From: Ectothiorhodospiraceae bacterium | GTDB lineage: Bacteria; Pseudomonadota; Gammaproteobacteria; Nitrococcales; Aquisalimonadaceae | Direction: 5' to 3' | DNA length: 64,000 nucleotides | NCBI GenBank assembly: GCA_020831885.1 | Contig: JAFIFU010000013.1 | Coordinates: 1 to 64,000, forward strand | Part shown: positions 1-64,000 of the stretch, in pieces | How positions within the stretch are numbered: the first letter of the stretch is position 1 | How the letters are laid out: each line of letters begins with the position of its first letter | Translations under genes and position numbers: made by a program | The notes under the pieces: model-generated | Databases searched by the model: none | The model's input: only the letters and a program-made list of their open reading frames with translations | What the model was told of the DNA's origin: nothing

Positions 1-2454
<2,454 letters not shown>

Positions 2455-2496
2455 GGATACGCGTATCCCGTTGCGTCGCTCTCTGGTCACTGTCTG

Positions 2497-2955
2497 TCAG
2501 GCGTCATCGTCCTCGCCTAACACCTTTCGCACCTGCTCGGCGGTGAAGCCGCGGTTGGCGAGAAACCTTCCCTGCCTGGCCCACTCCCGGCGATCCGCCG
2601 GACGCCCTGATCCGAAGCGCCGGCGCTTGTGCTCCCGGGCCATGGCGGTCCAGTCCACATCCATCTCGTCCAGGAAGGGGCGGTAGATCTGCTCGTCCAC
2701 GCCCCGGGCCTGCAGGTCCGCCACGATGCGTACGGGTCCATAGCCCTGCTCGCACCGGTGACAGATGAAGACTTCCACGAAGCGCGCGTCGCTCAGGTGG
2801 CCCCGTTGCACGAGCTGCCGCAACGCCGCTTCGATAACCGCCTCGCCGAAACCACGCTGGCGAAGCTTCAACCGCAGTTCCTGACTGGCGTGCTCGCGCC
2901 TGGCGAGCAGCCGGACCCCGGCCTCCAGCGCTTCATCCAGCGCATCCTGATCCAT
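2497..2955 (-). CDS. recX: Regulatory protein RecX
   Basis: RecX binds RecA filaments and limits their extension and activity. The 152-residue protein has the family's usual length, its tandem three-helix repeats, and typical patches such as SQELRLKLRQRGF near residue 25 and GYGPVRIVADLQARGV near residue 72. It follows recA by only 9 bp on the same strand, the standard recA-recX arrangement, so the two are surely cotranscribed. The C-terminus is acidic (EDDDA). Nothing is missing. Confidence 0.95.
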   Translation of the reverse strand: MDQDALDEALEAGVRLLARREHASQELRLKLRQRGFGEAVIEAALRQLVQRGHLSDARFVEVFICHRCEQGYGPVRIVADLQARGVDEQIYRPFLDEMDVDWTAMAREHKRRRFGSGRPADRREWARQGRFLANRGFTAEQVRKVLGEDDDA

Positions 2956-2964
2956 TGACGGGGA

Positions 2965-3996
2965 TCAGGCCTCGGCGTCCACCGCCTGCTCGCTGGCAGC
3001 CGAGCGCGACGGCAACAGGATATCGCGAAGTTTTTTCTCGATATCCGAGGCAATTTCATGATTTTCCTTTAAAAATTGTCTCACATTGTCCTTACCCTGG
3101 CCAATGCGGTCCCCATTGTAACTGTACCAGGCACCCGCCTTATCAATCAGATTGTGCTTCACACCCAGATCGATCAGCTCGCCCTCCCGGGAAATGCCTT
3201 CTCCGTAAAGGATCTCGAACTCCGCCTGCTTGAAGGGTGGCGCGATCTTGTTTTTCACCACCTTTACCCGGGTCTCGTTGCCCACAACCTCGTCACCTTT
3301 CTTGATGGCACCGATACGCCGGATGTCCAGGCGCACCGAGGAATAGAACTTCAGCGCGTTGCCACCGGTGGTGGTCTCCGGACTGCCGAACATGACGCCG
3401 ATCTTCATGCGGATCTGGTTGATGAAGACTACCAGCGTGTTGGAACGCTTGATGTTGGCGGTGAGCTTGCGCAGCGCCTGGGACATCAGCCGCGCCTGCA
3501 AGCCCACATGGGAGTCGCCCATCTCGCCCTCGATTTCCGCCTTCGGCGTCAGCGCGGCCACCGAGTCCACGATCACCACGTCCACGGCGCCGGAGCGCAC
3601 CAGCATGTCGGCAATCTCCAGTGCCTGCTCGCCGGTGTCCGGCTGGGAAACCAGCAGCTCGTCCACATTCACGCCCAGCTTCTCGGCGTAATCCGGATCC
3701 AGCGCATGCTCCGCATCCACGAAAGCCGCGGTGCCGCCCTTCTTCTGCGCTTCGGCGATCACCTGCAGCGTGAGGGTGGTCTTGCCCGAGGATTCCGGGC
3801 CGTAGATCTCCACCACGCGGCCTCTTGGCAGCCCGCCGATGCCCAGCGCCATATCCAGTGTCAGGGACCCCGTCGAGATTGCCTCCACATCACGGACCGC
3901 CCGGGCATCGCCCATGCGCATCACGGCGCCCTTGCCGAACTGCTTTTCGATCTGGCTCAAGGCCGCGCCCAGCGCTTTCTTGCGGTTGTCGTCCAT
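2965..3996 (-). CDS. recA: Recombinase RecA
   Basis: DNA-dependent ATPase that forms filaments on single-stranded DNA, drives strand exchange and triggers LexA cleavage. 343 residues, normal length. Walker A GPESSGKT is at residues 66-73; the Walker B segment [12 protein letters not shown] and the L1/L2 DNA-binding loop regions are present, and the C-terminal tail is acidic. Only 35 bp separate it from the upstream thpR gene, and I see no CTGT-N8-ACAG LexA box in that gap, so expression probably comes from the pncC promoter region or an unrecognised internal promoter. Confidence 0.99.
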
Positions 3997-4031
3997 TCGC
4001 TAACCCCTGCTGTTGAAACCGAATCGCGCCA

Positions 4032-4580
4032 TTATTCCATATCCGCCGACTCACGAGCACCCCTGCCCGGCGGCATCAGTGGCCATCGCGCGAGAACCGG
4101 ATAACGGACACCGGCAACCCCGGATTCCGAGGCCATCAGAACGAACTCCTGCGGATGCAACCGGACCGGTACAACGCGAATATCCTCGTGCGGCGGACAC
4201 TTGCGTGCCAGTGTGACATGGGGCCGGAAGGGGCGTGCCTCAAGGGGAAAGCCTGCTGCCCGCAAGCCCTGCGCCAGGGTCAGGTGCAGACGGGCCAGCC
4301 AGTCCGGCACCCGCCTGCTCCAGGTTTCCAGCACCTGCACACGGGGGCCGGGCCAGACCGCCAGCCGGGACAGCGAGATCTGCCCGCCCGCCACCCGGGT
4401 GGCGGCGGCCACCTCCCGGATCCGCGCCACCTGGACCTCACTGCACGCCCCGAGAAACACTAGGGTCAGGTGCAGATTCTCCACGGGCACCCGCCGCCCC
4501 CGCCGGTAGCCTTTCGGAACCGCCTCCAGCAGGTGCTGGTACTCCCCCGGCCGGGGCTGCAGGGCGAGGAACAGTCTCAT
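4032..4580 (-). CDS. thpR: RNA 2',3'-cyclic phosphodiesterase (LigT/ThpR family)
   Basis: 2H phosphoesterase that opens 2',3'-cyclic phosphate ends of RNA, related to the archaeal and bacterial RNA ligase LigT. 182 residues, normal length. Both catalytic HxT motifs are present: HLTLVFLG beginning at H37 and HVTLARK beginning at H121. It starts 2 bp after the pncC stop, so translation is probably coupled, and lies directly upstream of recA. Start ATG chosen at MRLFLALQP, the usual N-terminus. The physiological substrate in bacteria is not settled. Confidence 0.9.
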   Translation of the reverse strand: MRLFLALQPRPGEYQHLLEAVPKGYRRGRRVPVENLHLTLVFLGACSEVQVARIREVAAATRVAGGQISLSRLAVWPGPRVQVLETWSRRVPDWLARLHLTLAQGLRAAGFPLEARPFRPHVTLARKCPPHEDIRVVPVRLHPQEFVLMASESGVAGVRYPVLARWPLMPPGRGARESADME

Positions 4581-4582
4581 CG

Positions 4583-5077
4583 TTACCGTTTGAGGGCGTG
4601 CATCACACCCAGCAGGGCATGGCGGACGGTGGCCCGGCGCACCGCTTCCCGGTCTCCGGGGAAAATCCGGTGCTCCGCGGTGACCCTGTTACCATTCCCC
4701 CAGGCAAACCAGACCAGTCCCACCGGCTTTTCGGCCGTTCCGCCATCGGGACCGGCCACGCCGGTCACGGCCAGCGAGACGTGGGCACGGCTCGCTGCAA
4801 GTGCGCCTTCCGCCATGGCACGGGCCACCGCCTCGCTCACCGCCCCGTTGTCCGACAGCAGAGTCGCCGACACCTGCAACAGCTCCTGCTTGGCCTCGTT
4901 GGAGTAAGTGATGAAGCCCCGGTCAAACCACGTGGAGCTGCCCGGGATATCGGTCACCACCTTGCCGATCCAGCCACCGGTGCACGACTCCGCCGTGGCA
5001 AGCCGAAGACTCGAATCACTGAGCACCTGTCCCAGCCTCGCCGCCAGTTCATAAAGCTGCTGGTCACTCGTGTTCAT
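4583..5077 (-). CDS. pncC: Nicotinamide-nucleotide amidohydrolase (CinA C-terminal family)
   Basis: Deamidates nicotinamide mononucleotide to nicotinate mononucleotide in pyridine nucleotide recycling. 164 residues, the usual length of the stand-alone CinA-C form; the N-terminal COG1058 domain of long CinA is absent. Diagnostic motifs are TAESCTGG near residue 29, a serine/tyrosine-rich stretch around FITYSNEAKQ and AVTGVAGPDGG. The start at 5077 has AGGAG upstream; a GTG three bases earlier is possible. First gene of the pncC-thpR-recA-recX-alaS series and divergent from mutS. Confidence 0.92.
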   Translation of the reverse strand: MNTSDQQLYELAARLGQVLSDSSLRLATAESCTGGWIGKVVTDIPGSSTWFDRGFITYSNEAKQELLQVSATLLSDNGAVSEAVARAMAEGALAASRAHVSLAVTGVAGPDGGTAEKPVGLVWFAWGNGNRVTAEHRIFPGDREAVRRATVRHALLGVMHALKR

Positions 5078-5209
5078 CACGTCACACTCCTGGCAAACCC
5101 CACCGTGGCAACAGCCCCAGCTTCTGTCAGCGGACCGTGGCTTGTACAGCCCCGCGCCCTCCGCTATGGTCCTTCAGCCTCATGATAAATACGGTAGCCG
5201 GGCACGCCC

Positions 5210-7762
5210 ATGAGCGAAACCAAATCTTCCCAGCACACCCCGATGATGCAGCAGTACCTCCGCATCAAGGCAGAGCACCCCGATATTCTGGTGTTCTATC
5301 GCATGGGCGACTTCTATGAGCTGTTCTACGAGGATGCAAAGCGGGCGGCGGCCTTGCTGGACATCACACTGACCGCCCGCGGCCAGTCTGCCGGCGAACC
5401 GATTCCCATGGCCGGCGTTCCCTATCACTCGGCCGAGAACTACCTTGCACGGCTGGTGCGTCAGGGCGAATCGGTGGCGATCTGCGAGCAGGTGGGCGAC
5501 CCTGCCACCTCCAAGGGCCCGGTGGAACGCAAGGTGACCCGTATTGTCACCCCGGGTACGCTGACCGAGGATTCCCTGCTGCAGGAACGCCAGAGCAACC
5601 TGCTGGCAGCCCTGGCCCGGGACGGCGACCGCTTCGGCCTGGCGGTGATGGAGCTTTCCGGCGGCCACTTCACCATCCAGGAATTCCGCGGCGAGGAGGC
5701 GCTGCAGGCAGAGCTGGAGCGGCTTCGACCAGCGGAATTACTGGTCAGCGACGATCAGCGCCTGTCCACCGGGCTGGAGGGTTTTCGTGGATTGACCCGC
5801 CGGGCTCCCTGGCATTTCGAGCTGGACACCGGCGAGCGCCTGCTGAACCGGCAGTTCGGCACACGGGATCTGTCCGGGTTCGGCTGTACCGGAATGTCGC
5901 TGGCGATCCAGGCCGCGGGGGCTCTGCTTCAGTATCTGGGCGACACCCAGCGCTCCGCCCTGCCCCATATCCGCGGCCTGCGCGTTGAACGGCGCGAGGA
6001 CGCCATCATCATCGATGCCGCCAGCCGGCGGAACCTGGAACTGGAACACAATCTCCAGGGCGGACAGGAGCAAACCCTGGCCTGGGTGCTGGACTGCACG
6101 GTCACCGCCATGGGCAGCCGGCTGCTGCGCCGTTGGATCAACCGGCCGCTACGGGAGCACGCCACCATCAGCGCCCGTCATGACGCGGTGGAGCTGCTGA
6201 TGGACGGTCTCGCCCTCGACAGCATCCGGACGCTGCTACGGGGGCTGGGTGACGTGGAGCGCATCCTGGCCCGCGTGGCACTGCGTTCGGCCCGGCCCCG
6301 GGATCTGGAGCACCTGCGGGTTGCCCTGGAACGCCTGCCGGCGCTGCGCGAGGCACTGGCGGCTCTGGACGCCCCGCTGCTCAGCGGCATCGCCCAGCGC
6401 CTGGGCGAGCATCCGGAAACCGCCGGGTTGCTGCGTCGGACCATCATCCCGAACCCGCCCATGGTCATCCGCGATGGCGGGGTGATTGCCGACGGATACG
6501 ACCCGCTTCTGGACGAGTTGCGGGGGCTGAGCCGGAACGCGGACCAGTTCCTGGTGGAACTGGAGCAACGGGAGCGCGATGCCACCGGCATCAGCACCCT
6601 GAAGGTCAATTACAACCGCGTGCACGGCTACTACATCGAAGTCACCCGTGCCCAGGCGGAGCAGGTACCGGTGCACTACACGCGCCGCCAGACGCTTAAG
6701 GGCGTGGAGCGCTACATCACCCCGGAGCTGAAGGCGTTCGAGGACAAGGTCCTCAGCGCCCGGGAAAAGGCCCTGGCCCGGGAAAAAGCGCTCTGGGATG
6801 AACTGCTGGAGAAGCTGAGCAGCGTGCTCAGCCCGCTGCAGACCTGCTCCGAGGCCCTGGCGGAACTGGATGCGCTGGCGGCGCTGGCGGAGCGCGCGGA
6901 GGCCTTGGACTACCGGCGTCCGGAGCTCGGCGACCGTCCCGGACTCCTGATCGAGGAAGGTCGCCATCCCGTCGTGGAGCGGGTGCTGGAGACCCCCTTC
7001 GTGCCCAACGACGTCCGGCTCAATGACAAGCGCCGGATGCTCATCGTCACCGGCCCCAACATGGGCGGAAAATCCACCTATATGCGCCAGGTGGCGCTGA
7101 TCACGCTGATGACCCACATGGGTAGCTTCGTTCCCGCGCGGCGCGCGGTGCTGGGGCCGGTGGACCGCATTTTCACCCGCATCGGCGCCTCGGACGATCT
7201 CGCCGGCGGCCGGTCCACGTTCATGGTGGAGATGACTGAGACGGCCAATATTCTTAACAATGCCACGGCAGAGAGCCTGGTGTTGCTGGATGAGATCGGC
7301 CGGGGGACCAGCACCTTTGACGGTCTGTCCCTCGCCTGGGCGGCCGCTGCCTATCTGGCGGATCGCCTCCGGGCATTCACACTGTTCGCCACCCACTATT
7401 TCGAGATGACCACACTGCCGGAACATTACCGGACAGCGGACAACGTGCACCTGGACGCGGTGGAGCACGGCGATCGCATTGTCTTCCTTCACGCCCTGAA
7501 GGACGGTCCGGCGAACCAGAGTTACGGCCTGCAAGTGGCCTCGCTGGCCGGCGTGCCCCGGGCAGTGATCGATGCGGCCCGGGACAAACTGGCCCAACTG
7601 GAACGGGACAGTCATCGTGATGCCGGACCGACCGACCAGTTGTCATTGTTTGTGGACGCCGGGGAGGACGGATTGCGGGAACGCCTGGAGGCAGTGGACC
7701 CGGACTCGCTCAGCCCGCGACAAGCCCTTGAGCTCATTTATGAGCTGAAAAAATTATTATAA
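5210..7762 (+). CDS. mutS: DNA mismatch repair protein MutS
   Basis: Recognises mismatches and small loops and recruits MutL. 850 residues, full length. The mismatch-binding Phe-x-Glu is at F35-Y36-E37 (GDFYELF). The connector, lever and clamp domains follow, then the ATPase with Walker [10 protein letters not shown] near residue 615, [14 protein letters not shown] and ATHYFEMT. The C-terminal tail carries the LSLF-like segment and ends in [13 protein letters not shown]-type sequence used for tetramer or clamp contacts. It is divergent from pncC, with a 132-bp gap. Downstream lies an AT-rich patch and then the ferredoxin gene, as in many gammaproteobacteria. Confidence 0.99.
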
Positions 7763-8040
7763 TTAATTGTTTTTAATTGATTTAGATACCCAAAACATGC
7801 CTGACGGATGCCACGGAGCGATCACCAACGGGCACAAATCACCACGCGACTACATCCACCACGTTCCCCGACACGATCAGGGGAATCGAAGATCACCATC
7901 GGAAATACCGGCTTAAATTCCGCTACGGGACGCGCTAGACTTGCGCCTCGCCAGACTTTCGTACCCGATTCCATGATGCCGGGATCGTATTGCCGTCAGG
8001 AGTTGCCGGGCCCACCGGCACAGCGACACCGGAGCCGAAC

Positions 8041-8364
8041 ATGACCTTTGTCGTCACCGAAAACTGCATCAAATGCAAGTACACGGATTGCGTTGAAGTC
8101 TGCCCCGTGGACTGCTTCCACGAGGGGCCCAACTTCCTGGTGATTGATCCGGACGAATGTATCGACTGCACACTCTGTGAGCCGGAGTGCCCGGCTGAAG
8201 CCATTTTCTCTGAAGACGATCTTCCGGAGAGCCAGCAGCACTTCCTGGAACTGAACGCAGAGCTGTCCAGAGAGTGGCCGGTGATCACGGAACAGAAAGA
8301 CCCGCCGCCGGATGCGGAAGAGTGGGATGGAAAACCGGGCAAACTGGATCTGCTGGAACGCTAG
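8041..8364 (+). CDS. fdxA: 7Fe ferredoxin FdxA
   Basis: Small soluble electron carrier with one [3Fe-4S] and one [4Fe-4S] cluster. 107 residues. Cysteine pattern: [18 protein letters not shown] near the N-terminus and [13 protein letters not shown] near residue 40, matching the Azotobacter FdxA type rather than 2x[4Fe-4S] clostridial ferredoxins. [13 protein letters not shown] is the universal start of this family; a further upstream ATG in frame is ignored, and CGGAG sits 6 bases before this ATG. The mutS-fdxA order is common in gammaproteobacteria. A good intrinsic terminator follows. Confidence 0.95.
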
Positions 8365-8412
8365 CCTGGAGGACTCGCCGACCGGGTTCGGTTAGCGGGG
8401 TGGGGGGGGGCG

Positions 8413-8438
8413 CGTGCCCTGGAGGGCACGGCTTTTTT
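8413..8438 (+). terminator. Intrinsic terminator after fdxA
   Basis: CGTGCCCT pairs with AGGGCACG across a 2-base turn, followed by GC and six T residues: a classic rho-independent terminator on the plus strand between fdxA and the convergent dsbC. It is preceded by a ten-base G run at 8401-8410. Confidence 0.85.
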
Positions 8439-8458
8439 GGTGCGGACCCCAGCGATGC

Positions 8459-9190
8459 TCAGTCCTGTTCCAGCAACTGCTTCAATTGCTCCGGTGTCAC
8501 CAGGCCGCGCTGAACCCGCCCGGTGTCGGTAACAAAGGTCGGCGTCGCGTTCACCCCCAGTTCCCGAGCCAGCGCAAGCTGTTCCTGAACCGGGTTCTCG
8601 CATTCGACCGGCTCCACGCTGGCACCGGATTTCGCACGCTCCATGGCCCCCTTCCGGTCGTCCGCACACCAGACAGCTACCGCCTTCTGATAGGACTGAC
8701 TGCCCACGCCGGCCCGCGGCATCTGCACGTAGCGGACCTCGATACCGAGGGCCGTGTATTCGTCGATGCGTTCATGCATCTGCCGGCAGTACGGGCAATC
8801 GATATCGGTGAACACGGTCACCACATGCCGGGTATCCCCCTGGGCCGGATACACGATCATGTTCTCGATGCCGTGCTCCTGCAGGCGCTCCCGACGGACA
8901 TCGGCATTGAGGTCATCGGAGACCATGCGGCGGGTCTGCAGGTCCAGCATGTCACCCTGCACCACGTAGCGTGCATCTTCCGACACGAAAATGATCTGTC
9001 CGCCCAGGTTGACCAGGTACAGCCCCGGCACCGGCGATTCCCGGATCTGCTGGATTTCCGCATTCACCCCGAGTTCGGCAAGACGCTGGCCGAGACGCTC
9101 ACGGAGCTCATCGTACTCACCCGCAGCGGCGACGGCCGTGCCGGCGACGGCCAGGGCAATGGCAACCAGGGCGGACTGCAGTCTGTTCAT
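8459..9190 (-). CDS. dsbC: Thiol:disulfide interchange protein DsbC
   Basis: Periplasmic disulfide isomerase, kept reduced by DsbD. 243 residues with a signal peptide (first ~22 residues, ending VAAAG), an N-terminal dimerisation domain and a thioredoxin fold with the active site C132-P-Y-C135, the typical DsbC dipeptide. The second, structural cysteine pair lies in AVAVWCADD and EPVECENP. cis-Pro is in NATPTFV. It lies 86 bp downstream of xerD on the same strand, the conserved xerD-dsbC arrangement. Confidence 0.96.
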   Translation of the reverse strand: MNRLQSALVAIALAVAGTAVAAAGEYDELRERLGQRLAELGVNAEIQQIRESPVPGLYLVNLGGQIIFVSEDARYVVQGDMLDLQTRRMVSDDLNADVRRERLQEHGIENMIVYPAQGDTRHVVTVFTDIDCPYCRQMHERIDEYTALGIEVRYVQMPRAGVGSQSYQKAVAVWCADDRKGAMERAKSGASVEPVECENPVQEQLALARELGVNATPTFVTDTGRVQRGLVTPEQLKQLLEQD

Positions 9191-9276
9191 GCAACAACTC
9201 CATCAGTGACGGACGGGCCCATCCCCATCCGGATCGGTGATTCCTCGATCATCGGACCGCCTCCCACCCCGGCGGT

Positions 9277-10209
9277 TCACCCCCGCGGATGATGGGTGGC
9301 ATGCAGATCCTGCAGGCGCTGGCGCGCCACATGGGTGTAGATCTGCGTGGTGGACAGATCGCTGTGACCGAGCAGCAACTGTACCACACGCAGATCCGCG
9401 CCATGGTTGAGTAGGTGAGTGGCAAAGGAATGCCGCAGGCTATGCGGGGAAACCCCCTGCCGGATGCCGGCCTCGGCGGCATGGGCCTTGATGCGGTACC
9501 AGAAGGCCTGCCGTGACATACCGGCACCGCGGGCCGTCAGGAACACGGTCTCGCTGCGTCCACCGCGATCCAGGTGCGGGCGGGCCGCGGTCAGGTAGCG
9601 CTCCAGCCAATGCTGGGCCTCCTCTCCCATGGGCACCAGCCGCTCCCGACTGCCTTTGCCCAGCGTGCGCACAACGCCCTGGCGGAGGTTCAGGTTCTGC
9701 AGTTCCAAGCCCACGAGTTCCGAGATCCGTAAACCCGCGGCATACATCAGCTCCAGCATCGCACGGTCGCGCAGCCCGAGGGGTTCATCCACGGACGGCG
9801 CCTGGAGCAGCGCCTCCACCTGCGTCTCGGTCAGCGCGTGGGGCAACGGACGCCCCAGACGGGGCGCTTCAACACGGGCGGTGGGATCTTCCCTTAAACG
9901 CCCCTCGCGGACCAACCACCGGTAGTAGCGCCGAAAACTGGAAAGCATCCGCGCGGTACTGCGTGGGCGCACGCCCTGCTGAACCCGTTCCGCCAGGTAC
10001 GCCAGCAGTTCCTCCCGGGTGGCCCGCTCCAGTACGGAACCACGGGCACGGAGCCAGCGGGCCAGCAGCTTCAGATCCGAGCCATAGCCGGCCAGCGTCT
10101 GCCGGCTCAGCCCGCGCTCACTCCACAATGTATCCAGGAAAACCTCCACCGCCGCCAGATCATCCGGCTCCAGCGGCGGCAGCGGGTACGGGGCATCAGC
10201 TTGCGGCAT
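9277..10209 (-). CDS. xerD: Site-specific tyrosine recombinase XerD
   Basis: Acts with XerC at dif to resolve chromosome dimers under FtsK control. 310 residues. All catalytic residues of the tyrosine recombinase family are visible: R161 (AAGLRISE), K185 (GKGSRER), H256 and R259 ([12 protein letters not shown]), H282 (LLGHSDLS) and Y291 (TTQIYTH). The SAM-like N-terminal domain begins about residue 15. It overlaps the upstream slipin gene by 14 bp, and dsbC follows, which marks it as housekeeping XerD rather than a phage or integron integrase. Confidence 0.95.
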
Positions 10210-10981
10210 CCTTGCCCTGATCTGACGGCTTATCCATTCCCAGCACTCCCTTGAAGGCGCTGATCATCTCCAGCGGTACCGGGAAGATAATGGTGGAATT
10301 CTGTTCGCCGGCGATACTGTTCAGCGTTTGCAGGTAGCGGAGCTGCAGCGCCTGCGGATTCTTCGACAGGATGTTCGCCGCATCCTGCAGCTTCTGCGAC
10401 GCCTGCATTTCCCCTTCAGCGTGGATGATCTTGGCCCGCCGGCTACGCTCGGCCTCCGCCTGCTGGGCAATGGCGCGGATCATGCTCTCGTCGATATCCA
10501 CGTGTTTGATTTCCACGTTCGCCACTTTGATGCCCCAGGCATCGGTCTGGTCATCCAGGATGTTCTGGATGTCGTTGTTGAGCTTCTCCCGCTCGGCAAG
10601 CATCTCGTCCAGGTCATGCTGTCCCAGGACGGAACGCAAGGTGGTCTGGGCAAGTTGGCTGGTGGCGGCGAAGTAGTCCTCCACATTGATCACCGACCGT
10701 TCCGGATCCACCACGCGGAAGTACAGCACCGCATTGACGCTGACGGACACGTTGTCCTTGGAGATCACGTCCTGGCTGGGCACGTCCATCACCACGGTGC
10801 GCAGGTCAACCCGCACCATCTGCTGGATCATGGGAATCACCAGAATCAGGCCTGGCCCCTTGACGCGCCAGAATCGCCCGAGCTGGAAGATCACACCCCG
10901 CTCATACTCCCGCAGGATACGGATGGCTGAAGCGATCAGTGCAACGATCGCCGCAACGATGACAATCAGTACTGTCTCCAT
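10196..10981 (-). CDS. SPFH/stomatin-like membrane protein (slipin)
   Basis: 261 residues: an N-terminal membrane anchor (first ~20 residues), then the SPFH/band-7 domain ([19 protein letters not shown] through VEIKHVDI) and a helical tail. Slipins organise lipid microdomains and often work with an NfeD protein or a membrane protease. ATG at 10981 is chosen because GGGAG lies 6 bases upstream; a longer frame upstream has no comparable site. No nfeD gene is adjacent: the next gene upstream is divergent rlmM. It overlaps xerD by 14 bp. Family assignment is firm, cellular role is inferred. Confidence 0.88.
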
Positions 10982-11075
10982 GGATGGCTCCCTTACCGTG
11001 TTGATGCGTGATTCCCGGCAGCTACTCCGGCAGCCGCCCGATGGCGCCATGGTAACCTGTCGTACACTATCCGCC

Positions 11076-12167
11076 ATGACTGAATTCTCTACAAGCTGGA
11101 CTGCCTGCGACGGCGCTCTGTTCTATTGTCGTGCGGGGTATGAGAATGACTGCGCGGCCGAAGTCATGCTGCTGGCCGGGGAGCAGGGGATTCCGGGCTT
11201 TTGCCGCGCCCGCGATGGTGAGGCCTGTCTGCACTTCCACCCGGCAACGCCCGGGGAGGTGCCAGCCCTGCTCGACGCACTGGACTGGCGCCATCTGATC
11301 TTCCCCCGGCAGTGGCTGGGGCGGCTGGGCCATGTGGGAGGCCTGCAAGAGGGGAACCGGGTGCGGGCCATTGTCGACGCCCTCCCGGACAGCCTGCGGA
11401 CCGTGTCCGGGCTTTTCCTGGAATACCCGGACACCAATGCGGGCAAGGCCCTGTCCCGCTTCTGCCGGAGCTTCCGTGCCCCGCTTCTGGCCGGGCTCCG
11501 GGAACAGGGACTGGAACTGGCGCCCGGCAGCGCCGCACCACGGCTGCACCTGTTCTTTCAGGATTCCGGCGCAGCCGAGCTCGCCCTGTCGGATCCCGCC
11601 CGCTCCGCACCGTGGGCGTTGGGCGTTCCCCGGCTACGCCTGCCGCGGTCGGCCCCCAGCCGTTCCACGCTGAAGCTGGAGGAGGCGCTGCTGGTGCTTC
11701 TGGAACCCGGGGAACGGGAGGCCCTGCTGCGCCCCGGGGGTGTTGCCGTGGATCTGGGTGCTGCCCCGGGTGGATGGACCTGGCAGCTTGTCCGGCGGGG
11801 CCTGCGGGTGACGGCCGTGGACAACGGCCCCATGGAGGAACAGCTCATGGCTTCCGGTCTCGTGGAGCACCTACGTGTGGACGGTTTTCGCTTCCGGCCC
11901 CGACACTCCGTGGATCTGCTGACCTGCGATATGGTGGAACAACCGGCACGCATCGCCGCGCTGATGGCCCGCTGGTTGCGACGGGGCGATTGCCGCGCCG
12001 CCATTTTCAATCTGAAACTGCCCATGAAACAACGCTTCCGTGCCGTACTGGACTGCCTGGCGCGGCTGCCGGAAACCGATGCCCGTGGGCGCCCCCTGCA
12101 GCGACGCTGCCGGCAGCTTTATCATGATCGGGACGAGGTCACGGTGGCGGTCCTGCCGACATACTAA
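11076..12167 (+). CDS. rlmM: 23S rRNA C2498 2'-O-ribose methyltransferase RlmM
   Basis: Methylates the ribose of C2498 of 23S rRNA before 50S assembly. 363 residues. The N-terminal THUMP-like region is followed by a Rossmann domain whose SAM-binding loop reads [14 protein letters not shown]; the catalytic lysine region is [10 protein letters not shown] near residue 313. ATG at 11076 (MTEFSTSW) is chosen since the frame further upstream crosses the divergent slipin gene. The stop codon TAA at 12165-12167 lies inside a hairpin that also carries the ribosome binding site and start of the next gene. Confidence 0.92.
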
Positions 12168-12190
12168 CCTTCAAGGAGGTAAAGGTTAGT
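12163..12190 (+). promoter_or_regulatory. Hairpin with Shine-Dalgarno in the loop, spanning rlmM stop and next start
   Basis: ACTAACCTT (12163-12171) pairs perfectly with AAGGTTAGT (12182-12190). The 10-base loop CAAGGAGGTA holds a near-perfect Shine-Dalgarno. The left arm contains the rlmM stop TAA, and the right arm ends at the first bases of the following GTG start (12189). A ribosome terminating on rlmM would melt the stem, which suggests translational coupling. Confidence 0.7.
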
Positions 12191-13319
12191 GTCCATGAAC
12201 CCCTTCTGGTCAGTCATCCCCCCGACGGAGCACGCCGGCTGCATCGCCGCCTGCCCCGGCTGCCGACACCGGAGCCTGGCCTATCCGGACAGCCTGCGAC
12301 GCAAGCAGCAATGGCTGTCACGGGCCCTGGCGCCCTGGCGTCCGGTACTGCAACCGGCCCGGGCGGCCCCTGCGGGCTGGCGGCTTCACTACCGGGACCG
12401 GGTCTGCCTCCATGCGCGCTGGGATGACGGCTGGGCGTTCGGACTGCTGAACCGCGATGCGCTGATCCCGGCCCCCGACTGCCCGGTCCACCACCCCCGC
12501 ATCAATCGCCTGGCTGCCGCCCTGCGGCGCTACCTGCCGGGGCCGGCAGCGTTTCCCCTGGCCTACCTGGCCTGCACCGGCCGTCAGGCCACGCTGGTGA
12601 TCAGGAGCCATGCCATCCCGCCCACCGGCTGGACACGGACGCTGTCCCTGGCGGCCCTGGACCTGGATGCCCTGTGGCTGAACCGGCATCCGTCCGCCGG
12701 CCGGCGGCTGTTCGCCAAACGGGGTTGGACCCGCTTGCTGGGGACCGCGTATTCGGTAGACGACAACGGGCTGCGTTACGGGCCGGAGGCATTCCGTCAG
12801 TTGGTGGCGCCGTTGCATCGGGCCTCGCTGGAACGGGCGGAAGCGTTCCTGGAACCGGGCCCCGGGGATGCGATACTGGATCTCTACTGTGGGGTGGGCA
12901 CCGGATTGGCGCGGTGGCAACGATCCGGCGGCCGGGTTCTCGGCGTGGAACTGGGCGGCGAGGCAGTCACCTGCGCTCGTCAGAACGCCCCGGGAGTGGA
13001 GGTTCTGCGCGGTGCCTGTGCCACCCGCATCCCGCAGATTCAGGCCTGGTTAACACAGCGGCGGGGGCCGGTGGTCGCCTATGCGAACCCCCCGCGCACC
13101 GGCCTGGAACCGGCCCTGCGGGCCTGGCTTTCGGAAACGGCGCGTCCCAGGCGCTTGGCCTACCTCTCCTGCAGCGCCGGAACATTGAGCCGGGACCTGA
13201 CGGAACTGGAGGCTTCCGGCTATCGCGTCGAAGAGCTGCAGCCCTACGATTTCTTCCCCGGCACGGACCATGTGGAAACCCTGGCGCTCCTCAGCCGGTG
13301 GGCTGCAGCCGGCGCCTGA
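12189..13319 (+). CDS. RNA m5U methyltransferase of the TrmA/RlmC/RlmD family
   Basis: Class I SAM-dependent methyltransferase, 376 residues, without the N-terminal TRAM domain, as in RlmC (also about 375). Three cysteines near the N-terminus (C18, C22, C25 in GCIAACPGCRHRSL) plus a later DCPVHHP match the Fe-S ligand set of the family. SAM motif LDLYCGVGTGL, then YANPPRTGLEPALRAW, the nucleophile segment YLSCSAGTLSRDL and PYDFFPGTDHVETLALL. The usual DPPR is NPPR and SCNP is SCSA, so it is diverged. GTG at 12189 has ideal spacing from AAGGAGGT; an ATG two codons later is the alternative. Exact target uridine unknown. Confidence 0.8.
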   Translation: MSMNPFWSVIPPTEHAGCIAACPGCRHRSLAYPDSLRRKQQWLSRALAPWRPVLQPARAAPAGWRLHYRDRVCLHARWDDGWAFGLLNRDALIPAPDCPVHHPRINRLAAALRRYLPGPAAFPLAYLACTGRQATLVIRSHAIPPTGWTRTLSLAALDLDALWLNRHPSAGRRLFAKRGWTRLLGTAYSVDDNGLRYGPEAFRQLVAPLHRASLERAEAFLEPGPGDAILDLYCGVGTGLARWQRSGGRVLGVELGGEAVTCARQNAPGVEVLRGACATRIPQIQAWLTQRRGPVVAYANPPRTGLEPALRAWLSETARPRRLAYLSCSAGTLSRDLTELEASGYRVEELQPYDFFPGTDHVETLALLSRWAAAGA

Positions 13320-14010
13320 CCGGCTGCTCCTGCTCCCGCGGATCCGTCCAGGGCTCGAGATCCAACATTCGGCCCTGGACATCGGGATCCGGATCATGCA
13401 CCAGCCTGACATCCGGCAGCCCCTTGCGGGTGGCCAGAGCGCGCTCAAGGTCCAGCAAGACGCCGGCATAGGGCTGCCCGTCCAGGTGGGCGTATCCGCA
13501 CATCGCCATCCGGTCCCATCCGTCCGCCCCACGGACATCCAGCCGGAACCCCCGATCAAAATCAGCGGAGGGTTCAGGAAGCAGGCGGCCACCGGTTTCC
13601 GGTAAAGCGGCCCCGGACAGGGCTTTGACCAGCGGCGGCAGAGAATCCGTGCGGGGGTCGCGCACCCAGAGAGCCAGGCGATGCCCGGACAGGCGGACCG
13701 CCCCATCCTGTTCTCTGCCGTACACCGGGCCTAGGCAGGCGAACAGATGCTCGGCCCGGTTGCCTTCGTCATCCAGCAGTTGGAGCAGTTCCTCCAAGGC
13801 TTCGGTGGCGCCCCCCTGCAACCGGGGTGCGGAACCGCTGAGGATGCCGGAGGTGCGATGCAGGCGCAGCGGCAGCGAAAGCGCCGCGGACACGGAGGCG
13901 CAGGCTTGACGGTAGAGCGTCTGGAGGGCGTGCCGCCCTTGGCGGGGATCGGTCAGATCGCGACGTGACAGCAAGCGCTGCAGGGTTTCCGGACTGAGTT
14001 GCGAATGCAT
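13291..14010 (-). CDS. Uncharacterised 239-residue cytoplasmic protein
   Basis: No family recognised. The start at 14010 (MHSQLSPETLQ) is preceded by GGAGAG at good distance; the frame stays open 30 codons further but without a binding site. No signal peptide or membrane segments. The N-terminal half is helical and the C-terminal half contains a repeated LD/RG pattern (LSGHRLALWVRDP, FRLDVRGADGWDRM), possibly a beta-rich domain. It ends with a basic tail. Its 3' end overlaps the convergent methyltransferase gene by 29 bp. Confidence 0.7.
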   Translation of the reverse strand: MHSQLSPETLQRLLSRRDLTDPRQGRHALQTLYRQACASVSAALSLPLRLHRTSGILSGSAPRLQGGATEALEELLQLLDDEGNRAEHLFACLGPVYGREQDGAVRLSGHRLALWVRDPRTDSLPPLVKALSGAALPETGGRLLPEPSADFDRGFRLDVRGADGWDRMAMCGYAHLDGQPYAGVLLDLERALATRKGLPDVRLVHDPDPDVQGRMLDLEPWTDPREQEQPVRRRLQPTG

Positions 14011-14262
14011 TCTGGCTCTCCTGGTTGGTACCTGTGCTCTGCGCCATGGCCAGCGGGATAGGACAAACCCCGGCCCCTGGTCCCGGGGGAGTCGGGCCAT
14101 GACGTCAACCAGTCGAGCGAAAGATTCAGATGCGCGACAGACTCCCCCGGACCGTCCAATAGGACCAGGGGTTGGTAAATCGCCAGTCGTGGTAGCGTAA
14201 TCGCGCAGTCATGATGATGATTTAGCCTACACTGAACGGATACCGTAGCAGCGAGTGTCTCC

Positions 14263-14301
14263 CTGCGCAAGCGCCGTCCGGCAGCGACGGCGCTGACGCA
14301 G
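14263..14301 (+). promoter_or_regulatory. Two-tier hairpin in the leader of the VOC gene
   Basis: AGCGCCGTC (14270-14278) pairs with GACGGCGCT (14286-14294), and outside it CTGCG (14263-14267) pairs with CGCAG (14297-14301). It ends about 31 bases before the start of the glyoxalase-like gene. No T tract follows, so it is not a standard terminator. Confidence 0.5.
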
Positions 14302-14332
14302 AGGCACCGGTGGGCGAACGGAGGGCCAGATC

Positions 14333-14659
14333 ATGAAACGCTTCCACCTGGCCATCGGCGTCGAGGATGTCGAGGCAAGCGTAGAGGACTACACACGACG
14401 CCTCGGCGCAGAACCGGTCCTGATCATACCGGGCCGCTACGCGCTGTGGCGGACCCCGCAGCTCAATTTCTCCATCCGCCACATTCCGGGATCCAGCGCC
14501 ACCCTACGCCACGTGGGCTGGGAGGACCCGGAAGCGAACACCCTGTCGGTGGAACATGACGTGAACGGCCTGGTCTGGGAGCGCTTCACCGCCCAGGATC
14601 AAGCCCGGGAGATCCGGGCCAACTGGCCGGATGTCCAGTACCGGGCGGATGAGCCCTAA
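14333..14659 (+). CDS. VOC-fold (glyoxalase/bleomycin resistance-like) protein
   Basis: 108 residues, a single vicinal-oxygen-chelate module: the N-terminal FHLAIGVEDVEASVEDYTRRLG is the typical beta-alpha start, with a conserved histidine at residue 5 and LGAEPVLIIPGRYALWRTP following. The substrate is unknown; single-module VOC proteins act as dimers on many substrates or only bind ligands. GGAGG sits at 8 bases before the ATG. It stands alone between divergent and convergent minus-strand genes. Confidence 0.75.
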   Translation: MKRFHLAIGVEDVEASVEDYTRRLGAEPVLIIPGRYALWRTPQLNFSIRHIPGSSATLRHVGWEDPEANTLSVEHDVNGLVWERFTAQDQAREIRANWPDVQYRADEP

Positions 14660-14670
14660 GCCGGCGGCAC

Positions 14671-16209
14671 TCACGCCCATTCCCCGCCCGGCGGTTCACC
14701 GATGTTCGTGCTCCAGGCCCGGGGCATCAGGCTTTTCAACCACACCCGTGGACGCTCCCGGTCGTAGATGAGCTGCCCCAACCCAAGGACCTGCCCCTGA
14801 TATTGAACCACCACGTAACCGGGACCGGTACAGTGCTCGAGCTGCCGTGGATCCAGATCGGAATCCTCCCGCCGCAGATAGGCGGCGCACTGCTGGTCGT
14901 CCACCACGAGCCAGTTCCGGGTGGCGCGGTGGCCGAACAGCATGACAACCGCCGTGGTGGGCTTCAGGGGGAGGCTGCGTCGACGCACCGCGGGCAGCCC
15001 CAGCATATCCGGGGCCGGTGCCCGGGGCAGACGGTGGTCAGCCGGCAGGAAATGCAGATAACGGTTACCGCGCCTCACCGGCTGCACCCGGGCGAACACC
15101 TCCGGCTCCATCCCCAGCCGCTCCAGGAAAGGTCCGAACCAGTCCGGTGATTCCGCCGGTGGCCGGAAGTAGTCCTCCCCGGGTCCTGGCAACTGCCCTT
15201 CTCCGCGCTTTTCCAGCACCGCAACGAAGAATCCGCCGGTATCCTCCCGATGGGGCCAGACCCGCATGGTCAATGACAGTCGGGGGTCGAAGGCCCGTCC
15301 CCGCCACCCGGACAGGCCACCACCGGCGGCAAATCCATCCACCCGCGCCGGCAGCAGGCACAGCGCGTCCGGGAACTCGCCCAAAACCGCGTCCACCACC
15401 GCCTCGTTCTCTTCCGGCGAAAACGTACAGGTGGAATAGACGATCCGCCCCCCGGGCCGGGTGAGCTGCACCGCCCGGCGCAACAGGCGGTGCTGAACCC
15501 GGGCGCTGCGCTCGCGGAACGCGTCGGAGACCATCTGCGGCACACGCACCTTGCGGAACGTCCCCTCACAGGTACAGGGTGCATCCACCAGCACCCGGTC
15601 GAACATCCCCACCCGTGCCGGCAGGCTCTGGCCATCCTGCACCGTGATCGCCACGTTCATCAGCCCCAGCCGCTTGAGCGTCTGTCGGATAGCGGGGATC
15701 CGGCCGCGGTTCAGTTCATTGGCCACGACGGTGCCGGTGTTCCCCATGGCCACCGCGATCTGCGCGGTCTTGTTACCCGGCGCCGCGCAGAGATCCAGCA
15801 CCCGTTCACCCGGCTGGGGGTTCAGCAGGTGCACCGGAAGCATGGACACCTCTTCCTGCATCTGGAAAAGCCCGGCCATGAAGCCCCAATGCTGTCCGGG
15901 ACGGTGCCCCGGGGGCAGGTACAGACCATCACCATTCCAGCCCATGGGCCGGCTTTCCAGACCGCTACGCTCCAGCAATGCCTGCAACACATCCCGTGAC
16001 AGGCGCAGGCGGTTGGACCAGAGCGTGACCGGCAGGGGGCGCAGGAGCGCCTCCACCAGCGACTCGGGCTCATTGATGATCTCCGCGTAACGAGCCACCA
16101 ATCGCCGGGCCAGCACCTGTCGGGTCGGAAAATCCGGGGCGACCGGCCGCTTCGCATCAGGGCTCCGGGCCCACCCCGGGGACTCGGGGGGCTCACCGGG
16201 GATAGCCAT
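14671..16209 (-). CDS. RsmB/NOP family RNA m5C methyltransferase
   Basis: 512 residues. The NOL1/NOP2/Sun catalytic domain has SAM-binding VLDLCAAPGNKTAQ, the PCT motif in VDAPCTCEGTFRK and the catalytic cysteine in IVYSTCTFSPEENE. A long C-terminal region (about residues 330-512) resembles the RsmF/YebU-type PUA-like tail, so a 16S rRNA or tRNA target is likely. ATG at 16209 lies inside the end of the upstream membrane protein gene (17-bp overlap), with GAGGAA 7 bases upstream, so translation is probably coupled. Confidence 0.85.
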   Translation of the reverse strand: MAIPGEPPESPGWARSPDAKRPVAPDFPTRQVLARRLVARYAEIINEPESLVEALLRPLPVTLWSNRLRLSRDVLQALLERSGLESRPMGWNGDGLYLPPGHRPGQHWGFMAGLFQMQEEVSMLPVHLLNPQPGERVLDLCAAPGNKTAQIAVAMGNTGTVVANELNRGRIPAIRQTLKRLGLMNVAITVQDGQSLPARVGMFDRVLVDAPCTCEGTFRKVRVPQMVSDAFRERSARVQHRLLRRAVQLTRPGGRIVYSTCTFSPEENEAVVDAVLGEFPDALCLLPARVDGFAAGGGLSGWRGRAFDPRLSLTMRVWPHREDTGGFFVAVLEKRGEGQLPGPGEDYFRPPAESPDWFGPFLERLGMEPEVFARVQPVRRGNRYLHFLPADHRLPRAPAPDMLGLPAVRRRSLPLKPTTAVVMLFGHRATRNWLVVDDQQCAAYLRREDSDLDPRQLEHCTGPGYVVVQYQGQVLGLGQLIYDRERPRVWLKSLMPRAWSTNIGEPPGGEWA

Positions 16210-17020
16210 GGGGCAGTTCCTCGGCATCGTCGTCCAGCGGCTCTCCCGCAGCCTCGGCCTCACCAAGAAAGACATCCCGGTATGCGACGTAGAGGACCGA
16301 GCCCGCATAGGGCACGACCACCATCCCAACCCAGCCCAGGCTGATCACCAATAGCAACGGAGCCAGCATGAGCACGCCGGAAAGCCCCATGATCGGCACT
16401 GGATTGAGAGGGTAGGCCCGCGCGCTCATAACCATGGCCGGAGGCAAGGGCGGCTGGTGCAATACCATCATCGGCAGCAGAAAGAACTGACCGAAGGCAA
16501 GCAGCAGCGCCAGACTGGCCACCAGCGCCAGCCCCACGGTTCCGCCGGGCACGAGCACGGGCCCCAGCAGCAACTGGCTCAGAGGCGGCGGCGCCGGCAA
16601 GCCCTCGGCGGTTACCGGACTCCATAGGCCAAACCCTTCCACCGTCTGCCGAAAGGCGTCCGCCAGCGGGCCCAGCATCGCCCCAAGGGCCGTGAGAATC
16701 GCAAACAAGGCGGCTGCCAGACCGAGCGCCAGCACTGCATCCCGGTTGGTGGGCAACAGATCCCGCCAGCCAGTCCGGCGCCTGTTATCCACGGCGGAGG
16801 CCAGGCGGATGAACAGCATCAGCCCCAACCCCACCAGGAAAAAGTGCGAGGAATAACGGAACTCCGGCCAACTCATGCGGTGGCTCATGTAGAACAGGAA
16901 CAGACTGACCACGGTCCACTTCAAGGTCAGCATCGGACGGCGCCCGAGCAACGTGGCCCCCTCCTTCAGCCATTCCTGCCAGGCATCCGGTTCCACCTGC
17001 CTGGGCCCCAGTGCGGGCAT
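16193..17020 (-). CDS. Polytopic membrane protein of unknown function
   Basis: 275 residues with about six hydrophobic segments (near residues 33-47, 58-75, 92-112, 160-185, 210-232 and 235-250) and a short acidic cytoplasmic tail (AEAAGEPLDDDAEELPHGYPR). It has the look of BPSS1780-like/DUF-type inner-membrane proteins, but I do not recognise a defined family. It shares 17 bp with the following RNA methyltransferase gene, so they form a two-gene operon. Confidence 0.75.
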   Translation of the reverse strand: MPALGPRQVEPDAWQEWLKEGATLLGRRPMLTLKWTVVSLFLFYMSHRMSWPEFRYSSHFFLVGLGLMLFIRLASAVDNRRRTGWRDLLPTNRDAVLALGLAAALFAILTALGAMLGPLADAFRQTVEGFGLWSPVTAEGLPAPPPLSQLLLGPVLVPGGTVGLALVASLALLLAFGQFFLLPMMVLHQPPLPPAMVMSARAYPLNPVPIMGLSGVLMLAPLLLVISLGWVGMVVVPYAGSVLYVAYRDVFLGEAEAAGEPLDDDAEELPHGYPR

Positions 17021-17096
17021 GACTTCCCCCTTGCGTTCGTTGTGGGGCGATTGAAGCGCAGCAGCAACCGCCCGTCAAAGAGAACCAGGACAATTA

Positions 17097-17133
17097 ATAG
17101 ACAATTACTATGACAACTACTGCTTCAATTCAT
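17097..17133 (+). promoter_or_regulatory. OxyR-like operator upstream of the peroxiredoxin gene
   Basis: Four tetranucleotides spaced by exactly 7 bases: ATAG (17097), CTAT (17108), ACTG (17119) and TCAT (17130). The OxyR consensus is ATAG-N7-CTAT-N7-ATAG-N7-CTAT; the first half-site is perfect and the second is weak. It lies about 95 bases before the peroxiredoxin start, a sensible place for a peroxide-responsive activator. Confidence 0.4.
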
Positions 17134-17226
17134 TATACGAATGCATAGCTGATCTGACATAGTATGCCCCGTAGCCGTTAGGCACGAACTTCGAAACCAA
17201 CTTGTGATGTCAATAGGAGGCATACC

Positions 17227-17970
17227 ATGCTGCAGAATCGTGAAGAACAGCGCGTACCGAACGTCACCTTCCGCACCCGCCAGAACAACGACTGGGTGAA
17301 CGTGACCTCGGATGAACTCTTCAAGGGCAAAACGGTTGTGGTGTTCGCCCTTCCGGGCGCCTACACGCCCACCTGTTCGTCCACACACCTTCCCCGTTAC
17401 AACGAGTTGGCGCCGGTGCTGAAAGCGAACGGCGTGGACGACATCATCTGCCTGTCGGTCAACGACGCCTTCGTCATGAACGAGTGGGGGCAGGATCAGG
17501 AAGCCGAGAACGTCCGGTTGATCCCGGACGGCAATGGCGAGTTCACCGACGGCATGGGCATGCTGGTGGACAAGTCCGACCTGGGCTTCGGCAAGCGGTC
17601 CTGGCGTTACTCCATGCTGGTGCGTGACGGCGTAATCGAAAAGATGTTCATCGAGCCGGAGAAGCCGGGGGACCCGTTCGAGGTGTCCGATGCCGACACC
17701 ATGCTGGCATACCTGAACAGCAACGCCCGGGTGCCGGAATCGGTGGCCATCTTCACCAAGGTGGGCTGCCCCCACTGCGCCCGGGCCAAGAGCCTGCTTC
17801 GCGAAAAGGAGATCCCCTTCGAGGAAGTGGTGCTGGGCGCCGGCATCACCACCCGCGGCCTGCGCGGTGTGAGCGGTCGCGCCACGGTGCCTCAGGTGTT
17901 CATCGGCGGCCAGCACATCGGCGGTGCCGACGATCTGGAAGCCTACCTGAAGCAACAGCAGGCCGCCTGA
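17227..17970 (+). CDS. Hybrid peroxiredoxin-glutaredoxin (PGdx)
   Basis: Fusion enzyme that reduces peroxides at the expense of glutathione. Residues 1-165 are a Prx5-type peroxiredoxin with peroxidatic Cys C50 in PGAYTPTC. Residues 170-247 are a glutaredoxin with C181-P-H-C184, the TVPQVF cis-Pro loop and [10 protein letters not shown]. Such fusions are known from Chromatium, Haemophilus and other gammaproteobacteria. AGGAGG sits 5 bases before the ATG. The next gene is a disulfide oxidoreductase that could help regenerate the thiol pool. A possible OxyR site lies upstream. Confidence 0.95.
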
Positions 17971-18018
17971 GGCCTGTCAATCGGCGAACCACGAGCGGTT
18001 CGCCACCCCCCTCCCCGT

Positions 18019-18082
18019 CCCTCCCGGTCCTCAGGGCCGGGAGGGTTCTGCAAAGCGCATGAGGTGTGCTTTGCAGAACCCT
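18019..18082 (+). promoter_or_regulatory. Two overlapping, mutually exclusive hairpins between PGdx and oxidoreductase genes
   Basis: Stem 1: CCCTCCCGG (18019-18027) pairs with CCGGGAGGG (18037-18045). Stem 2: AGGGTTCTGCAAAGC (18042-18056) pairs perfectly with GCTTTGCAGAACCCT (18068-18082), 15 bp. The two share 18042-18045, so not all pairs can form together. No T tract follows stem 2, and the Shine-Dalgarno AAGGAGG of the next gene follows closely. It could be an mRNA processing or attenuation element. Confidence 0.6.
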
Positions 18083-18096
18083 TGAGGTAAGGAGGC

Positions 18097-19542
18097 ATGA
18101 CCATGCACCAGATTCAGGCCGATGTCGCCGTGATCGGCGCCGGATCCGCCGGCCTTGCCGCCTATCGGGCGGCGCGCGCCCACCGGGAGCGTGTGGTGCT
18201 GATCGAAGGCGGACCCTACGGTACCACTTGCGCCCGGGTGGGCTGCATGCCCAGCAAGCTGCTGATTGCCGCGGCAGAGGCGGCGCACCACGCCCGCGAA
18301 GCGGACCGGTTCGGTGTGCATCCGGGCCGGGTGCACGTGGATGGCCGCGCGGTGATGGAGCGGGTAAGACGCGAGCGGAACCGCTTCGTGGGTTTCGTGG
18401 TGGAATCCACCGAGGCGATTCCCGAAGAGGACCGTATTCGCGGCTACGCCCGTTTTCTGGACGAGCACATGCTGCAGGTGGATGGCGATCTCCAGGTGCG
18501 GGCGGAGCGCATGGTGATCGCCACCGGTTCACGCCCCAACGTGCTGCCCATGTTCAACGGCCTGGGCGACCGGCTGATCGTGAATGACGCTATTTTCAAC
18601 TGGAAGGATCTGCCGGAATCCGTGGCGGTGTTCGGCCCCGGTGTGATCGGCCTCGAGCTGGGCCAGGCGCTGCACCGGCTGGGCGTACGGGTACGCATGT
18701 TCGGCGTGGGCGGCCTGGTGGGCCCGCTGACGGACCCGGCGGTCCGCGATTACGCCGACCGCAGCTTCCAGCGGGAATTCCCGCTGGATTCCGATGCCCG
18801 GGTGGACGAGCTGGAGCGGGAAGGCGACACGGTGCGCATCCGTTTCCGTGACCGGAACGGACGCAGCGCGGAGGAACGGTTCGCCTACGTGCTGGCCGCC
18901 ACCGGCCGCCGACCCAATGTGGACAGGCTGGGCTTGGAACACACGGGCCTGATACTGGACCAGCGGGGGGTACCGGTCTTCGACAGCCGCACCATGCGGT
19001 GCGGGGACAGCCACATCTTCATCGCCGGAGATGCGGACAACCAGTTACCCCTGCTGCACGAGGCATCCGACGAGGGGCGCATCGCCGGCGACAACGCCGG
19101 GCGGTTCCCGTTCATCCGCGCCGGCGCGCGCCGCTCAGCCATCAGCGTTGTGTTCAGCGACCCGCAGATCGCCATGATCGGCGAAAGCCACGCACAAGTC
19201 GCGGATCGACCGCATGTGGTGGGCGAGGTGAGCTTCGAGAACCAGGGACGCAGTCGCGTCATGGGGCAGAACCACGGTCTGCTTCGTGTTTATGCCGACG
19301 GCGTGAGCTGCCGCCTGCTGGGGGCGGAGATGATCGGCCCGCGGGCGGAGCACATGGCACACCTGCTGGCCTGGGCACACCAACAGGAGCTGACCATCGG
19401 TCAGTTGCTGGACATGCCCTTCTACCATCCGGTGGTGGAGGAAGGCCTGCGCACCGCCCTGCGGGACGCGCAGGCCAGGCTGGAGGCGCTGGAGGATTCC
19501 GACTGCGGGAATCAGGCCGCTGCCGCTGCGGGCGGCGGCTGA
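18097..19542 (+). CDS. Dihydrolipoyl dehydrogenase-like FAD disulfide oxidoreductase
   Basis: 481 residues. N-terminal FAD-binding VAVIGAGSAGLAAYRAARA, redox-active pair C45/C50 in TTCARVGCMPSK, NAD(P) fold VAVFGPGVIGLELGQAL near residue 188, FAD-ribityl IFIAGDAD and the C-terminal dimer interface with active-site MPFYHPVVEEGL. It belongs to the class I pyridine nucleotide-disulfide oxidoreductases (Lpd, glutathione reductase, mercuric reductase), but no 2-oxo acid dehydrogenase genes are near. Position behind PGdx suggests a thiol- or glutathione-recycling role (inference). The glycine/alanine-rich tail is unusual. Substrate uncertain. Confidence 0.8.
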   Translation: MTMHQIQADVAVIGAGSAGLAAYRAARAHRERVVLIEGGPYGTTCARVGCMPSKLLIAAAEAAHHAREADRFGVHPGRVHVDGRAVMERVRRERNRFVGFVVESTEAIPEEDRIRGYARFLDEHMLQVDGDLQVRAERMVIATGSRPNVLPMFNGLGDRLIVNDAIFNWKDLPESVAVFGPGVIGLELGQALHRLGVRVRMFGVGGLVGPLTDPAVRDYADRSFQREFPLDSDARVDELEREGDTVRIRFRDRNGRSAEERFAYVLAATGRRPNVDRLGLEHTGLILDQRGVPVFDSRTMRCGDSHIFIAGDADNQLPLLHEASDEGRIAGDNAGRFPFIRAGARRSAISVVFSDPQIAMIGESHAQVADRPHVVGEVSFENQGRSRVMGQNHGLLRVYADGVSCRLLGAEMIGPRAEHMAHLLAWAHQQELTIGQLLDMPFYHPVVEEGLRTALRDAQARLEALEDSDCGNQAAAAAGGG

Positions 19543-19553
19543 GTCCAGGCGCC

Positions 19554-20393
19554 TCACCGGTTGCGGAGCCGCTGCTTCATCCAGTCCACCAGGTACTCCC
19601 GCTCCCCGCGCACCGTGAGCGCCTGGGTATGTCCCGCAGTGGAGGCCCGGCGCAGTTCCACCGGAGGCCCGGCAGCCTGATACAGGGCCCGTGCGTGATG
19701 TGGCGGCACGATGGGATCGCGATCCCCGGCCAGTAGCAGCAACGGGATCGGTGAGACGCGGTGGACGAAATCGATAGGCGCGAAGCGGTCGCTGATGGTC
19801 CAGGAGAACGGGTACTGCAGTGGCCAGGTCAACCAGACCTCACCAAATTTCTCCCTCGCAATCCCCCGGTAGCTGGAAAAGGGGCTATCCGCCACCAAGG
19901 CGTCCACACCATACTGCCGGCCAGCCTCCGCAACCAGGGTGATGGCGATGGCACCCCCCAGGCTCTGGCCGAACACGGCAAGGCCGGTACCATCCTCATC
20001 CGCCCGCTCCCGGGCGATGGCCAGCGCAGCCTCGGCATCCCGGTGGACACCGGCGAAGCTCGGCCGTCCCTCCGATTTGCCGAAGCCCCGGTAGTCCGGC
20101 ATGAAAACGTTGAAACCCTGCTCGGGCAACCAGTAAACCGCGGCAATGTGGGTGCTGACGTTCTGCGCGTTGCCGTGAAGGAAAAGCACAGTGCCGACGG
20201 CATCATCGGTGGCCGGCAACCACCATCCGTGGAGCCTCACCCCGTCGGACGCCCTGAAGTAGACGTCCTCGTACAGGATGCCGTGGTCCGCCGGGTCCAG
20301 GTAGTGCTCCCGTTCCGGGTAGAAGAACAGCCCCGCACAGCCCTGAAGCAGCAGGGCCATCAGCAGAACCAGGGCCGGCTTTCCCGGAAACAT
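19554..20393 (-). CDS. Lipoprotein alpha/beta-hydrolase
   Basis: 279 residues. Signal peptide with lipobox LLQGC (lipidated C19), then an alpha/beta-hydrolase fold: FLHGNAQN oxyanion region, nucleophile S144 in FGQSLGGA, acid in AGDRDPIVP and histidine in STAGHTQAL. It resembles the BEM46/YqkD-like hydrolases; substrate unknown. Its ATG shares one base with the stop codon of the upstream DUF4105 gene (TGATG), so the two are translationally coupled and probably both act at the cell envelope. An in-frame extension upstream is only overlap with the neighbour and is not used. Confidence 0.85.
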   Translation of the reverse strand: MFPGKPALVLLMALLLQGCAGLFFYPEREHYLDPADHGILYEDVYFRASDGVRLHGWWLPATDDAVGTVLFLHGNAQNVSTHIAAVYWLPEQGFNVFMPDYRGFGKSEGRPSFAGVHRDAEAALAIARERADEDGTGLAVFGQSLGGAIAITLVAEAGRQYGVDALVADSPFSSYRGIAREKFGEVWLTWPLQYPFSWTISDRFAPIDFVHRVSPIPLLLLAGDRDPIVPPHHARALYQAAGPPVELRRASTAGHTQALTVRGEREYLVDWMKQRLRNR

Positions 20394-22300
20394 CACGGCA
20401 TCAGGTACCAGTGCAGGACCATGTCCGCACGGTTCACGTACTGGTCGAAATCGCTCTCGCGGGATACGCTCAGGCGTAACCCAAGGCGCTCCCCAAGGCT
20501 CAGATCCTGCTCCGCCAGCAGCCGCCACTGGGGGGAATGATCGGAGAAGGCGCCACCCTCGGCGCGCAGACGGCCGCGCCAGCGCGGCCCACTGCGCAGC
20601 AGCTCCACCCGTGGTCCACCTCCGATCCGCACGGCGTCGTCCAGGCGCTCCGAACCCCAGGCACTGCCCTGCAGGCCCAGGTAGAACAGCCAGTCCCTCC
20701 CCTGGTCCAGCCACCAGCTTGCGCCTCCACCGCCATCCACACCATACATCAGGCTGCGTCCACCAGTCGGACGCAGCTTCCGTTCGAAACCGGTTCCCAC
20801 GTGCCAGGACCAGGAACGGAAGTAGGGATCCCTCGGCACCATGGATTCCACCTCAACAAAACGCAGACGGTCCAACTGCAGACGGTCCTCACCCAGATCA
20901 TAGCGGAGATGCGTATTGCCAAAACCGATGTGGGCGCCTTCCCGATAGCCGCCGGGTGGATCCAGCAGGTCATGGTAGGCGGGGCGCCAGTGAAGACTGA
21001 GGTGGTTGGTCTCACCCTGCCGCCCCACGCCGCCACCCAGGCGGTGACTGCCATGCCCCTGATCGGGCCGTACCGCCGGCACCGGCGGTTGGGGGCGTTG
21101 TTCCGGGGGGCCGAGCCGGCTGCGGGCCACAAGCAGTTCGCGCATGCCCTCCCGCTGCACCGGATCCCCTGCCTCGAGCCGGTAGTGCTTGAGATCATAA
21201 GCGCTCTCCAGCACCAGGCGTTGCCGCTCCCGGGGCAGTGCCGAATCCGGGGCCGTCTGGGCGTCGGCCGCCAGGCGGCGAACCTGCTCCCCCTCTTCCT
21301 CGGTGAGTTGTGCCAACCGGTGTTCCAGCCGGGTCCGGCTGGCCGGCCGGTATACCGTGCCTGCGTGCATGCCTTCCGGCTCCAGGGCAACACGCACCGT
21401 GTCCGTGGGCGTCGCCCACCAGTTGAAGCGGTCACTGAGTTCCAGACCCGGCCTGGCCACTTCCAGTAGTCTCAGCAGACGATACGAGCAGTTCTGGTGC
21501 AGAAAGTAATACGGGAACGGGATGCCGCGCAGCTCCCAGACATGGCGCATCAGTTGATCCACTTCCTCCTGGGTCAGGCCCAGCTCGTACTCCCAGAGAT
21601 CCCGGTTCTCCAGATAGCTGTACTCCTGGACCTTCTCGTAGTAAGGCATGATCGAGAACAGGCCAGGATAGCCACCGGTGAGCCCGCGCACGGCGAACAC
21701 CACGCCACTGGTTTCGGTGGTGGCGGCGGCGTGATTGATCACGTAGGACAGCAGCCGGCTGCCTTCCGCCTGGCCCGGCGGATCCACCCGTAACAGGGTA
21801 TGGCCGAACATGGAGGCCGGATTGTTCAGATAGGCATCCGCGAAGACCAGGGTGACGACACCGGGATTGATGGCCTCGTACCACTCCTGAAAGCGCACAC
21901 ATTCCGGAGCCGGCAGGCGGCGGCGATCCATATCCAACTGTTGCGAAAGCCAGTGGTAACGGGCAGCAAACGCACACTGGGCATGTTGCCATTCCGGATC
22001 GTCCCCGCCCGCATCCACCGGTCCGAAGAACGCCGTCAGGGTCGCCCGCAACTCGGCTTCAGGGTCCCGCCAGCCGTCGGGATCCAGAAAGAACGCGGGC
22101 GCGCGGGTTCCGCTCCTCCGCCCCGGCAGCCAGCGCCGGTCGTCGTAGTGGAGCAGGTCCTGCCAGGCGCGGGTCTGCGCCAACCCCTGCTCCTCCGCCC
22201 GTTGGAGCAGCAGGTCCAGGTATGCGTCGGATTCACGAGCAAGCGCACTGCCAGCCAGGGAAAACAACAGCACGGAAACGAGCAGATGCCGAAGGGACAT
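20393..22300 (-). CDS. DUF4105 (Lnb-type) periplasmic/outer-membrane protein
   Basis: 635 residues with a cleavable signal peptide (ends GSALA, residue 22). The central DUF4105 domain (about residues 120-310) has the characteristic FADAYLNNPASMFGHTLLRV, followed by SYVINHAAA and YYFLHQNCSYRLL; the conserved His and Cys suggest a cysteine-hydrolase-like site. The C-terminal 250 residues are rich in alternating aromatic and hydrophobic residues and end in a beta-barrel-like strand. Function unknown in most bacteria. First gene of a two-gene unit with the lipoprotein hydrolase. Confidence 0.82.
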   Translation of the reverse strand: MSLRHLLVSVLLFSLAGSALARESDAYLDLLLQRAEEQGLAQTRAWQDLLHYDDRRWLPGRRSGTRAPAFFLDPDGWRDPEAELRATLTAFFGPVDAGGDDPEWQHAQCAFAARYHWLSQQLDMDRRRLPAPECVRFQEWYEAINPGVVTLVFADAYLNNPASMFGHTLLRVDPPGQAEGSRLLSYVINHAAATTETSGVVFAVRGLTGGYPGLFSIMPYYEKVQEYSYLENRDLWEYELGLTQEEVDQLMRHVWELRGIPFPYYFLHQNCSYRLLRLLEVARPGLELSDRFNWWATPTDTVRVALEPEGMHAGTVYRPASRTRLEHRLAQLTEEEGEQVRRLAADAQTAPDSALPRERQRLVLESAYDLKHYRLEAGDPVQREGMRELLVARSRLGPPEQRPQPPVPAVRPDQGHGSHRLGGGVGRQGETNHLSLHWRPAYHDLLDPPGGYREGAHIGFGNTHLRYDLGEDRLQLDRLRFVEVESMVPRDPYFRSWSWHVGTGFERKLRPTGGRSLMYGVDGGGGASWWLDQGRDWLFYLGLQGSAWGSERLDDAVRIGGGPRVELLRSGPRWRGRLRAEGGAFSDHSPQWRLLAEQDLSLGERLGLRLSVSRESDFDQYVNRADMVLHWYLMP

Positions 22301-22316
22301 GCGTCAGATCCAGAGA

Positions 22317-22340
22317 CGGCCGCCCCGGGAGAGGCGGCCG
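22317..22340 (-). terminator. GC-rich hairpin after the DUF3015 gene
   Basis: CGGCCGCC (22317-22324) pairs with GGCGGCCG (22333-22340) over an 8-base loop, between the stop of the DUF3015 gene and the start of the DUF4105 gene. There is no clear U tract on the minus strand, so termination efficiency is doubtful. Confidence 0.45.
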
Positions 22341-22361
22341 CGGTTCACGGGTGGGTAGAGT

Positions 22362-22841
22362 TCAGACCGCGTAGCGTGCCAGGTGGGCGTCTTCCCGCAG
22401 CGTCGCATCGATTCCGGCGATGACCTGCTCGGCAGTGACATCGGTGCTGGAGAAGATGGTGGCGTAATTCTGCTGCAGTGCCGCGTAGAATGCCGGCCGG
22501 TCCTCGGACTGGACACCCATCAGCTCAGCCAACACCTCCAGGGATTCCCCCTCGCCGATGGACATATCCCGGGCGATGGCATCCATGTTGGACCCGGTAT
22601 ACATGCCGAGCTTGGCGCTGGAACGCACCACGCCGTCCTGGGTGCAGCCCAGGGTCCCGGAGGTGATACCGAACGTCTGGTTGCCAGACGTGCCGTTGGT
22701 GGTCACAGCCAGCACCTGCGGCGCGATGCCGGACTGGCCATCCCAGACCATGGAACCAAGCCCGCAACCGGTGTTCTCCGCATGGGCGGATACGGACCAG
22801 AGCGCACCGAGTGCCACAGCAGCCAACAGTTTCTTGTTCAT
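22362..22841 (-). CDS. DUF3015 family secreted protein
   Basis: 159 residues. Signal peptide MNKKLLAAVALGALWSVSAHA, then the DUF3015 pattern: ENTGCGLGSMVWDGQSG near the mature N-terminus and TFGITSGTLGCTQDG, with two cysteines likely forming a disulfide. C-terminal half is helical. The family is widespread in Proteobacteria, of unknown function. ATG at 22841 has GAGGAG 8 bases upstream. Confidence 0.85.
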   Translation of the reverse strand: MNKKLLAAVALGALWSVSAHAENTGCGLGSMVWDGQSGIAPQVLAVTTNGTSGNQTFGITSGTLGCTQDGVVRSSAKLGMYTGSNMDAIARDMSIGEGESLEVLAELMGVQSEDRPAFYAALQQNYATIFSSTDVTAEQVIAGIDATLREDAHLARYAV

Positions 22842-22997
22842 GCTCAAGACTCCTCAATTTCCTTGGATACCGGAAGCGGACTTCCGATCAAATGCGGGGC
22901 CGCACGCGGGAAAAACGCGTACCCCACACCATGTGTGGTAACACACACGGTCCGGTTCGTCCAACGAGGAGCGAGCCATTGTCAGTCTCTATTTTAA

Positions 22998-23012
22998 TGA
23001 GAACAATTTTCA
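22998..23012 (+). promoter_or_regulatory. Fur-box-like 7-1-7 palindrome
   Basis: TGAGAACAATTTTCA matches the Fur 7-1-7 consensus TGATAAT-N-ATTATCA at 12 of 14 fixed positions. It lies between the divergent DUF3015 and DUF2061 genes, 70 bases before the latter. Iron control is inference. Confidence 0.35.
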
Positions 23013-23081
23013 ATTTCATTTACCAGCCAGACAATGAGATAGTGAACCTGCCAAGGGGACTCAACATCAGGAGGCAATCCC

Positions 23082-23306
23082 ATGTTTCACAGGCAGGAAA
23101 CCCTGGCCAAAACCATCACCTTCGGCATCACCCACATGGCGGTCGCCTTCGGTGTCGTCTACCTGATGACCGGCAGTCTCGCGCTCGGCGGCGCAGTGGC
23201 CCTGATCGAACCCCTGGCCAACACTGTGGCCTATTTTTTCCACGAGAAGATCTGGCAACGCGTTGGCGAGAAAAGCGAGCCGGAAGCGGTTCCCGCCGGC
23301 GGCTGA
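23082..23306 (+). CDS. DUF2061 small membrane protein
   Basis: 74 residues with two hydrophobic segments (about residues 12-30 and 34-52). The sequence KTITFGITHMAVAFGVVYLMTG followed by ALIEPLANTVAYFFHEKIW is the DUF2061 signature. AGGAGG at 7 bases before the ATG. Function unknown. A possible Fur box precedes it. Confidence 0.85.
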   Translation: MFHRQETLAKTITFGITHMAVAFGVVYLMTGSLALGGAVALIEPLANTVAYFFHEKIWQRVGEKSEPEAVPAGG

Positions 23307-23339
23307 GACCGGCTTTCCGATCTCGGACGCCGGCCTGCC

Positions 23340-23882
23340 TCAGCGGCCGAAAGCGCCGGTCTTCCGCGACTCGAACAATTCCACCCAGTAACCGTCCGGG
23401 TCCTTGACGAAAGCGATGCCCTTCAACCTGCCGTCATCGGGCCGTTTCACGAACTCGGCCCCCATGGCTTCCAGACGTTCACAGGCCTTGTACACGTCCG
23501 GCACATCGAAGCCGATATGCCCGAACCCCTGGGGCTGCTCGTTCCCGTTGTGGTAGCTGAAGTCGGGATCGTCTTCCGTGCCCCAGTTATGGGTCAGCTC
23601 CAGCATCGCCGGCTGACTGAAGGTATACCGGGTGCGCTCGGCGTCGTCATCGGGGACCCGTTTCGCCTCCTCGTCATCCACCATGCCGAGAAAATAGAGG
23701 GTGAACTTCATCTCCGGGAAATCCAGCTTGCGAATGAGCCGCATGCCGAAACCACGGGTGTAGAAGTCCAGCGTACGCCCCGGATCCTTGATGCGCATCA
23801 TCGTCTGATTGAACAGGTACTGTTCCGTTTCCGGATCCGGGTTCTCACACAGCCCTTGAGCCTGCTCGAAATGGCGGGACAT
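23340..23882 (-). CDS. gloA: Lactoylglutathione lyase (glyoxalase I)
   Basis: Converts the hemithioacetal of methylglyoxal and glutathione to S-lactoylglutathione. 180 residues, the longer form also found in pseudomonads and eukaryotes. Metal ligands of the VOC fold are in [10 protein letters not shown] (Gln), LELTHNWG (Glu), GFGHIGFDV (His) and YWVELFE (Glu); this longer type usually uses zinc. AGGAGG lies 5 bases before the ATG. Alone in its transcription unit. Confidence 0.95.
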
Positions 23883-23904
23883 TCACACCTCCTTGCTTTT
23901 CTTG

Positions 23905-23939
23905 AAAAAAGATTCGGGGCAGACGCATCGCCTGCCCCG
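23905..23939 (-). terminator. Intrinsic terminator of the DUF4397 gene
   Basis: On the minus strand CGGGGCAG pairs with CTGCCCCG over a 9-base loop, followed by AATC and six T residues. It sits between the DUF4397 stop and the gloA start. Confidence 0.8.
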
Positions 23940-23970
23940 ATAATACCCGCTGAACGGGAAGCCGTGGGAA

Positions 23971-25290
23971 TCAGTCTTCAACCACTATCACGTCGATATT
24001 CTCCACCGTATCGACCGCTATCACGGTGACGATGTTCCCGTTCTCCAGTTCGGTACCGCTCAGGTCCAGCACCGTGGTCTCCGTACCGGCAACGTTCACG
24101 AAGAAGTCATAGGTACCCCCGGGCACCGACAGGTAACCGGAGACCGCGAAATAGGAAACCTCTGCCAGCCCCTCGATCACATCATCGCCCAGCAGGACAT
24201 CCACAGCCGGCGCATCCGGCGAGGCGTGAATCACGCGCAGCAAGGCACTGGCCGGGTCGCGCGCGGTCTGGTCCACGATGGGTCGCAATGCGAATCCCGA
24301 CTCGCCTTCGTCGGCCAACAGTCCGGTGGCCAGCACGCTGTAGGCGACGCCCGGCTCCAGATCCGCATCCAGTTGATCAACGGGGGTAATGGAACCCGTG
24401 GCGGCCACCGCCACCGTGTAGCTTCCGGCCAGGACAGTCAGGTAATCACTGATCTGACGGAAAGCGAAATCCTCCAGAACCACGCCACCGTTCACCAGCA
24501 CATCCACCGCCGGGGCGTCGGGGGACAGATGCATGGCCCGGACACGGCTGCGCTGATCCTCCAACGCGATGAAAGCCGGATCATCCAGCAACGCAACGGT
24601 GGAGGCCGGGGCGAATCCCGATTCCCGGTCAAGTGCGGCGACGAAGTAGGACAACCCGGCTTGCAACGCGACAATACCCGAATCGTAAGCCACCGTTTCG
24701 GAGTCCGCCGGCGTGATCCGGATACGGTACTCCCCCGCCGGGACTTCCAGGTAACCATCGGTGGTTTCCTGCGGCGCGAAACCGGTCAACGCGGCGGCCC
24801 CCAGCCCACTGTCCGTGCCCAGGTAGACATCCACTTCACCCACGGCAGGCGCGCCGTGCAGCACAAACAGGCGAACCTGGCCATCCGCCGGCTGATCCTG
24901 TATGTCGTCGATCACCAGCAATTCCAGCGATCCATCATCGAGCCTCCCATAAGCCACGATGGTGTAGAACCCTCCCCGTTCCGGAACCACGGTTTCACTG
25001 ATCGCCGGCTCGGAGTCCGGATCCGCCCCGGAAGCGCGCACGTCGATGGCCAGTTGCCCGACCGGCACCGGAGCGAAGGGAGTGGCCTCTCCAAAGGCGA
25101 GGTTTTCCACCGCCACATCACCCAGCACATAAATATCCACAGGCGGAGCATCGGCAACCGCGTGCAACACCCGCACGCTGGCTGTCGCGTCTGACCCGTT
25201 GCTGCTACTGCTATTACTGCTGCTGAAGCAGCCTGTGAGCAGACCGAGCGCCGCCACCAGGATCACTAATCCCACCACGAATCGTTTCAC
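23971..25290 (-). CDS. Lipoprotein with four DUF4397 repeats
   Basis: 439 residues from GTG at 25290, chosen for its GGAGG 8 bases upstream. Lipoprotein signal with lipobox LLTGC (residues 17-21), followed by a serine-rich linker (SSSNSSSSNGSD). Four repeats of about 100 residues each begin with related strings: VRVLHAVADAPPVDIYV, VRLFVLHGAPAVGEVDVYLG, VRAMHLSPDAPAVDVLVNGG and LRVIHASPDAPAVDVLLGDD, the DUF4397 beta-sandwich pattern. The protein is very acidic and probably displayed on the envelope. Function unknown. Direct repeats and a palindrome lie in its promoter region. Confidence 0.85.
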   Translation of the reverse strand: MKRFVVGLVILVAALGLLTGCFSSSNSSSSNGSDATASVRVLHAVADAPPVDIYVLGDVAVENLAFGEATPFAPVPVGQLAIDVRASGADPDSEPAISETVVPERGGFYTIVAYGRLDDGSLELLVIDDIQDQPADGQVRLFVLHGAPAVGEVDVYLGTDSGLGAAALTGFAPQETTDGYLEVPAGEYRIRITPADSETVAYDSGIVALQAGLSYFVAALDRESGFAPASTVALLDDPAFIALEDQRSRVRAMHLSPDAPAVDVLVNGGVVLEDFAFRQISDYLTVLAGSYTVAVAATGSITPVDQLDADLEPGVAYSVLATGLLADEGESGFALRPIVDQTARDPASALLRVIHASPDAPAVDVLLGDDVIEGLAEVSYFAVSGYLSVPGGTYDFFVNVAGTETTVLDLSGTELENGNIVTVIAVDTVENIDVIVVED

Positions 25291-25344
25291 CGCTATTTCC
25301 TCCGACAGGGTCCCCGGGAACGCATCCGGGCAGTTGTACAAAAC

Positions 25345-25385
25345 GTATCGCATTAGCGATACTGTTCTTATACAGCAGTTATACA
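25345..25385 (-). promoter_or_regulatory. Palindrome plus 11-bp-spaced TTATACA repeats, putative operator
   Basis: A perfect 7-bp inverted repeat with 4-base spacer is followed by TTATACA at 25368 and 25379; a partial third unit (CGATACT) fits the same 11-bp phase at 25357. Direct repeats of this spacing and the xTxxACA core are typical of B12-dependent LitR/CarH light-responsive repressors. It lies 55-95 bases upstream of the DUF4397 start. Assignment is speculative. Confidence 0.3.
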
Positions 25386-25411
25386 TATATGCAAGATAAA
25401 TCCACGGATCC

Positions 25412-25473
25412 CCAACACGCTGCAAAGCCAGAGCGCCATGAGAATCGATCAGCGCTTCCTTAACGACGGGGGC
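25412..25473 (+). repeat. Palindromic repeat family, half copy A
   Basis: ACACGCTGCAAAGCC followed by AGAGCGCCATGAGAATCG and ATCAGCGCTTCCTTAA matches the right end of the full copy at 49775-49955, lacking its internal GC block and left end. It lies between two divergent promoters rather than at a stop codon. Confidence 0.75.
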
Positions 25474-25609
25474 AAGAGGGGGGCGGATGGCTTCTTGGCC
25501 GCAGCGATGTCACAATCCTTGCAGGTCGCCGCGATGCGGCCACTGATGTGTGGCGGTCGGACGACCCCCAATCAAGTCGTACCTAGAACAAGACTGAGGA
25601 GTAGCATCC

Positions 25610-26692
25610 ATGAAACGTCGGGGTTTTATCACCGGCGCCGCGGCCGGCGCCGTGGCAGCCAGCACGACCTTTTCCCCCAATGTCATCGCCCGTAACCGCC
25701 GGTTCCGTATCGAGCTGGTCACTTCCTGGCCCGCGGCGCTGACCAACCTTTACGGCACGGCGGAGTATTTCGCGAAGCGGGTCGGCGAAATGACTGATGG
25801 CGACGTGCAGGTCACCACCTACCCGGGCGGTGCCCAGGTGGGCCCGCTGGAGGTCTACGATGCGGTTTCCAGCGGCGCCTTCGAGGCCTGTCACACCGCT
25901 CCTTACTACTTCATCGGCCAGTCGCCTGGGCACGGCTTCTACACCGCCATGCCCTTCGGGCTCACCCTGCATGAGCAGAACGCCTGGATGATCCACGGCG
26001 GTGGCCAGGAACTGTGGGACGAGCTGAACGCCCGTGACAACCTGATCGCTTTCCCGGGTGGCAACACCGGTGCACAGACCGGCGGCTGGTTCAACAAGGA
26101 AATCAACTCGGTGGCGGATCTGCGCGGTCTGCGCATGCGCTTCCCCGGGCATGGTGGCCGGGTGATGGCCAAGGCCGGGGTGAACATCCAGTTGCTGCCG
26201 GGCGGCGAGGTCTACACGGCCATGGAGCGCGGCGCCCTGGACGCAGCCGAGTGGGTGGGTCCGGACGATGACATGGTCCTGGGCATGCATCGTGTGGCCA
26301 AGTATCTGTATATGCCGAGTTGGGCCGAAACCAGCGCCATGCTGGGCTTCTACTTCAACCAGGACACCTGGGCCGACTACCCGGCTGACATCCAGGCGAT
26401 GATCAAGGCGGCGTCCTACGAAGCCAATAGCTGGATGGCGGCGCGTTACAACGTGCGCAACCCGGCGGCCCTGGAAACCCTGCAGACGGAGCACGGCATC
26501 GAAGTGCGCCAGTTCCCGACGGAAGTCCTGAAAGCCTTCTATGAAGGCGCTCAGGAAGTCCACGAGGAGGACATGCGCGACGCGATGTACGCGAAGATCT
26601 ACGACGAATGGGATGCGTTCCGGACCAAGGTACGCAACTGGACCCGTCAGACGACCCACGCGTACGAGAACTTTATCTACGAGGACGTCTGA
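25610..26692 (+). CDS. dctP: TRAP transporter substrate-binding protein (DctP family)
   Basis: 360 residues. N-terminal twin-arginine-like signal MKRRGFITGAAAGAVAAS, then the DctP fold: ELVTSWPAALTNLYGTAEYFAKRVGEMTDG near the start and the arginine-containing ligand region DLRGLRMRFPGHGGRVM around residue 168, whose arginine normally binds the carboxylate of the ligand. EWVGPDDDMVLG and the C-terminal helix are typical of the subgroup annotated for mannitol/chloroaromatic or keto acid uptake. It is convergent with dctM, not in one operon with it, and shares a bidirectional terminator. Ligand unknown. Confidence 0.92.
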   Translation: MKRRGFITGAAAGAVAASTTFSPNVIARNRRFRIELVTSWPAALTNLYGTAEYFAKRVGEMTDGDVQVTTYPGGAQVGPLEVYDAVSSGAFEACHTAPYYFIGQSPGHGFYTAMPFGLTLHEQNAWMIHGGGQELWDELNARDNLIAFPGGNTGAQTGGWFNKEINSVADLRGLRMRFPGHGGRVMAKAGVNIQLLPGGEVYTAMERGALDAAEWVGPDDDMVLGMHRVAKYLYMPSWAETSAMLGFYFNQDTWADYPADIQAMIKAASYEANSWMAARYNVRNPAALETLQTEHGIEVRQFPTEVLKAFYEGAQEVHEEDMRDAMYAKIYDEWDAFRTKVRNWTRQTTHAYENFIYEDV

Positions 26693-26714
26693 TCCCGTCT
26701 ACACCACCACTGAC

Positions 26715-26743
26715 AAAAAAGGCAGCCCGTGGGCTGCCTTTTT
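26715..26743. terminator. Bidirectional terminator between dctP and dctM
   Basis: Six A residues, then GGCAGCCC and GGGCTGCC around a short turn, then five T residues: works on both strands for the convergent dctP and dctM genes. Confidence 0.88.
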
Positions 26744-26791
26744 CTTGACTGCTTTTAACGCAGGCGACAGCCATCCGTCGCCACGAACTCC

Positions 26792-28156
26792 TCAACCCGG
26801 GGAAATACCGGGCAACCACAGCACCAACCCGGGAAACACGACGATCACGATCAACATGATCAACTGGATACCGATAAACGGCACGATGCCCTTGTAGATA
26901 TGCCAGGTGGTGATGCTGGCCGGTGCTGCCCCGCGGAGGTAGAAGAGCGAGAAGCCGAACGGCGGGGTGAGGAACGAAGCCTGCAGGTTCATCGCGATCA
27001 GCACACCAAGCCACACCGGGTCGAACCCCAGGGAAATGGCGATCGGCGCAATCAGGGGCACAACGATGAAGGTGATCTCGATGAAATCCAGGAAGAAGCC
27101 CAGAATAAAAATGGTGAGCATGATGAAGAACAGGAAGCCCAGCTCGCCACCGGGAATACCAAGCAGGAAGTCCTCCACCAGCCAGTGCCCACCCAGGGCG
27201 TTGAACACCATGGCGAAGGCTGTTGCGCCCACCAGGATGATGAACACCATGGCCGTCAGCCGTACCGTGGTTTCCGTGCAGGCCCGGAGGTTGGTCACAT
27301 TGAGGCGGCGATTGAGCAGCGCCAGTAGCGCGGCCCCGGCCGCCCCCATGGCGCCGGCCTCGGTGGGGGAGGCAATCCCCATGAATATCGTACCCAGGAC
27401 CACGGCCACCAGTATCAGAGGCGGCAGCAGGCTACGAAGCACGGCCAACACCAGGTTCTGCACCGCGAAATCATCAGAGTGCTTCGGCAAAGCCGGCGCC
27501 GCCGCCGGCCTGAAGAAGGCCACTGTAGCCACATACACGATATACAACGTCGCTAAGGCCAGCCCCGGAACCAGCGCGCCCAGGAACAGGTCACCGACGC
27601 TTACCCCCATCTGGTCACCCAGGATGATCAGTACGATGCTGGGCGGGATGATCTGCCCCAGGGTACCGCTGGACGCAATGACTCCGCTCGCCAGACCCTT
27701 GTCGTAGCCGTACTTCATCATCACAGGCAGGGCCAGCACGGCCATGGTCACCACGGATGCGCCCACCACCCCGGTTGACGCGGCCAGCAGTGCCCCCACG
27801 GCCACGACGGAGATGGCAAGCCCGCCACGCATGCGGCCGAACAACCGGCCCATCGTCTTGAGCAAATCCTCAGCCAGCCCGGATTTCTCCAGCATCACCC
27901 CCATGAAGACGAAAAAAGGCACCGCCACGAGGGTGTAATTGTCCATGACGGATCCGAATATCCGGGCTGGCAGGATATTCAGCCGAGTGGTGCGAAAAAC
28001 CGGGTCCCAAGGCAGTGAGATCCCCAGGTTGGGCAGCAGATCACTGCCAATCAGGGTGAACAGAACAGCTGTCGCACCCAGACCGAAGGCCACCGGATAG
28101 CCGGTGAGCATCAACAACAGCAGGACGACGAACATCCAGAGCGCCAAATACTCCAT
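26792..28156 (-). CDS. dctM: TRAP transporter large permease DctM
   Basis: 454 residues, about 12 hydrophobic segments, the Na+-coupled transport subunit of the TRAP system. Typical: N-terminal LLLLMLTGYPVAFGLG, VAVPFFVFMGVMLEKSGLAEDLL, SSGTLGQIIPPSIVLIILG near residue 165 and LQASFLTPPFGFSLFYLRG near residue 400. Its ATG overlaps the dctQ stop (TGATG), so the two are translationally coupled. Confidence 0.95.
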   Translation of the reverse strand: MEYLALWMFVVLLLLMLTGYPVAFGLGATAVLFTLIGSDLLPNLGISLPWDPVFRTTRLNILPARIFGSVMDNYTLVAVPFFVFMGVMLEKSGLAEDLLKTMGRLFGRMRGGLAISVVAVGALLAASTGVVGASVVTMAVLALPVMMKYGYDKGLASGVIASSGTLGQIIPPSIVLIILGDQMGVSVGDLFLGALVPGLALATLYIVYVATVAFFRPAAAPALPKHSDDFAVQNLVLAVLRSLLPPLILVAVVLGTIFMGIASPTEAGAMGAAGAALLALLNRRLNVTNLRACTETTVRLTAMVFIILVGATAFAMVFNALGGHWLVEDFLLGIPGGELGFLFFIMLTIFILGFFLDFIEITFIVVPLIAPIAISLGFDPVWLGVLIAMNLQASFLTPPFGFSLFYLRGAAPASITTWHIYKGIVPFIGIQLIMLIVIVVFPGLVLWLPGISPG

Positions 28157-28734
28157 CAGACGCCCTCCGGTCTCGGCGAGGTGGCGGGATCCGCCCCACC
28201 GGGGCCGGCAACTCCGGGCACGCCGCGCAACCAGGCAACACGCTTGATGGTCTCACTGACTCCCTGAAAGATCAGCAGCACGAAACAGACGATGATGACG
28301 GTCTTTATGGGATAACGGGGCAGACCGTCGGGATTGGGGCTCATTTCCAGGGTGCTCCAGGATCGGCCCACGTAATTGATGCTGAAGTAGATGGCAAGGA
28401 TGCAGAAGGGGATCAGGAACAGCCAGGCACCGAAAATATCCACCCAGGCCTTGAGCCGGTTGCTGAAGTGGGAATACAGGATATCCACACGGATGTGGCC
28501 GTCACGCTGCAGCACATAGGAGGCTCCCAAGAGGAACATCAGATTGTACGCGTAGGTCTGTCCTTCCAGCAGCATGTTGCTGGCCAGTTGCACGCCCAGT
28601 TGCGCCCCCAGATAGCGGCCGACCACGTTGATGACGCCAAGGACAACAAGCAGCACAGCCACCCAGCCCATGGCCTGACCCAGCCAGCGGGTGAATGTGT
28701 CAATTACACGAGATATCAGTAGCAGGGTATTCAT
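28156..28734 (-). CDS. dctQ: TRAP transporter small permease DctQ
   Basis: 192 residues with four transmembrane segments, as usual for DctQ; it forms a complex with DctM. ATG at 28734 (MNTLLLISRVIDTFTRW) is chosen as the natural N-terminus; the frame remains open upstream, but GGAAGCA before the ATG is only a weak site. The LASNMLLEGQTYAYNLMFLLGASYVLQRDGHIRVDI core is diagnostic. The tail is extended and rich in Pro/Gly. Confidence 0.92.
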   Translation of the reverse strand: MNTLLLISRVIDTFTRWLGQAMGWVAVLLVVLGVINVVGRYLGAQLGVQLASNMLLEGQTYAYNLMFLLGASYVLQRDGHIRVDILYSHFSNRLKAWVDIFGAWLFLIPFCILAIYFSINYVGRSWSTLEMSPNPDGLPRYPIKTVIIVCFVLLIFQGVSETIKRVAWLRGVPGVAGPGGADPATSPRPEGV

Positions 28735-28926
28735 GTGTGCTTCCCGGGCCGAAGACCGGATCCCGCGGACAGGGCAGGCACCCTCCTGCCGGCACACCCT
28801 CCCGGCAAGCATGCCGTGACGAAGCCCGTCTCCTGTTTCATTTTAGAGTAATAGTAATTCTGTTACCGGTGGACGACAGGTGGGGCATAGTAACGAGTGG
28901 CACCTGGTGAAGCAATCGGAACAACC

Positions 28927-28965
28927 CGATCAACAAGGGCGGCCATGGGCCGCCCTTGTTGATCG
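28927..28965 (-). terminator. 18-bp perfect hairpin after the DUF3501 gene
   Basis: Positions 28927-28944 pair perfectly with 28948-28965 around a 3-base turn, with a GC-rich core (AAGGGCGGCC / GGCCGCCCTT). It lies 15 bases after the DUF3501 stop on the minus strand. The outer stem ends TTGTTGAT, giving a modest T content. Likely terminator for the rubrerythrin operon. Confidence 0.75.
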
Positions 28966-28980
28966 ATGTAATCCAACCGG

Positions 28981-29574
28981 TCAATCGGCGAAATCGGCGG
29001 CCAACGCCTCCCGCTGCTGACGGCTGAGGATGGCCATGTGGTTGTATTCCGGATGGCCGACGCCGACGGCGACCTCCACGGAGGGATCGCGGAATGCCTG
29101 CATCTGGGCGTCCGTGAACGGGAAATGCACGAACTGCACCGAGGAGGCCTTGCCGTCCGCGGTGGTGCGATCCACATCCTTCTCCGATTCCCCCATGATC
29201 TTCTCATCGCCCACCTTCACGAAGAAGGTCTCCTCGATTCCGCCGAGCTTGGCCAGCTCCCGCTGGCGCCTGGGCTTGTCCTCGATCTCGATCATGAACG
29301 TGGCAACCAGCTCGCGCCCTTTGGGGATAAGCGGGTTGTAGGCGGAGAGTTCGTCCTCGATCTGCTCTTCGCCCCCCCGTTCGATGTAGAGCATTTCGTG
29401 AATCTGAGACCACATGGTCTCGTAGTTCTCGAAATAGAAAGTCGCATACGGCCCACAGGGCACGCGCCGATCCCGTTTCACGCTCACCAACTCGGCGCGA
29501 TGCTGCTTGCGCATCTTGCCGTATTCCTCCATGGGCAGGATATCGGCCCTGGTCACTTCGGTTTTCTGTGCCAT
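28981..29574 (-). CDS. DUF3501 family protein
   Basis: 197 residues, no signal peptide. The family signature is present: LPMEEYGKMRKQHRAELVSVKRDRRV with CGPYATFYFENYETMWSQIHEML, then a beta-rich C-terminal half. ATG at 29574 has GGAGG 6 bases upstream. Members are found next to rubrerythrin and the Fe-S oxidoreductase, exactly as here, pointing to an iron or oxidative stress role; the biochemical function is unknown. Confidence 0.85.
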   Translation of the reverse strand: MAQKTEVTRADILPMEEYGKMRKQHRAELVSVKRDRRVPCGPYATFYFENYETMWSQIHEMLYIERGGEEQIEDELSAYNPLIPKGRELVATFMIEIEDKPRRQRELAKLGGIEETFFVKVGDEKIMGESEKDVDRTTADGKASSVQFVHFPFTDAQMQAFRDPSVEVAVGVGHPEYNHMAILSRQQREALAADFAD

Positions 29575-29590
29575 GAAATCCTCCGCTGAA

Positions 29591-30931
29591 TCATTCCAGG
29601 CCATACGACTTGGCCATCAGCTCGATGGGGTGCCAGGCCTGCTCCGGTATCTGCCCTTCGCCATCCAGCGCCTCCATCCCCTGCAGGATATGGTCGCCGG
29701 CCAGCGGGCACTCGGAGGCCACATAGGCCAGGTCACCCTTTTTCATATTCCGCGCCACGGGCTTGCCCACCTTCAGCGCCACCGGGAAATTCTCTTTCAT
29801 CACACCCCAGGCGCCGCCATGGCCGGAGCAGCGTTCGGTCACCGCCAGCTCGGCTTCCGGAATCAGGCGCAGCATTTCCGCCGCCTTCGCTCCCATGTTC
29901 TGCGCCCGGGCATGACAGGCCAGATGCAGGCCCACCTTGCCTTCCAGCGGCTGCATGCCTTCGGCCAGCCCCTTGTCCTTGTGCAGCGCCACCACGTATT
30001 CGGTGACATCCGACACGTGCTCGGCCAGTCGCTTCACGTCCGGATCATTGGGCACGATCAGCGGCCATTCGAACTTCATCATCAGAGCACAGGACGGGAC
30101 CTGGGCGATGATCTCGTAGCCCTTGTCGATCCAGTGCTTGAGCTCCTGCGCGGCCTTTTTCGCCTTCTCCGCCACCGCGGCGATATCACCGTTTTCCAAC
30201 TGGGGCATGCCGCAGCAGCCCGGATAGACCACTTCCGTCTCCACGCCGTTGTGGGCGAGCACGCGGCGGGTCGCCTGACCGATATCCGGATTGTTGTAGT
30301 TCACGAAACAGGTCGCGAAGATCGCGGCCTTCTTTCCGTAATTCGGCGCATCGGTACTGACCCTGGGCACATCCGATTTCGCGGCGGCCACGAAAGTCCT
30401 GCGATGGAACTTCGGGAGGTGGGCCTCCCGATGGATCCCCACCATCTTTTCCATCAGCGGCCGGGTCACTTGGTTGCCTGTCTTGTTGGCCCAGTTGGCC
30501 AGCGGCGCCACAGCACCACCGAGCCTGCCGTTACGATCGGTTTTCTTGATTTCCCTGTCGACGAAACCCACTTTGCCCTGCTTCGCTTCAACCGCCCGAT
30601 AGCGCAGCATCAGATGAGGGAAATCCAGATCGAATTCATGGGGCGGAACATAAGGACACTTGGTCATGAAGCACATGTCGCACAGCGTGCAGGCATCCAC
30701 GACCGGCTTGAAGTCCGCCGAATCCACCGTGTCCAGTTCGCCCGATTCGGATTCATCAATCAGGTCGAACAGGCGGGGGAACGAGTCGCACAGGTTGAAG
30801 CAACGTCGACAGCCGTGGCAGATGTCGAACACTCGACGCAGCTCCGCATCAAGCTTTTCGGCATCATAGAAATCCGGGTCTTCCCAGGGAATAGGGTGAC
30901 GAATCGGAGCCTCGAGACTTCCTTCACTCAT
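29591..30931 (-). CDS. Heterodisulfide reductase-like (Fe-S)-binding oxidoreductase
   Basis: 446 residues, cytoplasmic. N-terminal ferredoxin-like part with two cluster motifs, CHGCRRCFNLCDSFP near residue 38 and CTLCDMCFMTKCPYVPP near residue 81. The C-terminal half carries two CCG-type domains: ATCFVNYNNPD with YPGCCGMPQLE, PSCALMMK, and LACHARAQNMG with TERCSGHGGAWG. Related to GlpC and HdrB. ATG at 30931 has GGGAGG 8 bases upstream. It follows rubrerythrin by 83 bp and precedes DUF3501; it probably passes electrons to or from rubrerythrin (inference). Confidence 0.88.
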   Translation of the reverse strand: MSEGSLEAPIRHPIPWEDPDFYDAEKLDAELRRVFDICHGCRRCFNLCDSFPRLFDLIDESESGELDTVDSADFKPVVDACTLCDMCFMTKCPYVPPHEFDLDFPHLMLRYRAVEAKQGKVGFVDREIKKTDRNGRLGGAVAPLANWANKTGNQVTRPLMEKMVGIHREAHLPKFHRRTFVAAAKSDVPRVSTDAPNYGKKAAIFATCFVNYNNPDIGQATRRVLAHNGVETEVVYPGCCGMPQLENGDIAAVAEKAKKAAQELKHWIDKGYEIIAQVPSCALMMKFEWPLIVPNDPDVKRLAEHVSDVTEYVVALHKDKGLAEGMQPLEGKVGLHLACHARAQNMGAKAAEMLRLIPEAELAVTERCSGHGGAWGVMKENFPVALKVGKPVARNMKKGDLAYVASECPLAGDHILQGMEALDGEGQIPEQAWHPIELMAKSYGLE

Positions 30932-31014
30932 GGCGGGTGCCTCCCGGCGGCTGAGGGGAAGAACGGCCGGCGGGCCTCTGGGGGCGGGCATCACTCTGCA
31001 TGAACCCGAGGACT

Positions 31015-31434
31015 TTAGCTGTCCAGGGTGTCCAGAGCCTTCTGGAAGCGACCAGCGTGGCTCTTCTCAGCCTTGGCCAGGGTTTCGAACCAGTCTGCGA
31101 TTTCGTCGAAGCCTTCGTCACGCGCGGCCTTGGCCATACCCGGGTACATGTCCGTGTACTCATGGGTTTCGCCGGCAATGGCGGACTTCAGGTTGGTGGC
31201 AGTGTCACCCATGGGTTCGCCGGTGGCCGGGTCACCCACTTCTTCCAGGAACTCCAGGTGGCCATGGGCGTGACCGGTTTCACCTTCCGCAGTGGAACGG
31301 AACACGGCAGACACATCGTTGTAGCCTTCCACGTCCGCCTTCTGCGCGAAGTACAGATAACGACGGTTCGCCATGGATTCGCCGGCGAAGGCTTCCTTCA
31401 GGTTCTCTTCGGTCTTGGTACCTTTGAGGCTCAT
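31015..31434 (-). CDS. Rubrerythrin (short form without rubredoxin domain)
   Basis: Non-heme diiron peroxidase that protects against H2O2. 139 residues: only the four-helix diiron domain. Iron ligands are in [18 protein letters not shown] (first helix), [27 protein letters not shown] and [11 protein letters not shown]. The C-terminal rubredoxin centre is absent, so an external electron donor is needed; the downstream Fe-S protein is the obvious candidate. GGGAGG precedes ATG 31434. A strong sigma70-like promoter and a palindrome lie upstream. Confidence 0.93.
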
Positions 31435-31458
31435 AAGTCCCTCCCACTTCTTGGTTTG

Positions 31459-31473
31459 CACCTGTAACAGGTG
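31459..31473 (-). promoter_or_regulatory. Perfect 7-1-7 palindrome in the rubrerythrin leader
   Basis: CACCTGT-A-ACAGGTG, located between the promoter and the rubrerythrin start, about 25 bases before ATG. A second inverted repeat GCCGAC-CTTA-GTCGGC lies at 31479-31494, close to the predicted transcription start. Either could be an operator or an mRNA leader structure. Confidence 0.5.
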
Positions 31474-31505
31474 AAAGAGCCGACCTTAGTCGGCAGGCAG
31501 TAAGA

Positions 31506-31534
31506 ACTATAAATAGGAAGGGAGGGAAGGTCAA
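31506..31534 (-). promoter_or_regulatory. Sigma70-type promoter of the rubrerythrin operon
   Basis: On the minus strand, -35 TTGACC (31529-31534) and -10 TATAGT (31506-31511) are separated by exactly 17 bases. Transcription would begin near 31498 and read through rubrerythrin, the Fe-S oxidoreductase and DUF3501. Confidence 0.75.
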
Positions 31535-31579
31535 ATAGTTTGAAGAAATTCCAATAAAAACTACAACACGATGATTTTG

Positions 31580-32002
31580 TTAAATTTTTGATCGAACCCT
31601 TAAAACCACATCCACCCCCATGACTTCCAGGTCTTCGGGCAGATCCAGACGCTCGAGCAGTTCCAGTGCCAAGGGGTTCTGATCCAGATCCCGGACACGG
31701 CCGGTATCCTCGTGGTAGAGATGCATGTGTGGCGTGGTCTTGGTATCGAACCAGGAGCGGCCGGATTCCACCAGCACCTCCCGGATCAGGCCGGCCTGAT
31801 GAAATTGGTGAAGAATGTTGTATACAGTCGTCTGGGCCACGGCCACACCGTGGGCGCGCGCCTCCGCGAGCAACTCGTCGGCGGTGACATGCCGCGGCTC
31901 TCCGGACAGCAGCAACCGCGCCAGCGCGAGACGCTGACGGGTAGGCCGCAACCCGGCCTCACGCAGCAGATCCCGCAGACTGTTGGAAGACATGCCTTTC
32001 AT
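31580..32002 (-). CDS. irr: Fur-family transcriptional regulator, Irr-like
   Basis: 140 residues. The winged-helix N-terminal domain has LREAGLRPTRQRLALARLLL and VAQTTVYNILHQFHQAGLIREV; the metal/heme region is FDTKTTPHMHLYHEDTGRVRD. The reduced set of cysteines (no CxxC zinc site) and the HxHxYxEDTG motif match Irr rather than Fur, Zur or PerR. It lies on the same strand immediately upstream of the rubrerythrin promoter and probably controls that operon in response to iron or peroxide. Start taken at ATG 32002; MSSN at 31993 is an alternative. Confidence 0.82.
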   Translation of the reverse strand: MKGMSSNSLRDLLREAGLRPTRQRLALARLLLSGEPRHVTADELLAEARAHGVAVAQTTVYNILHQFHQAGLIREVLVESGRSWFDTKTTPHMHLYHEDTGRVRDLDQNPLALELLERLDLPEDLEVMGVDVVLRVRSKI

Positions 32003-32064
32003 CACGCCACCCGGCGGTGTTGCCTGTATCAGGGGTCAGTATATCAACATACAATGAAAACGTT

Positions 32065-32400
32065 TCAATCCTGTATCACCCGACCCCGGTAAACGCGCCG
32101 CGGTCGGCCGTCCGGGGACGCGACCTTGCCCCGGGCATCCGGAAGCCCGCCGCAGCGGTCCGCCGGAAGGGTGATCCCGGAATCAGCCAGGTACCGCAGC
32201 TCATCCATGTTCATCATGTCCAGCATCTCCCGATAGATGGACCGCACGTCCGCGTGCTGATGCTCCGCGGCCAGACGAAGCAGTGCCACCACCTCCTGCT
32301 CCCTGGACAGGCCCGTTGAGACACGGTCGAGCTTCCGTACCAGCCTCGCGATCCGGGCGATGGCGAGCCGGACGGGAAAGGACAACGCATCATCATCCAT
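32065..32400 (-). CDS. Small uncharacterised protein (111 residues)
   Basis: No recognised family. ATG at 32400 (MDDDALSFPVRL) is preceded by AGGAG at 7 bases; the frame is open further upstream without a binding site. The first 85 residues are predicted helical (FPVRLAIARIARLVRKL, EQEVVALLRLAAEHQHADV, IYREMLDMMNMDELRYLADSG), and the tail is basic. It lies upstream of irr with a 62-bp gap and is divergent from mltB. Could be a small DNA- or protein-binding factor; nothing shows which. Confidence 0.6.
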   Translation of the reverse strand: MDDDALSFPVRLAIARIARLVRKLDRVSTGLSREQEVVALLRLAAEHQHADVRSIYREMLDMMNMDELRYLADSGITLPADRCGGLPDARGKVASPDGRPRRVYRGRVIQD

Positions 32401-32624
32401 GGGTTTTCTCCTGGGCATGAGTGCATCCCTTCGGTGCGAGAACGCCATCCGGCAGCCCTGTTTCGGTGCAGTACGATCAGGGTATGCTGTCGGCAGGCAC
32501 CGGGACCTGTTTCCGGTGCAAGCTACGCGCCAACCAGCCAAGTGCAGCGACGTTCCCTGATCGCCACCGGCGGGCGATTGCCCGGACAACCGCGGGAAAG
32601 ACCGCAGCGAACGGAGACCATGCC

Positions 32625-33806
32625 ATGCGGAAACTTGTCGTCCTGCTCCTCCTTGGATTGCCGGCCACCGGTGCGGGAAGCCTGGACCAGGCCGGGTTCG
32701 ACGCCTGCCTGGAGGATCTGCGGGCCCACGCGCGGGCCCAGGGCCTGAGCGAGCACGCCGTCCGGGCGGGCCTGGACGGCCTGGAGTTGCAGCACCGCGT
32801 ACTGGAACTGGACCGGAGTCAGCCGGAGTTCGTACAAACCTTCTGGCAATACCTGGAACGGCGGGTCACCGAACAACGCGTGGATCGTGGCCGTGAACTG
32901 CTCCGGCGCCACCGGACACTGCTGGACCGGATCCACGCCGACTACGGCGTTCAGCCCCACTACCTGGTGGCACTATGGGGGCTGGAGACCAACTACGGCA
33001 GCCACTTCGGCGCTATGCCGGTGCTGGACTCCCTGGCCACCCTCGCCTGCGACCGGCGCCGCAGTGCTTACTTTGCCGGGGAACTGGTGGAAGCCCTGCG
33101 CATACTGGAGGCCGGGCATATGGACCGCGACGGTATGCGTGGATCCTGGGCCGGGGCCATGGGACATACCCAGTTCATGCCTTCCACCTTCACCCGCTAC
33201 GCGGTTGACGCCAGCGGCACCGGAAGGATTGATCTCTGGAACGATCTGGCCGATGTGTTCGCCTCCTCCGCCAACTACCTGTCCCGCATCGGCTGGCGCG
33301 ACGGCGAACGTTGGGGCCGCGAGGTCCGCCTGCCGTCGGAATTCGACTGGACCCTGGCGGGAAGTGAACAGCGCAGTGTCCGGGAATGGGCCGAAGCCGG
33401 CGTCAGGGCAGCGGACGGTTCGCCACTGCCGGACTCAGACATGCAAGCGGCCTTGCTGTTGCCGGCCGGGCATCAGGGGCCGGTCTTTCTCGTCTATCAC
33501 AACTTCCAGCGGATCATGCGATGGAACACGTCCACGTCCTACGCGTTGAGTGTGGGTATTCTGGCCGATCGCATCGCGGGAACCGGGGGACTCCATGCCC
33601 AGCGCCCCGCGGACGACGCCCCGTTGCACCGGGATGAGGTCAAGGAGCTTCAGCGGCGCCTGAACGAACAGGGTTTCCAGGCCGGTGAGGTGGACGGCAT
33701 ACCGGGCCGGATGACCCGGGCCGCCCTGCAAGCGTTCCAGCTCAGTCGCGGCCTTCCCGCGGATGGTCACCCGGACCGGGCGATGCTGGAGCGGCTGCGC
33801 CAATAG
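32625..33806 (+). CDS. mltB: Lytic murein transglycosylase B with peptidoglycan-binding domain
   Basis: Cleaves the MurNAc-GlcNAc bond in peptidoglycan to form 1,6-anhydroMurNAc. 393 residues: signal peptide (first ~19), GH103/SLT_2 catalytic domain with E121 in WGLETNYGSHFG and AGAMGHTQFMPSTFTRYA, then a C-terminal PG_binding_1 domain (VKELQRRLNEQGFQAGEVDG). No lipobox, so it appears to be a soluble periplasmic form. ATG at 32625 is used as it opens directly on the signal peptide. Its 3' end overlaps the convergent DUF502 gene by 65 bp. Confidence 0.92.
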   Translation: MRKLVVLLLLGLPATGAGSLDQAGFDACLEDLRAHARAQGLSEHAVRAGLDGLELQHRVLELDRSQPEFVQTFWQYLERRVTEQRVDRGRELLRRHRTLLDRIHADYGVQPHYLVALWGLETNYGSHFGAMPVLDSLATLACDRRRSAYFAGELVEALRILEAGHMDRDGMRGSWAGAMGHTQFMPSTFTRYAVDASGTGRIDLWNDLADVFASSANYLSRIGWRDGERWGREVRLPSEFDWTLAGSEQRSVREWAEAGVRAADGSPLPDSDMQAALLLPAGHQGPVFLVYHNFQRIMRWNTSTSYALSVGILADRIAGTGGLHAQRPADDAPLHRDEVKELQRRLNEQGFQAGEVDGIPGRMTRAALQAFQLSRGLPADGHPDRAMLERLRQ

Positions 33807-34485
33807 GCTTGTCGTCGGACCGGCTGTAGGTGTAATTGATCTGATCGGGAGTGATGGTGCCGGCGGAAATGATGAAGGAGACCGCTTCGTCCAGAGTCCA
33901 GTCGGTGGAGATGACCTGCTCCAGAGGAACGATCTCCATGTAGCCGGACGTGGGGTTAGGCGTCGTGGGGACGTAAACGGCAGCCAGCATGCGGCCGGTG
34001 TCCGCATCCGGGAACGTCCGGGTGACGAAACCCACCGTTTTCATTTCCGGTGAAGGGAAACTGATCAGCACCACACGCTGCACGGCTTCCGGTTTCTCCT
34101 GCAGGCCTGTCAGCAGCTTGCGGGTGGAGCCGTAAATCCGTTCCACCAGTGGAATGCGTGCCATGATGCGGTCCACCAGGGCAATGAGCTGTTTGCCGAT
34201 CACCTGGGTGGCCAGCCAGCCGATCAGACACAGGGCCGCCAGGGTCAGCACGATGGCCACGCCGGCCTGGAATCCCGGTCGCAGCAGGATATCCGCCACC
34301 GCCGGCACATGGGGTTCCAGCCCCCGGCCCAGGGCCCGTACCCAGGGGCTGCCAAAGCGCGAGAGCTGACTGAAAAAGAAGTTGAAGACCCACCAGGTGA
34401 TCCACAGCGGAATCACCGTGACGATCCCGGTGATCAGATAACGCTGAATCCGGAAGACCCAGCGCCGCGCCTCAACCTTATCCAT
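33742..34485 (-). CDS. DUF502 membrane protein
   Basis: 247 residues with two transmembrane segments (about residues 15-38 and 72-96) and a cytosolic or periplasmic beta-rich domain. Family signature: GIVTVIPLWITWWVF, RIPLVERIYGSTRKL and VYVPTTPNPTSGYMEIVP. Unknown function, common in bacteria and plants (COV1-like). The extreme C-terminus, which overlaps mltB on the other strand, is proline/glycine-rich and not conserved in the family. Confidence 0.88.
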   Translation of the reverse strand: MDKVEARRWVFRIQRYLITGIVTVIPLWITWWVFNFFFSQLSRFGSPWVRALGRGLEPHVPAVADILLRPGFQAGVAIVLTLAALCLIGWLATQVIGKQLIALVDRIMARIPLVERIYGSTRKLLTGLQEKPEAVQRVVLISFPSPEMKTVGFVTRTFPDADTGRMLAAVYVPTTPNPTSGYMEIVPLEQVISTDWTLDEAVSFIISAGTITPDQINYTYSRSDDKPIGAAAPASPGPGDHPREGRD

Positions 34486-34561
34486 ACACGGACCTTCCCG
34501 AGCACACTGATATCAGTCCGGGCCGCCCGCACGGAGTGCGGTCCATCGCCATCAAGATCAA

Positions 34562-34581
34562 GGCGGCCCATGCGGGCCGCC
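34562..34581 (-). terminator. GC hairpin after the PA2779-type gene
   Basis: GGCGGCCC (34562-34569) pairs with GGGCCGCC (34574-34581) over 4 bases, 20 bases beyond the stop on the minus strand, followed by TTGATCTTGATGG. Weak U tract, so probable but not strong. Confidence 0.55.
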
Positions 34582-34601
34582 ATTGCCGCGTCACCGAGGG
34601 G

Positions 34602-35012
34602 TCAACGCTGCGGGTTGGTGAACGGGAAAACGTTCGTCAATCCAAGCAGGTCAGTGATCAGCAACACGAGGAAAACGAATACGGCGGCCCCCACCACCGT
34701 ACCGAGCCCGGCACCAGCCGGCATGTCTTCCATGCGATGAGCCAACTCCTCCAGCTCTTCCGCGGTCAGGCTGTGTACCCGTTTCTCCGCCTCGGCCGGA
34801 TCCACGCCCCAGCGCTCGAGCTGGGCGCGGACCTCCTGCTGCTGCAACACGGAGAGCACCTGCTCACGCTTGCCCTCCAGCTCCTCAGCGGCCAGGTAGT
34901 CTCGCGTGCCGATCATGCCCGCCTGGGCGGCCGGCGCTGCCACGGAGATCAACAAAAACACCGACGCCACCAGCAAGCTCATCCCACGCATGAAGGTTGA
35001 TCGGACTGTCAT
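34602..35012 (-). CDS. PA2779 family (DUF6627) small membrane protein
   Basis: 136 residues. Signal-like N-terminus MRGMSLLVASVFLLISVAA, a helical domain with REQVLSVLQQQEVRAQLERWGVDPAEAEKRV, and a C-terminal membrane segment GTVVGAAVFVFLVLLITDLLGLTNVFPF, the hallmark of this family. ATG 35012 has AGGAGG 6 bases upstream. In pseudomonads the gene is paired with a PA2778-like papain-fold cysteine peptidase; no such gene is adjacent here. Function unknown. Confidence 0.82.
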   Translation of the reverse strand: MTVRSTFMRGMSLLVASVFLLISVAAPAAQAGMIGTRDYLAAEELEGKREQVLSVLQQQEVRAQLERWGVDPAEAEKRVHSLTAEELEELAHRMEDMPAGAGLGTVVGAAVFVFLVLLITDLLGLTNVFPFTNPQR

Positions 35013-35084
35013 GTGGTACCTCCTGTCTTGTTCTGGATCCACCCGACTATGTGGCCGGATTGCGCCAAACGCAAGCTGTCGCCG

Positions 35085-35185
35085 TTCAGGAGACGCTGAC
35101 CTCGTCCCATGGTGCTCTGCGGGGCCATTCGAGAGCACTGACGAAGCGAGGGCGCCATGGGGCGAGATCAGTGCCTTCTTGAACG
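35085..35185 (+). repeat. Diverged short member of the palindromic repeat family (copy B)
   Basis: A 101-bp near-palindrome. Its ends read TTCAGGAGACGCTGACCTCG-TCCCATGGTGCTCT and, on the opposite strand, TTCAAGAAGGCACTGATCTCGC-CCCATGGCGCCCTC: the CTGA(T/C)CT, CCATGG and GC-CTC blocks are those of the full copy at 49775-49955. It fills most of the gap between the divergent PA2779-type and Nudix genes. Confidence 0.6.
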
Positions 35186-35225
35186 AAGGAGGAGACATTG
35201 GCGCTGTTCCTGATAAGATCGGGGC

Positions 35226-35903
35226 ATGAGTTCTCAAACTGCGCCAGTCCTCGTGCCCCGCCCCGCCGCCACATTGATCCTGCTGCGGGAGTCCGCGCAT
35301 GGGGTGGAGGTGCTGCTGGTGCGGCGCGAACAGAAGGCCAGCTTCGCGGCGGGCGCCTGGGTTTATCCCGGCGGTGTGGTGGAGCCGGTGGATCACGCCC
35401 TGTCCTCGCTGGACGGACTGCGTCGATCGGCACCGGGGCTGGAACCCGAACCGGAAGAGGACCAGGCCGCCTATCGCCTGGCAGCGATACGGGAATGCTT
35501 CGAGGAAGCCGGCATGCTCGTCGGCCGCCTGCACGATCCCCAGGGCGGAGCCCGCGCCTTGCCGGACTGGCGCGACCGTGTACGGAGCGAGAGCAGTGCC
35601 TGGGAGCGGTTGATCCGTACGCGGCAGTTCCTGCCCTCCCCGGATCGGCTGCATTACGTGTTCCGCCGCATCACACCCCCGGGCCTGCCACGACGCTTCG
35701 ACACGCGTTTCTACGTGACCGCGGCGCCCCTGGCGCAACAAGCCGCGGTTTGTCAGGCCGAGGTGGTGGACGCCCGCTGGATCGATCCGGCGGAGGCCCT
35801 GGATCTGGAAGCGCAAGGGGACATGCTCCTGCTCAGCCCCACCCGCGCCAGCCTGCAGTTGATGACCGACCCGGCGCTGCAGGAACAGGTTCTGGCCGGC
35901 TGA
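35226..35903 (+). CDS. Nudix hydrolase, NUDT7/NUDT19-like
   Basis: 225 residues. The Nudix box is split by an insertion of about 40 residues: AGAWVYPGGVVEPVDHA, then AAIRECFEEAGMLVG, the layout of the peroxisomal CoA diphosphohydrolase-like NUDT7/NUDT19 group. The catalytic RE..EE core is intact. A role in CoA or acyl-CoA hydrolysis is inference from the subgroup. 16 bp upstream of the Na/Pi cotransporter gene, so probably cotranscribed. Confidence 0.85.
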   Translation: MSSQTAPVLVPRPAATLILLRESAHGVEVLLVRREQKASFAAGAWVYPGGVVEPVDHALSSLDGLRRSAPGLEPEPEEDQAAYRLAAIRECFEEAGMLVGRLHDPQGGARALPDWRDRVRSESSAWERLIRTRQFLPSPDRLHYVFRRITPPGLPRRFDTRFYVTAAPLAQQAAVCQAEVVDARWIDPAEALDLEAQGDMLLLSPTRASLQLMTDPALQEQVLAG

Positions 35904-35919
35904 AAAGGTCAGCCGGCGT

Positions 35920-37611
35920 ATGAGCCCATACGCGGCCCTTGAGTTCGCCGGAGGAATCGGGCTGATCCTGCTGGGCATGCGACTCATGACGGAAGGCTTG
36001 CGTGTGGCCGCGGGTAACGCCCTGCGCCGCATTCTGGCCGCATCCACGGACACCCCCGTCCGCGGCGTTGCATCGGGCATGCTGATTACGGCACTGGTGC
36101 AGTCCTCCAGCGCCGTCACCTTCGCCACCGTGGGTTTCGTCAATGCCGGGCTGATGAATGTAGCCCAGGCGATCACCGTCATCTACGGGGCCAATGTAGG
36201 CACCACGCTCACTAGCTGGCTGGTGGCACTGGTGGGCTTCAATGTGAACCTGCAGGCGCTGGCGCTGCCGGCCATCGGCGTCGGCATGGGCCTGCGGGTG
36301 ACCGGCGGAAGCACCCGCCGGGGCTCGGTGGGCGACGCTCTGGCGGGGTTCGGCCTGTTCTTTCTGGGCGTGGATATCCTGCGCATGGCGTTCTCCGACC
36401 TGGGCGCCGCCGTGGATCTGGCTGCCTTCGCCCTGCCCGGGCCGGCCAGTGTCCTGGGGTTCCTGACGCTGGGCGTGATACTCACGGTTCTGATGCAGTC
36501 ATCCAGTGCTGCGCTGGCCCTGACACTCACCGCCGCGGCCGGTGGCCTGGTATCCCTGGAGGATGCCGCCGCGCTGGTCATCGGGGCCAATCTGGGCACG
36601 ACCTCCACAGCCGCCTTTGCGGCCATCGGTGCAACCCCCAACGCGCGCCGCGTGGCCGCCGGCCACGTGCTGTTCAATGCCATTACCGCCATCATCGCCC
36701 TGGCGACGCTGCCGCTGATGCTATGGCTGGCCCAGCGCCTGGGCGCAATGCTGCCGGCCGGGCCCGCGGGCATCGCAGCCACGTTGGCCGTGTTCCATAC
36801 ACTGACCAAGGTGACCGGCCTGCTGGCCGTCTGGCCCCTCACCGGCCGGCTGGTGGGCTTTTTGGCCGGCCGGTTCCGCGCTCAGGAAGAAGATCTCGCC
36901 CGCACCCGCTACCTGGACACCAACGTCCTCACGACGCCGTCGCTGGCACTGGACGCCGTGCGCCTGGAGCTTGCCGACACCGGCGATATGGCACTCTCCC
37001 TGATGCGGGACGCCCTGCACGATATCGACACCTCCACCGACCCCAGGCGTCCGGCTCTGGAACAGCGCCTGGACAGCCTGGCCGGATACGTGAACCGGCT
37101 TCATGAAACCGGGCTTCCCCCCAGCCTGCACACCGCACTCCCGCTCGCGCTGCGGGTGGGCCAATACCAGGCGGACATCGCCCAGCGGGCGGTGGAATGC
37201 GAGCGCTTGCGCCGGGAGCGCCGGGAAGGGAGACAAACGCCCGCCGTCAAGGCAGTGGATGACTGGCGGCTGCGGCTGGCGCGCACCCTTCCCCTGGCCG
37301 GCGTCTGGCATGCCGGAGCGCACCCGGATACCGATTGGGCCGACAATCTGCTGGCTGACTATGCGGGACTGAAACAGCAGTTGTTGCAGGAAGGCAGCCA
37401 GGGCGTGCTGCCGGTCCGTCGCATGGTCAATTTACTGGACGAGATCAGCGCCATGCGACGCGCACTGGAGCAAATGCGCAAAGGGGCGCAGCACTATCTG
37501 GAGATGCGCGGCCTGATTGCCGGCGCATCGGCCCCGCCGCAACCCGAGGAAACCGACTCCCCTGTCGAGGACCGGGATCCACCGCCGGGTCCGCCGCCGG
37601 CGAATGCATGA
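35920..37611 (+). CDS. Na/Pi cotransporter family protein with PhoU-like tail
   Basis: 563 residues. Two inverted Na_Pi_cotrans repeats, each with the signature QSSS: VQSSSAVTFATVGFVNAG near residue 60 and MQSSSAALALTLTAAAG near residue 193, each followed by a GANxGTT motif (YGANVGTTLTSW, IGANLGTTSTAA). About eight or nine membrane segments up to residue 320, then a 240-residue cytoplasmic helical region resembling PhoU. Likely sodium-driven phosphate uptake. The C-terminus is Pro-rich (PPPGPPPANA). Confidence 0.9.
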   Translation: MSPYAALEFAGGIGLILLGMRLMTEGLRVAAGNALRRILAASTDTPVRGVASGMLITALVQSSSAVTFATVGFVNAGLMNVAQAITVIYGANVGTTLTSWLVALVGFNVNLQALALPAIGVGMGLRVTGGSTRRGSVGDALAGFGLFFLGVDILRMAFSDLGAAVDLAAFALPGPASVLGFLTLGVILTVLMQSSSAALALTLTAAAGGLVSLEDAAALVIGANLGTTSTAAFAAIGATPNARRVAAGHVLFNAITAIIALATLPLMLWLAQRLGAMLPAGPAGIAATLAVFHTLTKVTGLLAVWPLTGRLVGFLAGRFRAQEEDLARTRYLDTNVLTTPSLALDAVRLELADTGDMALSLMRDALHDIDTSTDPRRPALEQRLDSLAGYVNRLHETGLPPSLHTALPLALRVGQYQADIAQRAVECERLRRERREGRQTPAVKAVDDWRLRLARTLPLAGVWHAGAHPDTDWADNLLADYAGLKQQLLQEGSQGVLPVRRMVNLLDEISAMRRALEQMRKGAQHYLEMRGLIAGASAPPQPEETDSPVEDRDPPPGPPPANA

Positions 37612-37627
37612 TGCCGGCAGTCGACGC

Positions 37628-38605
37628 TCAGGTTCCGGCTGGTGCGAGGATATGCAGGATCAGTTCCGGCGGACAATTGAAGCGTACATCCATCACGGAA
37701 GCCCCGACACCGGCAGTGGTGTAGCCCCGCAGATCACCATACGTCCACGCGCCGCGGCAGTAACGGCGGGGACAACGCGCGTTGGTCACCAGCGGCGCAC
37801 CACCGGGCAGGCAGATCTGCCCCCCGTGGGTATGACCGCATAACAGCGCCTGATAACCGGCATCCGCCGCCTCCTGATACGGCTCCGGCGAGTGGGACAA
37901 CAGCAGGGCCGGAACCTCTGCGGGTATACCGGCCCGGGCCTGAACGGGATCATGCAGTCGGAAATAGTGCGGATCGTCGATGCCGGCAACCGCCAGCGGC
38001 ACGTCACGCCCGGTCCACACAGCCGCCTCGTTCAGGAGAACCCGCAGCCCCATCCGCTCCAGCTCCGGCACCATCCCCAGCGGATCGTGATTGCCCAGCA
38101 CGCAGTAAACCGGTGCCCGGATCACCTCCATGATCCGCGCTACGGCGGCCAGCGCCGGTTCACTGCTGCCCCAGGTCTGGTAGCGGAAATCCCCCGTGAT
38201 CACGCAAAGCTCATACTCAAGGCTCCGCAGGCGTTCGCGCAGCACAGCGGGAAATTCCGGGTGCATATCCAGATGAAGGTCACTGAGGTGCAGGATGCGG
38301 ACCCCGTGCAGCGGCCGGGGGAGCCCCGGGAGCCGGAGCCGGCGCCGCCGAAGTCGGAGCCGGCGCGCGTTGCGCCGGCCCTTGTCATACAGGCCCGTGG
38401 CGCGCAGGCCCAGTTGCAGCAGACGCAGCACCAGCACCGAGTTCTCCGGATGGAAACGCCCGTGGCGGTCGAACACCGGCTCCGCCCCGCCGCGTTCCAG
38501 GGCAAGACGGGCACGGATCTGTTCGGGCTCCCAGCGGCCGGCCAGGTAACGAACCAGGGCCGCTTCCTCGGCGAAGCGTGCCTCGCGCTCCTCAACAGCC
38601 TCCAT
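37628..38605 (-). CDS. Calcineurin-like metallophosphoesterase
   Basis: 325 residues. All five metal-binding motifs of the superfamily are present in order: LHLSDLHLD, ITGDFRYQ, VLGNHDPLG, LLLSHSPEP and CGHTHGGQICLP. The 100-residue N-terminus is helical and contains a strongly arginine-rich patch (NARRLRLRRRRLRLPGL), perhaps for membrane association. It resembles YkuE/YaeI/LpxG-type enzymes that act at the inner membrane, but no transmembrane segment is clear. Substrate unknown. Confidence 0.88.
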   Translation of the reverse strand: MEAVEEREARFAEEAALVRYLAGRWEPEQIRARLALERGGAEPVFDRHGRFHPENSVLVLRLLQLGLRATGLYDKGRRNARRLRLRRRRLRLPGLPRPLHGVRILHLSDLHLDMHPEFPAVLRERLRSLEYELCVITGDFRYQTWGSSEPALAAVARIMEVIRAPVYCVLGNHDPLGMVPELERMGLRVLLNEAAVWTGRDVPLAVAGIDDPHYFRLHDPVQARAGIPAEVPALLLSHSPEPYQEAADAGYQALLCGHTHGGQICLPGGAPLVTNARCPRRYCRGAWTYGDLRGYTTAGVGASVMDVRFNCPPELILHILAPAGT

Positions 38606-38647
38606 CTTTCCCCCCGTTGCCCCATGAGAACGCGGATCGGCGGTCCG

Positions 38648-39121
38648 CTAACGGTCTTCCCCGTCGCGATTCTTCAGGCGCTGCCGCAGCCGGCGCACCC
38701 AACCCCCGGCCCGGGACGGGCGGACCGTTGCCGCAGTGGGCTGGGCGACCCGCCGCAGGGCCGCTTCCTTCAGTGCCTGCTCCAGCGGCTCGCGCCGCCA
38801 TAGCGGCAACTGGTCGAGTATGGCTCTCCGCACATCGTCGCCGGCCCGCTCCAGTGTTTCAACCAGGAAATCATCCCGGGCGATGCCACACAGGTAGCGG
38901 ATGTTGGCGGGATTCAGCCCGGCCAACAGGCCGATGCGCGCGTCCACGTCCATGTTCAGAAAGCCCGCCGCCGCGACGTTCAGCGGCAGCGCCCGGAACG
39001 CCCGGGCACGATCCGCCACCGGCACCCGCGCCAGCCAGCGCGCCACCGTCTCCGCGGGCCATTCCGCAATGTCCCGGGGAAGCACCAACCGCCCGCGGCG
39101 ATAACTCAGATCCTGCACCAT
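38648..39121 (-). CDS. Uncharacterised protein with MgtE_N-like repeats
   Basis: 157 residues, soluble. Residues 20-105 show repeated helical units (WPAETVARWLARVPVADRARAFRALP, GLNPANIRYLCGIARDDF, RAGDDVRRAILDQLP) resembling the N-terminal superhelical domain of MgtE magnesium transporters, but there is no CBS pair and no membrane channel. The C-terminal 35 residues are very basic. It lies 42 bp upstream of the phosphoesterase gene on the same strand. The family assignment is tentative. Confidence 0.6.
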   Translation of the reverse strand: MVQDLSYRRGRLVLPRDIAEWPAETVARWLARVPVADRARAFRALPLNVAAAGFLNMDVDARIGLLAGLNPANIRYLCGIARDDFLVETLERAGDDVRRAILDQLPLWRREPLEQALKEAALRRVAQPTAATVRPSRAGGWVRRLRQRLKNRDGEDR

Positions 39122-39190
39122 GCCCGCGTACCGTACTCTTCTCGCGCCCGGAGCTTCCGGGCGTGTGACCCGGACGGGCCGCTGCCCCGG

Positions 39191-39874
39191 TCAGAATTCC
39201 AACGCCAGTCCAACCGCCCACCAACGGATATCCGGATCACGACGTTGCCAGCCGTGCACAATATCCAGCTCACCGGGAAAGCCGAGATCAAAGCGCACGC
39301 CGGTCTGCACCTCGCTCCGATCCCGCTGGCTGCCCCGGATCTCCCCCAGAAGACTGACCGCCGGCACCAGCAACAGATCCCCGGCGAAGCCCCAGGTCAG
39401 GGCGTTGCGGTCCTCGGCATCCCGGTCATGGGACCACCCCAGGTTGTAGCGGAAGACGAAGCGGCCGTCGCCCACCGGGGCATCCACGGGAACATAGGCT
39501 TCCATCGCCTGCAAACGGTCGTCGTCGGCGTTGGTCACAACGGCGCCGGCAAGGGCGATGCCCAGCCCGTCCATGGCCGGACTGGCCAGCACGTGCTTGC
39601 CGCCAACTTCCACAAGTCGGGTGCGCTCCCCCCCGGCCCGTTCCCGGGTCAGGCCAACGGAAAGCTCCGAACGGGCCGTGAGCCCGTAACTGACCACGGC
39701 CACCCGTTCGTCTTCCCCGGAACCACGGCGGAGGTACCAGGTTTCCAGCAACAGACCGCGCTCCGGAGCGATGAGTGCGTCATCGACCGCATACGGCCCG
39801 CCGGCCGCGATCAGGCTACCCGGAAGCACCAATGGCAGACAGAGCACCCAGCGGGGAAGGTGGCAAGACTTCAT
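39191..39874 (-). CDS. Predicted outer-membrane beta-barrel protein
   Basis: 227 residues. Signal peptide (first ~24 residues, ending SLIAAG), mature protein of alternating amphipathic strands separated by charged turns, ending in WWAVGLALEF with a C-terminal phenylalanine, the classic Bam targeting signature. The pattern ALIAPERGLLLETWYLRRGSGEDERVA is seen in small copper/aromatic-associated barrels, but I cannot name a family. AGAGGTAGG precedes the ATG. Monocistronic. Confidence 0.75.
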   Translation of the reverse strand: MKSCHLPRWVLCLPLVLPGSLIAAGGPYAVDDALIAPERGLLLETWYLRRGSGEDERVAVVSYGLTARSELSVGLTRERAGGERTRLVEVGGKHVLASPAMDGLGIALAGAVVTNADDDRLQAMEAYVPVDAPVGDGRFVFRYNLGWSHDRDAEDRNALTWGFAGDLLLVPAVSLLGEIRGSQRDRSEVQTGVRFDLGFPGELDIVHGWQRRDPDIRWWAVGLALEF

Positions 39875-40236
39875 AACCTACCTCTTGCGATTGCCGGTCC
39901 GGGACCCGGACGAACACAGGCCGTCCCGCAGCGCATGAACCCAACGATGAGCTGCAGTGTACGGGCGAATGCCCGGTCAAGCCGCTCGGCCCCGGTTCCC
40001 CCGAAGGGCGCGGAATGGAAACCGGGGCCGTCAGGCCCTGTACGATCCGGGCTTTCCGGAACGCAGCCCGGTGCCCAAGGGGCCGATTACCGCCGATGAA
40101 AACGGGCCATTATACGGGCTTTGCGGACAGGGTGACCATGGTGGCCGTGCTGTCGGCAGGTGGCGATCCGGCCGCTTTCGGAATCCGCCTCGACACGCTA
40201 TGCTGCAGGCCCGGAAACGGAATCAATCACAATCGG
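39875..40236. other. 362-bp intergenic region with palindromes
   Basis: No gene seen. Contains GTCCGGG-A-CCCGGAC (39897-39911, 7-1-7 palindrome) close to the start of the beta-barrel gene, and an 11-bp perfect inverted repeat CGGCCCCGGTT / AACCGGGGCCG (39987-39997 and 40020-40030) with a 22-base loop. No fluoride or yybP-ykoY manganese riboswitch consensus could be recognised before the transporter operon. Confidence 0.5.
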
Positions 40237-40860
40237 ATGCTGGACGCACTGGAACAGACGCTGGGCCCCTTCATGGCGTCCGGTGTGGTGGCTTTTCTGC
40301 TCGTCGGTCTCGCCGAGATGGGGGACAAGAGCCAGGTGGTCTGCATGGCGCTGGCTGCGCGCTACCGGCCCTGGCCGGTTATGGCAGGTGCGGCGACGGC
40401 CTTCGCGGCGCTGAACGGTCTGGCGGTTGCGTTCGGGGCCACCGTCTCCGTCTGGCTCCCGGGTTGGCTGCTCGGCCTGCTGGTCGCAGCCCTGTTTGCA
40501 GGCTTCGGAATCCATGCCCTCCTGAACGGTTTCCAATCGGATGAAGCCGATTGCGCTGAGCCCCAAACGCGTGGCAGGAGCGGCGTTTTCCTGAGCACAC
40601 TGGCGGTCATCTTCTTCGCCGAATTCGGCGACAAGACGCAGATCGCCACGGCAGGACTTGGCGCCGCGGGTGATCCTCTTGCGGTCTGGCTGGGGGCCAC
40701 GCTGGGCATCACGGCCACCGCCGGACTGGCCGTGTTCGTCGGCAGCATCCTGCTCCGCCGCCTGCCTCTCCGATTGCTGCATCGGCTTAGCGGCGCACTG
40801 TTCCTCGGTCTTGCCGGGCTCGCATTGCTCAGTGTGCTGTTCTCGGGAGGTGGAGCATGA
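40237..40860 (+). CDS. TMEM165/GDT1 family cation transporter
   Basis: 207 residues with six transmembrane segments in two inverted repeats. Each repeat has the diagnostic E-x-G-D-K-(S/T): LAEMGDKSQVV near residue 27 and FAEFGDKTQIA near residue 130. Bacterial members export Mn2+ (MneA-type); others move Ca2+/H+. ATG 40237 (MLDALEQTLGPF) is selected because it begins just before the first membrane helix. Its end overlaps the first crcB by 4 bp. Confidence 0.88.
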   Translation: MLDALEQTLGPFMASGVVAFLLVGLAEMGDKSQVVCMALAARYRPWPVMAGAATAFAALNGLAVAFGATVSVWLPGWLLGLLVAALFAGFGIHALLNGFQSDEADCAEPQTRGRSGVFLSTLAVIFFAEFGDKTQIATAGLGAAGDPLAVWLGATLGITATAGLAVFVGSILLRRLPLRLLHRLSGALFLGLAGLALLSVLFSGGGA

Positions 40861-41246
40861 CTCCCGACGGCTATCTGCTCATGGCCCTTGGAAGTGCCCT
40901 GGGGGCCATGGCCCGTTACCTGGTCAACCTGGGCGTCGCGCAAGCGATGGGCACGCGTTTTCCATGGGGCACTCTGGCCGTCAACCTCTCCGGCGCCCTG
41001 CTGCTTGGCCTGCTGGCGGGCCTGCCCGGCTTCGAACCCGGAAGCGACCGCTGGTTGCTGTTCGTGATCGGCTTGTGCGGGAGCTACACCACAGTCTCGG
41101 CATTCAGCCTTCACAGTTTTGACCTCATACGCATCGGGCGCCCCCTTGCCGCGGCGGCCAATGTGACCGCCTCGACGCTGGGTTGCCTCACGGCCGTCTG
41201 GTTGGGGCTCACGCTCGGCACCGCCCTGCGGGGGATCGGCGCATGA
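40857..41246 (+). CDS. crcB: Fluoride exporter CrcB/Fluc, subunit 1
   Basis: 129 residues, four transmembrane helices, forming dual-topology F- channels. Typical motifs: GSALGAMARYLVN near residue 12, PWGTLAVNLSGALLLG around residue 36 (conserved Asn of the fluoride path) and LCGSYTTVSAFSLHS near residue 73. Overlaps both neighbours by 4 bp, so the three genes form one coupled operon. Confidence 0.93.
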   Translation: MTPDGYLLMALGSALGAMARYLVNLGVAQAMGTRFPWGTLAVNLSGALLLGLLAGLPGFEPGSDRWLLFVIGLCGSYTTVSAFSLHSFDLIRIGRPLAAAANVTASTLGCLTAVWLGLTLGTALRGIGA

Positions 41247-41659
41247 AGGCCCAACTCGTCATTCTTGGCTGGATCGGATTGGGCGGGGCCCTGGGCGGCT
41301 GCATGCGGCTGGCGATCTCCCACCTGTACCTGCTGAGCAGCACCGGTGCATTTCCCTGGCCAACCCTGCTGGCCAACCTGCTGGGCTCGTTGCTCATGGG
41401 TTATCTCGCCCGACTTACGGCCCCGAATGGCCCCCTCCCCGCTGCCGAAGGCATCCGGCAGTTTCTGCTGACCGGCTTCTGCGGCGCGCTCACCACATTC
41501 TCGCTGTTCAGCCTGGAAACCCTGCATCTGCTGTCCGAACGTGCGGCCCTGGCCATGACCGTGTACGTGGGCCTTACCCTGGTCGGCGGTGTCGCAGCGG
41601 CCGGCCTGGGCTGGCGCTGGGCCGGGAACACCGGCGGCCGAAACGCTGTCTCCGGGTGA
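41243..41659 (+). CDS. crcB: Fluoride exporter CrcB/Fluc, subunit 2
   Basis: 138 residues, four helices. GGALGGCMRLAISH, PWPTLLANLLGSLLMGY and GFCGALTTFSLFSLE are the same three conserved segments as in the preceding gene. Adjacent diverged crcB pairs form heterodimeric exporters of fixed opposite topology. Starts at ATG 41243 overlapping the previous stop (ATGA). No fluoride riboswitch was recognised upstream of the operon. Confidence 0.92.
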   Translation: MKAQLVILGWIGLGGALGGCMRLAISHLYLLSSTGAFPWPTLLANLLGSLLMGYLARLTAPNGPLPAAEGIRQFLLTGFCGALTTFSLFSLETLHLLSERAALAMTVYVGLTLVGGVAAAGLGWRWAGNTGGRNAVSG

Positions 41660-41787
41660 CTACAACTGGAAAACGGCGGATGAGGCCTTACTGTATAGGC
41701 ACAGCAATCAGGGGAAAGCTGGTTTCTGCCGCGACCCCCGGGACTCGAACCCGTTCGACATCACGCAGAATTGACCGGAGGTGGACG

Positions 41788-42339
41788 ATGAAACGCATAC
41801 TGTGTGCCATGGCATTGGCTGTGCCCCTGACCGTATCCGCGCAAGGCCCGAGTTATACGCACGTGGAAGGCGGACTGAACTGGGTCGACCCGCCCGGCCG
41901 TTTCGGTAGCAGCGACATGGGCGCACTGATCCGGGGGAGCCTGGCGTTGGATGACACCGTTTTCCTGCGTGGCGGGCTGAGCAGCCATCGCTTCAACATC
42001 CGGGGCGGCGGAACCTGGGACCGCGACCTGCTTTCCCTGGGCGCCGGTTTCCGGGTGCCGCTGGAAAACGCGGTGGATGCCTACGGGGCGGCGGACGTGG
42101 TGCATGACTTCGGCGATGCCGACGACACCGGCTTTCGCCTGGAAGGCGGCGCCCGCACCGTATTCGTGCCTAGCTGGGATTCCACAGCCGGCTTGCGTTA
42201 CGCGCGCCTGGACAGCCACGACAACTTCCAGATTTTCGCGAACACCTTTTATGAAGTGGCGCCCCAGTTCTCCATTGGCGGCGAGCTGGCGGTCGGCGAC
42301 TACGACGAACTGACCCTGGGAGCCCGTTTCCGGTTCTGA
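41788..42339 (+). CDS. Small predicted outer-membrane beta-barrel protein
   Basis: 183 residues. Signal peptide MKRILCAMALAVPLTVSAQG, then eight or so amphipathic strands with a glycine-rich pattern (HVEGGLNWVDPPGRFGSS, LSLGAGFRVPLENAVDAYG) and a C-terminal FRF. OmpA/opacity-like fold suggested. GGAGGT lies 6 bases before ATG 41788. Function unknown. Confidence 0.75.
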   Translation: MKRILCAMALAVPLTVSAQGPSYTHVEGGLNWVDPPGRFGSSDMGALIRGSLALDDTVFLRGGLSSHRFNIRGGGTWDRDLLSLGAGFRVPLENAVDAYGAADVVHDFGDADDTGFRLEGGARTVFVPSWDSTAGLRYARLDSHDNFQIFANTFYEVAPQFSIGGELAVGDYDELTLGARFRF

Positions 42340-42359
42340 CACAGCGCTCCGCAATGCGG

Positions 42360-42524
42360 GGCTCACGCGCTGAAGGGCGGGGCCTGTGGCCCCCCCCGGA
42401 CCAACACCCCCCGCACCAACAGCGCCCCCCGACACCCGGTGGCCCCCCGTTCCCGGGCCCCCCCCGCCGCGCGGCACGCGGGGGCGCCGCGGGTCTGGGG
42501 GGGGGGGGTGGCCCCCCCCTTCAC
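42360..42524. other. Homopolymer-rich GC patch, possible sequence artefact
   Basis: Runs of 6-8 C and a run of about 12 G (around 42498-42509) in a 165-bp stretch, unlike any other intergenic region here. It sits between the stop of the beta-barrel gene and the stop of the LOV gene. It may be a real low-complexity terminator region or poorly resolved assembly. Confidence 0.5.
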
Positions 42525-42953
42525 TCACTCCCGGGACTCCTCCAGCTCCCGGAGACGCTCCTCAAGTTCCTTCTGCACCGTCACGTCCTTCTGGATACCG
42601 ATAAAATAGGTCAGCTGATCCTGCTCATTGAACACGGGTGTCACGCTCAGCTCGTTCCAGAACATGCTGCCGTCCTTTCGGTAGTTCCTGAGCACCTGCC
42701 GCGACGAACGCCCTTCCGTAATGGCCCGCCGTAATTCCACCAGTCCGGGCTGATCACGGTCGCCGGCCTGGAGAAAGCGGCAATCCTGATAGAGGATCTC
42801 ATCCGCCGTATAGCCGGTCAGGCGCTCGAAGGCGGCATTGACGTAGATCAGCACGTTGTCATCCCCTTCCTGTTCGGCGATGACGATGCCGTCGTTCGAG
42901 GCATCCACCAGCAAGCGCAGCAACTCGGGCGGTAGATTCTCCAGACTGCTCAT
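42525..42953 (-). CDS. Short LOV (blue-light photoreceptor) protein
   Basis: 142 residues: one LOV-type PAS domain flanked by short helices and no effector domain. The flavin-binding signature is LYQDCRFLQAGDRDQ with photoactive C58; VNAAFERLTGYTADEI, NYRKDGSMFWNELSVTPV and YFIGIQKDVT complete the FMN pocket. Length and sequence are very close to the Pseudomonas putida PpSB1-LOV type. The C-terminal helix (QKELEERLRELEESRE) probably forms a coiled-coil dimer. ATG 42953 chosen by family alignment. A 37-codon small ORF lies upstream on the same strand. Confidence 0.92.
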   Translation of the reverse strand: MSSLENLPPELLRLLVDASNDGIVIAEQEGDDNVLIYVNAAFERLTGYTADEILYQDCRFLQAGDRDQPGLVELRRAITEGRSSRQVLRNYRKDGSMFWNELSVTPVFNEQDQLTYFIGIQKDVTVQKELEERLRELEESRE

Positions 42954-43068
42954 GACCCGCGACCCGCCTCCTCGATCTGAGCCGATGCGCCGGAGAGCGC
43001 ATCCGTGACGGTTTACTATACCCACCTCCGTAACCCCGTGGCCAGGGCACGGAAAGCCGGCCGGGCGA

Positions 43069-43182
43069 TCAGCCCCCCTCGGCGAGGAAGCGATCCAGCA
43101 CCGGGCGGTACTGCGCCCCCCGGGCGTATAACACGTGGCAATCGGACCAACATCGGGCGGGGTGGGAGATCTGCGTATTCAT
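43069..43182 (-). CDS. Candidate small protein, 37 residues
   Basis: Starts [18 protein letters not shown] and ends [15 protein letters not shown] lies 7 bases before the ATG, an excellent binding site, which is the main evidence. Two cysteines in CWSDC and no membrane segment. It lies 115 bp upstream of the LOV gene on the same strand. No family recognised. Confidence 0.5.
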
Positions 43183-43382
43183 CTGCGACCCTCCTCTCAG
43201 GCATAGTGTCAGAACCGGCACACGGCCAGGACCGCCGGATACGGGTACCCGTGAAACCCCGGCCGGATACAATGGACAGCTTCGATGCCGGGGACGGACA
43301 GGGCACGAGGAGCATGAGCCAACCCCAGGCCTGGCATCCAGATGCTTCGCTAGACTGCAGAACACCCTCACAGGAGGTGGTC

Positions 43383-44696
43383 GTGGCAAGGAATTCCGAC
43401 AACCACATGCATGCATCCGGCAACCGCGTTGCGGTGGTGGCGGGACTCCGCACCCCGTTCGCCCGGCAGTTGACCGCTTACAGCGAGATGAGCGCGATCC
43501 AACTGGGGATCCTGGTGACCACCGAACTGCTGGCCCGCACAGACCTGGATCCCGGGCTGGTTGAACGGCTGGTTTACGGACAGGTGGGCATTCAGCCGGA
43601 AGCGCCCAATCCCGCCCGGGAGGTACTGCTGGGCGCGGGGCTCCCACCGGCCACGGACGCCTATAGCGTCTCCCGCGCCTGTGCCACCAGCTTCCAGTCC
43701 ACCGCAGACATCGCCCAGGCCATCCGGCTGGGCCACATCGAGGTCGGTCTGGCGGGCGGGGCCGACTCCGCATCGGTGCTCCCCATTCAGGTCAGCGGCA
43801 AACTGGCTCGGGCGCTGATCCATTCCACCAAGGCGAAAACCCTCTGGCAGAAACTGCGCCTGTTCCGGGGCCTTCGGCCGAGGGATCTGCTGCCGGTAGC
43901 GCCGGCGGTGAGAGACTATTCCACCGGACTCGGCATGGGGGACATCGCGGAGCAGATGGCGAAAAGCCACGGCATCAGCCGCGAGGAACAGGATCAGCTC
44001 GCCCTGCGCTCCCATCAACGCGCTCACCGGGCCTGGGAAGGAGGCTGGCTCGATGACGAGGTCCTGACCGCCATCGTGCCCCCGTACCGGCAACCGCTGC
44101 GGCGGGACAACAACATCCGGTCCAAGACGAGTCTGGAGCAGCTCGCGCGGCTTCGACCGGCTTTCGACCGCCGCCACGGCACTGTGACCGCCGCCAATTC
44201 CACCCCGCTGACCGATGGCGCGTCGACCCTGCTCCTGATGCGCGAGAGCCGGGCAAGGGAGCTGGGCTACGAACCGCTGGGCTTCATCCGCTCCTGGGCA
44301 TTCGCCGCCATCGATCCCTTTCATGACGGGCTGATGGGGCCTTCCCACGCCTCACCCATGGCGCTGGACCGGGCCGGCTGCACCCTGGCGGATATGGAGT
44401 TGATCGACATGCATGAGGCGTTCGCATCGCAAACCCTGGCGAACATCAAGCACTGGCCATCACGGCAGTTCGCACAGGAGGTGCTGGGGCGGGACAAACC
44501 CATCGGGGAAGTGGATCCGGAGCGCTTCAATGTGCTGGGCGGCTCCATCGCCTACGGACACCCGTTCGCCGCAACCGGCGGACGCATTATCGTACAGACG
44601 CTGAACGCCTTGCGCCGCCGCGGCGGCGGCCTGGCGCTGGCCACGGCCTGTGCCGCCGGCGGCCTCGGTGCGGCAATGGTACTGGAGGTGGCGTGA
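43383..44696 (+). CDS. fadI: Acetyl-CoA acyltransferase FadI (3-ketoacyl-CoA thiolase)
   Basis: Beta subunit of the fatty-acid beta-oxidation complex; cleaves 3-ketoacyl-CoA. 437 residues from GTG 43383, which follows AGGAGGT at 4 bases; this matches the ~436 residues of FadI. Nucleophile C100 in [10 protein letters not shown], then [21 protein letters not shown] and [12 protein letters not shown] carry the other catalytic His and Cys. It overlaps fadJ by one base (TGATG). Confidence 0.94.
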
Positions 44697-46861
44697 TGGA
44701 ACACAAGGAGACGGCCACGCAGGGCGAAGGCTTCGTACTGGACATGCGTGAGGACGGGGTCGCCGTCATCACCATCGACATCCCGGACGAACGCATGAAC
44801 GTGCTCAAGGCCGAGTACATGGATCAGGCCAACAATCTGGCGGACCAACTGGAGCAGGACCCGGCACTGAAGGGCGTGGTCTATATCAGCGGGAAACCGG
44901 GCAATTTCATCGCCGGTGCCGACGTGAGAATGCTGGCGGCCTGCAGCAGCGCGGAGGAGGTAACCGAACTGTCCCGCGGGGGGCAGCGCTTCTTCGACCG
45001 CATCGAGGCATTGAAGGTGCCCGTGATCGCCGCCATCGACGGCGTGTGCCTGGGCGGCGGGCTGGAGTTGGCCATGGCCTGCCACGGCCGTGTGGCCACG
45101 GACAGTGAGCAGACCCGGCTGGGGCTCCCCGAGGTGCAACTGGGACTGCTGCCAGGCAGCGGAGGCACCCAACGTCTGCCACGCCTGGTGGGCATTCCCG
45201 CAGCGCTGGACCTGATGCTTACCGGCAGGCAGGTGCCGGCCCGACGCGCACTGCGCATGGGGCTGGTGGATGACGTGGTTCCCGCGTCAATTCTGCTGGA
45301 CGCCGCTGTCAAACGGGTCAGGGAACTGGCCGGGCGGCGGCGCCGACAGCCCCGGCCGAAAATCCGTCTCGGACAGCGTCTGCTGCAGAGCAACCCGCTG
45401 GGGCGAAAACTGATTTTCGACCGGGCCCGCAAGACCGCCGAAGGGAGAAGCAAGGGCAACTATCCGGCCCTGCCCCGCATCATCGACTGCGTGGAGATCG
45501 GTAGCAGCCGGGGCATACGCCCTGGTCTGGAGGCGGAAGCCCGGCACTTCGGTGAGCTGGCCATGACGCCTCAGGCCAGGCAGCTGATGAACATCTACTT
45601 CGCCACCGTGGAGATGAAAAAGGATACCGGCACCAGCACCGGCACGAAGGCGCGGCCGGTGAACCGGGTGGCGGTACTGGGCGCCGGTCTGATGGGGGCC
45701 GGGATCAGTTACGTGACCACGGCAAAGGCCGGACTACCCGTCCGGCTGAAGGACGTTTCCGCCGAAGGGCTGAACCGGGGCATGAAGCACATCGACGGCG
45801 AAATCACCGCCCGCCGGGAACGGGGTGCGATCGGTGCTTTCGAAGCCGGGCGGCAATTGCGCCGGGTGACGCCGACCCTGGATTACACCGGCTTCGGCTC
45901 TGTGGACGTGGTGATCGAGGCCGTATTCGAGGATCTGGACCTCAAGCACACGATGATCCAGGACATGGAGGCCCACTGCCCGGAACACACCATCTTCGCC
46001 AGCAACACATCCTCAATCCCCATTGCCCGGATCGCCGAAGGGGCGTCGCGGCCGGGGAACGTGATCGGAATGCATTACTTCTCCCCGGTGGAGAAGATGC
46101 CGCTGCTGGAAATCATCGCCACGGACGAGACCGCTCCGGAGGTGGTCGCCACCACGGTGGAACTTGGGCGCCGCCAGGGCAAAACCGTCATCGTGGTAAA
46201 AGACGGGGCCGGATTCTACGTCAACCGCATTCTGGCACCCTACATCAATGAGGCCGCCCACCTGTTGAGCGAGGGCGTGGCCATTGACCGGATTGACCGG
46301 ACACTGATGCAGTTCGGCTTCCCGGTGGGCCCGTTTGCGCTGCTGGACGAGGTGGGGTTGGACGTAAGCGGCAAGGTGGCGCCGATTCTGCACGAGGCAT
46401 TCGGAGAGCGCATGCGGCCGGTATCCTCCACCGAACGGCTGCTGGAAGACGGTCGATACGGGAAGAAGAGCCGCAAGGGATTCTACCGGTACGACCGCCG
46501 CCGCAAGGGGAAAAAGGAGGTGGACGCCAAGGTCTACAAGCTGCTGGACATCACACCGGACAACAGCATGGACCCGGAGGAGATCATCGACCGCACCGTG
46601 CTGATGATGGTCAACGAGGCGGCGCGCTGCCACGAGGAAGGCGTGATCCGGTCGCTACGCGATGGCGACATCGGCGCCGTGTTCGGGATCGGCTTCCCGC
46701 CGTTCCGCGGCGGCCCCTTCCGCTACATGGACAGCCGCGGCGTCGACAATGTGGTCAATCGCCTGAAGGAGCTGCAGGCGCAACATGGCGACCGCTTCGC
46801 CCCGGCCCACACGCTGTTGGAGCTTTCCCGGGACGGCCGCGGGTTCCATGGGGGAAGGTGA
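44696..46861 (+). CDS. fadJ: Fatty oxidation complex alpha subunit FadJ
   Basis: Multifunctional enoyl-CoA hydratase / 3-hydroxyacyl-CoA dehydrogenase, 721 residues. The crotonase domain (about 1-190) has GKPGNFIAGADVRML oxyanion region and catalytic glutamates in LGGGLELAMACHG and LPEVQLGLLPGSGGTQ. The dehydrogenase begins with RVAVLGAGLMGAGISYV (NAD fold, near residue 323) and has FASNTSSIPI, GMHYFSPVEKMPL and the C-terminal 3HCDH domains. FadJ rather than FadB by its pairing order fadI-fadJ and thiolase type. Short KKGKKE-rich loop near residue 602. Confidence 0.95.
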   Translation: MEHKETATQGEGFVLDMREDGVAVITIDIPDERMNVLKAEYMDQANNLADQLEQDPALKGVVYISGKPGNFIAGADVRMLAACSSAEEVTELSRGGQRFFDRIEALKVPVIAAIDGVCLGGGLELAMACHGRVATDSEQTRLGLPEVQLGLLPGSGGTQRLPRLVGIPAALDLMLTGRQVPARRALRMGLVDDVVPASILLDAAVKRVRELAGRRRRQPRPKIRLGQRLLQSNPLGRKLIFDRARKTAEGRSKGNYPALPRIIDCVEIGSSRGIRPGLEAEARHFGELAMTPQARQLMNIYFATVEMKKDTGTSTGTKARPVNRVAVLGAGLMGAGISYVTTAKAGLPVRLKDVSAEGLNRGMKHIDGEITARRERGAIGAFEAGRQLRRVTPTLDYTGFGSVDVVIEAVFEDLDLKHTMIQDMEAHCPEHTIFASNTSSIPIARIAEGASRPGNVIGMHYFSPVEKMPLLEIIATDETAPEVVATTVELGRRQGKTVIVVKDGAGFYVNRILAPYINEAAHLLSEGVAIDRIDRTLMQFGFPVGPFALLDEVGLDVSGKVAPILHEAFGERMRPVSSTERLLEDGRYGKKSRKGFYRYDRRRKGKKEVDAKVYKLLDITPDNSMDPEEIIDRTVLMMVNEAARCHEEGVIRSLRDGDIGAVFGIGFPPFRGGPFRYMDSRGVDNVVNRLKELQAQHGDRFAPAHTLLELSRDGRGFHGGR

Positions 46862-46935
46862 GCGCCGGCCAGCCAGCGCCGACGCTCTGATCCGGGACAA
46901 ACGGAACGTGGGGATCTGACAGGGCCGACGCGATA

Positions 46936-46957
46936 TTGGTATTATATAACATACCAA
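46936..46957 (+). promoter_or_regulatory. Zur-like palindromic operator
   Basis: TTGGTAT-TATATAAC-ATACCAA: outer arms are perfect inverted repeats and the core GTTATATAATA (opposite strand) fits the Zur consensus TGTTATAATATAACA. It lies 43 bases before the ABC ATPase start, where a repressor would block transcription. The downstream genes match zinc-starvation operons of pseudomonads. Confidence 0.65.
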
Positions 46958-46999
46958 CTCTTCGGAACGTATCACCATGTCTCAGCCAGAGCAGCAGCC

Positions 47000-47638
47000 A
47001 TGCTAAGGATCCAGCAACTGAGTTATCGCTACCCGGGAGGCAGTGTGCTGCGCTTTCCCGATTGGGAGGTGGGCCAGGGAGAGCACTGGTTGCTGCTTGG
47101 CGCGTCCGGAACCGGCAAGACCACACTGCTGCAACTGCTGGCCGGCATGCTGCACCCCTGGCATGGACACATGACGGTGGCGGGACACGACCTCCGGGAC
47201 CTGCGGGGGCGCGCGCTGGACCGTTTCCGCGGCCGGACCATCGGCATCATCCACCAGCGGTTGCATCTCATACCGGCCCTGACGGTGACACAGAACCTGA
47301 AGCTGGCACGCTATCTGGCCGGCCGGTCCGGCGACGAAGCCGCCATACGCAAGGTTCTGGAATCCCTGGACATGCTGGGCAAGCAGAATGATCGGCCGAC
47401 CCGCCTCAGCCAAGGAGAAGCCCAACGGGTGGCGCTGGCACGCGCGCTGATCAACGGACCGGATCTGGTGCTGGCGGACGAGCCCACCGCCGCCCTGGAC
47501 GACGACAATTGTCGCCGTGTGGCGCGCCTGCTCGCGGAACAGACCACAGCATGCGGTGCCACCCTGATCATCGCCACCCACGACCACCGCCTGCGCGAAG
47601 TCTTCCCCCGAACCCAACAACTGACGGCGGACACATGA
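47000..47638 (+). CDS. ABC transporter ATP-binding protein (LolD/MacB type)
   Basis: 212 residues. Walker A GASGTGKTTLL near residue 33, Q-loop GIIHQRLHLIPALTV, signature RLSQGEAQRVALARAL and Walker B LVLADEPTAALDD; H-loop IIATHDHRL. Pairs with the FtsX-like permease that follows (ATGA overlap). Synteny with Zur-controlled operons (P. aeruginosa PA4064-PA4066 type) suggests a role in zinc homeostasis at the envelope; the transported substrate is not known. Confidence 0.88.
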   Translation: MLRIQQLSYRYPGGSVLRFPDWEVGQGEHWLLLGASGTGKTTLLQLLAGMLHPWHGHMTVAGHDLRDLRGRALDRFRGRTIGIIHQRLHLIPALTVTQNLKLARYLAGRSGDEAAIRKVLESLDMLGKQNDRPTRLSQGEAQRVALARALINGPDLVLADEPTAALDDDNCRRVARLLAEQTTACGATLIIATHDHRLREVFPRTQQLTADT

Positions 47639-48897
47639 ATCTCTGGATACTGAGTTGGGCTTATGTCCGACACAATGCCCCGAATCTCCTGCTGAACGTG
47701 ATGCTACTGGCACTGGCCGTTGCCACGGCCACGGTGCTGCTGCTGTTGAGCCAGCAGTTGGAATCCCGGCTCAAACGGGATGCGGAAGGCATTGATCTGG
47801 TGATTGGGGCAACCGGCAGCCCGCTCCAGCTCATCCTCTCCAGCGTCTACCACGTGGACGTCCCCACCGGGAACATCCCCTTGGCGGAGGCGGACTGGCT
47901 GGATGGGCACCCGCTGGTCAGGGAGACCGTCCCGATTGCCCTAGGGGACAATTACCATGGCTTCCGGATCGTGGGCAGTGATTCCTCCTACATTGATCTT
48001 TACGGCGGTGAGTACGTAGCCGGCGGCCCCTGGCAGGAAACCATGCAGGCCGTCCTGGGAGCGGAGGTGGCGGTCGCCACCGGTCTCGTGCCCGGGGACC
48101 GTTTCGTGGGCATTCACGGTATCACCGGCGGCGCGACGGAAGGTCATCCCCACGAAGAGACACCGTATGCGGTCAGCGGTATCCTGGCGCCAACGGGAAC
48201 CGTCCTGGACCGGCTTATCATCGCACCACTGGAAAGCGTGTGGCATGTCCATGCGCCTCACCAACCGGACACGTCAGCCGGCACATCCCATGGCCACCAC
48301 CACGATCATCACCACGCGGACTCGGGCGAGGCACACCATCACCACCACCGGGAAGTCACCGCGGTGCTCGTCCGCTATCGCTCACCCCTGGCGGCGGTGA
48401 GTCTGCCACGGCAGATCAATACCCGCCCCGCGCTCCAGGCTGCCTCGCCCGCGGCGGAAACCACCCGCCTGCTCGCCATGCTTGGCGTGGGATTCGACGC
48501 CATCCGGGCACTGGGTTGGATTCTGCTCGCAGCCGCCGGGCTGGGGATTTTCCTCGCCCTCTACGGTTTCGCACGCCAGCATCGTTACGATCACGCCCTG
48601 CTGCGAAGCCTGGGCGCTTCCCGTGGGCAGGTATTCCTCCATATACTCTTGCAAAGCCTGATCGTCGCCGCGGCGGGCGTCGCCCTGGGTCTGCTGGCGG
48701 GGCACCTGGCGGCGGATCTGGTGGGCCAGGCATTCGGGCCGACCCGGCAGTTCGCCTTCACCGGACGGATTTTCCTGGTCCAGGAGCTATGGATCGCCGG
48801 TCTGGCGTTGTCGGTTGCCGCACTCGCCGCCCTGCCGCCGGCGATCCAGGCCTCCCGCCGGGACGTGGCGGCGGTTCTGACACGTGAGGGAGGATGA
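47635..48897 (+). CDS. FtsX-like ABC permease with histidine-rich loop
   Basis: 420 residues: one N-terminal transmembrane helix, a large periplasmic domain (about 40-290), and three C-terminal helices, the MacB/FtsX/LolE layout (LGWILLAAAGLGIFLALYG, LLRSLGASRGQVFLHIL). Between about residues 213 and 241 the periplasmic domain has a cluster of some fourteen histidines (HGHHHDHHHAD, HHHHHRE), very likely metal-binding. Overlaps the ATPase stop by 4 bp. The histidine cluster fits the Zur-like control upstream. Confidence 0.88.
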   Translation: MNLWILSWAYVRHNAPNLLLNVMLLALAVATATVLLLLSQQLESRLKRDAEGIDLVIGATGSPLQLILSSVYHVDVPTGNIPLAEADWLDGHPLVRETVPIALGDNYHGFRIVGSDSSYIDLYGGEYVAGGPWQETMQAVLGAEVAVATGLVPGDRFVGIHGITGGATEGHPHEETPYAVSGILAPTGTVLDRLIIAPLESVWHVHAPHQPDTSAGTSHGHHHDHHHADSGEAHHHHHREVTAVLVRYRSPLAAVSLPRQINTRPALQAASPAAETTRLLAMLGVGFDAIRALGWILLAAAGLGIFLALYGFARQHRYDHALLRSLGASRGQVFLHILLQSLIVAAAGVALGLLAGHLAADLVGQAFGPTRQFAFTGRIFLVQELWIAGLALSVAALAALPPAIQASRRDVAAVLTREGG

Positions 48898-48900
48898 CCC

Positions 48901-49710
48901 ATGCGTCCACTCCGGCTGCCCTTGGTCTGCGATCCGCGGTCCTTCCTGATTCTGCTGTTGACCATGCCCCTGGTGGCAAGCGCAGACACGCTGAGCCTGG
49001 GGGTATACATCCGTGACATGGAGGAGACGGGCCAGGTGCAGCAGGTCACCACCAGCACCGGCGATCGCCTGCGGCTCACGGTGGAGCTGCTGCAGGGCAA
49101 CGGCGATCCGGCCGCTGGCCACACCATCGAACTGTTGTCCGAGGCGGGCAACGAACTCGTCGCCCGGGAGCTTCAGACGGATCACCGGGGATGGGCGGAG
49201 ATCGAGCTGCATCCCGTGTATCCCGGGGCTGACCGCCTGATTATCACTGCCGGGGATGCCCGGCAAGTGGTCTTCCTCCAGATTGCGGATTCAGCCTTCG
49301 GGCGCCGCATGGAATCGCCGGACAACCGGGCTGCCTCCCTGCCCGAGGTGGGCGGTGTGGTGCCGTGGGAGCTGCTTGCGGACATCGAGACACGGGAGGG
49401 CCGGTACGGTTTGCCGAGCCCCGTATTCAGCGATGCCGTCCGTGAACTGGATCGGCAATCCGTCAAGCTGCAGGGTTTCATGCTGCCGCTGGAAAACAGT
49501 GAACGGCAGCGCCACTTCATTCTGACCCGGAGTCCACCGAGCTGCTTTTACTGCCTTCCGGACGGTCCGGAGCAGGTGGTGGAGGTCCACAGCCGGGAAC
49601 CCATCCGGTTCACCTTCGACCCCATCGTCATCTCCGGCACCATGGAACTACTGGAGGACAGCGACCTGGGTCTGTTCTACCGACTGAAAGCCGCCCGACG
49701 GCAGGACTGA
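48901..49710 (+). CDS. DUF3299-containing periplasmic protein
   Basis: 269 residues. Signal peptide (hydrophobic 14-27, ending LVASAD). Residues 30-120 form an Ig-like beta domain; residues 185-265 are DUF3299 with VKLQGFMLPLENSERQRHFILTR split by SPPSCFYCLPDGPEQVVEV, whose CFYC pair could bind metal or form a disulfide. Begins 3 bp after the permease. The ATPase-permease-DUF3299 trio occurs in zinc-responsive operons; the usual DUF2796 (ZrgA-like) first gene is missing here. Confidence 0.8.
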   Translation: MRPLRLPLVCDPRSFLILLLTMPLVASADTLSLGVYIRDMEETGQVQQVTTSTGDRLRLTVELLQGNGDPAAGHTIELLSEAGNELVARELQTDHRGWAEIELHPVYPGADRLIITAGDARQVVFLQIADSAFGRRMESPDNRAASLPEVGGVVPWELLADIETREGRYGLPSPVFSDAVRELDRQSVKLQGFMLPLENSERQRHFILTRSPPSCFYCLPDGPEQVVEVHSREPIRFTFDPIVISGTMELLEDSDLGLFYRLKAARRQD

Positions 49711-49774
49711 CCGACCAACACCCCTGCCCCCCTCAATCGCCCGACGATGGCGCAGCGCATCATGGAAAGAGGTC

Positions 49775-49955
49775 TTAAGGAAGCGCTGATCTATTCCCAT
49801 GGCGCTCTGGCTTTGCAGCGTGTCCGGGGGCAAGGCGCGGCTCGCAGGCAATGGCGAGCCCTTGGCAAGAGCCGCAACACCGCACCCGGACACGCTGCAA
49901 AGCCCCGCAGGGCGGGCCCTTCGAGCACCATGGCAATAGATCAGCGCTTCCTTAA
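49775..49955. mobile_element. Full copy of a MITE-like palindromic element (copy C)
   Basis: 181 bp, no coding capacity. The left end TTAAGGAAGCGCTGATCTAT and the reverse complement of the right end are identical over the first 21 bases; the inverted repeats continue through CCATGG and GCTC for about 33 bp with two mismatches. A second inverted pair lies inside (GGCTTTGCAGCGTGTCCGGG / CCCGGACACGCTGCAAAGCC), making almost the whole element palindromic. No target-site duplication is obvious. Its right end TTAA supplies the stop codon of the convergent gene at 49952. Confidence 0.85.
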
Positions 49956-50257
49956 CCGCCGCCACGCTGAAACCGGCGGTCGAAGTGGCCCAGGAATGCG
50001 GCCCGTTGATCGGCGGTGAATCCGTGGAACTCGATGCTCACCTCGGTGCTGGGCAAGGACAGCATGGCGATACGGCGGCACTGCTCAGCCGCCAGCCGGA
50101 TGCGCAGCCACCGATCCGGCCAGCGGGCGATGACCGTGGTGTCGTGTACTTCCACCGCTGCATCGTCGAACAGCCCGGGGAGAATGCGATGAAACTCGGC
50201 ATGGGTCAGGCCCATGTCCTTGCGCACCGTTTCCGCCGACACGGTCAACGGGCTCAC
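49952..50257 (-). CDS. Unknown 101-residue protein downstream of the AOR cluster
   Basis: Begins at a GTG that overlaps the stop of the MoaD-like gene (GTGA), so it is translationally coupled; a GTG at 50278 is the alternative. Sequence features: LTVSAETVRKDMGLTHAEF, DTTVIARWPDRWLRIRLAAEQCRRIAML and a C-terminal HGFTADQRAAFLGHFDRRF. No membrane segment and no known family. Because it ends the aor operon, it may assist tungsten-cofactor maturation (inference). Its TAA stop is provided by the adjacent palindromic element. Confidence 0.6.
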   Translation of the reverse strand: MSPLTVSAETVRKDMGLTHAEFHRILPGLFDDAAVEVHDTTVIARWPDRWLRIRLAAEQCRRIAMLSLPSTEVSIEFHGFTADQRAAFLGHFDRRFQRGGG

Positions 50258-50508
50258 CCTCCGGCAACCGGTGGCCACACGGCGAACACGTCCCCCTCGG
50301 ACAACACGGGCTGCTCCCGCCGTGACGGCGGCACATATTCTCCGTTGATCATCACGAGGTGGGCGAGCCCGTCAGGCACCTTGAGCCGTTGGATCAGTTG
50401 CGTCGGGGTGGTGTCCTCCGCCACGTCCAGCTCGAAACCCTCATGCGGCTTCACGCCGTCAGGCATCAGTTCGCTCAGACTGGCGAACAGTTTCACTCGG
50501 ATTCGCAT
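50254..50508 (-). CDS. MoaD/ThiS-like sulfur carrier
   Basis: 84 residues, beta-grasp fold, ending in the obligatory Gly-Gly (PPVAGG), which is activated as thiocarboxylate to donate sulfur. MRIRVKLFASLSELMPDG and VMINGEYVPPSRREQ are typical. A MoaD-like protein next to aldehyde ferredoxin oxidoreductase genes (aorD position) is thought to serve the dithiolene sulfurs of the metallopterin. 59 bp after the FAD subunit gene. Confidence 0.9.
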   Translation of the reverse strand: MRIRVKLFASLSELMPDGVKPHEGFELDVAEDTTPTQLIQRLKVPDGLAHLVMINGEYVPPSRREQPVLSEGDVFAVWPPVAGG

Positions 50509-50567
50509 GAATTATCCAGTCGCAGCTCCACGGAGCGGAGCGGCACGCGGCCGCCCCGCCCGGGTGG

Positions 50568-51842
50568 TCAGGACAGCACCGACGCGTTGTGGCCGATGGC
50601 CTGCGTTCTGGCCAGGTAGGCCTCCATGATCCGCGTGGGATCATCCTTGAGTTTCTCTTTCCAGCCGCCGAGGCGGACACGGCTCTGGATCAGCCCCCGG
50701 ATCACCCCCACGTGTTCCGTGAGCCCCAGGGCGCTGGCGCCTACCAGGACGTCATCCTGGAACTGCAGCTTCAGGTAACGAAAGCGATCCGGCTCGTGCA
50801 GTTCCACCGAGTCGCCACCATCCACCCCCATCCACAGCCCGAAGGACGATGAGATCAGGCCCAGGGTGTCGAGCACATTCATGTTCACGCTACCGCGGAA
50901 CTGCTGGGTGCGGCCCGCCATGTTGCTGGCGGCGATACGTCCATGATCGGCCGCTGTGGGCTGCACGGCATGGACCGAGAACTCCCCGGTGGAAAAATCC
51001 AGCCCCTGGGCCACATCCCCCGCGGCATAGATGCCGTCCACCGATGACCGCAGGTGGCGGTCCACCAGAACGCCTTGGTCCAGCTTGACGCCGGTACCGT
51101 CCAGGAACTCGGTATTGGACTGAACTCCGACGGCCACAATGACCAGATCCGCCGGCACCGGGTCCCCATGATCCAGCTTGACCGACAGGGGGTGTTCACC
51201 GTTGCCTGCATCCACCGCTTCCACCTTGGTGGACGTGTGCACTGTCACCCCCTTCGACTCGCACCAGCGCTTGATCAGGCCGCCGGCGGTGTCATCCATC
51301 ATGCGGGGGACCATCCGGTTCTGCTGCTCCACCACCGTGAGCCGGGTCTTCCGCAAGGCCAAGGATTCCAGGATGATGCAGCCGATAAAGCCGGCGCCGA
51401 TCAGCACCACATGAGCACCGGGTTCCGCCCGGGAAACAATCCGACGGGCATCCTCCAGGGTCCAGCAGGTATGCACACCGTCCCGGTCCATACCGGGAAT
51501 CGGGGGTATCAACGGACGGGCACCGGTGGCCAGCAGCAGGCGATCGTAATCCATCCGCTCGCCGCCCCTGAGCTCCAATTGGCGTGCCCCGGGGTCCACC
51601 TTTTCCACCCAGGCGTCGGTCCTGACCTCAATGCCGTTGCTCTGGAAATGATCCTGCCCCTTGCGCAGGTAGGTGCCCTCTTCACCGATCTGGTCGATCA
51701 GGAGATACGGGATCGCCATCCGGGAATAGGGTGGTTCCGGTTCCCCGCTGAGCAGAACAACATCGGACTGCGGGTCGTACTTGCGCAGGTGTTCAGCCGC
51801 AACCACACCGGCCGGCCCCGCGCCCACGATCACGTGCTTCAT
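50568..51842 (-). CDS. aorC: FAD/NAD-dependent oxidoreductase, AorC-like subunit
   Basis: 424 residues. FAD motif HVIVGAGPAGVVAAEHL at the N-terminus, NAD(P) motif VVLIGAGFIGCIILESLAL near residue 149, and the second FAD motif VDGIYAAGDVAQG near residue 275, as in NADH:rubredoxin or nitrite reductase-type enzymes. Directly downstream of aorB, it corresponds to the FAD subunit that lets AorABC enzymes use NAD+ (Aromatoleum). ATG 51842 with GGAAAG upstream is chosen. Confidence 0.85.
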   Translation of the reverse strand: MKHVIVGAGPAGVVAAEHLRKYDPQSDVVLLSGEPEPPYSRMAIPYLLIDQIGEEGTYLRKGQDHFQSNGIEVRTDAWVEKVDPGARQLELRGGERMDYDRLLLATGARPLIPPIPGMDRDGVHTCWTLEDARRIVSRAEPGAHVVLIGAGFIGCIILESLALRKTRLTVVEQQNRMVPRMMDDTAGGLIKRWCESKGVTVHTSTKVEAVDAGNGEHPLSVKLDHGDPVPADLVIVAVGVQSNTEFLDGTGVKLDQGVLVDRHLRSSVDGIYAAGDVAQGLDFSTGEFSVHAVQPTAADHGRIAASNMAGRTQQFRGSVNMNVLDTLGLISSSFGLWMGVDGGDSVELHEPDRFRYLKLQFQDDVLVGASALGLTEHVGVIRGLIQSRVRLGGWKEKLKDDPTRIMEAYLARTQAIGHNASVLS

Positions 51843-51871
51843 GCTCTTTCCTCCGCAACGCGGGCCGGGGC

Positions 51872-53722
51872 TCAAAGCCCCAGCCGCTGGCGAGTTTCAG
51901 GGGTCAGTTCGCCGGTTGGGGTCCAGCCGCGAAGTGCGTAGTACTTCGGCAACATCTCATCCAACCGATTGACTGAACCCTTCGCCGGTCCCACGTTGGC
52001 GGCCTCCTTCAGCAGCCGCGTCGGCAGGGTATCGTCCTTGGCGGTAAGCCCCGCGCGGAGGTTGAAGTCCCGCTCCAGGTTCCAGATCCGTTCACCCACC
52101 TCCAACAGGTATTCCGTGGACCAGTCACCCTCACAGGCCGCATCGATCTGCGGCGCGATGTCGTCCAGGGTCCAGGCGAAGGTGGTGAACACGCAGATAC
52201 CGGCCGAATCCACAACGGCGGTTGCGTCCTGGAAGGCCTTGGTCAGCTCCGGCTTGCCCTCGGTACTGTGGGGATCGGTTTTCTCCGGAATGCCCAGCAC
52301 CTCGGAGGACACGGTGTAACCGCGCAGGTGACAGGCGCCGCGGTTGGAGGTGGCGTAGGCCAGCCCCATGCCCTGGATTCCGCGTGGGTCGTAGGCCGGG
52401 AATTCCTGTCCTTTCACCGTCATGGACAGTTCCGGATGACCGTATTTCTCGCACAGACGCTTGGAGCCGAGTCCGAGATCCTTGCCGAAGCCTTCTCCCT
52501 TCATGGTCACCTCGGCCGCCCAGCTCAGGGCCTCCGCGGATCCGAATTTCAGCTCGACACCGCCGGTGTGCTCTTTGGTGATGACCCCCATGCCGTACAA
52601 CTCCATGGCCGCAGCCACCGTGGAGCCGAAGGAGATGGGATCCACCCCGTCCTCGTTGCAGAGGAAGTTCACATAGGTGAGGCAATCCAGATCGTCCACA
52701 CCGGTGTCGGTACCAAGGGCCCAGGCCGCTTCGTACTCCAGACCACCGGACGCATGCCAGTATTCCGGCTTGTTCTTCACGGTGAAGTGGCCTTTGTCCA
52801 CGGTGGAGATGCGACCGCAGGCGATAGTGCATCCGAAGCATGCGGCGTTGGTCGTCAGGTTGGGCTTGCCGTCGGTGGGACGCGGCTCGTGCATGGCTTC
52901 GCCGGAGATCTTGTGCGCGCCCTCGAACTGCACCTCCCGCATGTTCCGCGTGGGCAGCGCCCCCAGCTCGTTGATGACGTTCATCAGTACCTGGGTACCA
53001 TACGTCGCCATGCCCTGGCCGGTGACGGGGTTTTGCTGCAACACCTGCTTCCGTTTCTCCGTCTCCTGCAGAAACCGGATCGGATCCTTGATGTTGCCGA
53101 CACCCTTGGTGCCACGCACGGCCACCGCCTTCAGGTTCTTGGAGGCCATGACCGTGCCGACCCCTGAACGACCAGCCGCCCGGTGCAGATCGTTGACGAC
53201 GGCCGCATACAGGGCGCCGTGCTCCGCCGCACGCCCCACGCAGGAGATACGCACCTGCGGATCCTGCAGCTCGTTATGGATCAGCTTGTCCGCTTCCCAG
53301 ACGGACTTGCCCCACAGATGCTCTGCGGAACGCAGCTCCGCCGTCTCATTCTCCAGGTAGAGGTAAACCGGCGTGGGGGATTTCCCCTCGAAAATGATCA
53401 TGTCCCAGCCGGCGTTCTTGATCTCGGCACCGATGAACCCGCCGGAATTGGAGCAGGCGATGGCGCCGGTGAGCGGGCTCTTGGTAACCACCGAGTAACG
53501 TCCGCCGGTGGACGCCATGGTGCCGGTCAGCGGCCCGGTGGTCATGATCAGCTTGTTCTCAGGAGACAGGGCGTCGACCTTCGGGTCGATCTCCTCCACC
53601 AGATATTTTGAAGCCAGCCCGCGCTGTCCCAGGTATTGCCGGGCCCATTCCATGTTCAGCGGCTCTTTCGAAACCTTCCCGTCGGTCAGGTTCACGCGCA
53701 GTACGTTTCCGGTCCAGGCCAT
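51872..53722 (-). CDS. aorB: Aldehyde ferredoxin oxidoreductase, catalytic tungsten subunit (AorB-like)
   Basis: 616 residues, full length. Oxidises aldehydes to acids with a tungsten bis-metallopterin site. The N-terminus MAWTGNVLRVNLTDG and the domain order are those of the AOR family. The [4Fe-4S] ligands are in NAACFGCTIACGRIS near residue 290 and a distal cysteine in DSAGICVF near residue 505; pterin-binding loops include GRSGVGTVMASKNLKAVAV and ATSNRGACHLRG. Starts 1 bp after aorA, so the complex is made from one operon. Confidence 0.93.
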   Translation of the reverse strand: MAWTGNVLRVNLTDGKVSKEPLNMEWARQYLGQRGLASKYLVEEIDPKVDALSPENKLIMTTGPLTGTMASTGGRYSVVTKSPLTGAIACSNSGGFIGAEIKNAGWDMIIFEGKSPTPVYLYLENETAELRSAEHLWGKSVWEADKLIHNELQDPQVRISCVGRAAEHGALYAAVVNDLHRAAGRSGVGTVMASKNLKAVAVRGTKGVGNIKDPIRFLQETEKRKQVLQQNPVTGQGMATYGTQVLMNVINELGALPTRNMREVQFEGAHKISGEAMHEPRPTDGKPNLTTNAACFGCTIACGRISTVDKGHFTVKNKPEYWHASGGLEYEAAWALGTDTGVDDLDCLTYVNFLCNEDGVDPISFGSTVAAAMELYGMGVITKEHTGGVELKFGSAEALSWAAEVTMKGEGFGKDLGLGSKRLCEKYGHPELSMTVKGQEFPAYDPRGIQGMGLAYATSNRGACHLRGYTVSSEVLGIPEKTDPHSTEGKPELTKAFQDATAVVDSAGICVFTTFAWTLDDIAPQIDAACEGDWSTEYLLEVGERIWNLERDFNLRAGLTAKDDTLPTRLLKEAANVGPAKGSVNRLDEMLPKYYALRGWTPTGELTPETRQRLGL

Positions 53723-53723
53723 G

Positions 53724-54257
53724 TCACATCCCTCCCTGACCGCTCAGATACACGTTGAGGGGCTTCTCTCGCGGCGGGTTGGTGCGCGGCGGTGCGGCAT
53801 CAGGCGACTGCTGGGCCCATGAGCGCATCCGTTCCATTCCCGTTTCACTGGCATCCACATAGGTGATGGCACCCGTGGGACAGGCTTTGGCGCACCAGGG
53901 ATCGCCGCCACAGAGATCACACTTGATGACCTTGCCGCTGTCGGCCTCGTAGTTGACGGTTCCGAACGGGCAGGCAATGGTGCACACCTTGCAGCCGACG
54001 CAGACGTCCTCCAGCACGTTCTTGGCACCGGTGGCCATATCCACCACGATGGCCTCCACCGGACAAGCGTGCATGCACCAGGCCTCGTCACACTGGGTGC
54101 AGGTGTAGGGAGCGAAACGACCCTCCTCATGGAAGGTGAACACCTTGATCCGGGACTTCGCCGGATTGAAAGCCCCGGTGTTTTCGTAGGAACAGGCCAT
54201 CTCGCACTGCAGACAGCCGGTACACTTCTCGGGCTCCAGCTTCAATGCCTTAAGCAT
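53724..54257 (-). CDS. aorA: Four-cluster ferredoxin-like subunit (AorA-like)
   Basis: 177 residues with four 4Fe-4S motifs in the DMSO-reductase-B / HycB arrangement: CTGCLQCEMACS, CTQCDEAWCMHACP, CVGCKVCTIACP and CDLCGGDPWCAKACP. It carries electrons between the tungsten subunit and the FAD subunit, and can polymerise into a filament in Aromatoleum AorAB. First gene of the minus-strand aorABC-moaD-like-unknown cluster. A SAR-rich tail (PDAAPPRTNPP) follows. Confidence 0.92.
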   Translation of the reverse strand: MLKALKLEPEKCTGCLQCEMACSYENTGAFNPAKSRIKVFTFHEEGRFAPYTCTQCDEAWCMHACPVEAIVVDMATGAKNVLEDVCVGCKVCTIACPFGTVNYEADSGKVIKCDLCGGDPWCAKACPTGAITYVDASETGMERMRSWAQQSPDAAPPRTNPPREKPLNVYLSGQGGM

Positions 54258-54454
54258 CTGATACTCCTCCTGTCGCCAACTCCGGTCCCGAAAGCGTCTT
54301 TACTTGTTATGCGGGCATACGCTCCGGGTTCCCCGTGCCGCCGGGAGACCACTTTTCCCGGCTATCAATGGAGTGTAGAACGATCGCGGCAGTCTGGCCA
54401 AACACCCGTGCACCGCCGGAATGTGCCGACATGGCGGACACCCCCCCGCGCCTT

Positions 54455-54495
54455 GGGAAGCGCTGACTTATTCCCATGGCGCTCTGGCCTTGCTA
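54455..54495 (-). repeat. Palindromic repeat family, half copy D at the SDR stop codon
   Basis: On the minus strand the SDR stop codon TAG is followed directly by CAAGGCCAGAGCGCCATG and GGAATAAGTCAGCGCTTCC, matching the terminal part of the full copy at 49775-49955 and half copies A and E. The stop codon is at the inner edge of the element. Confidence 0.7.
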
Positions 54496-55176
54496 ACGCA
54501 CCGCCCAGCCGCCGCTCACCGGGAACACCTGCCCGACGAAACAATCCGCCGCGGCGGTACAGAGGAAAGCGGCGGTCATGGCATCCTCCCGTGGCGACAC
54601 CAGGCGCCCCAAGGGGACCTCGCGCTTGAGACGATCCTGGAATCTGGGATTGCTCTGAACCTCTTCCGGGAAATAGGTCGGGTTGTCGACAAAGTTCTGA
54701 GCGATGGCATTCAACTGAATGTTATCCGCCGCCAACTCCACACCCGCGGCCTGGACATAGGCCAGTTGCGCCCCCCGGGCTGCGCTGTAGGTGGAGGCTC
54801 GCCGCATGCCGCGCAAGGCCGACGCACTGCCGATAACCAGAATCTTGCCACCGCCCCGCGCCTTCATGCCTGGCACCGCCGCACGGACCAGACGGGGGAG
54901 CGGATCCACCAGGTGCGCGAACACGTCCTCCCATTCCGCATCGGTGACATCCGCCACCCGGGTACTGGGTGCGGGGATCGCCAGATTGGCGATGAGCGCG
55001 TCAATGTCACCGCTCTCCGCGACCACCGCCGCGGGGGCTTCGGGATCTGTCAGGTCCCGGGCATCAGCCACCACGGTGGCGCCCAGCTCCTGGAACACCT
55101 CGCAGAACGCGGGCCCCATGAAGCTGTCCGCCTGGGTTACCAGAACACGCTTGCCCGCGACATCACACAACGTCAT
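54493..55176 (-). CDS. Halohydrin dehalogenase-like short-chain dehydrogenase homologue
   Basis: 227 residues, SDR fold. The cofactor-binding TGxxxGxG is replaced by T14-QADS-F19-M-G21, which equals the T-x4-F/Y-x-G motif of halohydrin dehalogenases. The catalytic Ser-Tyr-Lys is Ser-Tyr-Arg: S117, Y130, R134, with exactly 12 residues between S and Y and 3 between Y and R, the second HHDH motif. NFVDNPTYFP (161-170) resembles the halide-pocket loop of HheA/HheB enzymes, and the C-terminus is GQVFPVSGGW. Reversible dehalogenation of vicinal halo-alcohols to epoxides is expected; NAD(P) use is unlikely. Stands alone, between aor genes and the transporter. Confidence 0.8.
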   Translation of the reverse strand: MTLCDVAGKRVLVTQADSFMGPAFCEVFQELGATVVADARDLTDPEAPAAVVAESGDIDALIANLAIPAPSTRVADVTDAEWEDVFAHLVDPLPRLVRAAVPGMKARGGGKILVIGSASALRGMRRASTYSAARGAQLAYVQAAGVELAADNIQLNAIAQNFVDNPTYFPEEVQSNPRFQDRLKREVPLGRLVSPREDAMTAAFLCTAAADCFVGQVFPVSGGWAVR

Positions 55177-55239
55177 CGCGCCGCTCCTCCGTCTTGAACT
55201 GTTATCGACCAGTGTAGTCCGCCAACCCTGCCCCGGATC

Positions 55240-57090
55240 CTACAGCGGCCACACCCAAAGCAGCATGGGCACGGCGACTGCCACCACCAGCACTTCCAAC
55301 GGCAGCCCCAGACGCCAGTAATCACCGAAACGGAACCCGCCGGGTCCCAGGATGAGGGTGTTGTTCTGGTGACCGATGGGCGTCAGAAAGGCGCAGGACG
55401 CCCCCACCGCCACCGCCATCAGGTAAGGATCCGAGCTCACCCCCAGTTGCCCGGCGGTGCTGATCGCGATGGGGCACATCACGGCCGCTGTGGCCGCATT
55501 GTTCATCATGTCCGAGAGGAACATGGTGACCACCAGCACCAACGCCAGCGCGGCAACGGTATTGCCCTGCGCCAGTGTTTCCAGCAGGACAGCCGCCAGC
55601 AGATCCGCCGCGCCCGTCACCTCCATGGCCCCCGCCACCGGTATCAGGGCCGCAAGCAGCACAATCACCGGCCAGTCCACCGCATCGTACACGGCACGGG
55701 GCGATACCACGCGGGTAACCATCACCGCCAGCACACCGGCGGCGAACGCCACGGCCGCCGGCAACAGACCGAACGCAGCGCCGGCGACCGCCATGACCAT
55801 GATCATGCTGGCCATCACCGCCTTCCGCTTGTCAGGAATGCGCACCTCCCGCTCGGCCAGCGGTACGCAACCGAAGTTCGACGAAAACTCCCGCAGGGAC
55901 TCCGGGGGCCCCTGCAGCAGCAGCACATCCCCTTCCTTGAGCTGCATCCGGCGCAGACGGGCAATGGAGCGGGTACCCTGCCGGGACACCGCCAGCAGAT
56001 TCACCCCGAACCGGCTGCGCAACTGCACGTCGGTGGCGGATCGCTGACTGAGCGCAGAGCCAGGCAATACCGCCATTTCCATAACCACCACCTCGTCCGC
56101 GGTTACCTTCTCGGCCTCGTTGTTGTTCTCTTCATCGTTCGCCGGGTCCCCGTCCGCACTCCCCGGTTCCCCCTTTTCATCATCCTGGTTCTCTTCCTTT
56201 TCCACCGCCTCTTCCAGCTTCAGGCCGAGATTGGACAGCAGAGCGCCCAGGGCCTCCGGCTCCGCCTCGATCAGCAGAATATCCCCGCGCAGCACTTTGC
56301 GATTCGGATGCGGCGCGTGCAGCCGGACCTCGTTGCGGATCAGGCCGATGACCTGGGCATCGGCTTCCTCCAGTTCCTGCTCCACGTCCCGGAGTGTCTG
56401 CCCCCGCACCCGGGATTTTGACGTGATCCGGACTTCGGTGAGGTAGGCGCTGGTCTCGAAGCCACCGACATCCGCCTGCTCCCGCCTTGGCACCAGGCGC
56501 CAGCCCACCAGTGCGACGAAGATCACACCCGTAAGCGCAACCACGCCCCCGACGGGAGTGAAATCGAACATGGAAAACGAGCTGGGGCCCACATCCGCCC
56601 GGAAACCGGAGACGATGAGGTTCGGCGGCGTCCCGACCATCGTGGTCATTCCGCCGAGAATGGAGCCGAAAGCAAGTGGCATCAGCACCTGGCCGGCCGG
56701 TAACTCCTGCTTCCGCGCGATCTGGATAGCCACAGGCATGAGCAGCGCCAGCGCACCGACATTGTTCATGAAGCCGGAGAGCAGCGCCGCGATACCGGTC
56801 AGCGCCGCGATGGTCAATGTGGGCCCGGCGCCGGAAGGCAGCAGACGCCGGGTCAGGACGTCAACAACCCCCGAGACTTGCAGGCTGTGACTGAGTATCA
56901 GCACACAGGCCACGGTGACCACCGCCGGATGACCAAATCCCGCGAATGCCTCCCCGGGACGGATCAACCCCGCCAGCACACAGGCCAGGAGCGCACCCAT
57001 GGCGACCATGTCGTGCCGCCACCGCCCCCAGAGAAACATGGCCACGGTGGCAAGCAGGATGCCCAGAACGATTAGCTGATCAACGGTCAC
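55240..57090 (-). CDS. DASS/SLC13 family transporter with two cytoplasmic RCK_C domains
   Basis: 616 residues. Two hydrophobic halves (about 1-200 and 430-616) with the CitM/SLC13 repeats FMNNVGALALLMPVAIQIA and MNNAATAAVMCPIAI, each followed by a proline-containing loop (VGTPPNLIVSG, LTPIGHQNNTLI). Between them lie two TrkA-C/RCK_C domains (about 215-300 and 335-420). They are separated by a highly acidic linker of about 30 residues (KEENQDDEKGEPGS, NDEENNNEAEK). Likely sodium-coupled anion (sulfate, dicarboxylate) transporter; substrate not readable. Confidence 0.88.
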   Translation of the reverse strand: MTVDQLIVLGILLATVAMFLWGRWRHDMVAMGALLACVLAGLIRPGEAFAGFGHPAVVTVACVLILSHSLQVSGVVDVLTRRLLPSGAGPTLTIAALTGIAALLSGFMNNVGALALLMPVAIQIARKQELPAGQVLMPLAFGSILGGMTTMVGTPPNLIVSGFRADVGPSSFSMFDFTPVGGVVALTGVIFVALVGWRLVPRREQADVGGFETSAYLTEVRITSKSRVRGQTLRDVEQELEEADAQVIGLIRNEVRLHAPHPNRKVLRGDILLIEAEPEALGALLSNLGLKLEEAVEKEENQDDEKGEPGSADGDPANDEENNNEAEKVTADEVVVMEMAVLPGSALSQRSATDVQLRSRFGVNLLAVSRQGTRSIARLRRMQLKEGDVLLLQGPPESLREFSSNFGCVPLAEREVRIPDKRKAVMASMIMVMAVAGAAFGLLPAAVAFAAGVLAVMVTRVVSPRAVYDAVDWPVIVLLAALIPVAGAMEVTGAADLLAAVLLETLAQGNTVAALALVLVVTMFLSDMMNNAATAAVMCPIAISTAGQLGVSSDPYLMAVAVGASCAFLTPIGHQNNTLILGPGGFRFGDYWRLGLPLEVLVVAVAVPMLLWVWPL

Positions 57091-57250
57091 GCGGTGCCCT
57101 GTGTGATGAACCCCGGGTGGTCACGGGCCGGCCGTATGCTGTCGCCGGCGGCATGACATGGCTGACACTATACCAGTGTCGGGGAAGGGTCGCGTCAACG
57201 GGGTGTGCCGATCAACGGGGGCCGGAAGCCCCCGACGCCTGGAACGAAAA

Positions 57251-57340
57251 TGGCGGAGAGGGTGGGATTCGAACCCACGGACCCCGCGAGGGGTCACTCG
57301 ATTTCGAGTCGAGCCCATTCGGCCGCTCTGGCACCTCTCC
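57251..57340 (-). tRNA. tRNA-Ser (anticodon CGA)
   Basis: On the minus strand the 90-base sequence starts GGAGAGGTGCCAGAG and ends CCTCTCCGCCA, so CCA is encoded. The 7-bp acceptor stem is GGAGAGG/CCTCTCC. The anticodon arm reads GACTCGAAATC with CGA, a long variable arm (ACCCCTCGCGGGGT) marks a class II tRNA, and the T arm has GGTTCGAATCC. Decodes UCG. It lies between the DASS transporter and mltF. Confidence 0.97.
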
Positions 57341-57407
57341 GTGGGCGCTGTGGCCATGGAGGCGGTAGTTTACAATAATCCCCTTTGGGTTTCGAAGGCG
57401 TTTTTCC

Positions 57408-58883
57408 ATGCCGCAGTTCCGTGCCGGAGGCATCACCCTGTTGCTTGCCACTGCCCTGATAGCAATGGCCGCCGGCGGCGCGCTGTACCATCCCACGGCG
57501 GAAGAGCGGGTGCAGCGTTCCGGTGAACTGCGGGTGGCGATGCTCACACCCATGCAGGACAGCCGGAACGGCGGCCAGGGTCCGCTGGGGCTTGAACATG
57601 ACCTGGTGAGGCATTTCGCCGAAACCCTTGGGGTCAGCCCGGTCTTCCTGCTGGCGGACTCCAAGGCGGACTTATATCGATCGGTGGCTGCGGGGGACGC
57701 GGATGTCGCCATCGGCGGCCTGAGCATCAGTGGCCGCCGGGACGGAACCTTCCGTTACACGGAACCGTTCGCGGAAGCGGACCGGCAGTTGATCTACAGG
57801 TTCGGGGATCCCACGCCGGTGGGTTTTGATCAGATCGCAGGCGACGGGGACGCGGAACTGGCCGTGCTGGCCCACAGCCCCCACGCCGAGCGCCTGCGCG
57901 AGCTACGAGATGAACGGCACCCCGAACTGTACTGGACGGAGGTGGCCAGCGGCAGCACGGAAGAACTGCTGTTCCGCGTCTGGAACCGGGAGCTGGATTT
58001 CACGGTCGCCAATTCCATCGATGTGATGCGCACCCAGCGCTACTATCCGGAGTTGCGTGTAGCATTCAACCTGGATGAAGGCATTCCGTTGCGCTGGGTG
58101 CTCTCCGCCGACAGCGACGACACCCTGTTGGCAGCGGCCAACCGCTTCATTGCGGACGCGCAACAGAACGGGCTGCTGGCCTATCTGCAGGAAAAACATC
58201 TGGGCCACTTGCGGGAATTCGATTACGTCGGGGCAAGGGTCTTTCTGCGGCATGTGACGGAACGTCTGCCGGAATTCCGGCCGCTGTTCCAGGAGGCCGC
58301 CAGGGAACAGGCGTTGGACTGGCGACTGCTGGCCGCCATCGGCTATCAGGAGTCGCACTGGAACCCACGGGCGGTCTCCCCCACCGGCGTTCGGGGCGTC
58401 ATGATGCTGACCCAGCGCACGGCGGCGGACCTGGGGGTGACCGATCGGCTGGACCCGGCCCAGAGCATCCACGGCGGAGCACGCTATTTCCGTTCGCTGC
58501 GGGAACGCATCCCGGAGCGCATCGAGGAGCCGGCACGCACCTGGTTCGCACTGGCCGCGTACAACGTGGGCATGGGTCACCTGGAAGACGCGCGCCGTCT
58601 CACCGAGACCCGGGGCGGAGATCCGGATGCCTGGACCGACGTCAAGGAAACACTGCCCCTGCTGGCGGATCCGGAATGGCATTCCCAAACACGGTATGGT
58701 TACGCCCGGGGCTGGGAACCGGTGATCTACGTCGCCCAGGTCCGCACGTACTATGAGCTGCTGCTACGGATAGCCGATCAGGACGGCACGCCGGTACCGG
58801 CCAGCACAATGCCGCCGGCTGTCCCCTACGCCGAGACCCGACGGGAACTACGGCTGGGCGAAGCCCTGGAATCCGCCTTATGA
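57408..58883 (+). CDS. mltF: Membrane-bound lytic murein transglycosylase F
   Basis: 491 residues. N-terminal signal anchor (residues 8-25), then an ABC-type solute-binding domain (about 35-270, SGELRVAMLTPMQDS start) that regulates activity in this family, then an SLT family 1 domain with catalytic glutamate in IGYQESHWNPRA near residue 312 and GVRGVMMLTQRTAADLGV. Periplasmic face of the envelope, peptidoglycan turnover. The ATG lies 67 bases past the tRNA-Ser 5' end on the opposite strand. Its 3' end overlaps convergent tadA by 6 bp. Confidence 0.94.
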   Translation: MPQFRAGGITLLLATALIAMAAGGALYHPTAEERVQRSGELRVAMLTPMQDSRNGGQGPLGLEHDLVRHFAETLGVSPVFLLADSKADLYRSVAAGDADVAIGGLSISGRRDGTFRYTEPFAEADRQLIYRFGDPTPVGFDQIAGDGDAELAVLAHSPHAERLRELRDERHPELYWTEVASGSTEELLFRVWNRELDFTVANSIDVMRTQRYYPELRVAFNLDEGIPLRWVLSADSDDTLLAAANRFIADAQQNGLLAYLQEKHLGHLREFDYVGARVFLRHVTERLPEFRPLFQEAAREQALDWRLLAAIGYQESHWNPRAVSPTGVRGVMMLTQRTAADLGVTDRLDPAQSIHGGARYFRSLRERIPERIEEPARTWFALAAYNVGMGHLEDARRLTETRGGDPDAWTDVKETLPLLADPEWHSQTRYGYARGWEPVIYVAQVRTYYELLLRIADQDGTPVPASTMPPAVPYAETRRELRLGEALESAL

Positions 58884-59387
58884 CTGCCCGACAACGTCGG
58901 TCTGTTGCGCTGTGGCCCCGCGACGGGCACGGAAGAAGACACGCAACAACTCCGCGCTCTCGGCAGCCATGACACCACCGGTCACCTGCACCTGGTGGTT
59001 GTGCAAGCCGGCATCCAGCAGGTTGAAGCGGCTTTCCACGGCACCGGTCTTCGGCTCCGGCGCGGCGTAGACCAGGCGTTCCACACGGGCATGCACCAGG
59101 GCGCCCACGCACATGACACAAGGCTCCAGCGTCACGTACAGCGTGGTACCGGGAAGCCGGTAGTTGCCCAGCCGCCGGGCGCCTTCACGCAGGGCATGGA
59201 TCTCCGCGTGGCTGGTCGGATCGCTGGAGCCAATAGGACGATTCCAGCCGCGAGCAAGCACCTGGTCATCCTGCACCAGTACGGCACCCACCGGAACCTC
59301 TCCCGCTTCCGCCGCCAGCCGGGCAAGCTCCAGTGCCTCGCTCATCCAGCGCTGGTCCGGCACAGACCAACGGTTCTCCGCATTCAT
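58878..59387 (-). CDS. tadA: tRNA-specific adenosine deaminase
   Basis: Converts A34 to inosine in tRNA-Arg(ACG). 169 residues. Zinc-dependent deaminase motifs: H60-A-E62 in SHAEIHALREG and P-C90-V-M-C93 in TLEPCVMCVGALVHARV, followed by FNLLDAGLHNHQVQV. Starts four bases inside the upstream 149-residue gene's stop (ATGA overlap), so they are coupled. Confidence 0.95.
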   Translation of the reverse strand: MNAENRWSVPDQRWMSEALELARLAAEAGEVPVGAVLVQDDQVLARGWNRPIGSSDPTSHAEIHALREGARRLGNYRLPGTTLYVTLEPCVMCVGALVHARVERLVYAAPEPKTGAVESRFNLLDAGLHNHQVQVTGGVMAAESAELLRVFFRARRGATAQQTDVVGQS

Positions 59388-59833
59388 CCCAGTTCCTGTG
59401 CAAAATGGGCGTCCAGCGCCGCGCGCCGACGCTGGAGAAAATAGTGGGCCCAGCGCACCGCGTCATAACCCGATCCGGACTGCAGCCCACCCGCCTCCAG
59501 CTCCCGCTCCGCCAGGCCGATCACGCATTCCAGCGCGGCGGACGGGGATTGCTCCACGCGCACACCGGAGCGCAGCCGCCAGATATGGCGACTCCGGGTC
59601 GGCGACGCCGGAACAAGATCCCCGCGGGCCAGCGCATCCAGGGCTTCCCAGTGATCCATGAGCAGATAGTCCAGTTGCTCCAGGGCGGCCTGGCGCGCCA
59701 GACGATCCGCCTCCATCGGTCCGCTCCGCCCCTGATTACGCCTCACCTGGCGCTGTGCCAGATCCAGCACGAGTTCAAGTGCATCCGATGGCGACAGCAG
59801 GTCGAGATCGTCATCGGATGTGGGATCATTCAT
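59384..59833 (-). CDS. Uncharacterised helical protein (149 residues) upstream of tadA
   Basis: Cytoplasmic, acidic N-terminus (MNDPTSDDDLDLLSPSDALEL). Two similar helical units are visible: LSPSDALELVLDLAQRQVRRN near residue 13 and SPSAALECVIGLAERELEAGG near residue 96, which suggests an internal duplication. No known family. ATG overlaps tadA by 4 bp. The 3.3-kb accessory segment begins about 20 bp upstream of its start, so its original promoter may have been displaced. Confidence 0.7.
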   Translation of the reverse strand: MNDPTSDDDLDLLSPSDALELVLDLAQRQVRRNQGRSGPMEADRLARQAALEQLDYLLMDHWEALDALARGDLVPASPTRSRHIWRLRSGVRVEQSPSAALECVIGLAERELEAGGLQSGSGYDAVRWAHYFLQRRRAALDAHFAQELG

Positions 59834-60372
59834 GGCTGATGGCCCCTTGCCTCATTCCCACTCGATGTTAAACGAGCTATTGATGTCAATGGCTTACTCG
59901 CCAGGGCAGGTAGTAATACCACAAACGATGTCCTCTTCAGAAACCGCCGCCCATCACCGCGGAACGTTGCTGATTGAACACTGCCACACGGCACCTTGGG
60001 CCACCTTCCGGGCTGCGACTTCCCATTGTGTCCCCTCATGCTCCTGCACGTTATGGGTCACCGCAAACCGGTTGCTCGCCCGGGGGTTCCCACGTGGCCG
60101 GACCATGCACATGAGGCCCCTGATCGATTGATCGAGAACCCGGGGCAGCGCCTCCAATCCGACATCCCATTGATATCGTCACGCAGAACCGTCTTTCTCG
60201 TACTGACATTTTTGGCGAGCAGACATTCACACCCGTCTTACAGCAAGTCCATGGGAAACCCGGAATCCCTTTGGGTACACGCCCGTATGCTGTCCCTACA
60301 CTGTTTCGCCAAGGCATCCTCTGGCCTCTTCCCGTTTCCGGCGCTTATCTGCGAAGCCATTCCAGCAGGCTG
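59834..60372. other. Degenerate intergenic segment with guaA-end repeat and gene remnants
   Basis: No intact gene. At 59856-59867 it carries TCCCACTCGATG, the same 12 bases as the last codons of guaA at 63143-63154. Read on the minus strand this region ends FNIEWE-stop, like the ATIEWE end of GuaA. Upstream of that, minus-strand frames hold broken coding-like pieces (67 codons ending ISNVPR at 59957, then VSEEDIVCGITTCPGE at about 59900-59948 interrupted by stops), suggesting a decayed gene. Not identified. Confidence 0.5.
59856..59867. repeat. Distal att-like direct repeat of the guaA 3' end
   Basis: TCCCACTCGATG, identical and in the same orientation as 63143-63154 inside the guaA stop region. 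One further matching base lies on the outer side with a mismatch between. Compatible with an attachment-site core for an element integrated into guaA. Confidence 0.55.
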
Positions 60373-60480
60373 ACAAGGCGGCGTTCGCAGACAATAGCGA
60401 GCCCTTGGCAAGAGCCGGAACACCGCCCCCGGGCACGCTGTAAAGCCAGAGCACCACGGGAATCGATCAGCGCTTCCTTA
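60373..60480. repeat. Palindromic repeat family, right-half copy E
   Basis: Matches the internal GC block and right end of the full copy: GCGAGCCCTTGGCAAGAGCC is identical, CACGCTGTAAAGCC differs by one base, and ATCAGCGCTTCCTTA is the terminal block. The left third is missing. Its terminal TTA is the complement of the TAA stop codon of the 602-residue gene. Confidence 0.8.
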
Positions 60481-62286
60481 GTCCGGGCCGTTACCGATGG
60501 GCAGGTTCACCGAGGTCAGTTGTGGTGCCCGCATGCAGAAGCTGCTGTTGCCACGTACCACATCCCAGTTCGACTCCGCCTGCCAGGCCTGGTGGCTGAC
60601 GCTGGCAGGGCTGCCGTGGCGACTGACGAAACGGCCGGGGCTCCCGGTGATGCAGCGGCCCGGGCTGTCCGGGTCCGGGCCCCATGTGACGCCGTAATAG
60701 TCGCAGTTGGTACCGGAATGCACCGAACATGCAGGATTCTCTCTGGGATCTGGTGCAGCGCAGGGGTCCGGGGCCGTATGGATGCCGATATGATGCAGGC
60801 GGTCGATGTATTCCACCAGTGGCGGGTAATCCACCACATGGCAGAGCACGGGCATGTGAAAGAGCGTGGACACCAGGGCGCGCTGCGCGCCGTGGGTGAT
60901 GGCCATGTAGTTCACGCCCGGCTCGCCGGGGGCACCGTCAATGTATCCATAGGGGTCGCGCTGGGTGCGACGGCCGGAACTGGAGTCGCATTCGCCTGGT
61001 GCACCGTCGTAGCACTGCTGACTGAACAGCTCTGACCAGTAATCCCGCTCCTTGTGTTCCGGGAAGTGGGGCTCATCGCCCCAGACCAGGGCACCGTTCT
61101 GGCCGATGTTGATCTGCCGCAGTTCCTGCGGGCCACGTAACGCGGGATCGTCATGGTGGATGGTGTCGAGCATTGCCCGCAGCGTGTCTGCCCGCTCAGG
61201 GTCACGGAGGAGTGCTGCCAGGAATGCCGGCGGCAGGTACTGGCCCGCCCACTGGCCGGCGCCGGAACCCCAGGCCCGTTGAACGCCGTCCGGCGGGCTG
61301 TAACGGGCGTGGTAGATGTCCAGGCCATAGCTCAGCATGGCCGCAAGTGCCGGGTGCTTTTCGTCCAGGCTGTGGGCGGATGAGAACAGGGTGACCAGGT
61401 CGTTGCTGAAGGTCGATGCCACGGTCGCCCCGTAATCGGGCACCATGATATGCGCGCGGAAGGCACGTCCTCCCTCGGAGAAACCGCCCAGCTCGGCGTT
61501 ACGGATGCTGAACGCCTCGCTGGCATGGGTCCATCGGCGACGAATGGTTTCCAGGTCGCGGGAATTGTGCCAGCTTCCGGAAACCAGATCGGTGCTTGGA
61601 AGGCGGGAAAGGTCAAAGTCGGACCAGCGCAGCAGCGGCTTCTCGGTGCCCGTGATCGGTGGGCGGATGGTGTCCGCCCCGGCCAGGGGCGGTACGTCGG
61701 TGAGCACTGTCACGACGTGGTAGGCGTCAACGCATTCGCCGACAATTGCGCCGGTACCGCAGGTCGAGCTCTCGTCGGAGGCTTCCGGGCGTTGTTTGGC
61801 GGCCACCAGTGAGGTGATGCCGGTGAACACCTGTGGTAGCGCGCCAGAGGCGATCAGATCCTGCGACGGGTCGTGATTTCCATAGTGGTTGCTGCCATCC
61901 AGCAAACCCAGTGCTTCGGTGGTGGGATTGGCGTCCAGGCTGATGCTGCCATTGCCGTCAACGCTGAGCAGCGTCAGGGTTTCCCCCGGGCGCGGTGCGA
62001 TCCAGTAATCCCCGTTGGCGAACTGGCCGCAGTAGGCATCACCGCCGTCGGATTGAAACTGCCAGTGGAAACTGGCGGCCTGGTGGGGTGGGCGTGGTGC
62101 GCCGGTGGATTCCACAGTGATGCTGATCGCCTGCCCTGTGCAGGGTGCGGTGAGGTCCGTGGAGCCGCAGTCGCAGTCAGCAATGGCCTGCAACGGCGCA
62201 GCCGCCAACAGCAGGGCGAGTCCGGGCCGCAGGGCGACGCCAGTCCAGGGTCTCTGTGATGTATCGCAAAACGGCATGGGGTGCAT
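60478..62286 (-). CDS. Unrecognised 602-residue secreted, cysteine-rich protein
   Basis: Start ATG 62286 (MHPMPFCDTSQ) has AGGAAG 6 bases upstream. A signal peptide is likely (ALRPGLALLLAAAPLQAIA, cleavage near residue 36), and more than fifteen cysteines in the mature part suggest disulfides. Residues 38-110 look like a beta-sandwich domain (ITVESTGAPRPPHQAASFHW, FANGDYWIAPRPGE); the middle is helical with many Asp/His (DLVSGSWHNSRDLETIRRRW, HPALAAMLSYGLDIYHA, LDTIHHDDPALRG), reminiscent of alpha/alpha-barrel polysaccharide lyases but without a motif I can name. The gene lies in the guaA-linked segment, immediately after a lipoprotein gene. Its stop TAA belongs to repeat copy E. Confidence 0.7.
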   Translation of the reverse strand: MHPMPFCDTSQRPWTGVALRPGLALLLAAAPLQAIADCDCGSTDLTAPCTGQAISITVESTGAPRPPHQAASFHWQFQSDGGDAYCGQFANGDYWIAPRPGETLTLLSVDGNGSISLDANPTTEALGLLDGSNHYGNHDPSQDLIASGALPQVFTGITSLVAAKQRPEASDESSTCGTGAIVGECVDAYHVVTVLTDVPPLAGADTIRPPITGTEKPLLRWSDFDLSRLPSTDLVSGSWHNSRDLETIRRRWTHASEAFSIRNAELGGFSEGGRAFRAHIMVPDYGATVASTFSNDLVTLFSSAHSLDEKHPALAAMLSYGLDIYHARYSPPDGVQRAWGSGAGQWAGQYLPPAFLAALLRDPERADTLRAMLDTIHHDDPALRGPQELRQINIGQNGALVWGDEPHFPEHKERDYWSELFSQQCYDGAPGECDSSSGRRTQRDPYGYIDGAPGEPGVNYMAITHGAQRALVSTLFHMPVLCHVVDYPPLVEYIDRLHHIGIHTAPDPCAAPDPRENPACSVHSGTNCDYYGVTWGPDPDSPGRCITGSPGRFVSRHGSPASVSHQAWQAESNWDVVRGNSSFCMRAPQLTSVNLPIGNGPD

Positions 62287-62296
62287 GACAGTCTTC

Positions 62297-62701
62297 CTAA
62301 CGGTCAATCAGCACGGCGTTGGAGTGGGCGCTTTCGGCTGCCGCATCGCCTTCACGAAAGGCAGTGACGGTGATACGGACCGGCGGCTCAAGGGCATTGA
62401 TCGCATCCATATCGCAATCGGATTGGCGAAAGGTGTGGCGGTAGGGGTCGTCGATCATGCAGATCCGTTGCGCATCGGCATAGAGCCGGAAACCGAGAAT
62501 GCCCAACGGGGCGATTTCCTCCACCGCATAGTCGAACTGTGCGACCACGGGGTCGGTGTCGTCGGCATGGTCGTCCCCGCCTGCGCTGCTACTGTCCCCG
62601 CTGTTGCAGGCCGCCAGCATCACCGCAACCAGGCAGCCGAGGGAAACGCGAATGGCACGTGGAAGGCTGGCGTGGCCGTGCAGTGAACGTCCTTTTCTCA
62701 T
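62297..62701 (-). CDS. Small lipoprotein of the guaA-linked segment
   Basis: 134 residues from ATG 62701 (MRKGRSLHGH). Signal with lipobox MLAAC, lipidated cysteine near residue 32, followed by an Asp/Ser-rich linker (SGDSSSAGGDDHADDTD). The mature part has one cysteine pair (RICMIDD, QSDCDMD). No family recognised. Its stop lies 10 bases before the start of the secreted protein gene, so the pair is probably one operon and may act together at the cell surface. Confidence 0.7.
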   Translation of the reverse strand: MRKGRSLHGHASLPRAIRVSLGCLVAVMLAACNSGDSSSAGGDDHADDTDPVVAQFDYAVEEIAPLGILGFRLYADAQRICMIDDPYRHTFRQSDCDMDAINALEPPVRITVTAFREGDAAAESAHSNAVLIDR

Positions 62702-63138
62702 GTATCCCCCAGGCTGCTCGGCCACGACGCGGGCACGTCGAACAAGGCATCGCCATCATCCTGATGTCATGTCAATATTGCGTGAGTGCATGCATGAATG
62801 CAAACCATGCGTTTCGCGTCAGGCTACGGAGCGTCGCGCGCCTCGCCCGCAGATCTCACGGATCCCGCGATGATCGCGCAGGACGTTGACGGCACGATGG
62901 ATTGTTCGAAGGAGCGGGGTATCGGGTACTGCGGCCCACCGAGAACGATTCCGCGATCCATCAAGGGAAGCGAGGGCCCGGGCGACCGGCAAAATACGCG
63001 CCTGGACGCCGACTTCGTGCCAGTCTTTCCATACAGTTGAACAATCGGCCACCCTTGCCTTCAGGCGCGTTCCTGAACCGGAAAGGGCTGGCCGACCACC
63101 GAAAAGCCTGACGAATCGGTGCTGAGAAGCGGGTTCTG
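62702..63138. other. 437-bp region between the lipoprotein gene and guaA
   Basis: Nothing convincing is encoded. Frames of 70-110 codons exist on both strands, but none has a plausible binding site or family. If the segment is an integrated element, this is where an integrase would be expected next to guaA; no tyrosine-recombinase motif (R..HxxR..Y) can be read. TGCATGCATGAATGCA-like palindromic sequence occurs near 62790. Confidence 0.5.
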
Positions 63139-64000
63139 CTACTCCCACTCGATGGTGGCAGGCGGCTTGCCCGAGATGTCATACACCACGCGGGAAATGC
63201 CCTCGATCTCGTTGATGATACGGCGGGAGACCAGGTCGAGGAATGCATAGGGCAAATCAGCCCAGCGGGCGGTCATGAAATCCACCGTCTCCACCGCACG
63301 CAGCGCCACCACATGTTCGTAACGACGGCCATCCCCGGTGACGCCCACGGATTTCACCGGCAGAAACACGGCGAATGCCTGGCTGACCCGGTCATAGAGC
63401 TCATGCCGCCGCAGCTCCTCGATGAAAACGGCATCCGCCCGCCGGAGCAGATCGGCGTAGGGTTTGCGGACCTCGCCCAGAATGCGTACGCCGAGCCCCG
63501 GACCGGGGAACGGATGCCGTTGCACCATGTCCGAGGGCAGCCCCAGCTCCAGGCCGATTTGACGCACCTCGTCCTTGAAAAGCTCGCGCAAGGGCTCCAC
63601 CAGCTTGAGCTTCATGGTCTCGGGGAGCCCCCCCACGTTGTGGTGCGACTTGATGACGTGGGCCTTGCCGGTCTTCGCACCGGCGGACTCGATGACATCC
63701 GGGTAAATGGTTCCCTGGGCCAGCCATTCCACGTCCTGCAGCCTGGCCGCCTCCTCATCGAACACCTCGATGAAGGTCCGGCCGATGATCTTGCGCTTCT
63801 GCTCCGGATCCTCCACCCCGGCCAGGGCGCCCAGGAACCGGGCCTCGGCGTCCACCCGGATCACGTTCACGCCCATGTGGCGGGCGAAGGTGGCCATGAC
63901 CTGGTCTCCCTCATCCTGCCGCAGTAGCCCGTTATCCACGAAAACGCAGGTGAGTTGATCACCGATCGCCTTGTGCAGCAGTGCGGCCACCACGGAGGAG
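63139..64000 (-). CDS. guaA: GMP synthase (glutamine-hydrolysing), C-terminal part
   Basis: Amidates XMP to GMP. The 5' part lies beyond the right edge; about 287 codons remain, covering most of the ATP-pyrophosphatase domain and the dimerisation domain. Visible: [64 protein letters not shown] and the invariant C-terminus KPPATIEWE. The last codons form one copy of the 12-bp direct repeat that bounds the accessory segment, and the gene end is intact. Confidence 0.97.

Follow-up and report, generated by a model that had tools for sequence, protein, structure and literature searches.

A gene for a predicted subtype D halohydrin dehalogenase beside a tungsten aldehyde oxidoreductase operon in an Ectothiorhodospiraceae bacterium

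Background

Halohydrin dehalogenases (HHDHs) can be recognized among proteins of the short-chain dehydrogenase/reductase (SDR) fold by two fingerprint motifs, T-x4-[FY]-x-G (motif 1) and S-x12-Y-x3-R (motif 2), as defined in earlier studies (PMC4989007, PMC11976700). This motif pair yielded 37 new HHDHs, a representative selection of which was active throughout (19/19), and the enzymes HheD to HheD6 have been verified experimentally (PMC4989007).

Several described HHDHs resemble the protein reported here, which is encoded within a 64,000-nucleotide stretch of contig JAFIFU010000013.1 (hereafter the window). HheD2 (7b73), from the marine gammaproteobacterium HTCC2207, has the same motifs and catalytic triad and is the best structural match, although the genomic surroundings of its gene (locus L061) differ from those in the window. 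HheD8 (8xxb) shares subtype and motifs and lies on a longer branch inside the HheD clade. HheB of Corynebacterium sp. N-1074 (4zd6) is similar to the window protein in its short length and its fold, but has Tyr in motif 1 where the window protein has Phe, and is without the NPTYFP segment. HheA2 and HheC (1zmo, 1pwx) carry both HHDH motifs, and HheA2 has NPTYFP too, but they share about 30% identity or less with the window protein and form a separate branch of the HHDH tree.

The hheD gene and its fingerprint motifs

The open reading frame begins with an ATG at 55176 and its stop codon ends at 54493. The gene and the features read from its sequence are as follows.

54493..55176, minus strand: predicted HheD-type halohydrin dehalogenase gene, 227 aa (ORF, PDB search, tree)
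55184..55190, minus strand: Shine-Dalgarno-like GGAGGAG, 7 nt before the hheD ATG (direct reading)
55114..55137, minus strand: HHDH motif 1, T14-x4-F19-x-G21, nucleophile pocket (pattern scan)
54775..54828, minus strand: HHDH motif 2, S117-x12-Y130-x3-R134, catalytic triad (pattern scan)
54667..54684, minus strand: NPTYFP segment, residues 165-170 (HheD alignment; common to HheA2)
54508..54534, minus strand: C-terminal GQVF...GG segment, residues 215-223 (HheD alignment)

The first-pass annotation had proposed that both HHDH fingerprints are present in this frame, and the pattern scan confirms the frame and both motifs at the residues it named: motif 1 occurs once in the protein, at residue 14 (TQADSFMG), and motif 2 once, at residue 117 (SASALRGMRRASTYSAAR). 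The two motifs appear together in 0.032% of composition-preserving shuffles. Within the tree set they are both found in 13 of 13 HheD sequences from other genomes and in all five reference HHDHs, and neither is found in Escherichia coli FabG or in 11 SDRs sampled from the same and related genomes. Across 47 HheD relatives, Ser117, Tyr130 and Arg134 are invariant, as are F19 and G21 of motif 1, with T14 at least 90% conserved; NPTYFP and GQVF...GG are likewise present and invariant or near-invariant.

Phylogenetic placement and loss of the cofactor site

A sequence search of the PDB returned HheD2 (7b73) as the top solved-structure match (E 2e-100, approximately 69% identity over the full length), along with HheD8 (8xxb; E 7e-81, 60% identity) and HheB (4zd6; E 2e-50, 43% identity). 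Identity to HheA was 30%, and HheG scored far lower (65 bits versus 338). In the maximum-likelihood tree, the window protein falls within a clade of 15 HheD sequences that includes HheD2 and HheD8 (support 98/97), with HheB as the sister of this clade (100/98). HheA2, HheC and 6a41 group next, and a further split divides all HHDHs from the 12 SDRs (100/97). The HheA2 and HheC sequences used for the tree match the PDB chains over their full length, and those of HheB, 8xxb and 6a41 were taken from printed search alignments. E. coli FabG clusters, as it should, with a FabG-like SDR encoded in the window's own genome. By sequence, the window gene is thus placed as a canonical HheD-subtype HHDH in a tree whose references cover subtypes A, B, C and D. 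The likeness to HheA and HheB suggested earlier holds in part: NPTYFP is indeed common to HheA2, but the subtype is D, and HheB is only the sister subtype. The HheD-like gene is single in its genome, where the next best of 36 SDR matches reaches 38% identity.

The nicotinamide and adenine sites of SDRs comprise the Gly-rich loop together with NNAG and the region after beta-2. When the window protein is aligned with FabG, the Gly-rich loop TGASRGIG corresponds to TQADSFMG, in which two glycines are gone, NNAG corresponds to ANLA, and approximately 20-25 residues after beta-2 are missing; nor does the protein match the classical SDR signature of a TGxxx[AG]xG loop plus YxxxK. By alignment, the nicotinamide cofactor site is lost. 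The remainder of the former cofactor region matches the halide pocket known from HHDHs (PMC4989007, PMC11976700).

HHDHs are homotetramers. An AlphaFold model of the monomer (pLDDT 85, pTM 0.84) matches HheD2 (Z 29.9), HheD8 (29.3) and HheB (28.7) more closely than NAD(P)-dependent SDRs (25.6 or lower). The 8xxb structure is that of an HheD8 triple mutant with bound chloride. Model confidence is low in the active-site loop (residues 119-124) and at the C-terminus, which limits how well the model defines the pocket shape.

These results bear on a competing explanation, in which an NAD(P)-dependent SDR has simply lost its catalytic lysine and looks like an HHDH by coincidence. Generic SDR family models do match the window protein, as expected of any protein with the SDR fold, but the tree parts it from the 12 SDRs (100/97) and nests it in HheD, it is 69% identical to HheD2, and its cofactor-binding features are lost. 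Such a chance resemblance is extremely improbable, and an NAD(P)-dependent identity is already refuted at the sequence level by the tree, the identity and the loss of the cofactor site. A phylogeny against NAD(P)-dependent SDRs had been named in advance as the analysis that could overturn the assignment; it puts the gene with the HHDHs, within the HheD subclade. We are confident that the protein is a further member of HheD, a sound identification of ordinary novelty given that the crystal structure of a close relative is already published.

Proposed reaction and natural role

By analogy with characterised relatives, from which both reaction and mechanism are drawn, the gene very probably encodes a cofactor-independent subtype D halohydrin dehalogenase (probability approximately 95%). 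In the proposed mechanism, Arg134 would activate Tyr130, which, with help from Ser117, would take the proton from the hydroxyl group of a vicinal haloalcohol. The haloalcohol would then close to an epoxide and expel the halide into a pocket lined by T14, F19 and G21, the site where the ancestral SDR would have held its nicotinamide. In the reverse direction, epoxides would be opened by halide, azide, cyanide or nitrite.

The most economical reading of the natural role, which is a guess, would be the scavenging or detoxification of small haloalcohols or epoxides. The genome contains no epoxide hydrolase of the EHN type (PF06441), the one family that the search covered, and for this reason no obvious downstream step is visible. 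It is also conceivable, though rather unlikely, that the natural job of HheD is anion-driven epoxide opening for detoxification, or another reaction altogether, with dehalogenation as a side activity. A published review leaves other physiological functions possible for HHDHs because only two known HHDH genes share an operon with an epoxide hydrolase (PMC4989007), and the neighbours of hheD vary from locus to locus. Such a role would be compatible with the HheD assignment as best explanation and would not oppose it.

Gene neighbourhood in the window and in the genus

The genes flanking hheD in the window lie on the same strand.

55240..57090, minus strand: anion transporter of the DASS/CitMHS type carrying TrkA_C domains, 64 bp from hheD on its upstream side
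53724..54257, minus strand: aorA-like iron-sulfur (ferredoxin-like) protein, 236 bp from hheD on its downstream side
51872..53722, minus strand: tungsten aldehyde oxidoreductase, aorB-like (AFOR_N, AFOR_C)
50568..51842, minus strand: FAD/NAD oxidoreductase, aorC-like
50254..50508, minus strand: small protein, aorD-like by position and MoaD-like by reading only

The downstream genes, with more than one small gene among them, belong to an operon like aorABCDE, for a tungsten aldehyde oxidoreductase of three subunits (49952-54257, minus strand). All three genomes of the genus have this operon, which is laid out as in Aromatoleum aromaticum (aorABCDE; PMC6365974). In congener G006, contig C49 starts inside hheD and runs on through contiguous genes for ferredoxin, aldehyde oxidoreductase and FAD protein; the transporter gene is truncated in this genome and sits on a different contig. 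In congener G007, one contig carries both the transporter gene and hheD, with a larger gap of approximately 1.6 kb between them, and a second contig carries the aor genes; both contigs have repeat half-sites close to their ends, and adjacency of hheD and aor is possible there. The aor operon thus adjoins hheD in two genomes of the genus and possibly in the third, a genus-level arrangement.

The window also contains a 181-bp palindromic repeat (49775-49955) with 33-nt terminal inverted arms and an inner 23-nt inverted pair. Half copies occur at 54456-54493 and near 25436-25459, one of them abutting the hheD stop codon, and a related copy lies near 60374-60480. The window's own genome contains 120 end half-sites of the repeat (62 forward and 58 reverse, against 0 for the control); G006 has 57 and G007 has 5, and none were found in three other genomes of the family. 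The repeat is of the MITE or REP kind, and several of its copies are at contig ends.

The adjacency raises the question of whether HheD and the AorABC-type enzyme form one pathway, leading from haloalcohol or epoxide through aldehyde to acid. The two genes share a strand 236 bp apart in the window and are contiguous in G006, and the repeat-bearing contig ends that carry hheD and aor in G007 allow adjacency but do not show it. Against this, aldehyde oxidoreductase genes were found at none of the 80 HheD loci examined elsewhere, some of them short, genomes G002 and G087 have both genes on different contigs, and a common chemical intermediate would need a further enzyme between the two. We consider such a pathway improbable. 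It is equally improbable that HheD has been recruited in this genus into a metabolic unit with the AorABC-type tungsten enzyme and the anion transporter.

Distribution and gene context across the family

The genome scan identified at least 80 genomes with hheD genes 68-76% identical to the window gene. The taxon labels of these 80 loci include Pseudomonadota, Myxococcota, Thermodesulfobacteriota, Chloroflexota and Bacteroidota; many of the loci come from metagenome bins, whose labels may be wrong. In an even draw of genomes from the class, hheD was present in 5 of 369, including the window's own genome. The rarity first ascribed to HHDHs needs revision accordingly: with at least 80 close homologues these enzymes are not very rare, and the subfamily is scattered. 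Such a patchy spread, together with varied neighbours, is as expected of a mobile or often-lost gene. A plasmid origin was considered and set aside, as PLSDB gave no strong match.

Neighbours at the HheD loci were clustered after calling genes with a composition-aware caller, and a Pfam scan was run on 94 flanking proteins. Neither analysis revealed a conserved partner of hheD across the family, only lineage-specific repeats, and the most frequent Pfam family beside hheD, alpha/beta hydrolase, accounts for 4 of the 94 proteins. The tungsten aldehyde oxidoreductase is absent from all 80 loci outside the genus, some of which are short. A family-wide link between hheD and aldehyde oxidoreductase is rejected on this count and on the unlinked genes in G002 and G087; the tungsten enzyme and anion transporter noted at first beside hheD are indeed its neighbours in the window, but at the level of the genus, not of the family.

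Directly upstream of hheD and on the same strand, 15 loci among L019-L071, mostly from Comamonadaceae, have a gene that is glyoxalase I-like by reading. In this lineage, KDPG aldolase-like and phosphogluconate dehydratase-like genes usually lie downstream. The arrangement is a possible lineage-specific clue to HheD function.

Conclusions

Since no partner recurs across lineages at the 80 loci, gene context is so far silent on the role of D-type HHDHs, and the genome offers no convincing hint at what HheD does in nature. The survey of 80 HheD loci from diverse bacteria is nevertheless a useful negative result. Should a unit of HheD, AorABC and the transporter prove true, it would set the natural role of a D-type HHDH in a genomic context. 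The present analysis adds a well-supported HheD enzyme to the family, and one that may be useful as a biocatalyst.
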